DNA of 64,000 nt from Polytrichum commune (taxonomy: Eukaryota > Streptophyta > Polytrichopsida > Polytrichales > Polytrichaceae), in contig OX485803.1 in the NCBI GenBank assembly GCA_950295325.1, positions 62,699,554 to 62,763,553 on the forward strand, in the 5' to 3' direction. Positions 1-64,000 of the stretch are shown here, piece after piece. Made by a program: the position numbers and the translations under genes. The notes beneath the pieces were generated by a model that searched no databases, had not been told where the DNA came from, and saw nothing but the letters and a program-made list of their open reading frames with translations. Within the stretch, counting starts at the first letter, position 1. Every line of letters begins with the position of its first letter.

Positions 1-3000
1 AGTGGAAGATAGGAGGGAGGGAGTGGAGGTAGTTCGGATGGTGAACGAGTGTTTCAAGAGGTATGATGGATTGCCCGGACACGCAAACACCACATCACGC
101 AATGAGGGCATGGAGGAAGAAGACAAAGGAAGACAACAAGACGAGGACGAGATGGCCAACATGGAAGTACCTTTACTTGAAGAGAGCAATGAAGAAAATG
201 ACGATAGTATGGAGGAATTATTGAAAGAAGCGAGAACTCCGCTCTTCAAGGATAGCCCCACCAACCGCTTGCAAGCTATCCTAATGCTCCTCAATGTATG
301 CAACATTTTTGGAGTACCAAACGCATGCGTGGACGAGTTGCTCAAGTTGCTTAAACATGATCTACTCCCCAGAAAGAACACTTGCCCTCCTTCACATTAC
401 GAGGCCAAGAAATTGGTGAGGAAGTTGGGTTTAAGCTACAACACTATTCATGCGTGCAAGAATGGTCATTGCTTGTTCAGGAATGAATTGAAGGACGCGA
501 AAGAGTGTCCCCAATGCAAAGAATCGCGGTATATTCCCGGTAGTGAGAGCATTCCTGTGAAAGTGTTGCGACATTTTCCTCTTATACCTCGGTTGCTCCG
601 AATGTACCGTTGCAAACGCCTTGCCGAGCTTATGACGTGGCATGTGGAGGGAAAAAGCAATGACAACAAAGTGAGATCGATAGTGGATTCAAAGGCATGG
701 AAACACGTGGACGCAAGGTGGCCGGACTTTGCGAAGGAGCCAAGAAACCTACGTTTGGCACTAGCTTTGGATGGTGTCAATCCATTTTCTAACCAGTCTT
801 TAAGTCATTCAACATGGCCAGTGGTATTGTTAAACTACAATTTACCACCATGGCTAGTTACGAAACGGTTTTTTGTAATGTTAACCCTAATCATTCCCGG
901 AAAAGAAAGTGTGAAAGAGGAGAATATCCATGTGTATTTAGCACCCCTTATAGAGGAGCTTCAAAGGTTGTGGAAAGGGGTGATGGCAACAGATGGATCT
1001 GTTTTGGAGAAGGCGAGTTTAAGTGAGGGGAGTATTTATTCCACAAACCCAAATTTCAACCTTCGTGCGATTCTTATGTGGAGCATACATGACTTTCCGG
1101 CGTATGGGTTGCTTGCCGGACAAGTAACGAAGGGGTATAGGGATTGTCCCCCATGTGGGCCACATGTATCAACGAGGAGGTCCAAGTTGTTGGGGAAGAA
1201 CATTTACCAAGGTCATCGTCGTTACTTGGCAATGCACCATCCGTATAGACGATTAAAAAATAGTTTTGATGGAGAAGAGGATCACCGAGGTCCCCCGCGG
1301 GTAATGTTTGCACATGATCAATTGCGGTTTGCAAAACAAAAAGGAGATTGGTTGGCAAGCTCGACCGAAAACAAAGAAGGAGACAAACTGGATCCAATCC
1401 ACGAGCATGGAGTGAAGAGAAAGAATGCACTCTTTGCATTACCATATTGGAAGGTACAAACTAGCGACTTTTGTTTTACTTTGAGAAGTAATGCATGTCT
1501 ATTAACAGTAAATACACTTTACCGTTAGCGGTAATGCATAATGACTGTAGAAAGTAAGGGTTCGCTTATAAATGCATTTTCATTAATACTCCAATACTTA
1601 TACAAGTAATGGTATAGTCATATCGGATAACTATTGTTTCAACACTTTGCAACAGTTTATTATATGGCATTTAACAGCCAGTGCACTTACCCAAATTTTG
1701 TGTGCACCAACAGGGCCTTCTTATACGCAATATGTTGGATGTAATGCAATGCGAGAAGAACATAACAGAAAGTCTTATGAAAACCATATTTGGGGAGAAG
1801 GATACACTAAAGGTTCGCATGGATTTACAGGAAGCCAACATACGGCCGCATTTGTGGCCCATACCGGGGAGAAAACCAGGAAGCCTCATTTTGCCACAAG
1901 CCCCATATGTGCTCACAAAGAACGAGAAGGAGGTATTTGTGGATGTTGTGCGGCAATTGAAAACTCCAACCCACTATGTGGGCCAATTGCGGAAAAGAGT
2001 TAACGTGGATGGGACATTGAAAGGATTGAAATCCCACGATTACCATGTCCTTATGCAACAAGTTTTGCCCCTTTGTGTACGCACAATCATGAGAAAAGAG
2101 GTGCGTATATGCATAATAAGATTAAGCCGCATATTCAAACGGATATGCGCTAAAACCATCAATCCGTTGGAAATGAGTGACTTGAGAGAGGATACGGCCA
2201 TCACCTTGTGCATGCTTGAAAATGAGTTTCCACCGGCATTTTTTGATGTCATGACGCACCTTTTGGTGCACTTGATTGAGGAATTAGATATTTGTGGGCC
2301 TATACATGTCCGTTGGATGTATCCTATGGAAAGGTATTTGAAGACATTGAAGGACTATGTTCGAAATCGCAATAGACCCGAAGCTAGTATGGCCGAAGGA
2401 TATGCAATAGATGAGGCGTTTGGCTTTTGCACGGAATACATGACGTCATATTCCATTACAAGTCGCAGGGTATGGGACGACAAAGAGGATCCTACAATGA
2501 ACGACGAAATATTGGAAGATGTTGGGCGCCCAAGGATACTAACCCCCAAGATACGCGATTGGATTCATGAATTTGTGGTGAATAATGTGGCCCCCTTGGA
2601 GTCGTGGAGAGAGTAAGTTACTTTATGACTATTGTTCATGGCGGTGACATTATATTCCAGGCACAATGATATGTTAATGGCATACACATTATAATGTCAC
2701 TAGTCATACTAGCCAATAACTATACGTAGTAAGCATCTGTGACTCGAAAGAGTGAATAATTATGGAAATGACATATATTTATTACTCTCCATCGTGATAT
2801 CTACTTTACTACGTAAAGTAATATTAACAAAAACCTTTGGAATTTGAAAGACAACACAATATTGTGTTTTTCTGCAGGCGTCACACCGCAAGTATGACAC
2901 AGCGCAAATTGGATCGTGAGGAATATCGAAGGAAGAAACGTAATGGCAGGATTGTCTACCCCGAAAATCTCCAAGATGAGCCCTTTCACAATTGGTTCAA

Positions 3001-4149
3001 ATCCGAGGTTTCACGTGCCAAAGCGGCGGAAGAAGAGATTGATGAAGATGTATTGGTCTTGTCTCTTCCACCCTCTAGCCAAACAACATCTTACCGCTCC
3101 ATGTATGCTTTTAGAAACCATATCCGTGTGCGAAGTGCAGAGGGGACATTGACAATATGCGACTGTGGCGTGGCCGCCACCTTCTCCCAAAATTGTCGAT
3201 CAAGTGTACGTGCCAAGAACATGAAGGCGGCGAACTTGGAGTATGTGGGATGGGTGGAGGAAATATTGGCCGTAGACTATGGTCAATATGAATTGGTTGT
3301 GTTGTATTGTAATTGGGTGATGGCAAATATGGTTGGGCACAATGTCACCATGAAGCGAGATGAGTATGGGTTTAGCCTAGTGAATTTTGATAGGTTGGTA
3401 CCATTATCTGCCGAATCTTTCGCATTTCCACTCCATGTTGAACAAGTTTTCTTTGCAGATGATTTGACCAATCATGGGTGGAAGGTGGTTCTACGGAAAG
3501 AGCCAAGGGGAGCAAGAGTTGTTTCCAACAAAGACTATATACCGGACATAGGTTGCCTATCTCTAGGCAACGTTGAAGAGCATTGTGGATTGGTGCCCGC
3601 ATCTTTAGAGAACGATGCAACACCAACTGACCCAATTTTGGATGAGGTTGTGGTTTTAAGCAGCAACGAAGTGGTTGTAGCTTTGAACACAAATGAGCAC
3701 GAATCTCCTTTTGAAGATGAGGATGACTTTGGAATTGAAGAAGATAGAAATGTTCAAATAGATTAAATTAGATTTTGTTAGTTATGTAGAAATGCCTCAC
3801 TGTATATAAATATGTACATTCTATTATAAATTCTAAAAATAGACGTCCCTTTTTGGTGAGTACTCACTCTAAACCCTTGAAACATATGACAATCTGACCT
3901 GATAATCTTTCCAAATCGACCACTTCACTACCCAAAGTAATGCACGTTCCATTGGGCGTTCCCAAACACATTCACACGTGCGTTCCCAACTGAATTGTTG
4001 TCCCATTTCACCACCATGACTCCTCAAAGTAAATTCGGACATTGAATGAACATGATTGAATTTCGTGCATTCCCCCAATCACTCTTCATAGTAGTAAAAG
4101 ACATGTAGTGAAGTGGGTGTTGGAATAAAAGACGTGTTCTGTAGTAGTG
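1..4149 (+). mobile_element. CACTA (En/Spm) transposon, 3' part
   Basis: Cut-and-paste DNA transposon entering from the left edge, so its 5' terminus is not visible. It carries a TNP2-type transposase (exons 2-3766) and about 380 bp of non-coding right end. The right terminus is read at CTGTAGTAGTG (4139-4149), whose reverse complement CACTACTACAG is the signature CACTA end. Immediately after it the sequence becomes an unrelated open frame encoding an RNase H tail, so the element has inserted into a LINE. The 3' region (3850-4140) holds GC-rich motifs such as ACGTGCGTTCCC and GACGTGTTC that look like the subterminal transposase-binding repeats of this superfamily. The 3-bp target duplication (TTA on the right) cannot be checked without the left flank. 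Confidence 0.85.
2..3766 (+). CDS. TNP2-like CACTA transposase (5' incomplete)
   Basis: Transposase of the En/Spm (CACTA) superfamily, which excises and reinserts the element. I join three exons: 2-1453, 1714-2612 and 2878-3766, with GT-AG introns of 260 and 265 bp in consistent phase (0, then 2), giving about 1,079 residues open to the left edge. The first intron falls after FALPYWK and resumes at GLLIRNMLDVMQCEKN, the conserved TNP2 junction before the IEKN-like motif. The order is Transposase_Tnp2 domain in exon 1 (Cys-rich stretch CKNGHCLFRNELKDAKECPQC shortened here to its key C/H residues), DUF4218-like region in exon 2 (MTHLLVHLIEELDICGPIHV), and DUF4216-like region in exon 3 (FFADDLTNHGWKVVL). 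The N-terminal transposase-associated domain would lie left of the window. No internal stop or frameshift is seen, so the element may be recent. Superfamily assignment is secure; activity is not shown. Confidence 0.9.
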
Positions 4150-5366
4150 TTAACATCCAAATTGAACACCCCACACTTCACAATAGCCACCCCGACCAAA
4201 TTACACTTGCCACCATGGTACAACTACTTCAAAACCGGACACAACCAATCACACTATACAAAGTTAGAGCACACGTCAACATTGACGGCAACGAACAAGC
4301 AGATAAATTAGCAAAAGAAGGTCTAGAACTAGAACACAGAATTGCCACTCATCCATACAAACATGCTCATGCCACCCCATACTATTACCAAAAGGATGTT
4401 TGGGCCTCAATGATGGACGTCCCTGATAAAGGCCCAGTTAGATTTCTAGAAAAACAAATTATAAAATACGATAGAGAAAACAACTTAGAAAACATGGCCA
4501 TACAAAACCCTAACACATATAAATGGACACGAAATGCAGATATTGACAAAGAGCTTTCTAATGAATTTTGGGAAAACCCGGCAATCACAGATAAACAAAA
4601 GTCATGCCTCATCAAATTCCGTACGGGAACTTACATGGGCAATGCTAGAAAACAAATGTTCTTCGGTAGACAAAGATACCCATCCATTACATGCCCCATT
4701 TGCAATTCATATGAACCAGATACATGGCTACATGTATTACTTACGTGTAGACAACAACACATACACTCACTTCACGTCAAAAGACACAACAAAACAGTAT
4801 GGGAAATTAGGAAACTACTAATCTCATTTGAAAAATCTCGTGGTTATATTCTCATGAATGCTGGCACCTTCAATAATAAACCCCAAGAAAACACCGTTCC
4901 CAATTGGCTACTTCCTTGCACGTGTGGTACACAAAGATGCCACTGTAACTCAAGATTTAGACCTGACATCCTTTGTGTTAGAGGGTTACCATACCAAAGT
5001 GACCCCCCCACAAACATTGACCCCAATCTCACCATACAATTTATCGAATTCACATACTGCAATGACAGATTCTCACCAGAAACACTCAAAGCAAAAAATA
5101 ACAAATACAGACCATTAATCGCTAGCATTGCTGCTAGAGGGTGGAAAGTTGATCCCCTTATTATCATCACTACAGGCGCCAGAGCCACTACACACATTCT
5201 ATCAATGAAATCACTCGAAAATAATTTCAAAATATCTATGCGTACCATTAAAAATACCTTTAAAAACATCAATACTATCGCCATAAAATATGCTATGTCT
5301 ATCCTCCTCCACAAAAGAAGAATAGAGAACCACCAACCGCTACCCCAAACACTAGACCCCCCATAG
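4150..5366 (+). CDS. LINE polyprotein C-terminus: RNase H, CCHC finger, RLE
   Basis: Truncated 3' end of a non-LTR retrotransposon ORF, about 405 codons, open from the CACTA junction to TAG at 5364. Visible in order: the last part of an RNase H fold (VRAHVNIDGNEQADKLAKEG, about 4268-4322, with its His and the final catalytic Asp); a CCHC finger C-x2-C-x9-H-x4-C (4692-4748); a second Cys cluster CTCGTQRCHC; then RPD (D at 4965-4967), FIEFTY (E at 5046-5048) and a downstream KNNKY. That order matches the restriction-like PD-(D/E)xK endonuclease found C-terminal to the reverse transcriptase in R2-type elements, although the RPD-to-E spacing (26 residues) is longer than the usual 12-14. Land-plant LINEs normally use an N-terminal AP endonuclease. 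Reverse transcriptase and upstream parts are absent because the CACTA insertion cuts the RNase H domain. Confidence 0.75.
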
Positions 5367-5634
5367 TTAAAACTAAACAAAAACTAAAACCAAAGCTACT
5401 TTATTCAAATAATCAATAATGAACTAGGGACCCAGTGACCAAACTCATATTAATGATACCTAAAACACTAACCATTTTGGTCCTTGTTACTGGTGACTAT
5501 AGTGTCTACTCTCGAAAGAGGGGAGTAGATCTTTACTTCCATACCTTTGTCCTGTGGGCATCGGATTGGGGGTGGATCGAACAGACACTTAATTCACGTC
5601 GGTCTCCTCCAGAGACCGAAGTTTTTCTCTCTCT
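5367..5634 (+). repeat. LINE 3' tail with SINE-like end module
   Basis: Non-coding stretch following the LINE stop codon. From about 5495 it aligns by eye with the last 140 bp of the SINE at 9530-9895: shared blocks include GACTATAGTGTC, a CTCGAAAG block, GGGCATCGG and ATTCACG(T/C)CGG. Both end in a hairpin followed by a short pyrimidine tail. Here the hairpin is CGGTCTC/GAGACCG (5600-5606 and 5612-5618, 5-nt loop) and the tail is TTTTTCTCTCTCT. No tRNA-like A or B box precedes it, so I read it as the LINE's own 3' UTR; a 5'-truncated SINE copy is the alternative. Confidence 0.6.
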
Positions 5635-6152
5635 AATACTAGCATTTGACACATGTATTTTCATAACATTACTCAGTTGAGCTATCCTGATTTCATGTTT
5701 AGTATGAAGCAGTGGGATTGCGACATCCATAATGTTTTATTCTCAAATTTTTTGTTGGGTCCATGAACACAACTCATCAGCTAAGTAATGTTATGCTATG
5801 TAATGCAATGTCAGTCACATTTGCAAATTACACGGGGCGACCAACATTGTAAGTTGAATAGAATTTGAAGATGTCAACTTGAGTCCATCCATTCAGTCAA
5901 TAACTAATATACATAAGATAGATGATATTAAATGGTTATTTTTCTCGGGGGATGCACTGTACTAAACATGTACGAGTATACGTGAGTGCACAGGAGGGGT
6001 ATTGATTTGGACCTTGCCATATTACGTATACATATGGTATACATGTTATAATTTATAGTTACGTACATATATGGAAGGCCTTTAAAAAGTATACAATAAT
6101 TGTACTTGTATGGTATTGTTACTATACTGCATATCATAAGTTTTCATATTGG

Positions 6153-6413
6153 ATGAAATCGTTTGGTAATCGTTGGGTGGAGTATAGGGATCCAATTGAC
6201 TTGATGGACCGTCCATCAAACGTGGAGATTGGTTTATGTTGGTATCAAAAAGGGGCTAACAACAAGTGGACATATGATCTTACTGATCATTTGATGGTAG
6301 ACTTAGAGACAATAATTGCATTGGCTACAATGACATATATTGGTGAATCAAATGTTTATGAGTTACATCCGGGAGATGAAAAAAATTTCAACGACTTTGC
6401 TGATGAAAGCTAG
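6153..6413 (+). CDS. Unrecognised 86-residue ORF
   Basis: Open frame starting with ATG and ending in TAG, containing IGLCWYQKGANNKWTYDL and YELHPGDEKNFNDF. It is not low-complexity and its composition looks protein-like (several Trp, Gly and Asp residues), unlike the surrounding AT-rich spacer. I do not recognise a family. It could be the last exon of a transposon-encoded protein or chance. No splice partner was identified and the flanks have no open frames. Confidence 0.25.
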   Translation: MKSFGNRWVEYRDPIDLMDRPSNVEIGLCWYQKGANNKWTYDLTDHLMVDLETIIALATMTYIGESNVYELHPGDEKNFNDFADES

Positions 6414-6654
6414 GATATTTTGTTATACATATTATAGGGGTTGATTATTGTTCAAAAGTATATTTGTATATTTAATTAATGACTATATATGAATGGATGT
6501 TTTTTTGTGTATACATATTGTCACTTGTATATTTATTGTTGCAATTGTATGTGTATTACTTCATTTCACAAAAAATAACTTGTATATAGGGGGTTTTTAG
6601 AGTATGTAGTGAACGCACGTGATTCTAGGTTTTAATGAAAGGTGCACCCCCTGA

Positions 6655-6960
6655 GTTATTTTTTTGACTAGGCACTTCTCATAGGATATGCAACAAATGA
6701 TTAGTTAGAGATGGTTGGCAAATCCAAATCAAGGCCATAGCCACTTTCCTAGTAATTTTTGTAGCTCATATGAATATCTTATCAAAGCAAAGATTCTTGT
6801 GCTCGTTTAATACTCCATGTACACAGGCAAGCCTCACAACATGACAAGCCGACTTGAGATTCATGTGGTATTTTATATGCAGTATCTTGTCAAATGATAC
6901 TTCTTATGAATAAGTTTACAAGTATCAATCATGCATGATTGAAATTTGGATGAAATCCAT
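6655..6960 (+). repeat. Dispersed repeat family B, copy 1
   Basis: One of at least six diverged copies of an AT-rich repeat sharing a core of the form CACTTCTCATAGGATATG, then CAAATCCAAATC, then CATAGCCACTTTCCT, then TAGCTCATATGAATATCTTAT. Other copies: 12650-13330, 21475-21790 (inverted), 35520-35785 continuing at 36851, 42955-43500 (inverted, partial) and 54585-54930 (inverted). No coding potential; class unknown. Copy relationships are by eye. Confidence 0.55.
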
Positions 6961-9154
6961 GCCAATTATTGAAACAAAGTTTGGTATATTCTACATCCTA
7001 ACAATTTTGTGATGGCATATTGCACGGGGGGTGTACACAATGTTAGAATTGGGAACCACATGGATGCATGACCCTAAAATTAATACCCTTAATATACAAG
7101 GATTTTCCCCTCTTTAAAAAGATATATATACACTATGTAGCCATAATACGTATACATACACAAGTGAGAAATAAATAAATCGTATAGACCCCAATCGTAT
7201 GTATACGCTGGAAAGATCATATGGCTAAAATACTTTTAGCAAGATCTATCATTGAAGAAATCATTGAATACTCATTCATCCATTGGATGTAACACATGCA
7301 AATTTGTTTCTACAATATAAGTCATTGTAGCCAATGCAATGATGATTTCTAACTCTACCATCAAATTATTTGTCAAGTCATAGGTCCATATTGACCCATT
7401 CTTATTTTGGTATCAACATAATCTTATTTCCATATTGGAGGCCAGTTCTAGAGGTCAATTATTTGCTGAAACTCAATCCACATGTTGCCAATTTTGTGAC
7501 ACATCATATAGACCCTTCCTAAATACCAAATCTTGGTGGTCAATGTTTTAGCTGACTTGTATTTTTCCCCTACTTTCTTCACTTCTTCAACTAATGCTTG
7601 AGAGACAACCGATACTGCTTAATCACATCTCAATCTCGATGAGTAATCATTATCCCTAGCTTTAGATAGTCGAACTTTAGGTTTGACATACAACATACCA
7701 TACTTGATTCTAGTGAACCTATCCTTGGACAATGTGGGATTACCATTCAACTCATATTTTGAATGAAATATTCATTTGGACCTCTTGTAAATTACCCACT
7801 TCACTATAATTGACTATGGGCCTAAAGGTAAAAATACAACTAGGAGTATATGAATAATATGCCTAGTATATTTACAAAGCTAGAATAAATAATACCCATA
7901 CCTTGTATATTTTGTAACCCCTAGGTATAATTAATACCCCTTTTATGCACGTGGGTCCAAACTTTTAAACAATAAGTGCATCCCCTAAGACATATCATCA
8001 TGGATGATTGATATTTAGATGAAAAATCACTTAGTATGTGACAATAATTGCAACATTGTCAATCTGTAATGCCTAATTTTTTTCACAAGGAATGACAAAT
8101 AATGTTAGGTTCATGTTTAGTGTTGATGACATTGGATGGGCAGTTTACAATTAGTAATGAGCTAGGTAAATATTTTAGTTTTCTAGTAGCTTGGACGAAA
8201 ATATATAAATAGAAGGGTGTCTAAAATCCTAGGAAATTATTGGCATGGTTTGCCTTTTAAAAAAAAATAAAGTTAATGCCCAAATCATATAAGCTCAACT
8301 CAAGTGTATTGTAACTCAATAACTTAGTTTTTAGGTATCAATAGGTTTTAAAATACACTGCAAAGTCTTTTGTGAGTCTATTGTCTAGCCATTCTAACAC
8401 TTCTAACCCACAATCTTTCACAAATGTACTAACCTATCTCTCACACATAACAAACCCTGTCACATTAGAGTAAAGGGTAATTAATGAGAGCTTTAGGGGT
8501 GAAGGTAAGGGTTCAGGGTAAATCGACCACCTTAGATGAAATTATCAATAGTCATCCAGAAACCGTAAGAAAAACTTGGATGAATGACTAGCTTATTTTA
8601 ATTGTATTTTGAAATCGCCTAATTTTGATATATATTTTTTGCGTTGGCTAATTGTTTTGATCATTTTAATTAATTATTAGGCAATGGCCCACCCAGTTTG
8701 CTATGAAACTAGGGTAGAATTGGCGGCACTAAATGCAATACTTAGTGTAGTGGTGACCATTTGTAAGGAGTAATGACTATGTGCAAGAAATGGTGGCCAA
8801 ACAAATTACAGTGGTGGAAGCCCACGCAATGACTCATGCGCACAACATGTATTCTATTGAACCACTTTATTTCACAAAAATAAATAAATCAATTAAAGCA
8901 TCCTAATATGATGGCATGCGTAAATTGTGCAAGCAACGTGTGTAACCCCCCCCCCTTTTTTTTTTAAAATTAATTTTAAAAACAAAAAAAAAACAAAAAA
9001 GTTGCCAAATCAGTGTCCATGAGATTTTTGGGCATAACTTGTTGATATCCTAGTGTTTCCAAGTCCAACCCATTACAGGTTGACATCTCTCAGGTTTTTT
9101 TGGTTTTTTTTTTACTTGAGGTATATTCTATAAACTCCTCCAAAATGGTCGGTA

Positions 9155-9520
9155 CACTGATTATCCCAATTAGTGCGGGAGGGCTACTAGTGCACATGGG
9201 ATTAGTGAAGGTGATACTAAGTTTCTTTACGCCATGAACTTAGTGATCTAGGAAGCATTGTTCATTCACTATTCACTGAAAATACTATTCATCTCGACAC
9301 TACTCACTAACAAACATGTGTTTATATATAATTTTTTATATCACACTACAAGCACCTCAAAGCATGCACTAACTTCCTTGAAGTGTATGAAAATTGAGAA
9401 TGTCTTCATGAATTGAGTATCACTCAGTAAAAATTTCAGCCCTCTCTACTTTTGAGACTAGACAAAAATGATGCGTGTTTCAAGCATTAGGACCACACAC
9501 ACTAGTCGGGATAAACGGTG
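9155..9520. mobile_element. TA-flanked TIR element (mariner/Stowaway-like)
   Basis: 366-bp non-coding element with imperfect inverted ends: CACTGATTATCCC on the left and GGGATAAACGGTG on the right, continuing as a weaker match to about 22 bp. It is flanked by TA on both sides (9153-9154 and 9521-9522). Removing it rejoins family C repeat sequence as in the uninterrupted copies. TA target duplication and size point to a non-autonomous Tc1/mariner-type MITE; the ends do not match the usual Stowaway consensus, so the family is unassigned. Confidence 0.65.
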
Positions 9521-9529
9521 TAGCTCTCC

Positions 9530-9895
9530 GGCACCACGGGCCTTGGCTTGGTGGTTAGGGCTCATGGCCCCCAATGAGGAGGTTGTGGGTTCTATTCCCC
9601 ATGCCGGCGTGGTGCTCACCACCTTAGTCCACCCAACTATGGCGGGGGGTCCTTGGACCTTGTTGTATGGGTACCTCAAAGCCCTTTGGGTGGATACCAT
9701 GTCCGGTATCTTCAAGGCACTAGTGGCTAGCTAGGAACTAGTATAGTGTGTCACTATAGTGTCCATCCTCGAAAGGGGAGAGTAGTATTGTCCCAATGTC
9801 CCCTTGTCCAATGGGCATCGGGTCATTGGCATTACGAACGGACATTTTATTCACGCCGGCCCCTTGCTAAAAAGGGACCGGAGTTTCTATCTATC
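9530..9895 (+). mobile_element. tRNA-derived SINE with target duplication
   Basis: 366-bp SINE. The 5' part carries RNA polymerase III promoter boxes: an A box TGGCTTGGTGG near 9544-9554 and a B box GGTTCTATTCC at 9588-9598, with normal spacing. It is flanked by a perfect 11-bp direct repeat TGTAGCTCTCC (9519-9529 and 9896-9906). The 3' end has a hairpin (CCGGCCCCTT 9856-9865 paired with AAGGGACCGG 9872-9881, one mismatch) and a CTATCTATC tail. The last 140 bp resemble the tail of the LINE ending at 5634. The first TSD copy contains the last two bases of the neighbouring TA element, so the SINE is the younger insertion. Confidence 0.88.
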
Positions 9896-9963
9896 TGTAG
9901 CTCTCCTGGAGTCTTGAACTTCAATGGGTTATTTCTCAAACTCAACCTGTTTGTCTGTAACTA

Positions 9964-10389
9964 AGGTAGAAATACCATAACCCGTGAAAATAAGGTGATT
10001 CATTCGCATTGAAGATCTAGTCTGACAATCATGAGATAATTTTCCAAGATAGACGAGAAGGATTCATGAAGAATGCAAGTTGTTTCATATGTTTATGCCT
10101 TGTAAACAAAATTCCATAATTTTGCAAAGTGGAAAGTTTGTCCAACGCCCTACTCGTTCACTAGATTCTCCCTACACTGAACATGGTAATCCGCATTTTC
10201 ATACAGAACATCGCCTAAATCGGTTACCTCATGAGTACATTAACACTTGACTCTCATTGGCTACACTAAGTGTGCACGCATTGAAGTTGTTGCCGAGCCA
10301 TGATCCGTTTCAGAAATGGCACTTCACCATTATGATGGCGGTATAGTGCACGGCTAGAGGTTGGTTAACCAATTATGGTATTTCTACCT
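9964..10389. mobile_element. TA-flanked MITE, 17-bp inverted ends
   Basis: 426-bp non-coding element with perfect 17-bp inverted ends AGGTAGAAATACCATAA / TTATGGTATTTCTACCT. It is flanked by TA (9962-9963 and 10390-10391). The host sequence is family C: uninterrupted copies read GTAACTAG-type sequence at this point, which confirms both ends. The interior diverges right after the ends and has no ORF. TA duplication suggests a Tc1/mariner-type non-autonomous element. Confidence 0.75.
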
Positions 10390-10440
10390 TAGCAGCCGGT
10401 TCGCCCCATTCATTGTGCCACAGGGCTGCACATTTGTTCA

Positions 10441-11711
10441 CCTTGTGCATCAATAAGCTTCATCTGTCATGCTGATGCAGGGGCTTTGTCCAGGGAACCT
10501 AAGACCACGGCACTGACGTACTCATGGAAGACTGAGACTTCCTTTTCCCAAGTCTTCACACGTGATTAAATTATAAAGATGCCCTTCAATGGGCTTGTAG
10601 CAACTGTGTCCGAACTCCCTGATGAATCTTTGACCTATGAATGCATGCACTGTACTGAGATGGATTGACGTGCGCGAAGCTGCACCTGAAGGCTGGGATT
10701 TTACAGAGCCTGGCTTCAAAAGGAAGCTGATGATCCAGGCCTTTGAAGAGATCTGACAGTATATTATCACCTGGGACAGAGGAGCTGTGATGGGAAAACT
10801 TATACAAGGCTGATTATGAGACGTGCGATGAAGTGATGGAACTGGCATGACTGTGAATGTGAGCTCCCATTTCATTTGAGGTGAGCTAGTGAGATTTAAG
10901 AGTGGGGTTGGTGGTCGTGGACTCTTCAAATACGGATTGTTTTATTTGGTGTCCATTTTCGGATCAATAATATCATCACCACAGGTGAATCTTCATGATG
11001 CTCTGTTAGAATTAAAGTTGAGCAGATTCACAGTTTTGTGTCTAATTTCATGCATAAGCTGATGCATGTGAAACGTTTTATGGCCACATAGTATGGATCA
11101 TGTATGGATTGAATTGCTCAGTGCCCTCACTTCTACATTTAGTTGTAGAGGAAGCTTTGATACACAGGGCTGAAGGATAAGGATACAGACATGGTGAACT
11201 GATGAATCGCAAAACTGTTGTCGGAATTCGATGCATCCGACCAAGTGAAATTGGATGGAAGTTTGATCTGAACATCATGTTTGAATTTATGAGCACATAT
11301 AATAATTAGATCAGAGTTCTGCCACCTTGCTTGGAACACCATGACTGAATTGGAAATCAGGTCATTGTATAGTTGATTAATACGTTGCAGCTGAAATTAA
11401 TGCAACTGTGCATGTGACATACTGATCACCACGAGCTTCAGTTACTCTGAGCCACATCATCTCATTCCATCTCAATGGAAATTCTAGCTTCCTTCCTATG
11501 ATGTTCTGAATGGCAGAGAATTTCACAAAGTTTAATCTGGATTTCTCCTCCGTAACCACTTACCATGAGTTTGTTTCTTTTTTAGATTCAGGTGCCCAGC
11601 CAGATTCAGAGTCGCCAGGACGCAACAACAAGCTGTAAAATCCCAAATTCACAGGCGCACCAAAAAAAATCTGCCAAGATTATTTCAAAGTTACCCAGGG
11701 ATTTATCAATC
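10441..11711 (+). promoter_or_regulatory. Upstream region of the laccase gene
   Basis: About 1.27 kb between repeat C and the laccase start codon. No coding family is recognised and open frames on the minus strand here are short and unconserved in appearance. Base composition is less AT-rich than the spacer to the left, as expected for promoter or leader sequence. A CACGTG G-box-type hexamer lies near 10558. No convincing TATA box or transcription start can be fixed by eye. The leader just before the ATG is Gln/Lys-codon rich but not in frame with any recognised exon. Confidence 0.4.
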
Positions 11712-14700
11712 ATGGGTCGAGCGGCCCCAATAGGGTTGGATATCCTTTTGGCCTTCATAGCTCTTCATGCACTAATATTATGGCAGCCAGCAGCAGCCAC
11801 GAGATCTCTGCTTGCGCACCATGGACCCAAGACCCATCACCTGCACTGGGTGGTAATTCCCTCCCCAATCTGCACTCCTGCCACGACACCTCCCTCCAAC
11901 ACTGCTTTAGAGGGATTGAAGGAATAACAATCACCTCGGCCAGTCCGGCCGGTGTCCAGCTAGATTCTTGCACATAATCGGTCGAGATCCTAGTGTTTCC
12001 AAGTCCAACCAGTGACATGTTGTGATCTTTCGGTTTTTCTTTATCAATTTTTGCTATATCCCATAGATTTCTCTGAAAATGATTGGTAATTTTCCTCGAG
12101 CCTTGAACTTTGACTGGATATTTCTCGAACTCAACCAGTTCACCTGCAACCAGCGATCGGTTCATCCCGTTCACACGAAATCCTTGCACATACATCAACA
12201 TAAGTTCAGAGGGGCCAAAACAACATGGGCACCCTATTCTAATGTACTAATAGGGAGGGTCCTCTAATTATTCAAACATCTTTCAATTCTAGAAAATACG
12301 TTCTTCATGTTTTCCAGTCAATGTGTACATGATTATTTGAGTGTTATTAATACACAGGCAATAAAATCTCACACATTATTAATTTTAAAAGCCATGTATA
12401 GAGTAGCATTTGACATTGTAGTAGTGATGTTTCCGCCACTATAGTTTTAAAGCCCCTCCGGATAGTGTTCCTCAAGTTCCTCCACTATCACTTTGAAGTA
12501 GGAATTGGAGGATATTCTGGTGGCAGCAATGGAGATGCCCTCATCTCCCACCAGTGACCATGCAATTCACAAGCAAAGCCATTAAAAAACTACACAACAT
12601 ACATTATTGATATGGACTAAAAGGTGTACAAAGCAATTAGGTAGACATGTCTTAGATGGAATTTGTTCTCTCTATACTCACTTCTCGTAGGATGTAGAAC
12701 ATGCAATTAGTGCAAGATAATTAGGATTCCAAATCATGCCCGTAGTCATTTGCCTTGTAATTTTTGGAGCTCATATGAATATCTTATTCATTGTCAGCAT
12801 GAAGTCGACGCCATGCTCATTAAGTGGTTGACATATAGGTCCCCTTTAATCAAGTCAACTATTAAACTAGATTGGTAAGCATATTTTGGGCACGCATTTC
12901 AATCTATTTTAAGCACATGGCTTTTTGGTGCATGTTCTTAAATACACACCTAACCACATACGACTCAAATATAGGTGTCTAGAAACTTCTTGTTTGTGTT
13001 CGATTTAGGCATGTCCACCTTATATCAAACTTGTTGTGTTCACTGTAATCATGTTGGCTATTGAACTTAAAATAGTTAACATATTTTGAACATGTGATTC
13101 AATCTCTTTAAAACACATGTCTTTTTGGTGCCAATTTTCAGGTCCACACCTAACCACGTACCAGTCAAATATAGGTGACATATAAAAATTTCTTGTTGTG
13201 TTCGATTTAGACACATCTACGTTACATAAAAGTTGTTGTGTTCGATTTAAGCACGTCTACCCTTATATTGAACTTGGTGTGTTCAATTTAGGCAAGTCTA
13301 CCTTATGTATGCCTATGGTTAATTCAGGGTAGTGCTCACAAATACATCACAGCAGCATGGAAAAGCATGTCAGTGAAGTGGTGCTCGTACCTTCTCCTGC
13401 CTTAATTTCGGTGGCCTAAAATGGATTACATGCAGGTGGAGACCAAAAACGTTACTCGGAACTGTAACGAGACTGTGGCCATTGCCACCGTGAACGGGAT
13501 GTACCCGGGCCCTACTTTAGACATCAATGAAGGGGATACTATGGTCATCAAGGTGACTAGCAATGTTGACAACGACGTCACTCTGCATTGGTGAGACCTA
13601 ATTCCCCTGTCCAATTAATGCTAATTAATCATGTGCTTAATCAGTTTAGACACAGTTTCTCTTCAATGTATTGTTTGTCCAAAGTGGTTAATAGCAACCA
13701 AAATCATCAACCATAGCATATGATTCAGCAAAGACTGCAGGAAACTTGAACCAGAAAGTGTGGTATCTGCACTCTATCACATGATCTGCACCTTCACTAC
13801 AAACATATGAGTTCTTGGTAATTGACCTGCGTCATCGGAAAATTGTCCTACGTCATCTGCAAATCCATCACTATGATAGATTTGCATATTTCTTCCAGTG
13901 ACGCAAGACGATTACCGAGGACTCATATGCTCGTAGTGCTTCTACATGTAGATGTACTCACACTACAAACATGTGAGTCCTGGACAATTGACCTGCATCA
14001 CTGAAACATTGTCCTCTGTCACTAGAAAGTTGTCCTACGTCAACGGAAATCTACCCTGGTGGTGGATTTGCATTCCAGGAGACGATCGTCAGCACTCTTA
14101 TGCTGGTAGTTTCATTCTAAGCCTACTGCAACACCTGGCCTTCACTGGCATCACCAAGGGCCCAGTTGAAGGTTGGGTTAGGCAAGCTTTGCAGGTCTGT
14201 TGACAGTTATGATTCATGAGTGTATGCTTGAAAAGCTGGTGGACAAAGCCTCTTTTAATCACCTACAATGGTGCTGATTAAGTTGATCTCTGGTAATTTT
14301 ATTGCAGGCATGGAATCAACCAGTGGTTGACAAATTGGGCAGATGGGCCCACTCACATCACCCAATGCCCACTCACTCGTGGGGAGTCGTACACTTACGA
14401 GTTCACAGTATTGAATCAAAGTGGAACATTCTTTTGGCATGCACATGTTCATTGGTTGCGAGCCACAGTGTATGGAGCCATCATTGTCCACCCCAAGGCC
14501 AAAGCCCCTTATGCCACCCCAGCAGCCGAAATTCCCATGCTCTTGGGTAATCTTTCTCACAATTAACCTCTACACACTTTTAGCATGTCTATATTCATTG
14601 TGTTTTCTCTCTTTACACTATAAGATATGAAACCCTCATCAAACTCTCTCTCTACTGTGTCCATTTGTCAAGAAGAATAATCTTGCAGAATAACAAGCTA

Positions 14701-15927
14701 TGACTGTCTACCAAAAAGTCACAGCACACACTATATCTACGTTGTACAATTTCAAAATTTTGTGATGTATGAGAATCCGAAATTGGGTTTTGACCTCCTG
14801 TAGGAGTTGCTTGAACAGCTCATTTATAATTGCACCTCATCTGCTAGATTCACAGCTAAGCAATGATTTGAATACATTTTTTACAACATCATTTAAGTTG
14901 CCCGCTTTTGGATTGCTTGGCTTCCACTACATAGATCATGGATTATTGCCACTACACTAAACATGATATATAGTGTCACCAATTCTAATTACCTTGCTCA
15001 ATAATAATTGTAAACTGCGGTATTGTGTCACCAAAACTAAATGTCAACCCAACATTATTTGTCATTCCTTTAAAAAAATTGGGGGATTAGAGATTTATAG
15101 TGTTGCAATTATTGTCACTTACAAGTGGGTTTATGTCCAAATTTCAATCATCCATGACAATATTTCATTCCAAGTTGTTGACAAGGTAGGGGTTTTAGCC
15201 AACACATGAACTCCTCCATCATCCATGACAATATTTGTACACTTATTCATAAGAAGTGTCATCCAAAAAGTTACTATAGTGACATAAAATACCACAATAT
15301 GACACTAACTATCATATGTAGTGTAGTTCTCTGTCACTCACTACATGGTAGATTGTGGGTATCTTAATCTATGAATATGTAGGATTTGGATATCTAATAA
15401 CTACATTTGTAGTGGCAAAGAACTACACTAAATATGATAATTAGTGTCTCTTACTCTGTGGAATTACGCTACGCTATATCTATTTACTGTATATCTCATA
15501 TTCTACCATCAAATGTCAAATTGGTTGTTTGGACATTATAGAACATTAACAACTTTCCTTGATTAAAAATTACATCAATAACAAGATATAGCAGTGTGTA
15601 ACTTCAAACAGTAAGTGACACTAAATATCATGTTAAGTGTAGTAACAACGACCCATGATCCTTGTAATGTTTACTAGCATTAATAGTTGTAGTCAATCTA
15701 CTGCAGTTTTCTACTGCCCATTTCTGAATCTATTCAATAAATTTACAAGGATACATATGTTCTTAAGATGAAGCTGAAAAAGTTAGAGTTCAAAAAGAGT
15801 AAATTGTATATATTAAACACTTTGTAGGCAAGCTGACCTCCCCCAATTCAATTCTTATTAAATCAAATCAATTCAAAGCACGTAAAAGAGTTTCACCAAT
15901 AGTTGTGTTCTTGTTCTGCTTTCCTTG

Positions 15928-15958
<31 letters not shown>

Positions 15959-18900
15959 TCTTGAAGCTGTGCTTAAAAGGCGGTTTACGAATGGTGTTCA
16001 GGAGAATGGTTTCCCATGAATCCCGACCTCGTGGAAGCCTTGGGCATGGCATCCCACACTGCTTATTTCACATTGAGTAGTGCCTACACCATCAATGGCC
16101 TAACAGGCCCTTTTTACAAATGCTCGACAGGTACTTTACGATTTTAATCAATCCCTATTCAACAGTTCCAACTTTATCTCAGACTGTGTTACTTCTTAAT
16201 ATATGTCTTTATATCCTTAAATGATAATTCTATACATCAGTTATAGAAATACCCTGACCACACTTACATTCCAAGTATGGAATTTATCAAACCTCAGGAC
16301 AAGGGCAATGTAACCCCAATGTAATCTTAAATTGTTCTTAAGATGCACTTGACGTTTTGGGTAGTGCTACATTCAAGTGGACATCACTCGTGATTGATCC
16401 TGAAAATTGGAGGTTGGACCACTTCTAGATCTCATTGTAGCTCCATAATGGAATTGAAGCTGGTGCAAGACATTGTTAAATAAATATATTTCTAGCAAAT
16501 TTATTAGTAACGTATTCTACATAGGTAGAATTCAGTATATGATATACCCTTGACTGCGACCTGTTAAATCTGATGTAAATAATTTCTCGACCTGACTGTG
16601 CTGTGCAGACAGCTTGACCTTGAAATTTGTTCCTGGGAAAACATACTTGTTTCGGATCGTGAGCGGGTCAATCAACACCAATTTCTTCTTCAGTATTGCA
16701 GACCACACGATGAGCGTGGTGGCAGCTGACGGAGAATACGTGAAGCCGTTCAACACCACTGTGCTCATGATCTCACCTGGCCAATCCACAGATGTCCTTG
16801 TGACTGCCGACCAAGCAGTAGGTGAGCATATGGACATGAGTACACCTTCTTTAATCTAGTGTTACAAAAAAATAACTATCAGAAAATAATGAACATGTAC
16901 ATAGTTGCATTTTTGTGGGCACTCCACAGACAAAGATTGGCTATGGGATCTGACCTGGACGTCACACATCTAGTTAGCAATTGTAATTCACAAAGATTGT
17001 CATATCAAGTGTTGAAAACGAGGTTGAGATGCAAAAGTTATAAGAAGTCAAAGTCAATATCCTCCTAATTCTCTTGAAGTCATCATAATAGACACTCCCA
17101 ATTGTGTTAACAACTAAATCCAGAGTGGTGTCTACGTTTTGAGCAGATAGTCTGAGCATATTATCCAATCTCATTGCACACATTGCCTTTTTGGCATTCG
17201 CTCTCGTCAACTGCAAGCGTTGCCATGATATCACTTAGATATAAATGTGCAATGAAGAATGGTGACCACACATGACGCCCACATACATTATATGCAAGGA
17301 TATGAAGTCTATCCGACAACTTCAATTTCTGTTGTCTTGATGAAATTTCTGTTGTCCTGGAATGTCTTGATGAAATTTCTTCCTTTTGATCCTTCAAGTT
17401 TGTACATTTATTTTGATGTTCATGATCAGGTAAATATTATTTTGGAATTAGCGAGTGGAGGCCAGTTGCTACGGTTATATACCCAACATTGCCACCCTCC
17501 GTGGGAGTGATCGAGTATTCCAGCTCCTCATCCTCATCGAACTCAACCCCGACAAGCCCTACATGGCCCGATATTCACAACAACGAATTGTCACATGCAT
17601 TTTCGGCCCAAATACTTGGCTTGAGCGCATACAAACTTCCGCTCAAAATGGACCGCGATTTCTTCTTTGTTGCGGGCTTAACCAACATTGTGTGCACCCG
17701 CGAGGAGAGGTGCGAGAGCACAGGCGGCACAAAACTAGGGACAGCCATCAACAACGTCACGTTCGAGAACCCGAAAAACACCTCAATTCTACATGCCTAC
17801 TACTACCACAAGAACGAAAATAAAGCGGGTCAAGCTCAAGTGTATACCACCGACTTCCCGACTTATCCGCCAAAAATCGTCAATTTCACGGCGCCCGGAA
17901 ATGTGTTGGCGTACAATGTCACCAGCCACAGAGGGACCAAAGTGATTGAACTGAAATACAATCAAACTGTGCAAATTGTTCTGCAGAATGTGGACGAAGA
18001 TGGGTTGGACGATCACCCGATGCACTTGCACGGCCACAATTTCTACGTTGTTGGCCGAGGATTCGGTAACTATAATGCCACATCCGACCCTAAAGGGTTT
18101 AATTTAAGGGATCCACCATTGCGAAGCACCATTGGGCTTCCCGATGGAGGATGGGTCGCCATCCGTTTTTTGGCTAATAATCCAGGTAAGTCCAAATCAT
18201 GCACACAAAAGTTAAAGTCTTTGTGTCATTTCCTTGCTTTTAAATTATTTGTTGGTTTCGTGTATGCATACCTAACACTAAGCATATGATTAGTGGGGCA
18301 ACTGAATTGGTTTGCCATGTCAATTAGATTGGTCCTCATGACTTGTCATGTCTACGAGCACCAAGTATCATATGACACCCTCTCTAGTTGCCACCCAATG
18401 ATTGCAAGGCAATAAATGTGGGTCGATGATGAATAATGTGGGCCACACCAAGGGTCGGTTTACCTAGGGTCCCAAGTCCTAATTCACTTGAGGTCAATCC
18501 ATGCAATGTCAACCATTGAGAGCATGGAAGTTGGGACTTACCACTTCACACAGGGTCCCAATTCCTAAGTCCCAAATATGACATGGATGCATGCATGGTA
18601 ACACGTTCTGAAGATGAGGCTTGGGACTTGTGTTGAGAATTGGGTCAAGCAAAAAAATTGACCCAACTTCCAACACAAGTCCCAAGAAATTTTCTCATAA
18701 AATAATCAAGATCTAACTTTAAAGGATATAAACCATACCTTAAAGATTTCTTGAGGCTCAAAACTTGGAACTTAGTCTCCATGTTGGGACTTGTTGACAT
18801 GAGTGGGACTTGAGACTTGGGACCCCATGTGAACCGACCCTAAAACACACTTTTAGTGTAGTGAACTCAAGAGAGATGACTGCCAACTGGGGGTGTATCA

Positions 18901-19355
18901 TGTGAATGAGACGTTGCTTCACCCTTCAAAGGAATAGACTATGCCCATGTGTAAGTCCAATACGGGTTTAGAAAGCTAAGTTATAGGCCAAGTGTTCATT
19001 ACTCATGTCGGAGGTGGTCTCTTTGGTTGTGTACTTGACTCGCTAACAAGTAAGAACAAGAACAATTTTTGCCAGCATGAAAGCAAGGTTCATCTCTTTT
19101 TTTATTTAGCAAGACTTTAGGAGGAGATGAGAGTAAAATAAAAGAGAAGCAAACATAGTGTGAATATGCCCCCCCATGTTTGACATAACTTTGTTGGTTT
19201 TGGCAGGAGTTTGGTTATTCCATTGTCATGTTGAGAGACACTCGTCGTGGGGCATGATGATGGCCTTCATTGTGAGAAATGGGAAGAAAAAGGGACAAAG
19301 ATTACCACACCCTAAACATCCCTCGCCCAAATGTTTTTATGACCAAAATCCTTGA
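11712..19355 (+). CDS. Laccase (multicopper oxidase), secreted
   Basis: Plant laccase: oxidises phenols such as monolignols with reduction of O2 to water in the cell wall. Seven exons, all with GT-AG sites and continuous phase: 11712-11852, 13436-13590, 14308-14546, 16002-16130, 16609-16821, 17430-18185, 19207-19355 (1,782 nt, 593 residues, usual length). The start is chosen because a signal peptide follows (hydrophobic IGLDILLAFIALHALILW). All four copper motifs are present: LHWHG (His98, His100), WHAHVHW (His143, His145), HPMHLHGHNF (His488, His491, His493) and FHCHVERHSSWGM (His550, Cys551, His552, His556). The residue at the type-1 axial position is Met561; most plant laccases have Leu there. 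Typical WADGPTHITQCP, LRATVYGAI and TINGLTGPFYKC segments are visible. The C-terminus runs six residues past the usual terminal Cys. Introns are 478-1,583 bp and five of the six contain transposons or dispersed repeats. Confidence 0.93.
11950..12240 (+). repeat. Dispersed repeat family C, in laccase intron 1
   Basis: Uninterrupted copy of family C. It contains ATCCTAGTGTTTCCAAGTCC at 11989-12008 and the CTTGAACTTTGAC...CTCGAACTCAACC block at 12101-12140. It provides the empty-site reference for the TA element at 9155 (GATTGGTAATTTTCC) and for the MITE at 9964 (CTGCAACCAGCGATCGG). Confidence 0.65.
12650..13330 (+). repeat. Dispersed repeat family B, in laccase intron 1
   Basis: Copy of family B (compare 35520-36960) with the core TTTTTGGAGCTCATATGAATATCTTA near 12757, given here only as its recognisable landmark GAGCTCATATGAATATC. 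Its right half is internally duplicated: the block ending in CACACCTAACCAC and the block around TTGTTGTGTTCGATTTA each occur two or more times between 12895 and 13290. It ends about 100 bp before exon 2. The sequence around GCATGTTCTTAAATAC is the empty site for the Harbinger-like insertion at 35786. Confidence 0.55.
13795..13938. mobile_element. CACTA-like MITE 1, laccase intron 2
   Basis: 144-bp foldback element starting CACTAC and ending GTAGTG, flanked by a 3-bp target duplication CTT (13792-13794 and 13939-13941). The termini pair over about 40 bp: CATATGAGTTCTTGGTAATTG on the left matches the complement of the right-end CGATTACCGAGGACTCATATG with few mismatches (landmarks CATATGAG and GGTAAT). 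CACTA ends and a 3-bp duplication identify a non-autonomous CACTA derivative. No ORF. Confidence 0.75.
13961..14111. mobile_element. CACTA-like MITE 2, laccase intron 2
   Basis: 151-bp second copy of the same MITE family, only 22 bp from the first. It starts CACTACAAACATGTGAG and ends GGTAGTT (terminal G changed to T), flanked by TCA on both sides (13958-13960 and 14112-14114). Its own different target duplication shows a separate insertion rather than a tandem duplication of copy 1. The inverted ends are more diverged, so it is probably the older of the two. Confidence 0.65.
14951..15643. mobile_element. TIR element family D, laccase intron 3
   Basis: 693-bp non-coding element with 29-bp inverted ends beginning ACTACACTAAACATGATAT and ending in the complement (GTGACACTAAATATCATG...AGTGTAGT) with two mismatches. 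The interior contains TTATTTGTCATTCCTT and ACAATATTTCATTCCA landmarks that recur in the second copy at 46176-47058. No clear target duplication was found, so the superfamily is undetermined. It shares its terminal ACTACACTAAACAT with family E. Confidence 0.7.
15929..15956. repeat. (TA)n microsatellite
   Basis: Run of about 13 TA dinucleotides in laccase intron 3, some 45 bp before exon 4. No functional meaning is claimed; it is a likely length-variable site. Confidence 0.9.
16965..17250 (+). repeat. Dispersed repeat family F, laccase intron 5
   Basis: Diverged repeat related to 23890-24610. Shared landmarks are GTTAGCAATT, AGAAGT(C)AAAGT, ATTGTGTTAACAA (rearranged order), TACGTTTTGA/TATGTTTTGA, CAATCTCATTG and AAGCGTTGCCAT. 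It lies about 180 bp upstream of the exon 6 acceptor and does not touch coding sequence. Class unknown; the 23.9-kb copy is longer and may itself be interrupted. Confidence 0.5.
18272..18862. mobile_element. TIR element family E, laccase intron 6 (interrupted)
   Basis: Element with ends related to ACACTAAGCAT and TTTTAGTGTAGT. Its body (GACTTGTCATGT, GCACCAAGT, TTGCAAGGCAAT, GTGGGCCACAC) matches the copy in PP1 intron 1 at 39543-39736. A 388-bp Harbinger-like MITE (18453-18840) sits inside it, just before the right end. The shorter 39-kb copy is the empty site. No ORF. Confidence 0.6.
18453..18840. mobile_element. Harbinger-like MITE nested in family E element
   Basis: 388-bp element with inverted ends GGGTCGGTTTACCTAGGGTC and, on the right, the complement of GGGTCGGTTCACATGGGGTC (3 mismatches in 20). 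The right flank is TAA (18841-18843) and the left flank CAA (18450-18452). In the empty copy at 39.7 kb the site reads CACACTAAAC, so the left CAA is a mutated TAA. A TWA target duplication and GGG-starting ends indicate PIF/Harbinger (Tourist type). It lies in laccase intron 6 and is non-coding. Confidence 0.7.
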
Positions 19356-20831
19356 AGAAGCCTAGCTAACTCCAAATGTTGCACCAGAGGACCAGCACAA
19401 TGTTGTTCCTTCAAGCATTCTCCATCATCTCCATTCAACATTCATTTTGTATGATTTTTTTGAGGACTTCAAGCCTAATTGATCCCTGTCTGCACAAATC
19501 TGCTTCTGGTCAGGTATTCCTATTGCAACATCAGATTTTAGTAGCTTATTTTCCACCCACAAGGGCCTTATAGCATCCAAATTGAGGAAATTCATTATAC
19601 TTGTGCTAACAGACATGCGGCCATGACATTGCCAAAAGACGTGTCAACCAATCGGTTTAGAGTTCAATATCAAATTGATAAATCAATTCCATGCAATAAA
19701 AATGAGCAACTGTGCTTCTTTGCTTTCTCATGATACAAATGTGCACAACATTGAGTGAAGATATATATACTGGATCCTTGTCAACTCCAATCTTTCTGTA
19801 GACTCCATACAAGCTTTCTCTATCAAGACAGTAATTTGGTGCAGGAAATTGAGGGGAGCTCAAACTAGTAAACAAAGTGTAATTTGCTCAAGTTGTTGAC
19901 TCACCTGAACACACGAACGAACACCTGCACACATTGAGAGCTTAACCAGGATGAGTTTCAGGCTCCAGAAAACTAACAAGCACAGTACAATTTATGTCTA
20001 TTGCAAAATTCCAGCGTAATATATGATGGATTCAAGGAGAACCTAAAACTAAATCACCTGCAGGCACTCCAGATTAATAAATTAGAAACTCTTTTGAAAG
20101 TAATGGGCACTTTACACTAGGGACTAATGGCCCATGCCCAACGAAATCTAGAATCTTTCATATCTTGGAAATGCCAAGACCGTCTCACTTCACTTTACAC
20201 TAGAGCTTGAGGGCGTACAGGACCAAGGGACCAAGGAAATCTAGATGGATGAAATACTTATATGCAGTCCTACATGGCTGGCAATGGATACGGTTTCATG
20301 ATCTACTTGAATATGTGTCAAGCACAGCTCGAAAAGGTGGATCGGACATAAAACCAAGAGATCGTGACATTTCAAAATCTCACAACATTTTACAAGATTT
20401 AACGTATTGTGAACAAAAGTCCACATGAATAGGGAGGTGATGAAGTAGCATTCAATGGAGAGCCTGGTCACATATGTTTTTACACTACACTTGAAGACTC
20501 ATGACCACACAAAATCAATTTCAATTTTTCATAGTACGGCTTTTGGAAGAGTTTCAAGGGGCCCTCACAACTTCATGACCATGGCACTTGGTCATTGTGT
20601 GAAGTGGACAAGGAGTGGCCCTAAAATAACCTCCAAAAGAATATTGAATATGAGTTTGATGGAACTCTACATGTGGTAGAACAAGCCTAGGGTAAGGTAG
20701 GTGAGGCTAATTTGGTTAGCTTCCTTAATTGGAAACCTAATTTTGGTTCCTAATCAGCAGTTTTATCGCTTTAATTCAGTGGGTGAGTAATATATGGTGA
20801 TTTGGCCGACGCCTTGATGATATTGGGGTTA
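19356..20831. other. Laccase 3' flank and spacer
   Basis: About 1.5 kb downstream of the laccase stop codon. The first few hundred bases should hold the 3' UTR, but no clear polyadenylation signal can be picked by eye. Two stretches near 20110 and 20188 contain TTTACACTAG, resembling Harbinger-type ends, but no paired terminus was found. No gene is recognised. Confidence 0.5.
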
Positions 20832-20951
20832 GGATTAGTTTCCATGTGGGCCGCTCACCCATCATATTCTAGTGGAAATGAAGATCCACTGGATGGAATC
20901 TACATTTCCACTAGAATCTAGTCGGCAAGCGGTCTACATGGAAACCAATCC
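20832..20951. mobile_element. Tourist-like MITE with TTA duplication
   Basis: 120-bp element that folds almost completely on itself: GGATTAGTTTCCATGTGGGC on the left pairs with the right-end complement GGATTGGTTTCCATGTAGAC, and the stem continues through CTAGTGGAAATG. It is flanked by TTA at 20829-20831 and 20952-20954. A TTA target duplication is typical of PIF/Harbinger MITEs. Confidence 0.8.
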
Positions 20952-21474
20952 TTAGTCACCTTCGCAAAAGTCAAACTACCTCACCATCCTCCATAATGAT
21001 GAGTACTATCCACACCAAGCTATGACACGCTTGATTTTTTGTGCCTAAGGTGGGCAAATTAGGAGGCAACATGTGGCTTTGAGGTGCATACCAACTTCTA
21101 TTATGGGTATTCTATAATGAAAAAACAATTCGGCAACATTTTATCTTACATGTGACCACTTTAAAGACACAACACAACCAATATTGGCATTAAACTTGGT
21201 TTTCATCGGCAAATGACCCACGTAGAATTCGTTCATGATGTTGTCCACTTACACAACATTGAACAATGGAAGAATTCCCCCTTATAGCACCATCTTGGGA
21301 AGTAGAGAATCTTTGACTCTGGAGCCTAGATCAACCCCTTCCTCAACTAAAATTTTAAATTTTAAATTTTAAATTTCAAGTGACATAACAAATTGACTTG
21401 AGTTGGCCGCACCTCACGAGTATCATTGATTTAAATTAAGATAGATGTGCCTATTTTGATTCCTGATTTTAAAC

Positions 21475-21790
21475 AGACAACTATGTTATTGGTGTATGGT
21501 AAGGTGTGAATCTAAGAATGGACACCTAAAACATATGTGTTGAAAGAGATTGGACTACATGCTCAAAAATTTGTTAACCATTCTAGACGTAATATTTAAC
21601 ATAAGTGGGGAAACCTATGTGATCATTTAATGACACAGAATATCCTCACGTTGACAATTGATAAGATTTTCACATGAACTCCAAAAATTATGAGGAAAGT
21701 GGCTATAGGCGCAATTTGGATTTGCTCATATCCTATGGGAAGTGGGTGTCAAGAGAATAGTGTCCGTTCATGACCAACTTACCTTACTCC
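21475..21790 (-). repeat. Dispersed repeat family B, inverted copy
   Basis: Reverse-orientation copy of family B. Landmarks are GTGTATGGTAAGGTGTGAATCTAAGAATGG-like start, TTGGACTACATGCTCA, GACATTTAATGA-like block, and CATATCCTATGGGAAGTGGG at the end. It aligns best with the copy at 54585-54930. No coding potential. Confidence 0.5.
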
Positions 21791-23889
21791 ATGCCACAGT
21801 AGGATCAACAATTGACCCACATCAATGGGAGGGTTTTCATCTTGATAGGGATTCTTGTCTTGTATGTATTGGAAAAAACTGCAAAATGTTACATCCAATG
21901 AGATTACCGTGAGGAGGACAAAAAACACTTACTGATAGTAATAAATTCCAGAAAGAGATGCACTTTCCCTATCAAGAGGAACTCCTCCTCCTAATGCCAA
22001 GGACTAGCAACCGACCCTTGGTGTAGCGCATATATAGTACATATTACCAACTCTAGGAATCACACCTGCACTGATAGTACCTAACCTAGTATCTTCCTTG
22101 ATGCTTCGCCAATGCAGCTTGAGTTAATTAACTTAGTCAAAATCCTCAGCCAGCCCCACATTTTTGCATGAAGACTCCTCAGGACTTCCAATACGTGGAG
22201 GCATGCCATAAGTAGATTGGCTGCCAGAAAAAGTGGCTACTCATCAAAATTAAGTGTGTTGGCGTTCATTTTGGTCCATCCATGGAAGCAAGCTGAATGA
22301 ATCTTCACATAAAGATCCACCTGTTGGAAGCTGTGCATCTAAGTACAGAGAACCTTGATAATAATACGACACCTCGATTGTATGACGCATTTCCTGTCGA
22401 CCAACCTTTCTGGTGTTAATTTACCTCATGTTAAGACTGCTACGTTTCGTAGCATGACAAATTTTTTAAGGCTCGATTTGTCATATAATAGAGGTAAGTA
22501 ATGTGCACAAGTGGTGGGATCTACATCAAGGATGTACTTTGGGATCATGGAGTTATTCCAAGTACGAAATGAATTAGAAGAAGAACATGAATCATGATCA
22601 TCGTTAACTCAACTTATTTGCTTCGAACCTTGGTGCACAACGTATGTTACACTTTTGAATCTTTGGCATTGGATGCACGTTGAAGAAAAAATGAAGAAGA
22701 TTCAAGTAAGCCTGAGTAGTTGTTTCAATTACTACCCGAGTTTTGATTGAAGGTTCGGTGGAGGTGGCTTACTTACACTAATTGGTAAGTGAAAGTTGGT
22801 GAAGGTGTTTGAAGGGCAAAGGTTTTGTCAATAATTTAGGGAAGCTTGTTGGTGGAGTTAGGGGATTCATTCATTTCTAGTGCAAGAGTCTAGTGGTAGG
22901 TGTTGGAATCTTGTTAATATCTAAGGTGGGGACAGTTTCTTTGGTGGTGAGGTGGTGAGGTGATATTTGAAGAACTTGAGCCGGGGTAGGGGTTTTGGGT
23001 ATAAGGATCCCTCTCCTCTTCATGTTAGGTTTAGATACGGAGTGGAGTGATATTTGATGATGATTCAAATAATTGGGTAATAATTTCTTGAATAATACGA
23101 TTCATTGATGGATTGCAACTACAGAGATCGATCTCATAAACTAGGTTTAATCTTGAATATTGTGATGGGAGGGATGTGTTGAAGGCATGGCTAGGTTGGT
23201 GAATTTGGCACGGGGTAGTGAAGTCTATTTGGGTTTAGATTTGAATGAAAAGCCAATGGAGGATAATGATGTGGATGACTAGCCAACACCATTAGTCAGG
23301 CTTTCTCGAGCCCGTGAAGCAATCTTCAGAGGTTTTGTTACACGTGTGATGAACATGCAACATTTATGCATAAATTGAACAAGATGTCGATTTCCAACAT
23401 CAACAAACATCATCAAAAGACAATAGATTCTTAAGAAAGAAAGAAAGAAAGAGAAACTCCGGTCTACAAGGGGCAATAGATTCTTACTTCTAGTGTGTGA
23501 TATGGTGAAGACATCATCATGGGACTATTTTTTTTTTTTAACTCTACATCGTGTAACATTGTGAGCATATTTTTCCAATATAAGATGTCCTTTCATACAT
23601 GTGTATCTTCATTGTGTATACAAAATGACGTTTTACATCAAAATAGGCCATTTTCTTGAAACCTCGATAATACACATATGAAGCCAGAATGCATATTACC
23701 AAGAGTACAACATTTGGATAATACAACACTTTCTTGCACTTCCAAATGTGTCATATTAAAGAGGGAGAAAATTAATTAACAGCACATGTACTTAATAGTA
23801 GTATACTTCAAAGGTATGTAGCCAACCCTATTATTATGAAAACTTCCAATTCCACACATGATTTTAAACCATTGGATCAGATTGGGACA
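21791..23889. other. Spacer without recognised genes
   Basis: About 2.1 kb of AT-rich sequence with stops in every frame. A short AAATTTTAAATTT-type palindromic run occurs just upstream near 21350-21375. No inverted-repeat element, tRNA gene or coding family was recognised. Confidence 0.5.
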
Positions 23890-24610
23890 TGTTCATTCGG
23901 TTAGCAATTAGAAATCTTGAAGATTGTTGTTTCAAATGAGTTATCATAATCACAGTTGAGAAGTAGAAGTTATAGGAGGTCAAAGTGAGGATTTCTTTCA
24001 CGTTCAAGTATGGTAGACATACCCATTTCCAATTACAATCCCCCCCCCCCCCACACACACACACACATACACACAATTTTAATACATAGAGTCCTCCAAA
24101 GCCATGAAGTTCTACACATGTATTTGTCATTCTCTACCGTGATGGGAAAAGCCTTGAAAATTTACACATGTAGCTTTCACATCCGGCTTCATGGGGATAA
24201 GTAAGTTAAAAGGGCATGGATTTGGGTTCTTTGAAAAGGGCATTGATTATACTCAAGTTCTTGTCTCCCAGTTATTGGAAATAGGCCAACCTATGTTGTG
24301 AATATGAATTGGGAGAGAATCTTGCCTTTGAAAATTTATGGTAATGTCAAAACTTGAAAATAAATTGTTAATTTTTTTTGTTGAACATTCTGAAATTCAT
24401 TTTCAAACCTCTGATGCAAAATTGCTTATGGTAAATGGAAATGGGTACATCTTCCTCAATCACATAGGCTTGCAGCAAAATCCCAATTATATAGTGTTAA
24501 CAATTGTGTCTAGAATGATGTTTATGTTTTGATCACACAATACAATCTCATTGTAATGGTGTGTGTAGTTTTAGTATCTATTCTAAACTACTATAAGCGT
24601 TGCCATTTAC
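23890..24610 (+). repeat. Dispersed repeat family F, longer copy
   Basis: Copy of the repeat also found at 16965-17250, with GTTAGCAATTAGAAATCTTG, AGTTATAGGAGGTCAAAGTG, CAATTGTGTCTAG, CAATCTCATTG and AAGCGTTGCCAT landmarks in the same order. A simple-sequence block C13(AC)n lies inside it at about 24040-24076. No ORF of note. Confidence 0.5.
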
Positions 24611-24757
24611 CATTCAAATCATGGGTTTCCAATTAAGAATTGTGGCCAATAAGGCCCACATACCTTAAAGTTTCACATAATTCTAACATCGAAACATTCT
24701 CTCATCTTGTAAGGCTTAGTGAACTAATTAACCTAGTGGCTTAAACCCATGGACTTA

Positions 24758-25979
24758 GGGGCGGTTTACACTATGGACCATGAAGTTGGACCAGGGCTCT
24801 GCAAGGCAGCTGATTGGTTCTTGAAGTTGTCCCGGGACAACTTCGGTTTACACTAAGGAAAAAATGGCAGAGGGACCACGGAGGTTGAGGTCCCCAAAAT
24901 ATAATTTTTAAGGCCTAATAAATGCACTGACATGGTCCAACGGGTTTTTCGTTGAGAGAGGCAAGAGAGGTGGTCTGGTAGGAAAAGGCAAGGGCCCATG
25001 TCAGAGAAATGCCATTTCACGAATGCTTTAATGAATCTACCTTTTATGTGCCTTAATTATATTATAGCCCATGAGACACACCAGCACTACCTTGCCCTAC
25101 CCTTTAAACCCGCTTACACGTGTTTCATCAAACAACGCGGGACATCTAAAACTCAAGAATTCAAGTGCAGATTTGTTTTTTTGGTCTACCAGCTGCAATG
25201 TTTGGAATTTGGAGGCGTGTAATATACCATTGGAAAGGTCTTGAAAATACCTTTCCAACGGTATATTACATGCTCCAAAATGTTTAAAACATACAGTTGA
25301 AAAAGAAATAAGAAAATACATAGTCGTTTAGTGACTGTAGATCAGGGTGGTCAAAAGAAGCGCAATGGGAAATCTTCTAACATTAATTATCAAAGAATTG
25401 AAATTTAGTGTTGAGGAAGGTTGGGTGGTAACAACATCAAATATAATCAAACACTAAATATCCTATTTAGTGTAGTGAAACACAACGTACATGTCACATG
25501 TAAATTACATGTCACATGTACAATTGCATCGCTCATTTTTTTTTTGTAAAAATTGTTGTGAGAAGATTTGCAAGCCACATCTTCGACACATTTAACAAAA
25601 AGTGAAGACAGTTGAAGCCCAAGAGATGACAAGAGAATGATCAAACTTTAAGGTGAAAAGAAGAAAAAACTAATTGACAAGATAAGTGAAGGCATGTGTA
25701 GGCAAGTGAAGGCAAATTGAAGTCAACAAAATGCTCAAACTTCATTTTCCCCCAAAACTGCCCTTTTTGGGCTTATATTAAAAAAATCAGCACATCCACT
25801 TCTTGCCGCATGGTCATTCTTCATGGTCCACATTCGGTTTACACCTAGTGAAGGGCCCATGAACCATGAAAACTAATATTTTAGTAACTCGGACCATGGA
25901 AGTCGTCCCATGAAGTCGTCCCACGCAAAATAGACCTCTTACGTGGGACGACTTCATGGTCCATAGTGTAAACCGCCCC
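24758..25979. mobile_element. Harbinger-like element, 1.2 kb, TTA duplication
   Basis: 1,222-bp non-autonomous element. The left end begins GGGGCGGTTTACACTATGGA and the right end is its exact complement, with the match running to about 28 bp. TTA flanks both sides (24755-24757 and 25980-25982). This is the PIF/Harbinger pattern. The interior is AT-rich, contains a second inner inverted motif (GTCGTCCCA / TGGGACGAC near 25908-25950) and the hairpin at 25208-25279, and encodes no transposase. The ends resemble those at 46189-46674 (GGGTCGCTTCACACTATGGC) and 18453-18840. Confidence 0.82.
25208..25279. other. Long near-perfect hairpin
   Basis: 72-nt stem-loop: the 32-nt left arm (25208-25239, starting TTTGGAGG and ending GGAAAGGT) pairs with the 31-nt right arm (25249-25279) apart from one bulge and two substitutions, over a 9-nt loop CTTGAAAAT. 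Its size and pairing resemble a plant small-RNA precursor. It lies inside the Harbinger-like element, so a MITE-derived small-RNA source or an older nested foldback element are both possible. Transcription is not shown. Confidence 0.6.
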
Positions 25980-26029
25980 TTAGATCCAAGTCCCTTGGGA
26001 ACTCCAAGGTTGAAGCCACCTAAGGGCAT

Positions 26030-27426
26030 ACTACCGTAGCACCATAGCTGGTTCGTGCAAAAATAATTGCCAAATAAAAAACCGAAAAAAATCAAATTTT
26101 ATGAGCCCAATCAAACGAATAAGTGAAAAAATATATTAGAAAAAAAATGAATTATTGAAAAGATTGGACTCTTCTAAGCTCTAACCACGTCAATATGCCA
26201 TAAGAGGTTGTTTGTTAACGCGTTAATGGCTCGGCGCCCTGTTCACGAGCTCCACGAGGTTGCGCAAGTCACGGAACAAAAACACTGAGCACTTCCCAAT
26301 GCTAGCCATATATGCCTTGCCTCCCGACTTGCATGCTTGTTGTAACAAGTGCAGAGAGGCCAAGTTAACAAGGGCAAGGAGACTAGAGGCTTACACATGG
26401 GGAGAGGCTCTACCAACCTATGCCTAATCATTGTTTTTGTGGTTTTATGGTTGCAAATCCTATTGTTCTCATTCGTTAGGGGATTAGTTAGTGAGTTTTG
26501 ATGGTGGACTTCCCAACCTCCACGCACCAAAGGCAATGTATTCTCAATCATAACATGGTTTACGCAATTTGTGTTGGAGCGTTTGTGAATTTGTGTCATC
26601 TTTTGCTCTTGAAGAGGTTGTGGGTCGTATACATCAGGTTGACACAATTGTGCCTATGTTGAGGCATAAGTTTGAGGGTCAGAAATGGTGGATTTTTTAA
26701 GGTTCTATATGGGTTTGACATCTGCATTTGGTCTCTGTCCTATCTGTAGCCAAGCACTTGCTTCGATCGTTCTCTTGGTTTGCAGCTTTGCTTCATTCTT
26801 TGTTGGTTGTCTATATTTCCTTAGAACCTAGTTGATAAAATCAGCTCATTTAAATGTAGATATCAATCTCACTATTTTGCAGCAATAATTTGGATTGTCT
26901 CATCAACAATATACATATGAAGTTCTCATGGTTGATGTCTCTGAGGACATCTATTGAATCTAAACACAAATCGTTCTTTGCGGTCCACTAAGATCTCTTT
27001 GTCAAGCCTATAGAATAATATTGTTAGTTGACAAGAGTTGATTCTTATTTGTCTATTTGACATGTTTTGGGTTGAGTTAAAAAGTTGGGAGGTATTCATC
27101 AATGATGATTGTACGCGCTCCTTTTTGTCCCTTGAGATTGTGGCAACAAGAACACCTGAGGTTAGGATATTGAACACACGTTTTGTGGCATTTTATTAGA
27201 AACTTTCACTCACTCATGTGGACATAGGTCACCACAAATGAATGAAAAAAACAACAACCTACTTGCAATATTGTTGGACCTTACTGAAAAACGAATTAAA
27301 AAATATTAAAATCATAAGACTGACGAAATTTCATAAGTAATATTTTTAGTTGACAAAACTTGTTTTTCAAAAAATAAATAAATATTCGTTTCAAGGTGCA
27401 CGAACCAGCTATGGTGCTACGGTAGT
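26030..27426. mobile_element. 1.4-kb element with perfect 30-bp TIRs
   Basis: 1,397-bp element bounded by perfectly matching 30-bp inverted ends: ACTACCGTAGCACCATAGCT... at 26030-26059 and its complement ...AGCTATGGTGCTACGGTAGT at 27397-27426. The interior has no convincing ORF, although 26220-26450 is less AT-rich. Flanks (GGGCAT left, GCTCGG right) show no clear target duplication, so neither TWA (Harbinger), TA (mariner) nor an 8-9-bp (hAT/Mutator) duplication is supported. Perfect TIRs argue for fairly recent activity. Confidence 0.75.
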
Positions 27427-27696
27427 GCTCGGATAGGTTACATTTTTAGCACTTGATTTCAAGTGCATCCTATCATAGTAAAGGTGGACTCCCTGTGGGA
27501 ATGAGTGCACTGGCGATTCAAGTTACACTAAAAAGGTTAATTAATTCATGACTATGGACTACACCAAAGTGCCTTTGGCTTTGTGATTCTCAGACCCTCC
27601 TTATGAAATCATTGCAAGGCAATGTGGAAATTTTTCAACTCAAAAGAAATATTTAAAAAAATAAAAATAAAAAAACCTAACGAATGCATTGAGGGA

Positions 27697-28420
27697 AAAA
27701 ATTGCATCATCAATGGAATTGTCAAATATATTGAGTAGTGGAAATATGGTAGGGCTCAGAATAAGAAGTATGCTCAAGGGATGGTTAATTATGTCACATA
27801 TTGGGAGCGCTTTCACAAAGAGATCACTAACCCTCTACCAGTCACTCCTAAAAATTTGCAGGATGGATTTTGACCGCTTTATAATTGAAAGAGGGATCTT
27901 GCACGCAATTATTTGGGCGATCAAGTACCCATGAATGTGGTTGAGATTACTAATGAGGATGAACCAAAACCTTATCCTTATTGTGGTCCAACTAAAGAAA
28001 GACCAAAGGCCCTATCCAATCCTTACATAGATATTCTACTCGATGATTTTGTTTTGTGCCGCCCAAATGATAGACATTACCTTTCAATTTGGATGGGACA
28101 GGTGTGAAGTTGTGTTGATTTCACTGAAGGAATTAATTATAATAAAAATTACAATAGCATGGTGGACTCCTTTGTGTGGGAAGAAAGAGGGCAAAAGAGC
28201 TATTGCGAGAGAATGTGTGGACGAGGCGATGGGGCAAAGAGGCAACTCTTCCCAATGTCATCAATTGCATAATCATCTCATTCTCGCACATGATGTCGTG
28301 TCATGCAAAATTAAGGCTACCTACAGCGCATTCAATCCCCAAAGCGTTTGTGAATGTTTCGAAGGCAAACTTGATGTTTGCAAGCGTTGTTGTTGACCCT
28401 AATGAGGAGCGCGAAAATTA
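27697..28420 (+). pseudogene. Decayed ORF of unknown family
   Basis: Frame 1 carries a protein-like remnant: MVNYVTYWERFHKEITNPLP, LARNYLGDQVPMNVVEI, YPYCGPTKERPKALSNPYI, DDFVLCRPNDRHYLSIWMGQ, then DFTEGINYNKNYNSMVDSF. At least three in-frame TGA codons interrupt it (one after LQDGF where WPLYN would follow, one before KRD, one after MGQV) with no frameshift up to about 28200. The phrase VLCRPNDRHYLSIWMGQV followed by an acidic segment and a later FVWEE suggests the C-terminal region of a transposon-associated protein. I cannot name the family. No intact host gene surrounds it. Confidence 0.4.
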
Positions 28421-28624
28421 ATCCCATCAACTTTGGGCTCTTATCTTAATATTGATTGGTAGTAAATACAAACTATAGATCAACAAAAGCGGCATAGCTC
28501 TAAATCTATGCAAATGTGCATTATCGAACATGCATATGCATTATCATGCATGTAATGTACTTTCTAACAATGGATAAAGAATTCAATAGATTTGAATTGT
28601 GGTACATGGACTCATATCATTTTA

Positions 28625-28655
<31 letters not shown>

Positions 28656-29336
28656 TGTTTTTGCATATCTTCTAAGATCCAATAATGATGCGGGACCATG
28701 TATTGTATCTAGAGGATAAAAAAATGAAATCACGACTTTTGAAATATATTTAGGGAATAAGTTTGGTTTGTGTTGTGTAGGGGCCAAATCTAAGAGTGTA
28801 GTGTAGGAGGTTTGAGGTTTAGTATATAGAATCTAAATTATAGTATTGCACATAGGTCGATGGACAAGTATTGGTTGCCAACCGATAAGTTGATGCCACC
28901 AATAGTTGAATTAAAAAACTCTTAAAAATGTGAGGAATCAATTCATCCAATGCATTATTCTTATCTTCTCAAATGGAATGTTATATATATCCAACGTTCT
29001 ATCTATAAAATTATATTGGTGGATATGTGGCTTTTGTCTAGAATTGAGCAAAAAGTTCATAAATAGTGAAATACCCATTCTTTGCATGACATGTGGCACC
29101 CTTGCTTAACAAAAACACTCATTTTTTTGTCATATTGATTGTTATGTACTCGATAGGGCCTTATGATAAGGTTTGTGGCCATATTGTGGGCACTCCCAAC
29201 ACTGCATATAAATTTAATTGTTGAATCGGATTGTGAATTCTCTCATCTACTTAGCAATGTTAGTCACACAACATTGGATGTAACTTGTAGAAGTTACATG
29301 AGGTATAGAGTTAAGATTCTCTTTCTCTTCAAGTGA
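28421..29336. other. Spacer without recognised genes
   Basis: About 0.9 kb of AT-rich sequence. The only notable feature is a (CTT)n microsatellite at about 28628-28653. No coding or structural feature is recognised. Confidence 0.5.
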
Positions 29337-29560
29337 TCAATGAACAAGGAGAGCCGATTGCTAGCTACATATGAACCGGTTGAGTTTGAGAAATAACCAG
29401 TTGGAGTTCAAGACTTCATGAAAATTAATGATCGTTTTTAGAGGAATCTATCGAAATACCTCGAATTAATGAAAACTCAAAAAATGTCAACATGTAATCG
29501 GTTGGACTTGGAAACACTAGGATCTCAACCGATTATGCCCAAAAATCTTCATGGACACAT
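29337..29560 (-). repeat. Dispersed repeat family C, inverted copy
   Basis: Reverse-strand copy of family C, uninterrupted: GCCGATTGCTAGCTACATAT, GGTTGAGTTTGAGAAATAAC, GGACTTGGAAACACTAGGAT and CCCAAAAATCTTCATGGACAC-type end. It is used as an empty-site reference for the 9964-10389 MITE, since its complement reads GTAGCTAGCAATCGG at the insertion point. Confidence 0.6.
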
Positions 29561-32500
29561 ACACCCTCCTAATCAAGTTTCACTAGAGGGTTTTTTTTTG
29601 GTAAAGTCTTGGCATCAAACTTGCGTTGAGTTGGCTAAAATGCAACTTTGAGAGCCTATGCATAAAATCATCCCTAGTTTTTCAATGCTTAAATTATTAT
29701 GCTCAAGGAGTGGTGTTAGGCTCTTATAAAAACAACTTTCTAGCTTGTTCTACTAGGATGGGTAGGCCAAGCTAGCCTTGCATAGGCCAATGTAGGATTC
29801 ATGACAACGGGTCCCATGGAGAAACCTTGTTTTAGATCCTAAACTTCTCTTCAAGTTTTTGGGATGATAAGAGGATGGTCCAACAATTTCACCCAACTTT
29901 TAAATCAAGCTCCAACACACGACTGCCTATCGAGCTCTTTAATGAAATGTTTTTTTTCCAAAGAAGGATCAAACCCATAGTTTCCATCCCTCTTTGAGGG
30001 ACTTTACAGGCAACTCAAGTACTATATGTCTATATTCCAAGCACAAACTCCAATCTCGTCATATCACACATCTTTATTGTGCCCATTCGTAATCATAGGC
30101 CATGTCATAACCCATCAAATTATTGGTGTCTAGCAAATGATAAGACCCACACACCCAAATGAGAAGTTTGTGATACAAACCTACATGGGTGGCTTGATCC
30201 CACCACAGCTCTCAAGTATGTGGAGTCAATCAACGTCAATTGGGCTCAACTAGAAACCAAGGCTTGGCCCTATAATTGTGAGGGCCTCGCTCACAAGCAT
30301 GATGTGTCGCCACATGACTTGTCCAAATTTGATGACGAGGCGTGGGAACCATGTGACCCTCAAAGCTTGTAACTTAAGTACTTGGTAAGCTTAGTATGAC
30401 ATGCTCTTGTTTACGCTACCGAATCGAAATGACTAGGTACCACCCTTAATAATCCAACCATGCCACTCCACAATGTACCAACCTCGTACCTATGTACCTA
30501 GTCTTACGTGAACTGTACAGGTGGATTTACAATCGGTGCCCAAAACCCCTCAACCTTTAATGCACTTGGGGTTATATAAAGGTAGCAACACCTTAAACCA
30601 AGAAATTAAGGTACTTGGCATACATATGGTAGTCATATGAACACCAACAACACAAAAACCATAAGAAGAAGAAGAAGAAGAAATTGCAAATTAAAAAAAA
30701 ATCTCATATATATATTTTTATTTATTTTTTAGTCTAGGAATGAACATTGTGTTGTCACCCAAAACCATCCAAGGGTTTAATGTTCACATGATGAAACATT
30801 CTCATAATTAATATGTACTTATCAAGCAAGATTTCAGGGTGTTGGTTTTGGGTAGGGAGTTGGTTTTAGCGACCTTTACTGTATGAACCTATTGCTCACT
30901 AGTTGAATGTTTTGGAAGACTTAACAAACTCAAATTGATTTCAATTCTTTTACGAACGTTGTGTGACCTTATGATATATTCACGTAGGAGGACTTAGTAG
31001 ATGTTAAGAACCACGTGCCAAAAAAGAAAAAGAAAAAGAAGGTAGAATAAAATATGAAGGAGTAATATTCATGAAACAATGAACACAAATATAAGATAGC
31101 AGTATCTTGTTTTGAAAATATATTATGTGTATTTCAAGAAATCCTCTAATATGTGGAATATCCCATGGTATTGCGCATTTCTTCATAGTCCCCTAAAGTC
31201 AACCATGTATTGCATGTGGTTCATTCACATCCCCTCAAAAGAGTAACCTCCCCCCCCCCTCCCCTCCAAATTCAGAATGAAGGGGTTAAATGACACGTCA
31301 TGACAATTTTAGTCAACATGTGACCTACCTTAACTTCTCTTTTGGGTGATGCCCCCATAATGCCTCCTATCTTGCATTCACATTCTATAGTAACGCATAA
31401 CAAGCACATAATATATTTTTTCCCTTTGTTAGCAAATCTCTCCTTTGTTAGCAAAAAACATGATCGTTACATTTTTTTTTAAAGAAATTTCACCCTAACA
31501 ATTTCACCCACAAATGGTCATGTCCAGTTTCTGTCTCAAGGACAAAGGTTACATGATATAGGTGAGGCGTGTTACTTCTTGACGGCTACCTAGTCCATTG
31601 GCTTGGAACAATACGTTGTTTCTTTTTTCTAGCACAAAACTCATAAATGCAATTTATCAAGCTATGCATTTAAGTGACTTTCAAATTACCAATTTAAGAT
31701 ACAATTTTTGTGCCAATATTGATCGTGGTGTTGTAAGTATCTTTGAGAATGATTGGTGCAAAGCAAAGGAGTAGAAAGTTTGTGACACCAATGAATGTTC
31801 AAATAAAGAAATGAACTCACAGTGGAAGCTTGTTGTTACCGATTTTTTGATACTTTTTTGGATTCATGGATTCTTGGATTCAAAGGAGGATATGATGGCC
31901 TAGTTTGGGGGCTTTGACTTAAGACTATAGATGACAATGTATTGCACCAAGACTAACTTACCCCACTTCGAGGGCAATTTCGGTGGAACAATAACAATGC
32001 CTAAATTCTAAAGAAGTAATCAAAGAATGTTGACCTTGGAAACAAACTTACAAATAGCAAGCGTTGGTGCCTATTCTTTATCAAACGAAGTACGGAATAT
32101 GATTAAATGTATTTTTTAATGAAGAGATTCGTGTGCGTGCGTGCGTGCAAATAATAACATGTTGCAAGAACTAGATGAGAAGAGATCATTGGGTATATTG
32201 TGAAGATGATACATTTTCATCTCTTAGCTAAGGCTTAGCTGAGGGCGTCAACCTATATGTTTAATAAAATTAAACTAAAAACTCATTTGAGAATGAGAGG
32301 GGAGAGAAATTAGCATCAAGTTTATTATAAAGTAAATAAGAAAATAAATTTACATGGAGCTGATGAGTTTCTTGAACAAGAATTATCAGTTAAAATATAA
32401 TTGATGGATAGAAACTCCAAACCTCTTTCAAGGCCGGCGTGAATAAAAGTGTTCATCTGTAATGTTAATGACCCAGTGCACACCGGACAAATGGCCATTG

Positions 32501-32959
32501 CAGGGTTGATGGATATACAAATAAAAATGCTATGTTTCGATAAAAACATAAACACACATTTTGTACATGGTTGGAGTAGTTGGTTATTGTTAGGACTCGG
32601 GTAGAGTCTACCTATGAAAGTGCCAACATCTTACAAATTTAAAAAGAAAAAAACCAAGAAAAAAGTAGAAAGACCACTCAGAATGAGAAGGGAACTGAAA
32701 TTGTACTCTAATAAAATAAATAAAATACCAGGTTTTACACAGAAAATGAGTTTGTTGAACAAGAAAAGTACCCGTGAAATGATGCATGTTGGAAGAAGTC
32801 ATACATTACATATGATATGTCATGATGGAAATGCAAGAAAACAAAAAACAAAAAACAAAAAACAAGTACTTTTGAAATGGTTGAAATGTCGGTGTACTTA
32901 GGAGGGTAGATACTAGAATCTTCCCGCAAAAGGCGCCAACAACTCACAACCAAAAGAGC
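29561..32959. other. Long spacer without recognised genes
   Basis: About 3.4 kb with no recognised gene or bounded element. Simple-sequence patches occur: (GAA)n near 30664-30681, a C9 run near 31250 and (GTGC)n near 32132-32148. Short open frames are dominated by Lys/Asn or Phe/Leu runs and look like chance. Confidence 0.5.
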
Positions 32960-33270
32960 TTTTCGATTCGGTGCAAACGAAATGATCTGGTGTTTAATGC
33001 GTTGCAATGGTCCATTGAGAAAACACAAGTCATTTGGGACGCCCTGCAAGATTATGGTAGGACCGAGTGGCAACGGACTCTTGCAGATTTGGAGAAGGCC
33101 TTGGACGTGGCCTACCAAGATGTTCTTAACGAATTCGATTTGACTAAGGAGAGGGAGGGGGGGGGGGGGGTTCCAAAGGTCTCATTATGATCCGGAGTAA
33201 CTTAGTGGTCATGTGGAAGGTTAGGCCCCAAATGGGCATTATTTCTTGATCTCCCCTCGGTTTGCGGTGA
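32960..33270 (+). pseudogene. Probable LINE RT C-terminal remnant
   Basis: A short stretch in one frame reads LVFNALQWSIEKTQVIWDAL, LQDYGRTEWQRTLADLEKAL, VAYQDVLNEFDLTKE, then after a G-rich run (33157-33170) VVTWKVRPQMGIIS in a shifted frame. The RN-x-LVFN... pattern followed by a W(Q)R helix resembles the region after the reverse transcriptase in plant LINE ORF2, but the match is weak. It could also be a retroelement gag fragment. Nothing upstream extends it. Clearly non-functional. Confidence 0.3.
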
Positions 33271-35519
33271 TTCTCCCGAAGTGGTTGCATTTTGGTTTGT
33301 TCTTGCAATTGAATTTTCAATTTGTGCCAAAAATACAAAACAAAAGAGCTTTTCACTCATTCTTGCCTCTCGAGGAAATCGACATACTCATTAGCACCAC
33401 GGTGATTTTGGCGTTTATTAAATATTATTGGGATTTGTTTAAAAAGTTGGATATGATTTTGTCAAAAAACTTATGTTTTGTGTTACCCCGATAAGTGTCA
33501 AAGTTTCCTATATGCTAAGAAAGATTGCACTCTCTCCCAAAAAAAATCCCAAAATAACACTAGTAAGTGTTAATTATTAATTGTTAAATGTTAAAAGAAC
33601 TTATAAAAAAATGCTCCCATCTTCAATGAATTCACCACGATGAGTGCTAATTTGGATGAAAGTGATGCTATGAAATTATATAATTGGATGAAATTGAAGT
33701 AGGTTCATCATCTATTTGACTTGTACAAAGAGTAAAACTGGACCCACTACGAATGCACACGAGTTCATCAATAATGAATTGGAAGATGATCCATACAATC
33801 CCTACGTACCTATCACAGAGGAACTTATAAATATACTTGATGAAAGAGATGATACAACTGATACTAAACCCATCAAAGAAACTAACAAAGTGCAAATTGT
33901 TGATATGATTGCAAACAAAGTAAGATTCAAAGATGCTAGAAGTCATTCGTGACCTTGAAATTATTTTCAACACAAATGCATGCCAATGTTACACCTCTCA
34001 TCCAAAGCAATCGAACACTTCAAAAAGAAACAAGATTTTAGCGTGCCTGAGAATTTCATCAAACTATCATATATTCATTCTTTCATTATGCTTAGATGCA
34101 TGATGACATTAATATTTTGTCTATTTACATCCTTTATTTACATAAGTGCTATGTTTTTTATTCTAAAGTCACAGACGCTCTATTCATGTAAGTGTTGTCT
34201 ATGCTACCCCCAATAAGTGTTAGTGGTAGCACCAACTAAGTTTTACAAGTTTCCTTGCTCCAAAGTGTTAACCTACATCGAGGGTGGACTATTAAACATG
34301 AAAATGTGGTAGAACCTTCCATTTACAATAAGCTAAATAATCAACAAATTTTTGTAGAAACCATCATGGGACTACGGTAGCTTCAATTGATCATTAGGTA
34401 CCATGATCATCATGTTTGAAGGACAATGGCATTCATTTAGAATGTGACATGGAATGAAAGAATGTCACTTAAATGGCACTCCATGGGCATGGTGTCAGCC
34501 GTGTTTTGGTGACAAAATCCAGTCAAAAGCAAAAACAAACTTCAAAATATTTTTTTGGGTCAAAATTTGTACCAAATCTGAAAACAAAAATTGTGAAATA
34601 ATAATCAATGTTCAACATTTTCATCCAGTTTGTCTATTGATGCTATGTCTATCATTTATAGAAGTTGTTGCATATGGACTTTAACCCCTAATGTCCTATT
34701 TGATCATAATTTGGTTGTGAATAGTTCGCTCTAACCCCTTTGACACTAGTTTGGATGGTTTTTGGATTGTTTCAACTGTTCTTATTGTACACGTGTGTGA
34801 TATGTCATGCCACGTGGATAATTTTGATTCAACAAAGTTAGTTTTTTTTGGATGAATTCAAATATGAGAGTGATATCTCAACTGGTTTATAATGGAATTA
34901 GTCCACGAATGCCTGCTTGACATTTGTCACATCCACGGTTTAGGGGCAGGATATCCTAAACATGTTGTTTGTTGATCCATATGTGCAAATGATTCCCAAT
35001 GGATCTAAAAAATTGCATGACACTCAAACACAACATATCCTAAACATCTACCATTGGAAGTTTGAGTTGGACATGTGTTGGTGGGTGCAAATCCATGTGG
35101 AAGGTGCACAGTTGTGGCAATGTTGTCTCAAGCTTCCCGAAATATCACAAAATATTGGTTTCAATGTTTGTGAGCTGATTCGAATATGCATATTGCCCTC
35201 TTTTGAACGAGGGTAACATTTTGTCACTTGAAGATGTTTTGAGTGGAGGTTCGATCAAAGAATCAAGCCCAATTTAATTTCTAAATTGTTGCCCCTCGAG
35301 ATCGCTATCGACATTCCTATTATAATATCCTACATAACATAACTTCAACATTTAAAAGTTGGATTGTGAGTAGTCACCTCTAACTGCAAACATCTATACA
35401 ATTGGATTTGTCAAAAAATAAATAAAAATAAAGTATATATATATATCTCTTCAGGTACATCCATTGATATCGAGGTCACATTTTTTAGGCAGATTTGAGG
35501 GAAATTGGGCATGGGAAGT
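33271..35519. other. Spacer; one short ORF of unknown origin
   Basis: AT-rich sequence. At 33716-33952 a 78-codon frame contains EFINNELEDDPYNPYVPITE and acidic, Thr-rich residues; it is not recognised and may be a transposon ORF fragment or chance. No termini, tRNAs or other genes were found in the remaining 2 kb. Confidence 0.4.
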
Positions 35520-35785
35520 TAGGGGTAAAACAAACACTTCTCATTAGATATAGAGCATGCAATATGATTAGCAAATCCAAACCATCCCCATAGTCATTTT
35601 TCTCATGATTTTTGGAGTTCATATAAGTATCTTTTCATGTACAAAACAAAGATGTCTCTTTCACATTAAATGATCATATAGACCCCCCTCATTTTTTTGG
35701 CTATTGAATCCAGAACAATCAACATATATTGAGCACATAGTCTATTTTCTTTGTTTAAAAACATGTTTTTGGGTGCATGTTCTTA

Positions 35786-36847
35786 GAGCATCTCCACCAA
35801 TAACGGTAGCATGCATTGTAGCCAAGCATTAGCATGTTACCGTTATCGCCATGTCTCAACATCCTCCAAAGATCCGTCCAATGTCACAAAGCCACTGACA
35901 CACATACAAATATGGCATTGCCACACTATGGTCTAGGCGTCCATAGTCGACGATGTCAATTTAACCGCTCACTGCTTCAAAATTTGCTACAAATGCCGAC
36001 ATGGATGAAATCTATATTTTTCAAGTGAATTGAGTTAAGGTTTATGTGGCGGCAGCTTGTGGTTGATTACCCTCATAGGATTTTTGACAATTATTGTAGC
36101 AAGCATTAACATTTAGAAGATTGGTTATGGGTTAAATCTACATATCAACTATGTGTTAACCTAACTTTACCGCTTTGAAATTTGTAGCAGATTCCATAAT
36201 CATTATTGAATTGTTTTTTTTATTGTTTTGCATTCTCCTTAGAATTTGTTTATCTTTGCAAGAAAAACAAATCCCTGATATTTTTCCTCCTAAATAGATG
36301 CAATCTCTCTTATTTTATCAATTATCGATGCCTCAACCCTATAGGAATTCTTCGACGCTGGTAATAGAATACGGTCCTCAAAATTCAAGTTATTATTGTA
36401 AAATATATCCTACTTTCTAATCACTCAAACCAATGTGCCATTACGCCTATCTCCACAACCCGCTCCACTACACTGCACCACTCCCCTAATATCCCAATAG
36501 GCCTTAAGTTCAAGATGTCCCTAAACTACCCGGTGATATAGTGGAGAGGTACCCATTTATGAATGAAGTGATTGATGGTTCGATTCCTGTTGGGAAATCT
36601 TCTCTCTACTTGACGAAAAAAACCCAGGTAGGTAGGTAGGAAGCCAAGAGCCCACCCACCGCAAGGTAGGCAGTAAACCCCACCCTGCACCAAGAGGATT
36701 CTTGAGCATGATAGAACCAACATGCTCAAATTCATGTCTGATTGCCCAACGTTGTACTTTCTTTCTTTCTGTCTTTCTTTCTTTCCCAATAGGCCTCGCT
36801 AGGAGTTGCGGCAAAATAAAGTGGTGGCGTGGCCGGTGGGGTTGCTC
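35786..36847. mobile_element. Harbinger-like element with GAGCATC ends
   Basis: 1,062-bp non-coding element starting GAGCATCTCCACC and ending GGTGGGGTTGCTC (13-bp inverted ends, two mismatches), flanked by TTA (35783-35785 and 36848-36850). The ends match those of the 4-kb element at 58945-63005 (GAGCGTCCCCACCAGC), so both belong to one group. A left subterminal foldback (TAACGGTAGCATGC with GCATGTTACCGTTA) lies at about 35801-35846. A SINE has inserted at 36505-36783, so the element before that was about 770 bp. Confidence 0.72.
36505..36783 (+). mobile_element. tRNA-derived SINE, perfect 13-bp TSD
   Basis: 279-bp SINE with pol III boxes: A-box-like TGATATAGTGG (36534-36544) and a canonical B box GGTTCGATTCC (36577-36587). 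It is flanked by perfect direct repeats TCCCAATAGGCCT (36492-36504 and 36784-36796). The 3' part has a GAGCATG/CATGCTC hairpin (about 36704-36727) and ends in a (CTTT)n-type pyrimidine tail (36760-36783). It is a different family from the SINE at 9530: different tail, different hairpin. Perfect TSD implies recent insertion. Confidence 0.9.
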
Positions 36848-37059
36848 TTAGATTCACATACCACTCAAATACAAAAGTCCATTTTACCTTAATACCTTTT
36901 CAAACAAGAAATAATACTCTTGATAATGTAGTAATTGATCCCTAATTTTTAAGATTAAGACCTAAAAATTTGTTTCCAAATAAATAAACATTTTGTCACT
37001 CCTAATGGAGCCGGTGTCAGGTTGCAGACCCTCTAATAACATGGCTGCCACGTATCAAT

Positions 37060-37522
37060 CGAGCCCACATTCCCAAAATGGCGCAGCATGGACGACTACC
37101 GATGAACTCCGTTTGCGTAGGATGAAAAGTGTTCCTTGCACGGGGCCCGAGATGGATGAAAACTGAGGAGGAGGAGGAGGACACACAAAGTGCGGAGTTG
37201 GACTCCCTCTGGAATTATAGCCGTTAGGTAGATACTAGGACGTGAGATGTACGCCACTGGTACATGTGAAGAATTGACGCGGTGAGGACTACGCGTAGTC
37301 TCCCAACACTCATCACTGCAGGCAGGCAGGCAGGCAGGCAGTTCCCTCGGTCTCAGACTCCTCGCACTTCCCTCGCAACCAATCTCCCAAAACATGGACT
37401 TAGAGCCAACCTTGGCAACATCATCACCAATGCACATATCACCAACAAGCTCTTGACTTAGTTAAGTGGGTCAGCTAGGGTTTGACACTGGCAGGAAAGA
37501 AAGCAGGACAGAAAAACTCGGA

Positions 37523-37564
<42 letters not shown>

Positions 37565-39158
37565 AGAAGAAGAAGAAGAAGAAGAAGAAGAAGAAGAAGA
37601 AGAAGAAGAAGAAGAGGGTTTCGGAGGTTTCGGAGGGATGATGCACTAGGAACAGCATTGCATCCCTCGCATTGAAGTTTTGCACCGGTCGTTGTTTACC
37701 TACTTCTTCTTATTGCAAAGAAGAAATCTCACCTATTGCCAAGATCTTCCTAAAGCTCTTGGAACCATCATATCGGAGGTGCGCATTTTTAATTTGGCAT
37801 GGCGGGATGATTGTTAAGGTTGTTGGATCATCAGGAAGCTTGAGTGAATTTCTGGCGTGTCTGAGCTACAGGAGCGCCAATTGGAACTACGTTCCGGAGG
37901 AGGAGGATGAGTGAGATGATTATTATTATTATTGCAAGCGAAAAAATCATCGCGCTGTAGTCCTCTTGTTTTGATTGAGCACAGTGTGATGTGCGGGTTT
38001 ATATCCCGACGACGTCGAGTGGTCGATCTCCTGCAATGATCAGGAGTTTGAGCTTGAATTACTACGTTCTGAGGTCCAGTCAAGGGGTGTATGAGAAGAA
38101 GACAAGCTCTGCTTCGTAACTCCATCCAGTTGTTGACAGAGAGTGACTTCAAGCAGGTCAGGTCAGGTCAGTGATGTGATGTATTTTGATCCTCTTCTTT
38201 ATTGTTGTTGTTATTTATTCTAGAATTATTATTCCGAGCTTTGGCATTGTCGATTGTCTTTCCTCTCTAGTTAAAGTTTCACCGAGGAGCGTTAGGAATT
38301 TCAGCAATCCCTAACTTACTTCATTCCTCTCCACTTTCCTGGTGTTTGAAGTTATAATTTCCCAGAGCTTTCTGAGCTCGGATGCTATATAGGCATGCGG
38401 CATGTATCTTAAATGGCTCTTAATACACTTGCTCATGAGAACGAGTTTAGGTCCGTGAGTGTCTTGTTTGCTGCGGAAGCTATTGGTTATGTGTTATGAT
38501 AGTCCTTTTTAAATTGGTCGCCACCCGAGAATTTTTTTTTCTTCTAGGTTTGCTGTTGTCCTTTCTCTGAACCGACTCTCTCCATCGCTTGTAGAGCATC
38601 AGCAAGTAAGTAATAAACAACATCTTTGACTTGATGGAGCGATGATACTGTTGATGTTAAAATGTATTTTGGTCTGACATCTGTTACCTGTTACTGTGCC
38701 TGTACTAGCGAACCCTATCTATATGCGTGGATTCACTTGTGTCACCTTTCCATGCAAATCTACAATGGGGATTGTGTCAGTGTTGTCAAATATTATTGCT
38801 CGTCATTGTAGTTAAGGTAAATAGTGCTAAACCCAACATCCCACACAAAACCATGAACACCCTAAAATCTTGCACAGTAAGTGCGCATTGATTCTGCGAA
38901 TATCCACCGCCATAATATTAGGCTCTCGTGTTTGCTTTGGACCATCTACCAATAATTTTTTTATTGAACCCTTATAAGTTGTGCTTGCATACTCAAGTAA
39001 GTTATACTTTGGTGCCTTGGAATTCCCAGTCAATTGCTAACGATAATCATTCAATAAATTTTACACATCTAAGAATAGCATATATGCTCAGTGACGGTTT
39101 TAGCACCATCTACCTTAACGAATTGTGTTATTTGTGGATTCAGGTATTGGTTTTTGGA
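37060..39158 (+). promoter_or_regulatory. PP1 promoter and probable non-coding leader
   Basis: About 2.1 kb ahead of the PP1 start, richer in GC than the transposon spacer and free of recognised repeats. It contains a (GCAG)n/(CAGG)n run near 37320-37341 and the GA/GAA tract at 37520-37614, both common in plant core promoters and 5' UTRs. An acceptor-like TTGTGGATTCAG at 39133-39144 precedes the uORF and the main ATG, suggesting a leader intron whose donor lies upstream. The transcription start cannot be placed by eye. Confidence 0.45.
37520..37614 (+). repeat. (GA)n(GAA)n microsatellite
   Basis: About 40 bp of GA repeats followed by about 53 bp of AAG/GAA repeats on the plus strand. It lies 1.6 kb upstream of the PP1 ATG in the proposed promoter or first leader exon. 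Open frames across it encode only Arg/Glu or Leu/Ser/Phe runs and are not genes. Confidence 0.9.
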
Positions 39159-39221
39159 ATGGCAGCAGAGGACAGTGTAGGTCAAAGATGGAGAAATCAG
39201 AGAAATAAAGTGCGGGGATAG
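39159..39221 (+). promoter_or_regulatory. Upstream ORF, 20 codons, before PP1 ATG
   Basis: ATG at 39159 opens a 20-codon frame ([20 protein letters not shown]) that stops with TAG 17 nt before the PP1 initiation codon, in a different frame. If the mRNA leader includes this stretch, as the acceptor-like site at 39143-39144 suggests, ribosomes would meet this ATG first and need to reinitiate, which would lower PP1 translation. Whether the leader contains it is inference. Confidence 0.4.
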
Positions 39222-39238
39222 GAGTAGAGAGAGGCCAG

Positions 39239-41912
39239 ATGGACATTGCCGTACTGGATGACATCGTAGCGCGGCTGCTGGAGGTTCGGACAGGGCGTCC
39301 GGGCAAGCAAGTGCAGCTTTCCGAGGCTGAAATTCGGCAACTATGTGTTGCCTCAAAGGAAATATTTCTGTCCCAGCCTAATCTTCTCGAGCTGGAAGCC
39401 CCAATCAAGATCTGTGGTGAGCGGAGTACACACTTCTGTAGATATGAGCAAGTCTTTAGGGTAGGAGCACCATTTGCAGGTGCAAATCATCTCTTGTAAT
39501 TCAGATTCTAATGTCCTCCAAAGACACTTCAATCTACTTCAGTACACTAAACATCTCATCCAATGTGGCGTTAAAATTGATGTGATGTTGATTAGAGTGA
39601 TCTTTGTGACTTGTCATGTAGCACCAAGTGTCATTTGACACCCACTCTAGTTAATACCCAGTGATTGCACGGCAATTAATGTGGATTGATGATGATTGTT
39701 GTGGGCCACACTAAACAGATGTATAGTGTAGTTTCAAGTGTAGGAGCTTACTACCTGTATGGCTACATTGGATAGTTTCTCAATGTAGACAGCATAAATG
39801 AGGGAATAGAAAGTATGTACCATTGAAGTACTTGTTTACAGATAATAAGTCACCATCAAATGGAGGGGTTGGTGATTGTTATTCCGTTTCTGGTGCCATG
39901 AAGTCTATGTGCTCACAAAATAGGGGAACACTTTATAAGTATATGTTATGTGTAGTGGAGCTAGTTAATACAGAGGGGAGGTTGAGAACCATTTGTATTT
40001 GGAAAGGATAGATGGTGAGGAAAGGTCGAACTGCTGCTTGTGACTGGTAATCGTGTAGCCAGTAGAAATTTGAGCTTGTGGTGTACCTGGTACAGAAATA
40101 TCTGCATTAGCACAGCTGGACGACCTTGATCATTGAACTAATGTTGGTCACTGGCTTTGGGTGCAGGTGATATCCATGGGCAATACTCTGACCTCTTAAG
40201 GTTATTTGAGTATGGTGGCTTCCCTCCAGAGGCCAACTACTTGTTCCTAGGGGACTATGTGGATCGAGGGAAACAGAGCCTAGAAACCATCTGTCTTCTC
40301 TTGGCATATAAGATCAAGTACCCGGAAAACTTTTTCTTACTGAGAGGTAACCATGAATGTGCATCAATCAATCGAATCTACGGCTTCTACGATGAATGCA
40401 AACGTCGATTCAACATACGGTTGTGGAAGACGTTTACAGATTGTTTCAACTGCTTGCCAGTGGCTGCCTTGATTGACGAGAAGATTTTGTGCATGCATGG
40501 AGGCCTGTCTCCCGAACTGAAAAATCTGGACCAGATAAAGAAAATTGCTCGCCCAACAGATGTTCCTGATGCAGGCTTGTTGTGCGATCTACTCTGGGCA
40601 GATCCTGACAAAGATGTGCAAGGCTGGGGAGATAATGACCGAGGTGTCTCTTTTACTTTTGGTCCCGACACAGTCTCAGAGTTCCTACAAAAACATGACT
40701 TGGATCTGATTTGTAGAGCACATCAGGTAAAATTTTGCTTTTATAGTCCATAGTAATTTCTTTGTAATAAGATGATCCAACAAATACTTGCAGTGTATTA
40801 GAATCTGATATAGGTGACCAGGGCAATATATAACCTATATAATTCTGTATGGTCAACTTAAAGTTTATAACAAGTGTCTTGCAAATATATACATGGGTTG
40901 CTGCTTATGATTCAGAGAAGCACATATGAATTGGTGTGCGTTTATTTTCTTCCAACCAGTTGAATCTTCAATATCACCAGTGAATCTGAATCTCAATGTG
41001 ATCAAAGAAAATGTTATCTGAAGTATTGCCTAATTTCCATACATTTCAATCGTCTACAGTAGTTGACACCATAAGTTGGATAGTCTCTATGTTTTGTGAC
41101 CACTTTGAGAGCATGCTTTAGTACTATTTCTCCTTTCTCTGTTTATGGTACTCTGACGAAAATGTATTCTATGCAGGTAGTGGAGGATGGCTACGAGTTT
41201 TTTGCAAAGCGCCAGCTTGTCACCATATTCTCAGCTCCAAATTATTGTGGCGAATTTGATAATGCAGGAGCAATGATGAGTGTTGACGATAGTCTGATGT
41301 GCTCATTTCAAATTCTCAAACCAGCTGAAAAGAAACAAAAGTTTCCTGCATATGGCAACAACCCATCACGGCCAGGAACTCCACCACGTACTGTCAAGGT
41401 GAGCATGTACTTTCTGGTTGAGATTATTTTTTGATCTGCTTTGTTGTGGATTGTTGTGGCCATGTCACCTTGTTTTGCAACGCTATGTATTAACGGTGAA
41501 TCACGTCTTGCAAAAGTCCATCCCAACAACATACACCATTATGGTTTTTGTGAAATTCTAGTTCTGGAATTTGATCAGCCCGGACATGAGCTAAGGTTGA
41601 AGTGGTTAAAACTAAATGTATTAATGATGATGTGAAGCTTGTGTACGATTGCTTTTTGTAGAGTTGTTTGTGTTGTTCTTCAAGGGTAAAGGGATAATGC
41701 CAGATGTTGTATGGGCATGAGAATCAAAGGTTTTTAAAGTGTAAGCAATCTTGAACCTGGCAACTTGATTCTTTTGAGGCTCTCCTATACACCATGAATT
41801 ATTCTTTTGCAATCCTGAGCAGCATTTTCCATCCAATGTGTAGAAGTTAGTATGAAATATGCTGCCACATGTGCTGAACTCTTTAACAAAGATTTAATTT
41901 TTCTAGGATTGA
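39239..41912 (+). CDS. TOPP: PP1 catalytic subunit (TOPP-type phosphatase)
   Basis: Serine/threonine protein phosphatase 1 catalytic subunit, a metal-dependent enzyme of nucleus and cytoplasm directed by regulatory subunits. Four exons: 39239-39416, 40167-40726, 41177-41398 and 41907-41912 (966 nt, 321 residues, normal for the family). All metal and catalytic motifs are present at positions three less than in animal PP1: GDIHG (Asp61, His63), GDYVDRG (Asp89), RGNHE (Asn121, His122), HGG (His170) and CRAHQ (His245); [19 protein letters not shown] follows. The start is favoured because [15 protein letters not shown] aligns with the usual N-terminus. The last exon is only six bases (Asp-stop) behind acceptor TTTTTCTAG; without it the frame would run 13 codons into the intron. 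The C-terminal [12 protein letters not shown] keeps the plant/animal PGTPP motif. Introns are 750, 450 and 508 bp; the first hosts a family E element. Confidence 0.95.
39543..39736. mobile_element. TIR element family E, PP1 intron 1
   Basis: About 194-bp non-coding element with ends TACACTAAACATCT and, on the right, ATGTATAGTGTAG. It shares its body with 18272-18862 (GACTTGTCATGT, GCACCAAGTGTCAT, ATTGCACGGCAATTAATGTG, GTGGGCCACAC). It lacks the nested Harbinger MITE and so serves as its empty site. Target duplication unclear. Confidence 0.6.
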
Positions 41913-44900
41913 CGGCAACTGAATGTGGGCTTGCTAATTGGAACAGCCTTACCCAGGGGCGGGTATACTGCGGAGCTTGAGATTGTGGCCATACAACCAG
42001 TCATGATCATAGAAGACATACAAATACTCTCAAGCGAATTATTGCATTCAATGCACGCATCCACATAGTGGAGAGGTGCTTGGGATGGGGAAGAGGGGGT
42101 TGGGGTTCTAGAAGGTTTTACTTTTGAGTGCAGAGGGCACAAGTCATTTAAGCTTGCAAAGCAGAAAATTTGCCAGGAGGGTGAGTTGCAAGTCCTGGGG
42201 TGCAAATTGTCTCGTGGAGGCACAGGCTTAGGCTTGAGCATGACACTTATGACATGTCTAGTATGTACATTAGTGAGCACCCCTGTGTCCAGTCAGCTCG
42301 CCTCATTTTACATTAGTTACTCTTTTCTTTGACATGCATAGCAGTTCACAACCTGCTCGACTTCTCTTATGCATGTATCTCCTTACTGCTTTCCTGTATG
42401 ATTCATGTTTCTTAATATCACTTGGAATTAGTCTTTCAGCCCATTTCATGTTGTACATTGTCACTGGACTATTCTGGAGCAGTTGCCTCCACCAGTTACA
42501 CACTGCCCTCTGCAGTGGATGTTTCCTGGATTCTATTAGATATTGTCACCGTGCAGCTTGCAAATTTTAGTTCACATATAAACTGTAGCTTGGCTCTGCT
42601 ACTTAGAATGCTGCAATAGACCTTGGTCACGTAGATTTGATTACAGCCATCCAGGTTTTTGGAGGAGTGAAATGATCTTTGTGTGTATCACCATGCTCAT
42701 GATAACTGAGATTAATAGGAAGCTTTGCTAAATTGTAGTTGGGTGGACAGGAAATAATTCTTTCATGGAGCACCTAGGTGAAAGTGATATGTTGAATTGC
42801 ACTGCCAAGTGCTAGAAATGAACAAGTGGAGATGACTGTATCATGTGAACCTCTTTGGGGCCTCCTATGCACAAACACACATTGAAATTTTATATGCTAG
42901 TAGTTGGCTGCGGTATTGTTGATGTCACTCAAGTTATATACGGGTGTTATTCAGTTACTCTTCTTCATCAGACACTTATACTTGATTGGTGTGTGGTTGG
43001 GTGAGGCTCATAAAGACACATGCTTAAAAGAGAGTGGATTACGTCTTCAAATTTGATTAAAAATTCTACACTCAATAGTGGACACAATTGGGAGGACTTA
43101 TGTATTCAGATAAGGAATCAACAAACATGCACTTCCAATAACCAAATTAAATTAGGGGAGGTCCAATTTTATTGATGGGTCATTATAGATTTGCTTATGC
43201 AACACAAGTTTTGTTGTGTAAATATAATCAATAGAAGTTGGAGAACATGAAGAATGCATTGAATACCACCCACATACTATAGGTGAGGCAATATGTGGCA
43301 TTGTGCTAGTGTTGTGCTATATGTAAGTAAGTTGTGTGGGCCTTGTATCGTCACTTTCTCAATTTGACACCTCTATCTAAGTGGTATAAGGCAAGCCTTG
43401 AAGTTAAGAATGGATAGTAAAAAGACATGTGTTCTGATGAGCTTGGAGTATGTGCTCAAAAAATAAATATCAATCTAGGTTCAATTGTTGACACATTGGG
43501 AGGGCATGACCAATTAACCCCTAAATGCTCAAGCCTTCACAATCTACTTTTGGGCATTTCCAACACCAATGTTGAAAATTTCTATTATGTAGCAAAATAG
43601 AGTATGTTTTCTTGCAATCCAACTATACGGATGTGAACTAGAATACCATATATTCTTGCTGTGAGATTTTGAAGTCAATCAAATCACATTTCCTAGATCA
43701 GATTGACATATGAACATGGCCTTCATTTCGGGGGCCATTTGAATGAAACTTTGAAATTTTTCGTTTCATGACCATTTCGGTCATGTCAAAAAATTTAGAA
43801 AGTTAGCAACTTTGCCATAAAATATTATGTGGATGACAAATGAGCTAATCCCAAAAAAGTTGGTTTTTTTGAGGGAATTTAGATGAAGTCCGTCACCCTC
43901 AAAGTTGGAGGGCCACATGGGGTCATTTTTGGGAAAATTCCCCTCTTTCATGGAACAAGCAACATGTGCACTAATTTTTTTTTCCAAAATCCATTTAGTC
44001 AAGCTGTGCACAACCATCACCTTAACCTAAGGGGGAAAAAAACCCACCCAAAGTGGGCATCATGTGTGAAAGATGTTGGCTCCTACATTTGGGCAGCTCA
44101 TGGGATCACCTCCCAAAACAAGTTGCAATGCCAACGTAACAAAAAATCTTACATGCTTGGAGTATGAGAATTTTATATGTTATTTTTGCCCACATGGTAG
44201 TGGGCACCACTCTACACTAGTAGATACCTTCCATCCACATAGATTGCCACCTAGTGGGTCACAACCCCATCAAAGTATTAGGGGGCGACCCATTTTGCGT
44301 TGCATGAGCGATTAAGGGTTAAAAAATATGAATCTTCACTTTGGCTTCTCTAAAGTCTGCATCTCTACTATGGTTATAAAATTTGAAATGACAAACCCTA
44401 TGATTTGCAATAATTGAGTGGATGAGATGAATCATGATCTAAACCAACAACCAAAATTGTATGTGCAGTTGAACGTTGCCATAATAGGGTCCTATGTGAC
44501 CAAGTTGTAGCTCCTTGGTCATCACCCTTGGAATTTATATCAATTTAAGGTGGGCTCCAAATTGATTTGCAAGTGAACTCGACTTCTCCATTGACATTGG
44601 CAAATCAACTAAAGTTTATGGTTGGTAAATCAGAGTTACATTCCATAGCTAGTCTATTGTACTAGGCAATCTCAAGTCTTTCTTCCAATTGAATCACCAA
44701 ATTGATATTAGCCTCTATCTCATGAAGGCCACTACACTCTATTACTCTAGGGAGTTAGCCTCTTTGTCACCATCTTGAGGTACTTTTAGTCCCATAAGCC
44801 TTTGGGTTTCCCAGATTTTGAAATTAATTTCATTTCATTTCATAGCAAACAAGAAAAAGTAATTGTTTAAGACCCATCTACTTTAAAGTAGGTGGGAATT

Positions 44901-46175
44901 AGCTACTTCCTATCTACAAATGAGGATACATATAGAAGACTCTAGATTTATGAATGTTGTCCTTATCAATGATATATTACTATTGAATGGCAATGTGTGC
45001 AATTATATATATTGAGGGTGGATAATCACAATGTTGATATGGAATACCTAGTTTTTACACAATCATTGATCTATTTTAGGTACTTCACCCATTGTGCAAC
45101 CCACTCTTTGTAGGGGATAATACACGTTGATATCCTACAACAAACGGTGAACTGCAAGAGTGCGTTGTCCTAGTATTAATTGGCACATGTGGCTGGTTTA
45201 GGTTGGTTGTCTAATCAAGACCAAACTCTGGCTCATTTTAGAGATCATTATACATCAACAATCACTTGTAACTACATTCTACTTGAAGAGCGAGTTCTAA
45301 CACCATATGTGGCTCATTCTATTTGGCTACCAAACTTTTGGTATTTCAAGGACCATCCCTAGCGCAGAGCCAATACCCATGTCTTGATTAAAGAGACCCA
45401 AATCTTCAAACTCAAGATGACACTTCTTGCTTCGGCTCCAATTCAATCAAACCAATTCCTCATTTGAAGGAGAAATCGGACACCAAGGAGGGAAGTTAGG
45501 GAAGTGATATGCCTACTCTACACCAAAATGGAGAAGGGTAAAGGGCTATCTTGTTCAAGAAAGTAAAGTTGAAATTTAAATTGCTTCTTTAATAGTGTAA
45601 ATGATGCTAAACCCATGCCCCTTTATGCACTCCTCCTAGGTTTGTAACAAGATCACATCTAAAACCCTCCAACTATTTTGGACAAAAGTGGGGGCAATTT
45701 TAGAACTTGTTGGCAGTTGAAAAAAATAAGTGGCTAGGGCAAAATTTACGTAGCTGGCTAGAGGTGGGCCCAATTATGTTTTTGTTTAACTCCCATACAC
45801 AAAAACTATAAGAGCTTAAATTTTAAATTGGTAGATGGCCCTAAAACCAACACAAGTTGGAAGATTAATGTAAGATTAGTTTATGCATCTTTATGTAGTT
45901 ATCATGCACGATTCTAGGACATTGGTATTGAGTGGATTGTAAGTTCTAGTGCATGAGCAGTTTTGGGACAAGAACATTAGGTGTTTGGGGGCAAAAGTGA
46001 GGTTGGCTTTTGGGTGGATTACTTATAACTATTGTAGTATGTTCAAACAAGGTTTAATGCATTTTTTGTTCTACAATGTCTAAGCCAATTTGCATAGCAT
46101 AAATCCATGTGAACTCCAAGAATAAGCTGAAATGCTCAAAGAGTCACTGGTTTAAGCACCTATACCTTGGGCGAG
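41913..46175. other. PP1 3' region and long spacer
   Basis: The first 0.8-1 kb after the PP1 stop is less AT-rich and probably contains its 3' UTR. Family B fragments in reverse orientation occur at about 42955-43075 and 43380-43500. An ORF pair at 43883-44315 (ASCVKDVGSYIWAAHGITSQ in one frame, then a frameshift) looks protein-like but is not recognised. No other gene or bounded element was found to 46175. Confidence 0.45.
42955..43500 (-). repeat. Dispersed repeat family B, partial inverted copy
   Basis: Two diverged fragments match family B copies at 21.5 and 54.6 kb: TGATTGGTGTGTGGTTGGGT, AAGACACATGCTTAAAAGAG and GAGTGGATTACGTCTTCAAA near 42980-43050, and a second similar block (AAGACATGTGTTC, GGAGTATGTGCTCA) near 43425-43460. 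Boundaries are vague. Confidence 0.4.
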
Positions 46176-47058
46176 GACTACACACTAAGGGTCGCTTCAC
46201 ACTATGGCCGTCGAAGTTGAGAGGCTGTGGGATTGAGTGGCCAAACTTTGTTGAGAGTCCAAAGAAATGGGTTGAAAATACCCAATAAAATATAGGAATT
46301 GGAGCCTTTGGCCGGGCATAGTATGAAGCCTCCAAAGGCCAAGCCCAAAGCTCAAACCCAAAGGAGCATCCCACTTTATTCCTTGCCCAAAACAACCCCT
46401 CTGATCTAACGGCCAAGATCTTGTCATTAATTGAATTTTTTTATGAAAAAAATTGACAGCCTCTCGACCATAGGTTGGGTTTCCATTCCTATCTAACCCA
46501 AACTTCCTTCGAGAGTCCGTCGCCTTCTTCAAAAAGTAATCATTTTAAATTGCGACAACCTTTGGACTTTGGCCTTAGTGTGAAGGCTTGAGAGGCCGAA
46601 CTCTTGGTTTCTTGCAATTTGACTGATGAAAATCGATGGCCTCTCGACCTTTGGCCATAGTGTGAAGCGCCCCTTAAATGTTGTATTTAGTGTCACCAAT
46701 TCTATTTGTCTTGTTCAATACTGAATGTAAACCGCCCGTGTAGTGTCACTAACACCAAATGCAAACCTAACACTATTTGTCATTCCTTGTGAATGTTTTT
46801 GAGCATTATAGATTTACAATGTACATATACTGTCACTTACTACGTGATTTTTCATCCAAATTTTAATCACCCATGACAGAGTATATTTCATTACAGAAAT
46901 GTTAAGATGCAAAATATATCAAACTAAAAGTGGATGAACTAAAAGTAAGTTGGGACGACAATACATGTAAAGTTATTAATAAGTAGTATCATTAGAAAAA
47001 TTACCACAACGGCATAAAAACATCATGTGACAATAAATAATTTTTTTTAGTGTAGACA
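46176..47058. mobile_element. TIR element family D, interrupted copy
   Basis: Second copy of the family D element of laccase intron 3. It starts GGACTACACACTAA, is cut there by a Harbinger-like insertion (46189-46674), resumes ATGTTGTATTTAGTGTCACC and ends TTTTTTTTAGTGTAG. Shared interior landmarks are CACCAATTCTA, AACACTATTTGTCATTCCTT and TTTAATCACCCATGACA. Non-coding. Confidence 0.65.
46189..46674. mobile_element. Harbinger-like MITE nested in family D element
   Basis: 486-bp element with ends GGGTCGCTTCACACTATGGC and GGCCATAGTGTGAAGCGCCCCT, flanked by TAA (46186-46188 and 46675-46677). Removing it rebuilds the family D terminus CTACACACTAAATG, in line with the intron-3 copy. The interior repeats GTTGAGAGGC/GCCTCTCGACC motifs (46212, 46460, 46640), so the ends form extended inverted repeats. 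Ends resemble those at 24758-25979. Confidence 0.78.
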
Positions 47059-47677
47059 CCCATCTCTTTGAACTGGACACCATCACTATTACCAAGGTGA
47101 AGGGAGTTCAATAAAATCATGATCTTCAAAAATTTCAAGTCCTTTCGTCTACACTAATTTGGGGTTTCCGATGCTAACAATAGGTTTTAATCATCTAAAC
47201 AAAGGAAATTGCAAGATATAATATAATTGACAGCATTTTCACCTTGGGTAATGTTGATGGAGCCCACCTCTAAGAGGTGGTGTGATTTGTGTAGCCCTGA
47301 CCCTATACCTTAGAACCACACCAAATCTTTCATTCATCCATGGCTTCCGACATTCATCCCCCCTCTCCCCTCTCTTCACTCTCACTCATTTGGTGCTCTC
47401 TTTGCATTTGTTTCACTAGCCTGGCGCACATGGGCCCAACCAACCTTAGGTGCCTGCCACATGAGTGGCAGCGGCACTTCATGCACAGGCTAGGAAATAC
47501 ATGTAGGCTGAGGCAACCACGTCACTGCCGGCATGCTGGATCTGCCACACGGCAGGCACACAGTCACCGCCCTGTGCAGCTGCGAGGAAGCTCCCGCTGG
47601 TCTGCAGCAGTCGGCCAACAGACTAGTTTCTGCTTTCATTCCAGGGTAAACTCTTTTCTGTGCTGTGATTCTTCGGG

Positions 47678-49121
47678 TTGCAGCTGCTTAGCTCTGCATT
47701 CATAGTCCCTAAATATGGACGCCGACGTCCGGAGGCTCGTGATTTTGTTGGTGTTTCAAATGTCATTGCTTTGCACGATGGAAAGTTTGTCGAAAGATGT
47801 GTGTGTTATCTCTTTGTGGCATTGACAACAATTGTGTTGCGTGACGGTCGCGGCGCAGGGATTGAGGAGAGTGTGTGCAAGGCAGCCACGACGTCTATGG
47901 GCTCATGAGAGAGGGATGGGAGAACCGGGATTTTTCGATTGAAACCTTCTTGGCTCGTTCAATGCCAGAGAATTCAAAGCACGCATGCGTATGAACGTCT
48001 TCACATTTGAGTACTTGTGTTCAACGCTCGCACCGTCATTGCTGAAACAAGACACAAACATGAGGTCAGCAATTCGTATTCAAGTAAAGGTGGCGGTGGC
48101 GATCTCTAGATTGGCCACAGGTAATTTCATGCAAACCATTGCCGATTTGTATAGAATTGGTCTTTTAACCAGTCAATTGGCAGTCACCTAGTCCACTGGT
48201 GCAATCAAAACAGTCTTGTTGAAGAAATTCATACATTGGCCTTCCACGTCTACTATAGAGAAATTTGTTAGCGAATTTAAAAATTTGCATCAAATACCTT
48301 ATGTGGTTGAGACAGTGGATGACTCACACATACCCATCGGTGCACCTCGCTTTTATGCGGCATATTATTACAACCGAAAAGAATTTCACGCAATATTGTT
48401 GCAGGGTGTGGTGTCTAATAAATGCATGTTCTGGGATTTTGACATAGGCTGGGTAGGTTCATTGCACGATGCCAACTTGTGGGGTAGGACCGCGATCGGT
48501 CAGTTTTGTGAGGCATGAAAGTTATTACCATATGCCTTGGTTGGGGATGCCGCATACTCTTGCCGCCCATGGATGTTGACGCCATATAGGGGACACAAAG
48601 ACGGGTTGACTCAAGAGGAATACAAATGGAACTTCGTCCAGAACTCCACTCGCATGTGCATTGAGTGGGCTTTCGGGATGCTAAAAGGTAGGTGGAGAAT
48701 TATGTTAAAGAGGATTGACGTGCATTTGAAGAATGTGTCCGAACTGGTTAGTACATGCCTTGTTCTACACAACATGTGCATCATTTTTTGAGATGAATTT
48801 TGGAAAACTAAATGGATGCAAGAGGCAGCGGAGGAGGTGCACAATGGATTGATACTAGGAAAAATTTATCGGCCATCGTCACATGCGATATTTGCTGTTG
48901 CCAACCATGCACTGCAAAGCTTGGCTGACATTGAGGAGAACTCTAGGGACACATTGAAATACATGCCACAAGAGGCGGCAAGAGAGTTTCAAATTTCAAT
49001 GAGCACAGATGACAAGACATTCAAGGAATTGTGTGCAAGAAGAAATGACATTGCTAAAAACTTGTGGCTAGCAAAGACAAAGGCGTGCGTAGCAGAGACA
49101 TTTCCTATGGACGTCGAATAG
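47678..49121 (+). pseudogene. PIF/Harbinger transposase (ALP1-like), broken
   Basis: DDE_Tnp_4-type transposase. From 47985 one frame reads RMRMNVFTFEYLCSTLAPSL, then LATGNFMQTIADLYRIGL, ETVDDSHIPIGAPRF (first catalytic Asp), FDIGWVGSLHDANLWGR, VGDAAYSCRPWMLTPYRG (second Asp) and CIEWAFGMLKGRW (Glu). Three in-frame stops interrupt it: TAG at 48189, TGA at 48516, TGA at 48789; the frame is otherwise unbroken to the TAG at 49119. Upstream (47678-47980) the N-terminal part continues in other frames (VSNVIALHDGKFVERCVCYL, then REGWENRDFSIETFL), implying at least two small indels. The DDE residues survive, so decay is recent, but the protein cannot be made. It converges on the Myb/SANT partner gene 27 bp away. 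Confidence 0.85.
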
Positions 49122-49147
49122 TTACATGTCAGACAGTACGTGACTGC

Positions 49148-50865
49148 CTACAACTTGTCTACCAATTTCTGCATGGTTTGTTGCATGCTCATAAGTAAAG
49201 CCATCTTTATGTCATCGTTGGCCTTCAAGCTCTCCATTAGACCCTTGCTACTCTCACGAATCTCACCTATGCATCGCTCCATAAACATGTCCTCCTTCCG
49301 CATAGGCTCCGGCGATTTGGATGAGCTCTTCCCACTCTTTTGCTCTGTGGTGTTCGTTTCCGATGTTGTCGTGCACTTCACTCCATCTCCACCCACCGCA
49401 CTGGCGTGCGCATGCGACACAACGTTCACTCGGTCAAACATGAATTCGTCAACCAATTGAAACCAATGGCATTTCTCTGAACGTTGCGAACCGGGCTTCA
49501 AGTTCAAAGCCTTGTCCTCCTTGTAGTCGTTGTAGATGACACTCCACTTTTGGCGACATGCCTCGCTAACATTCGGAAAATCTGGGCACATAGAAACAAG
49601 TTTCGTGTGTAGCCGCGACCAATTGTCCACACCTACACATGAATCCGGAGTTTAAGAAGCCTCTTCAAGTAAAAAACTGACGGAGATTTTTTTTCAATCG
49701 TGAATGAAAGCAATTTCAAGTACACACATGCCTAAACAACTCCGATATCATGCACAGAAATTGAACAAGGCGAAAAGAAACAATAACATTGCACAAATTA
49801 AGGAAGCACTGTTGCAAAATTCAGGAGATTTGAAGAAAAACAAAACAGAGACTGCTACAGCAATCTATTGAAAGCTTAAATCTGCAACATGCTGCAATCT
49901 GCACCAACCTGAAATCTGTAAAACTGCTGTAAAACTGCTGTAAAACTGTAATTCTATAATATCTGCATTCCGAAATCCTAAAACTGCTGTAATCCTATAA
50001 ACCTGAAATTTGAAAACATGAAATCTGTAAATCTGCTGGAATCTGTAAACCTGAAATCTGAAATCCTAAAACTGCTGTAATTTGGTGTAATCTGGAATCT
50101 GTAAATGTGAAATGTAAAAATTTGAAAATTTGAAAATTGAAAGCTGGAAACTGAAATCTGCAGGAACCTGAAATTTGTAAAACTGCTGCAAATCTGTAAT
50201 TGTGCAAATGTGAAATCTTAAATCCTAGACTTGCTCTAATCAGCTGTAAACATGAATCTGTAAATTTGCTATAATTTAGAAATCTGGAATCTTGCAAAAG
50301 ATGGCCGCATGGGAAGAGGAATGTGGAAATTCCACCAATTTAGGGTTGGAAGACAATACACAAAAAATGAAGAGCAAACATCACCTTGCTTCGGGGGTGC
50401 GGAGAAAGTGCTATGCATTTCTCCATGAATGCTAATCAACTGGATGACCCAATGGTCCTTCCAATGCCTAGCGCTCTTCTGAACATCGACGTCGTCCTTC
50501 ACGTCGTCCAATTCCACGATTTCTGGTTTTTTCCGAGCCACTCTCCGCTTCTTGGTGGACTTCGTTTGGTCTATGCCACATTCTTGTGAAGCCCGCTTTC
50601 GAAAGCCCGCCGAGAAGCCGGCGTTGCCGCTGAGCGTGCCTTGGACGGGAGGTGCAAACCCACCACCCGGAGGCTGAGGCATGAAGGTGTGAGGGAAGAG
50701 AAACGGAATTTGACTGCCATGGTGTGGAAAACCTGGAAAGAATGGTGGAGGGGGGATGCTACTTCCTTGTACACGTACCTCGCCGCCTACAGCAGGAGGG
50801 TTGCTAGTGGGGACGTGAATTGAATTGTTGGGAATGCCGTCTCGTGGAGGTCCCTGTGAATCCAT
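49148..50865 (-). CDS. Harbinger Myb/SANT-like partner protein
   Basis: Second ORF of a PIF/Harbinger element: a DNA-binding Myb/SANT-like (trihelix-type) protein that in characterised elements binds transposon ends and helps the transposase enter the nucleus. Two exons on the minus strand: 50865-50385 and 49632-49148, intron 752 bp, GT-AG, 321 residues. The splice joins APPKQ to GVDNWSRLHTKLVSMC, placing the domain across the junction: HWKDHWVIQLISI, then NWSRLHTKL, then CRQKWSVIYNDYKEDKALN with the expected Trp spacing. The N-terminus is Pro/Gly-rich with a basic KSTKKRRVARKK nuclear-localisation-like stretch; the C-terminus is helical and Met/Lys-rich. The start chosen is MDSQGPPRD. No stop or frameshift is seen, unlike its transposase neighbour. 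Confidence 0.8.
49860..50290. repeat. Degenerate CTGTAAA/CTGCTG repeat in intron
   Basis: Within the Myb/SANT intron, about 430 bp are built from variants of AAATCTGTAAAACTGCTGTA, CCTGAAATCTG and TGGAATCTG. The units are short (about 10-20 bp) and imperfect, alternating with T-poor strand bias. Open frames through it are repetitive (ISGLQIPADLQISC type) and are not genes. Confidence 0.7.
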
Positions 50866-52049
50866 GGCAATGACAAGCAATAAACCAAGAAAATTGTAAC
50901 CAAGCGGAAGGGTTTCCAAAAAAACACTACAAAAAAAAAAACAAAAAACCAAGGAGTTCGATCGGTGATGGGCAGAGGGCGACGTTTATGGCATGTTGGA
51001 GTTCGATCGGTGATGGGTGAAGGCTTGTTGAAGCTTGCAGGTTGCTTGAAGCTCAGGGTTCTCGAAGCCTGTCTCCTCTCACAGCAAGCTTCTGGAGCCA
51101 GCACCGGGCAACAGCAGGGTCTTCCCTACGTGGCACCGCTGAGCGGTGGGCCAGGGTTGCCCGCGGAGGTAGGGGGCCTATATTCTTGGACTTCCAGGCG
51201 CTGGTGCCTGGAAGTTTTCTTGGAGGCCGGCAGTTGTCACGTCCGCTTCCCGCGGTTGGGACTGCCGGCCGTGAGGTAGGGCCTTCCCCTGCCAGGCCAA
51301 TCAGCTTCCTCCAATCCCTGCCGGTGCCCCCCGTGTGGCACCGGCCTTAGCCTCCGCCTGGCAGCCAGCCAAGTGGCCCCCCATGGTTGGTTGGTGGGGG
51401 CCGTATTTAAACCTTTATTGGAGGTTGATACGTCAAGCGAACACAAAGCGCCTTGCTGCGCCTGTCTCCGCCTTTCATTTACCCTATCCCGGTGTAAGGA
51501 GAGAGAAAGGAGAAAAAGGAAATTTGAATTCCGTAATAAGAAATTTGCAAAGAATTGCCTGAGGGAGGAGGGCGAATCCGTGGCTTCCGGACTGGGACGA
51601 AGGGCGGAGGCGGATGAGATTCATCGCCTGCGGACCGGCTGATCGTTGCACAGCGGCTGATGGTTGCCCATGTGCACGGCACTAGTACTATCCACGCTTC
51701 GCAACCCCCCAGCGCTTCGCAGTCCCAAGCGATTCGCGGTCTCCCGAAGTGCATTGCACCTCAAATTTCATGCAAAAACCAAGCAAGTAGCACCAAATTT
51801 CATGAACCAATCGCACATGCACTTGCCAAGCCTAGAACTCCACTCTTGGTAAGCCCTCAGAAGAGGATAAGGTGCGCGGTTTGCTCTGAGAGCACTTGAA
51901 TCCATGGCGCTAGGGTTTTCCATCTCAATCGCCATGGTGCTTCGGATTTTTGATGTTGTGGCAATGGTACATGGCCACCAGGTCTCCAGATTCCCGTGAG
52001 TTTCTTACAATCACTTTAACTTGGAGAATTTCTTGACAAGTTTCGGACG
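50866..52049. other. Harbinger right end and DAR GTPase upstream region
   Basis: From 50990 to about 51450 the sequence is GC-rich with several palindromes, for example CTTCCAGGC/GCCTGGAAG (51198-51221) and CCGGCAGT/ACTGCCGG (51224 and 51264). This resembles GC-rich stretches at 47400-47620 and probably belongs to the subterminal region of the same Harbinger element; exact termini were not found. From about 51480 the sequence looks like host promoter for the DAR GTPase gene. No additional gene is recognised. Confidence 0.4.
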
Positions 52050-52463
52050 AGTGTGCGGTGTGACTAGGTGAGTGTGGTTACTGTGCTCCGGGCTCCCTTT
52101 TGCTGCCTGAATTCCATGTTTGCAGAGCCATCCCTTGTGTGTAGCTGGAAATTCCTCACATTCTCTGTGCGAGTGTTACTCTGGACTCTGACTTTGAAAG
52201 ATTGAAATTCTCAGGGTTTAAGGTGAGGTGATTTTGTTTCCATTATTTTCTTTGAATTACTTCTTGGGTCAGATGGGTTGGAGGGAATTGTGTTAGTGTA
52301 AGCGGTGTGATTAGGTAAGTGTGGTTAGTGCGCTCAGAAACTTCTTTTGTTGATGTTATGAGAATATTCCTTTGTTGTTAGCAATTCTTCACATTTTTGT
52401 GTGAGTGTTACTTCGGACTCTGACTTTGCAAGAGTGAGAATTCTCAGGGTTTAAGGTGAAGTG
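52050..52463 (+). repeat. Duplicated leader unit before DAR GTPase
   Basis: Two imperfect direct copies of a roughly 170-180-bp unit (52050-52230 and 52297-52463). Each has GCGGTGTGA(C/T)TAGGT(G/A)AGTGTGGTTA near its start and CTCAGGGTTTAAGGTGA at its end. Each begins with a good donor (TAG|GTGAGT at 52067/68, TAG|GTAAGT at 52314/15) and ends with an acceptor TTCTCAG|GG (52214, 52447). They may be a duplicated 5' UTR intron of 147 and 133 bp. The second ends 26 bp before the gene's ATG. Confidence 0.6.
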
Positions 52464-52488
52464 AGGTTATTGCCCAATTTGACGAGCG

Positions 52489-54168
52489 ATGGCGGTCCAT
52501 GTGGTCTCGCGGATGTGGTCCGCAATGCCATTGAAGCAGAGTCTACAGATTTCGCCATCCTCCACCGAGAATGCCACAAAATTTTCAGCCAAGCCAAACA
52601 ATGCTAACCCTAAGAAGTTGCATTTGGTGCAAGTGAGGGCGGTGGCGAAGGCATCCACCACCAAGGTAGAGGATTGGGAAGCTCTGGACTCAGATGTGGA
52701 TTACTTGACAAGGTCGGCGCGGCTGGTGCAATGGTACCCGGGCCACATAGCAAAGGCCGAGAAAGCACTCAAGGAGCAGCTGAAACTGATGGATGTGGTG
52801 ATTGAAGTTCGGGATGCACGCATCCCGTTGGCAACTGCACATCCCGAAATCGATGACTGGATGGGTGAACATAAGCAGAAAATCCTTGTGTTGAACAGAG
52901 AAGATATGGTGTCTGCAGCCGATCGGGCTGCGTGGGGCGAGTATTTTGCAAAACAAGGAGTTAGTGTTTTGTACACGAACGGCCAGCGCGGTTCGGGGAC
53001 AATGAAGCTGGCAAGAATGGCCAAATCTGCTGCTACAGGTGTGTTTGGCGTTTTCCACTCTGTGGCCACAAAATTTGCAAACTTGTGTGCTCATGAAACA
53101 ATCTTTGTGCTTGCAGCTATCAGTCCTTGCATTTTTGTCCTCTGCTGAATCTTTGTTCCTCTTTGCGGAGATCCTTTTATTGGCGTTGTGGAGAGTATTA
53201 TATAGGGTTTTATTGGTGTCTGTGGGGACATGAACACCATCAACTCCAAAAGTTCCTATCTGCAGATTATCTGAAATATCATATGGGCAAGGCAATTGCA
53301 CTGTCCTTTTTCCTCAAAGATGTAAACCTTAGTTAGACACATATGTATAGCATAACATTCTTAAGTAGACTATTTAGGTTACAATGCAAATGGAATGATT
53401 CTTAGGTAATCTGGATACCTAAGATTGATTTTGTTGGGGACGCACATCTTGGTAGATGGGAGTCGAATATCATCCTATATTATCATGCGGACCTTTACCT
53501 GCAAGGGAATTTGCTTCAGTCCCAGTGTGGGGATGTAATGCCATTGTTGCATATCAGGTTGTGTTTGTTGCTTAAGGACATCTTTCTGAACGGGTTCCTT
53601 GGGCGCAGATATAAATGTGAGAAGAAGAGCGAAAGGACTTCTTCCACGCAATGTGAGGGCAGCTGTGGTTGGGTATCCGAATGTGGGCAAATCCTCGATT
53701 ATCAACCGACTTTTAAAACGAAAAATGTGCGATGCGGCACCAAGGCCGGGAGTCACGAAACACCTTCAGTGGGCGCGGGTTGTAGATGGGTTGGACCTGC
53801 TTGACGCACCAGGAGTGCTGCCGATGAGGATACAAGACCAGGCAGGTGCGACCCGATTAGCCATTTGCAACGACATAGGAGAGAATTCGTACGCAGCCGC
53901 AGGAGTGGCGGCTGTGCTCGTCGAGATGATCAAAAGGATTCCGACCGCAGGACCGAGGGCTTTAGCAGACAGGTATAAAATGGAGAATGTGGCTGGGATG
54001 TCGGGCGAGGATTTCCTGGAGGAGCTTGCGCAGATCCTGTTTCAAGGGAACGTCAATCAGGCTGCGCAACGGGTGTTACGGGATTTTAGAAAGGGAGGAT
54101 TTGGCTGGATGGCTTTAGAGAGGCCACCGATGGCAAGGGAACAACAAGAAGATGATGATGATTACTGA
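52489..54168 (+). CDS. DGP3: Chloroplast circularly permuted GTPase (DAR GTPase 3)
   Basis: YlqF/RbgA-family GTPase acting in plastid ribosome assembly (role inferred from family). Two exons, 52489-53038 and 53609-54168, GT-AG intron of 570 bp, 369 residues, close to the family length. The first about 60 residues are Ser/Lys-rich with few acidic residues, consistent with a chloroplast transit peptide. GTPase motifs occur in permuted order: G4 NRED (136-139), G5 near TNGQRGSG (163-170), G1 GYPNVGKSS (205-213), G2 region RPGVTK (229-234), G3 DAPG (249-252). Upstream family marks are WYPGHIAKA (82-90) and [10 protein letters not shown] (104-113). The C-terminus has [16 protein letters not shown] and an acidic tail. 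The start is the first ATG after the duplicated leader. The gene symbol follows DAR GTPase naming and is tentative. Confidence 0.93.
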
Positions 54169-54267
54169 AATCCTCCATCCCTTAGGTGCGTGTCGTTTCT
54201 GAAGGATTCCAATGTACTTTTAGTAGGCGATATCTGGTTATTTATAATCATTCTTAGTAATCTGAGG

Positions 54268-54560
54268 CAGTGTCCTTGAGATTTTTGGCAATCTTTTGGG
54301 CAATCTTTTGGGCAATTTTGGGCAAATTCACTCGAGATTCAAGTGTTTCTTGGTTATCATGAGTGCATCAGGGTCGAAATCCAACTGGTTACATGTTTAA
54401 TTTTTTGGGTTAATTTAAGGTATATTTTATGTATCCCTCTGGAACAAGCGGTAATTGCCTAAATACTTGAACTTGAACCGGTTATTTCTCATACTGAACT
54501 GGCTCATGTGTAACTAGTGGTTGGATCTCCCTGTTCATAGATTTGAGGGGCCATCTATCA
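54268..54560 (+). repeat. Dispersed repeat family C, copy 4
   Basis: Diverged copy just downstream of the DAR GTPase gene, from GTGTCCTTGAGATTTTTGG to TGTGTAACTAGTGGTTGG, with CTTGAACTTGAACC and TTATTTCTCATACTGAACTG between. It includes a local expansion of GGGCAATCTTTT. It supports the TA insertion site inferred for the 9964-10389 MITE. Confidence 0.55.
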
Positions 54561-54584
54561 TATACTACTTGAGGTATGCGGCCC

Positions 54585-54930
54585 TTACTAGGTTACTTCT
54601 TAAACAGACACCTATATTTGATGGTGTGTGGTTAGGTGTTGATCTAAGAACAGACACCAGAAAGACGTGCTTTAAAAATGAGATTGGACTACGTGCTCAG
54701 AATTTTGTTAAATATATTAGATTCAATAACAAACATAATGTGGGGGGATGTATATGACCATTTAATGAGCTTGGAGAATGTTCACTTTGATGATGAATAA
54801 GATATTCATATGACCTCCAAAAAAATGAAGAAAATGGCCACAGCCGTGGGCACGATTTGGAAATGTCAATCATCTCGCATCCATTGCATGTATCATATTC
54901 TAAGAAGTGGGTGCAGACTTTCATGTGCCC
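54585..54930 (-). repeat. Dispersed repeat family B, inverted copy
   Basis: Reverse copy of family B with GGTGTGTGGTTAGGTGTTGA, GAGATTGGACTACGTGCTCA, GACCATTTAATGAGCTTGGA and ATATTCTAAGAAGTGGGTGC landmarks. Aligns best with 21475-21790. Confidence 0.55.
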
Positions 54931-55765
54931 ATTGAAGGCTTGCTTACCTTATAAGATCTTTGAGTACCTAAAAGTGAAAGAATCTGTGTGTGGTTGCCTG
55001 TGCACCTACGTTTTTGAATGTCTGCTCCAGGTTGTTTGCAAAGGACTTTGACCAAAATGCACATCTGGTTAATGTAATGCCTTAATGTAATGGAATAGCC
55101 AATGAAGAAATCATACTCCATGAGTGATTCTAAGGACATTTAATCAGTGATTATCCAGGCTACATATATATGTCCTATTAACATGTACACTGATATGTGC
55201 AATTCGGTTGCCCCATGCTAACTTATCGACATTCCACACTATTTTGAATATTTGTCACCACAGTATGTGGTAACGAATGAAGGATATCTTTTTTAAAACT
55301 GTGGTTGCTATACAGATTGATAAACAAAGCTACAAGTTTTTTGTGATCTGATTTTGACCTAAGGTAATTTGCATGGGTAAAGAGGCAATGCATTCCTTAT
55401 TGCAACCTAATTGCAATATCAATGTAGTATGTATGGGTTCTATGTGTGAGCATACACTAAGATGGCCAATATCTAAAGTGACAAGAGTTTAACACCATAT
55501 GGAAGTTTTGATATGCCTCTTGACAATCGCTATCAAACCATGTGTTGGATAGTCTACCTCGTTATTTGCCACCTAGTTTTTTTTAGAGAGGATGGGTTGA
55601 GCAATGCGTAGTATCAAGTGTAACCAAGCTTGAGTGTGGTCATCTAATGAAGTGTAGGTCTCGCCTTGCACAAAAGTGAGTTCATGTTTGACATTCAAAA
55701 CATATTGGCTACCTTCTTAGGATTGGGATGGAGAATTTGACCTTGACTAGATTGAGTTGGAAGCC
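54931..55765. other. Spacer without recognised genes
   Basis: About 0.8 kb of AT-rich sequence with no gene, element terminus or repeat that I can define. Confidence 0.5.
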
Positions 55766-56525
55766 TCAATCTACACTATGACCTATTTTGAAGAAGGGAG
55801 GGCAGTAGTTTGAATTGGGTTGATTTTTACCTATGGAGAAATCAGAGATTGAATTGCAAAGGGAGTTGGGATCACCTATGATGTAGTCAACTACACTAGC
55901 TCCACTCATACTAGAGAAACAAGTGGAATTTTGACATTGCGAATCTACCCCATTAAGAATTATAGAGTTGGACATGGACAAGTTTTTTAATAAAAATCGA
56001 CAGAATGCATTGTAATGGCCAAAATTGTTGGACTCTTTCAACTAGTGGGGTCTAGGACTCTAGGGACCTCTAGAAGGTTGATGCCATTGTCGTCAACATG
56101 GAGGTCTTGTCCTTGGTGAGAACTAGTTTGAGCATTAAATTCACCTACTAGAAATACCTCCCTCAAGGTTGATGATAAACAAACTTGGTGAAAAGAAGAG
56201 TGTAAGGGGTTGTATTTGTAGATTTGTAGCTTTTGGTGCAAGAGGGTGGAAAGTAACATAAAGTTATATATATATATATCCATAGAGAGACCTATATCCT
56301 TGTGGATCCTAATCCATATATGTGTGTTCGCGTAAGAATAAGGGAGATGTGAGACCCATGTGTAGATAGACATACTAATAAATACAACAATAGCCCCATG
56401 TCCTTGAGTAGTGGTGCTTGATTGTATTTTCCAGATCCATATTGTGCAGTGGAAAAATGACTACAACCAAGAATTTCTGCTATACCTATTCCATCTTTCT
56501 CCCAAGTTTCTATATTATATACCAT
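55766..56525 (-). pseudogene. LINE AP-endonuclease domain, decayed
   Basis: Minus-strand remnant of an APE-type LINE ORF2 N-terminus, spread over three frames. Recognisable pieces: THGSHISLILTRTHI, then VFLVGEFNAQTSSHQ (the GDFNA motif with Asp changed to Glu), SGASVVDYIIGDP (the S/T-VDY motif) and NQPNSNYCPPFF (the SDHCPL motif, His-containing core changed). Several frameshifts and stops exclude function. No reverse transcriptase follows within the window on the minus strand. It may belong to the same or a different LINE family as 4150-5366. Confidence 0.65.
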
Positions 56526-57633
56526 AAATGGTGTAGGTTTTAGGAGTTGCCAGCATAGACGCCACCTTCATTCGGAGGATAGTACCTAGTCTATGAATTT
56601 ACATGCTCATGCATCTGATATCCTTTCTTGTATTTTGGTCTAGATGTTTTTTTGTTTGAAATTCTGGTCACACTCCTGGTTGCATGCTAAAGATTGTATC
56701 TTCTTAACCATGTCTGCTCTACATGGTTCGACTGAAATTAATTCATCTTGTTGTACAGGTTTAGTTGCAGTCACCTTTGATCGCTTGTGCCACCAGGTTG
56801 CATAGTGCTACTCTCTTGCCATTCCTTCCTTTATAATGGCTAGCGCTGAGCCCATGAAGACTAAATATGTGCGAAGATGTGACCCTAACCCACTCGCAAT
56901 TGTTATTGCGCCTTCATCTTACAATTACTTGTCTGAGAGCGATGACGATCTGCCGTGCTCTCCTACGAAAGTGGGGTACACCCACACCTCCCACATGCAT
57001 ACCAACAAACATGAGAGGATATCTCATCCTCATGCTTGCAATATTCATGGGCCTGAAATTGTTAGCGAGATTCGCACTCCAGCGGAGGCGTAACCTGAGC
57101 CATCAACCCATCCCTATCCCCCTCCGCTTGATGTTGTCTCTCAAGGAGTCATTTGTTATCAGATTCCCAGTGTGATTGTGAGGTTAACGTTGACTGCAAG
57201 GAGCTTGATGAATAGTGTCATCCACCAACATCCTACAATCATCGTATTAGTTAGTATAATAGTTACTAGAAAGCATTGAGCTAGGGTTTGAGGATGATAC
57301 ATACTATCCGAGACAAATGTTACTCAGTCTTTGTAGTAACACGAGACTGAGAGAGAGTCTTAAGGGACTATGTATCGGCGTAAGAGAGAAAGTCTTAAGG
57401 GACTACATTAGACTGAAGCTCTGATGATACTTGTATGAAGTGTTTTGCATTGATTCATAAAATGGTTTATCTACATTTCTCTTCAACTATATTTTCATTC
57501 TTCATTAGGTTATGGGCCTTTTTCAACGCCTCCGGATCTGGAAAATCCACAATCTCTATTGTCTCCTGTTTTAATTTGTAACTGGTGGTCGGTTCCTTCT
57601 TAGTTTCTTGGTTCTTGGTTTCTTGTTTCTACC
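56526..57633. other. Spacer and possible copia LTR
   Basis: An 85-codon frame at 56836-57093 (MASAEPMKTKYVRRCDPNPL, SESDDDLPCSP) looks protein-like but is unrecognised. From about 57175 to 57520 the sequence has the character of an LTR/leader, with a repeated GTCTTAAGGGACTA motif (57358 and 57391), followed by a weak candidate primer-binding site AGGTTATGGGCC near 57508. The LTR call is tentative because the 3' LTR would lie outside the window. Confidence 0.35.
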
Positions 57634-58944
57634 ATGGAGTCTTCGGATAAGGCTTACGTGAAGACCTTCGATGGCGATAAGTTTTCTGTGTGGAAATTCC
57701 ACATGGATATTGTATTTGATGCCAAGAAGTGTCTTCATCTTGTTCAAGGTGCTGAACTTCGTCCTAAATTTTCCTCTCAACTGCTTGATCCTAATTAGAT
57801 AACGTCAACAATCCTGGGATGATCGCAATGCTTATCCTTGCATGTTAATTAGTGCAGGGGTATCTCAAAATATCCTTAGCAAGGTCACTACCTGTACTAC
57901 AGCTGCTCAAATGTGGTCGAAACTTTGTTCCTTCCATTTACAATGCATTGCTGAAAATGTCTTCACTCTCCAGGGCTGTTTTTCCGATTGTAAGATGATC
58001 AAGACTGATGATATCCCCACACACATTCAGCACATTACTGAGGTGGCCTTATTGCTTCAGGATTCTAGGTCACGCTCCTCCCCTGTCGATGATTCTCTCG
58101 AAAATTATTTGTAGCCTTCTCCCAGCTACAACATTATCATTGCTGCATGAAGCCTTACTCAAAATGCAAGGCCACAACGATGATGCAGTTGACCAAGCGT
58201 TTTTCACCAGATCGCAGCCAGCTACGAATAGCAGACATCTTACCAGAAAAGAACAACATCAAAAAAGTTGTTGAGTACATCAGTGATCTTAAGGCGAGGA
58301 CCAAGTGCTATAACTGCGGGGATATTGGTCACTGGAGTGCTGATTGCAAACGACCAAAGAAGCGTCCTCATGGCAAGACCAATGACCAAGATCGATCATG
58401 GCCTCAACGAGGCTAATTTGGTTGAGAGCCTTCATCTTGACCCTCAATCTGATGAAGCTCAGTTTGATGATGATTATGCGTGTATGGCTTTTTCCGGTTA
58501 CATCTAGCTATGCTCTCTACTTGCAGGCTACTTCTGATGTATGGTTTGCAGATTCTGGGGCATCTGATCATGTGACCGATCACCTTGAAAGGTTTGATAC
58601 TGATTCTTTTACAGCGCTTCCTGAAGGCACTCGTGCTGTTCATGTTGCCGACGATACTAAGCTCTGAGCTCTTGCCAAGGGAAACATCAAGATAACCTGT
58701 ACTGTCAACAATGTTGATCTTCCCGGGACAATTTCTAATGCCTTGTACGTGCCTCAACTCAAGCGTAACCTCGTCTCTGTTGGTGTCGCATCTGAGCATG
58801 AAATTTCTTTTATCTCTCTCCCAGGTGCTTGTTCTATCCACACCTCTTCTGGGAAATCGGTTACTGAAGGTGTAAGGCGTAACAACCTTTACCAATTGTC
58901 TATCAAGGTTCTTCCACCTCGTTCTTCTTCTGCTTTCCTTCTTA
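57634..58944 (+). pseudogene. Ty1/copia gag-protease remnant
   Basis: 5' part of a decayed copia polyprotein in several frames. In order: gag start MESSDKAYVKTFDGDKFSVW, UBN2-like gag segment (AAQMWSKLCSFHL, then HIQHITEVALLLQD), CCHC zinc knuckle CYNCGDIGHWSADCKRP (C-x2-C-x4-H-x4-C, near 58306), aspartic protease DVWFADSGASDHVTDHLERF, and a gag_pre-integrase-like LYVPQLKRNLVSVGVASEHE. Stops occur at 57796 and 58665 and frameshifts in between. It ends abruptly at a Harbinger-like insertion at 58945; copia sequence resumes at 63009. Confidence 0.85.
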
Positions 58945-59163
58945 GAGCGTCCCCACCAGCGGAGGTATAAAGCGGTTGAACGGCACTCCTGGAATTACGG
59001 TGCCCGGGACGCCAAGTTGCAACGTCCACCAGTCGACGCTAACGCCATAAAGGGTGCCGGGTCGGGCATTTGGGAGGAGTTCTTCGGGTATATTGGCCTC
59101 GGGTACCGTGCTCGCCCCGCCAACGCCATCCGGCAGTTTACCTTTTCTTGGACTTATTCCACC

Positions 59164-60576
59164 ATGTCAGGACGGGGGGGGGGGGGGGGGGATGTACCTG
59201 CAACGGGTGGGAGGACTAGGAAGGGCAGGAACTTCTGCCCGGAGGAGGAAGAACAGTGCTGCCGAAGTTTTATGCATACTTCGACAGACTCCAGGAGAGG
59301 GATAGGGCAGAAGAATGCACATTTTTGGATCAATGTAGCAACTCACTATGCTAGGCACAAACCAGAGGGAGGAGCTGATCGTCCTGCTAGGTCTCTAGAG
59401 ACTAAATGGTCCGACATCAAGCAATCTGTCGCCAAGTTTTGTGGTTGCTATCAGTCAGTGAGAGATTTGAATGAGAGTGGGAAAAGTGAGGATGATTTCG
59501 TATTAGATGCTATGACCTTGTACAAGCACAAATGTGGGAAGCCTTTTGTTCTAAAACATTGCTGGTTGTTGTTAAAGACATATCCTAGGTTTGCAGCAAT
59601 ATTTATGGGGAAGCGAAAGAGTCAAGGGTTAGATCCGCCCTCAAGAGAGGGGCTGCCTATTGATCGTCGCGATCTGTTCTCCCCCAATGGCCAGGCCCCC
59701 TCCACCGAATCGCCACCTGCACAGACAAGGCCACAGGGTGCTAAGTCTTCAAAAATGGAGCATGCACATGGTAAGGGTAAGGAGCAAGCTTTGCGTGCTA
59801 ATGCAAAAGCTACAATCGACTTTGCTGCTGCTATATTGAAGAAAGTTGAGCAAATTGCTCAGCAAAATACATTTAGTTTGTTTACACTAGAGGATAAGAA
59901 CATTACCTGTGACCTTGCTAGACAGTGGCTCCATCTCCGCAGGACCCAAGAGCTTGCAAAGCTCAAGGCCCAGGTTGTTGCCGAGCAAGCTGCCGAGGTT
60001 GCTGCCTCCAACGTGCCTCCTCCTCCTCGCGTTGGAATCTGCTCCTCCCCCAACAACACTTCTCCTGCACCTGTACCTCCCCCTGCACCTGCACCTGCAC
60101 CAACACAAACACAACACCAGGGGCTAGGGTTTAGGGATGCACCTGCACCAACACACACAATTCACCAAGGGTTAAGGTTTAGGGATTTGAATGAAGATGA
60201 TGATGCTGATGATTGTGCCGAGCTGGATTGTGAGGATGATTCCTCTGACTTGTTTGGAGACAGGAGGAGGGTAGCTGATCTCAATGCATTTGGGAATGAC
60301 TTCGGTCAATCAGCTTCGGATCGTGAGGAAGATTCGACCATCATCCTCAACTCTCAAACATACGACTTCGAAATTAACCCTCCCCCATCACAACGTCGAC
60401 GCCTCTCTTGTGATCCTCATGATATGCATGCAAATCATGTCCAGTTTTGGACCTCTGGAATTCGAGAAGAATTCGCTAATAGGCATGTTTCCTCTCAACA
60501 AATTCACACACCCTCTGCTCACAATTCGTACACACCTCAACCCTCATGGTTGCAGGGTTTAGGTAGTAGGATTTAG
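59164..60576 (+). CDS. Myb/SANT-like protein of Harbinger element
   Basis: 470-codon single-exon frame from ATG 59164 (context ACCATGT); the frame is open further upstream but that part is element end sequence. Residues about 25-140 form a Myb/SANT-like domain: FCPEEEEQCCRSFMHTS, KNAHFWINVATHY, RSLETKWSDIKQSVAKFCG, then FVLKHCWLLLKTYPRF. This is the arrangement in plant PIF/Harbinger accessory proteins often annotated as NAM-associated or GST T3-like. A Lys-rich region, a helical segment (TQELAKLKAQVVAEQAAEV), Pro-rich stretches and an acidic D/E-rich segment follow. An 18-base G run (59174-59191) encodes Gly repeats near the start and is slip-prone. Function in end binding is inferred from the family. 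Confidence 0.75.
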   Translation: MSGRGGGGGDVPATGGRTRKGRNFCPEEEEQCCRSFMHTSTDSRRGIGQKNAHFWINVATHYARHKPEGGADRPARSLETKWSDIKQSVAKFCGCYQSVRDLNESGKSEDDFVLDAMTLYKHKCGKPFVLKHCWLLLKTYPRFAAIFMGKRKSQGLDPPSREGLPIDRRDLFSPNGQAPSTESPPAQTRPQGAKSSKMEHAHGKGKEQALRANAKATIDFAAAILKKVEQIAQQNTFSLFTLEDKNITCDLARQWLHLRRTQELAKLKAQVVAEQAAEVAASNVPPPPRVGICSSPNNTSPAPVPPPAPAPAPTQTQHQGLGFRDAPAPTHTIHQGLRFRDLNEDDDADDCAELDCEDDSSDLFGDRRRVADLNAFGNDFGQSASDREEDSTIILNSQTYDFEINPPPSQRRRLSCDPHDMHANHVQFWTSGIREEFANRHVSSQQIHTPSAHNSYTPQPSWLQGLGSRI

Positions 60577-60599
60577 GAATGTCAGTAGCTTTTGCACTT

Positions 60600-61520
60600 A
60601 GGACTGTAACTCAATGATTTCAAACACATCATTTGAATTTGTCCACATTGGAGTGTATTCTGTGTTGCTCTACTTATGTGCATTACTCTTTGCCTAATTC
60701 AATCACACAAAGCCCTCTGCCTAAACACAACTAACTCTCAACCTGATGCATTGTAACCTCAACCTGTTACTAATAAACTCTCAACCTGCTTTCAATTTAA
60801 GCCTCAACCTGCAAGGAAATTAACCCCTCAGCCTAAAGCCAAACCCTCAACCTTCAATCACACAAAGCCTCAGACTTAAGCAAACTAACTCTCAACCTGC
60901 AATATAATTAAGCCCTCAGCCTAAACACAATCACTCTCAACCTGATGCAATGTAATTAAGCCCTCGGCCTAAACACAATCACTCACTCTCAACCTGATGC
61001 AATGTAATTAAGCCCTGATGCTATGTAGCTCTCAACCTACTTTCAATTTAAGCCTCAACATGCAAGCAAATTAGTACACATCCTAAAGCAAATGAACAAC
61101 CTTCAACCACACAAAGCCCTCAGCCTAAACTAAACCCACTCTCAACGTGATGCAATGTAATTAAGCCATGCTGCTATGTATCTCTCAACCTGCTTTTAAC
61201 ATAATTACTTACACAATCACTCTAAACCTGATGCAATGTAATTAAGCCTTGATGCTATGTATCTCTCAACATGCTTTCATGTTAAGCCTCAACTTGCAAG
61301 CAAATTAGTACACAGCCTAAAGCAAATGAACAACCTTCAACCACACAAAGCCCTCAGCCTAAACTAGGACCCACTCTCAACCTGATGCAATGTAATTAAG
61401 CCCTGATGCTATGTATCTCTCAACCTGCTTTCAACATAATCACTCACACAATCACTCTCAACCTGATGCAATGTAATTAAGCTGATGCTATGTATCTCTC
61501 AACCTGCTATGTATATCTCA
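60600..61520 (+). repeat. Degenerate satellite-like array
   Basis: About 0.9 kb composed of shuffled units: CTCAACCTGATGCAATGTAA, TTAAGCCCTGATGCTATGTA, TCTCTCAACCTGCTTTCAA, AAGCCTCAACCTGCAAG, and CAACCACACAAAGCCCTCAG. The block with CAACCTGATGCAATGTAATTAAG recurs at least six times between 60930 and 61480 at uneven spacing. It follows directly on the ORF stop, so it would form the 3' UTR of that transcript. Not similar to the minisatellite beside it. Confidence 0.75.
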
Positions 61521-61571
61521 ACCATCCCCACAGAATAAATGAGTCAAGACAAAGAAAAAAAATAAAGATAT

Positions 61572-61945
61572 AAATAGCGGTTTTTGCAAAAAACATAGGT
61601 AGAGGTAAAACGTTTTACATAAATAGCGGTCTTTGCAAAAAACATAGGTAGAGGTAAAACGTTTTACATAAATAGCGGTTTTTGCAAAAAACATAGGTAG
61701 AGTAAAACGTTTTACATAAATAACGGTTTTTGCAAAAAACATAGGTAGAGGTAAAACGTCTTTACATAAATAGCGGTCTTTGCAAAAAACATAGGTAGAG
61801 GTAAAACGTCTTTACATAAATAGCGGTCTTTGCAAAAAACATAGGTAGAGGTAAAACGTCTTTACATAAATAGCGGTCTTTGCAAAAAACATAGGTAGAG
61901 GTAAAACGTCTTTACATAAATAGCGGTCTTTGCAAAAACCCTAGG
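61572..61945 (+). repeat. 50-bp minisatellite, eight copies
   Basis: Units start with AAATAGCGGT at 61572, 61621, 61670, 61718, 61768, 61818, 61868 and 61918 (period 48-50 bp; the last is partial). Each contains GCAAAAAACATAGGTAGAG and a variant of GTAAAACGTTTTAC or GTAAAACGTCTTTAC. The first units hold perfect palindromes GTAAAACGTTTTAC and GTTTTTGCAAAAAC; later units carry CGTCTTTAC. The array ends by running into ACCCTAGGGTTGAAG. Not a CRISPR: spacers are absent and the host is a plant. Confidence 0.92.
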
Positions 61946-63008
61946 GTTGAAGAGGCATACCCTAGGGCTTATATACTACCTTCAGCTTTTGTGTGCAAAA
62001 GAAGTCAAAATATAGATAAAAATAAAAGTAAAAGATAAAAGATAAAGAATTGGTGGACGTTCGATATAGTCATGGACGATTCGAAGCTTTAAGATTATAG
62101 TAATGATTTCTTTTCATTTAATAGTTATATAAAAAATTTTAAAAATAGATTAAAGATAAAAATAAAAAATAAAAGCCATCAAATTATAGAAATAACTTTG
62201 TATAAAAATAAATATATGGATAGAAGATAAAATATAAAGATAAAAGGTAAAGCATTGGTAGCCGTTCGACCCAAACATTACTCCGGATGACCCTAATTTC
62301 CATTTAATTGATTCCGAAGTAGTGTAGACCATTTCATCAAAGATGATTTTAAACCCTTAACCTATAGGGGGTGGAGTTTTGTTTTAATGTTGGAGGTCTA
62401 CAATCATGATATCTCTATCTTTAAGATAAGCGAAATTGATCTAAGATGATTAGTAAATTCAAATCTTACACACACCCATTTAATTATGAACCCATATCCA
62501 GATGGTTTAGGTAGGACAACCCTAAACATTAGACCATGTTGCAGTGGTCCATATATTAATTAGATACAAGAAAAATGCCCAAATTAACGAATGTAGTGAT
62601 ATTAGTGTTACAATGTTGTTTTATTTCATTGCCTCGCGGGGAAACCCTAAACCCATATCAATATGGTTTATGTAGGAAGATCCAAACAATAGACCATGTT
62701 GTTGTGGTCCATATATCAAGTTGAGAGAAGGGGAAGTCTCAAATTAACGAGGTATTTTAGTATCCGGGCGGAGAACCGAAAGGGATCGGGCAAGGCATCG
62801 GGCACGGAATCGGTATCCGGGCAAGGCATCGGGCAAGGCTAATGGATTCGGGCAAGGGGGTAATCCCGGGCGGGGGCCGGCCTCGAAGAAGGTCATGTAC
62901 CCGAGCTAGTGGGCTCCAAAAATATGTCGGGTAAACCCACACTATGCCCGGGGTGCCACCGGTGCAATTATGCCCGGGGCGGTGCCCGGTCTAGTGGGGA
63001 TGCTCTTA

Positions 63009-63880
63009 CCTCCACCTCTCAACCTCCCTGTACTATTCCTCTTCCCTCAACTACTCCTCATTTCTCAATGCCCCCTTACCCGAATGTTATTCACGCTACT
63101 TCCTCTAGCAGCATTCCCTCTTCCCCTACATCCCATCCGTTCACTCCTACTCCTGTGATTTCTCTAGTGGGAGAACTTTATCCCATACAACACAACTGTC
63201 TGACTGCAGTGGACATCCCTCTACACCTCCACTGGTTATTCCAGCACAATCAGTGGGAGCATTACTACCTCAAATGGTGTCTCCACTAGAAGCAGTGGGA
63301 GTCTTTATACCGTCTATTCCATAAGTTTCATCCATTCCTGCTCCTCTACTGCACACTACTACTTCCTTGGTTTCTATACCGACATAGGCTTTACCCTCAT
63401 CTACCAAGTTTAAATCCTTGGATCAATTATATTTTAAAGCAAAGAATCTATTTGCCTTCAAAACCTCCAGTGTATCTTATGTTTTTATGGTTGCACTTGG
63501 AGAATCCATAGCAGAGCCACAAACCTATAATTAATGTTGCTCTTAAGTCCCTCATGGAAAACAACACTCAGCAACTTGTACCTCTCCATCTTGGTCGAAA
63601 ACCCAATAAAGCCACGACCCCTGCTGATCCTCATCCTCAATTACAAAAATATGTAGGGCCTCATGATTCTTTTGTAGACGTATCTTATCGCATAGCAATT
63701 TGGTGTCTTATGTACGTTATGATGGTCACAAGGTCAGCCTTGGCTTATGTCGTCAGCAAAGTTGTTACATACCAAGAACAATTATAACAATTGTATTGGA
63801 CTATTGTAAAATGGATTTACCGCTATCTCAAAATTGATAAATCAATTCACAATACTCTATTCATGCAATTCAATCATAAT
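63009..63880 (+). pseudogene. Ty1/copia remnant, linker and RNase H region
   Basis: Continuation of the copia element beyond the Harbinger insertion. 63009-63290 is a Pro/Ser/Thr-rich linker (for example SSSSIPSSPTSHPFTPTPV). 63560-63880 encodes the end of the reverse transcriptase and start of RNase H: VDVSYRIAIWCLMYVMMVTR (the SLMY-x5-TRPD motif, with Pro-Asp lost), YVVSKVVTYQEQL, then after a stop WTIVKWIYRYLKIDKSIHN (the VKWILRYLKGT motif). Integrase and most of the reverse transcriptase are missing, so this is a deleted, dead copy. No 3' LTR is visible before the window ends. Confidence 0.75.
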
Positions 63881-64000
63881 ATTTTTAGATGGCAAAGATT
63901 TGAGAGCCTCACATTTTCGATTAAGAACAAAATATGAACCTCACAACTTCGTCCTACATCCAATGATTAAATCCAAAAGCGAAGAAGAAGGCCACCAACT

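Follow-up and report, generated by a model that had tools for sequence, protein, structure and literature searches.

We report here what is likely, at a probability of about 0.84, a Dualen/RandI-type non-LTR retrotransposon with recent activity in a land-plant genome; no RNA, protein or insertion-polymorphism data are available. The element came to light through a 5'-truncated LINE copy at 4150-5635 (+) of the window, by which we mean the whole 64,000-nucleotide stretch of DNA that was analyzed. A preliminary description had claimed for this copy a layout of RNase H tail, CCHC finger and RPD...E...K-x3-Y, the presence of an R2-type restriction-like endonuclease (RLE) together with RNase H in a plant LINE, and a likeness to Dualen/RandI. 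These claims held: the first by sequence and, for the finger and the RPD...E...K-x3-Y residues, by invariance in 14 of 14 aligned sequences, the second through motifs and an hhalign comparison with shuffles but not through a fold, and the third on stronger grounds than were visible to that description, since the group is defined by an AP endonuclease and this is likewise present in full-length copies. Absent from it were the AP endonuclease, a PCIF1-type domain, a 2A-like motif and a SINE in the window that has the 3' end in common with the LINE.

The window copy is a truncated member of a large family

The copy consists of the ORF2 C terminus, a 3' UTR and a pyrimidine tail. It lies in an open frame of 422 amino acids (4098-5366, +), the LINE part of which begins at about 4150, where the alignment to sister copies starts; this alignment extends to 5635. 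The C-terminal part of an RNase H (4150-4325, +) keeps the His and the last Asp of the motif. Residues 40-76 of the frame score 23.6 bits in Pfam (E 6.4e-5), just below the cut-off of 25.8, and the full domain is present in full-length copy A (49.9 bits). There follow a CCHC finger of the form C-x2-C-x9-H-x4-C (4692-4748, +), a second cysteine cluster, C-x-C-x4-C-x-C, directly before RPD (4917-4946, +), and the inferred core of an R2-type RLE with RPD, E, KxxKY and GAR (4956-5250, +, limits approximate). The three Cys and the His of the finger and the four Cys of the cluster are invariant in 14 of 14 aligned sequences, and it is possible that the cluster forms a second zinc site. The Asp of RPD lies at 4965-4967 and is separated by 26 residues from the Glu at 5046-5048, with KxxKY starting at 5094. 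A structured 3' UTR with a branched stem and a terminal hairpin (5495-5623, +) and the pyrimidine tail of the window subfamily (5624-5635, +) complete the copy, for which a target-site duplication of at least 8 bp was looked for and not found.

The genome searched comprises 407.8 Mb in 64 contigs, with about 406 Mb concentrated in seven of them. Against it, the window protein gave 99 scored matches out of 6103 rough candidates. One match is the window itself; the other 98 are 82-92% identical to the window protein and are distributed over all seven large contigs. Given 99 scored matches genome-wide, three of which sit in a frame of 2625 amino acids, we regard the window copy as a 5'-truncated member of a large family. 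With this many matches, the finger and RPD-E-KxxKY pattern of the window is not a chance occurrence. Viral contigs and other genome contigs were also scanned for relatives of the LINE, and none were found. Within the window, alignment to the LINE 3' end identified one decayed relic of it (32403-32500, −; 75% identity).

The long open frame in the window copy could be taken to indicate that such a LINE has been domesticated as a host gene with a conserved cellular role. This possibility is all but excluded by the 98 other scored copies on the seven large contigs, by two near-identical full-length copies, by the presence of element tails in 18 of 18 fetched copies, and by the window copy itself being a truncated insertion.

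Elsewhere in the window, remnants of a CACTA-type transposon occupy 2-3766 (+), with Transposase_21, DUF4218 and DUF4216 in three frames. The host genome contains four LFY matches, with H in KMRHYVHCY; mosses have D at the position of this H. It also yielded 13 SAUR matches and 28 NAC exon matches, neither of which was found in any of 14 control genomes, and a plastid stretch of 30% G+C carrying rbcL, trnR-CCG and one further frame, which we take to be accD; cysT is absent. On these grounds the host is read as a land plant and, tentatively, as a bryophyte.

Full-length copies and domain architecture of ORF2

Two full-length copies, A (11,965 nt) and C (12,490 nt), are each enclosed by 12-bp target-site duplications. 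Their sequences agree to 99.55% over 11,869 nt, so the family appears young. Similarity to A falls to about 87% over 7.4 kb in subfamily F/G and to about 73% over the aligned 3.15 kb in D. The recovery of full-length copies, which the preliminary description had named as a check, was thus achieved, and these copies do not end in an L1 tail. A search for the 5' UTR of copy A located it at just two places in the genome, and many copies are therefore probably truncated or have another 5' end. As a separate observation, the 5' regions of copies A and C (L015, L017) contain repeated units at intervals of about 114 nt, arranged differently in the two copies, and the resemblance of copy B (L016) to A begins only shortly upstream of ORF1.

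ORF1 has 747 amino acids (stop to stop) and overlaps by 25 nt with ORF2, which has 2625. Scanning 454 amino acids of ORF1 gave no Pfam match below E 1; by our own reading of the sequence, ORF1 may include a coiled coil and a stretch resembling an RRM. The order in ORF2 is 2A-like motif, AP endonuclease, reverse transcriptase (RT), PCIF1-type domain, RNase H, CCHC finger and RLE. The 2A-like motif is GDIEPNPGP at residues 277-285 of copy A, with Met next in the three subfamilies seen. In subfamily F it reads GDIKPNPGP, with K for E, and departs from the described 2A motif D[V/I]ExNPGP (PMC4981915).

The AP endonuclease occupies residues 496-765 of ORF2 in copy A, and its WN, QE, GDFN and SDH blocks are kept in three of three copies. 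With the Pfam model Exo_endo_phos (cut-off 24.5), copy D passes at 25.5 bits, copy A remains below at 19.5 and copy F was unreported; a match of the region to exonuclease III (E 0.0042) covers only 42 residues. The RT extends over residues 1122-1387 of copy A (Pfam E 2.3e-29), and RVT_1 scores 95.8-103.6 bits in the ORF2 of copies A, D and F. RNase_H reaches 47.1-54.8 bits in the same three copies; the domain lies at residues 2139-2279 of copy A and contains the D-E-D-H-D motif residues. The CCHC finger, RPD and E follow at residues 2402, 2491 and 2520.

Selection was estimated from eight sequences in six pairs, two of which cover the AP endonuclease and RT. For the least saturated pair, A-F, dN/dS was 0.08 for the AP endonuclease, 0.07 for RT, 0.10 for the PCIF1-type domain, 0.05 for both RNase H and the finger, and 0.15 for the RLE; the value for the leader preceding the 2A-like motif was 0.58. 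The two pairs covering the AP endonuclease gave 0.08 and 0.17. In more distant pairs, the domains gave 0.06-0.29 with dS near saturation, and for some of these pairs dS was undefined. These domains are under purifying selection, from which we infer that copies able to replicate have depended on the PCIF1-type domain as well as on both nucleases.

The C terminus resembles the restriction-like endonuclease of R2

The alignment of 14 sequences comprises copies A, D and F, the window copy and 10 of 14 further loci, and every one of them keeps the RLE Asp, Glu, both Lys and Tyr as well as the residues of the finger. The other four loci (L049, L056, L059 and L061) were left out for a broken C-terminal frame or finger. 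Pfam and direct PDB searches with the LINE C terminus gave no RLE match, and we therefore compared it with three R2 chains, which had been drawn from the PDB using an approximate R2 consensus as query. The hhalign score was 26.8 (E 0.0018), compared with a maximum of 20.75 in 200 column shuffles; an earlier run of the same comparison gave 26.5 and a maximum of 20.81 in 100 shuffles. The hhalign probability was 14.75%. An R2 profile run against the LINE family scored 18.5 bits at best and aligned only the finger part in most members, including the window copy (5.2 bits, E 0.019 in a tiny set). The KxxKY-GAR part aligned only in L050, L055, L060 and D, plus an L058 fragment at −0.1 bits. Two single-sequence AlphaFold models were poor (pLDDT 32.6 and 43.8) and add no structural support. 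The RLE identity is thus inferred from sequence alone and rests on motif order and the shuffle control, not on a fold. The profile search that the preliminary description had proposed accordingly found RNase H and no Pfam RLE, with the R2 comparison exceeding the shuffles.

In R2 (8gh6, 9nl2 and 9nl3), a C-terminal finger, RHN, PD, an acidic residue and K-x3-Y occur in the same order as in the LINE in three of three chains, and GAR and the second Lys are each found in two. The PD-E gap had been described as longer than in R2, and this held: 26 residues in the LINE against 12 in R2, an insertion of 14 relative to R2. The LINE has E where R2 has D, and its C-x-C-x4-C-x-C cluster has no counterpart in the three chains. 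R2 elements possess a single ORF without AP endonuclease or RNase H and target rDNA, and the RLE is their sole endonuclease. The LINE differs from R2 in that an AP endonuclease is present and insertion is dispersed.

The reverse transcriptase is likely outside L1

A single-sequence search with the RT gave five R2-type matches (E 2.7e-30 to 1.1e-18); all RT matches were R2-type, and no L1 was found up to E 0.1. With a three-sequence RT profile, the R2 chains 9nl2, 9nl3 and 9dou scored 109-118 bits, human L1 chains 71.5-73.6, 8gh6 69.0, 8ibw 65.1 and 5hhj 17.9. Not every R2 outranks L1, since 8gh6 and 8ibw, which we take to be silkworm R2, score below human L1. An unrooted FastTree of ten sequences set human L1 and four host L1s apart from the LINE RT and two R2 sequences with a support of 0.987; the host L1s were four of five fetched loci, the fifth (L065) being without an RT frame. 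Tree and searches speak against L1, and the RT is likely outside it, but they do not prove that it belongs to the Dualen clade, as no algal RT was compared.

We considered whether the element might be a plant L1 that has gained RNase H and has a zf-RVT-like finger at its C terminus, with an RPD/E/K pattern that arose by accident. Plant L1s carrying RNase H are known (PMC4640811) and have the AP endonuclease, RT, RNase H and finger in common with the LINE. Moreover, zf-RVT elements are present in the same genome (141 matches among 150 scored of 322 candidates), and with the RT profile one R2 chain, 8gh6 (69 bits), falls below human L1 (73.6). Against this reading are the exclusively R2-type matches in the single-sequence search and the tree split, the absence of poly(A) from all 18 tails and the invariance of the RLE motifs in 14 of 14 sequences. 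In addition, the LINE RNase H keeps its His, where archaeal-like RNase H has Arg (PMC4640811). The LINE thus differs from plant L1s with RNase H in RT branch, RLE, tail and RNase H type, and we consider an L1 origin very unlikely.

An RLE-only element of the R2, NeSL or Utopia kind that gained RNase H, with a spurious AP endonuclease match, would be consistent with R2 being the best comparison for both RT and RLE, and with the AP endonuclease being weak in copy A and unreported in F. This alternative also has very little to recommend it: copy D exceeds the Pfam cut-off for the AP endonuclease, the four motif blocks are present in three of three copies with dN/dS of 0.08 and 0.17, there is an exonuclease III match, though a short one, and insertion sites are dispersed. 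A Dualen/RandI-type element with both nucleases remains the preferred reading.

A PCIF1-type domain within ORF2

The Pfam domain PCIF1_WW was detected at residues 1871-1964 of ORF2 in copy A (E 5.3e-8) and in D (E 2.9e-12). Copies A, D and F score 33.1-47 bits, above the cut-off of 31.1, which was also exceeded in three further loci scanned. Genome-wide, 150 of 697 candidates were scored and all lay above the cut-off; none of 14 control genomes gave a match. To human PCIF1 (6irv), the LINE shares the PF12237 core and a collinear, weak alignment (E 0.58), in which NPPF lies opposite a conserved HP. The LINE differs in the replacement of NPPF by [AG]HP[HPY] and in that the domain forms part of a retrotransposon ORF. 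The catalytic Asn of NPPF is absent from eight of eight aligned copies, seven of which have AHP and one GHP, and an FG[SA][LI]G loop is present in all eight. Because NPPF is replaced by a conserved HP, we favor a domain that binds without the usual catalysis.

It is alternatively conceivable that, in the same element, the domain acts as a methyltransferase in spite of its altered motif and is not a binding module. The domain is under selection similar to that on RT (A-F dN/dS 0.10 and 0.07), the loop is fully conserved and the HP replacement is itself conserved. The loss of the NPPF Asn from all eight aligned copies argues against activity, and we consider this alternative unlikely relative to a binding function.

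LINE 3' ends, RNA structure and insertion sites

The 18 LINE ends examined were fetched from the 40 best 1-kb matches of 2428 candidates. In the A subfamily, 18 of 18 fetched copies end in GGAGTNT(CTAT)n, beyond which the flanks differ between copies; flanks were compared by eye over up to about 60 nt. Eight copies of the window subfamily end in pyrimidine runs. Site-specific insertion, a further check proposed in the preliminary description, was looked for and not seen: no fixed site, including rDNA, was evident in the 18 fetched copies, and since the flanking DNA differs from copy to copy we conclude that the LINE lacks a fixed target. Six LINE copies were checked for target-site duplications: A and C have 12 bp and L005 has 11 bp, and none was found for copy B, L003 or the window copy. 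Insertion occurred between G and T in A and C, and between T and T in L005.

The RNA fold of window positions 5455-5628 has a z of −3.1, and 11 of 38 pairs show compensatory change in an alignment of 14 sequences from four LINE subfamilies and the SINE. This alignment contains 14 of 15 motif sequences, L003 having been missed by the search pattern. The sequences are related, so independent events are fewer than the counted cells. The 3' motif occurs at 1605 genome places with at most two mismatches, LINE and SINE ends together, and a reversed control at none. Rfam gave nothing up to E 1 on L009, L015 and L021.

A SINE in the window carries the LINE 3' end

The window also contains a LINE-dependent SINE at 9530-9895 (+), as shown by a 3' end shared with the LINE, target-site duplications and a head of its own. 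Its 3' part of about 147 nt is 87% identical to the LINE 3' end and is followed by a (CTAT)n tail. The head is distinct from the LINE and contains, as judged by eye, A- and B-box-like motifs, TGGCTTGGTGG and GGTTCTATTCC; ARAGORN and Rfam call no tRNA in it. The SINE is flanked by an 11-bp target-site duplication, TGTAGCTCTCC, with the 5' copy at 9519-9529 (+) and the 3' copy at 9896-9906 (+), the first T of the latter being common with the tail.

We compared 33 SINE-motif loci, the window and 32 picked from the first 100 listed of the 1605 places. The 32 represent one zero-mismatch variant on a single contig (C1), and their proportions are no genome estimate. A SINE with head was found at 23 of the 33 loci, the 22 others being 94.2-98.9% identical to the window SINE, and the remaining 10 have 3' parts only. 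Duplications of at least 10 bp flank 18 of the 23 intact copies, whereas mismatched pairing gave 0 in 200 rounds. Among 19 called duplications, 16 are 11-14 bp long and the others 8, 10 and 20 bp; four intact copies have no called duplication, with L072 and L090 being near misses by eye. At the insertion junction, G occupies position −1 in 14 of 19 and T position +1 in 19 of 19. The called junction could favor G because the SINE tail lacks G. In simulations of this bias, run with four different tail ends and 3000 insertions per end, G at −1 reached 0.26-0.28 and T at +1 0.27-0.47, and the observed counts exceed these values (P at most 5.4e-5 and 6.2e-7, respectively). Tails of the CTTT or CTT type, not (CTAT)n, were observed at L072, L074, L086 and L087. 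These varied tails may hint that one SINE is served by several LINE lineages whose tails differ, which we put forward only as a possibility.

Discussion

Dualen/RandI elements are defined by the possession of both nucleases (PMC3636483, PMC4640811) and have been placed in green algae (PMC3747384, PMC8226300), the Dualen/RandI LINEs of which were reportedly treated by Kojima and Fujiwara in 2005. The LINE described here has in common with them an AP endonuclease and an RLE in one element, RNase H, short 3' repeats other than poly(A), and SINEs with a common 3' end (PMC3747384). It differs in its land-plant host and in its tail, which consists of (CTAT)n or pyrimidine repeats, compared with (ATT)n and (CTATTT)n in RandI (PMC3747384). 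The PCIF1-type domain and 2A-like motif are not mentioned in the relevant sections of the cited Dualen/RandI papers. We found no report of Dualen/RandI from land plants, or of a PCIF1 domain in a LINE, in the open-access literature searched; subscription papers and Repbase were outside the scope of these searches. SINEX of Chlamydomonas, which borrows the 3' end of RandI, is a parallel to the LINE/SINE pair (PMC3747384). The host and the SINE head differ, and the tail of SINEX-2_CR is (CTTT)n (PMC3747384), that of the window-type SINE mostly (CTAT)n.

We propose the following mechanism as a working model. The 2A-like site would split the poorly conserved leader from the enzyme during translation, and RT would bind the 3' RNA structure. 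One of the endonucleases would nick the bottom strand at the step between G and T, upon which the terminal A of the primer would pair with a U of the RNA tail and target-primed reverse transcription would start. RNase H would strip the RNA from the hybrid. By analogy to R2, the finger and RLE may keep hold of the target and probably introduce the second cut, at a distance of about 12 bp. For the PCIF1-type domain, binding of RNA or SAM without the usual catalysis is most likely, and the SINE would be mobilized by presenting the same RNA end as the LINE.

A bolder reading, which we regard as unlikely, is that a PCIF1-type adenine methyltransferase is a standing part of the element, which uses it during insertion to mark or read its own RNA or the target DNA. 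In that case, a dual-nuclease, methyltransferase-bearing lineage supporting its own SINEs would have been kept in land plants since their split from algae.

In conclusion, a LINE of the Dualen type that occurs in a land plant, carries a PCIF1-type domain and has a SINE partner appears to be new. The position of Dualen has been taken as showing that LINEs swapped the RLE for an AP endonuclease (PMC4640811). The land-plant family is young, has long frames that are intact, and offers a structured RNA end, a SINE partner and a signature of insertion; it thereby makes it possible to test which of the two nucleases cuts which strand.
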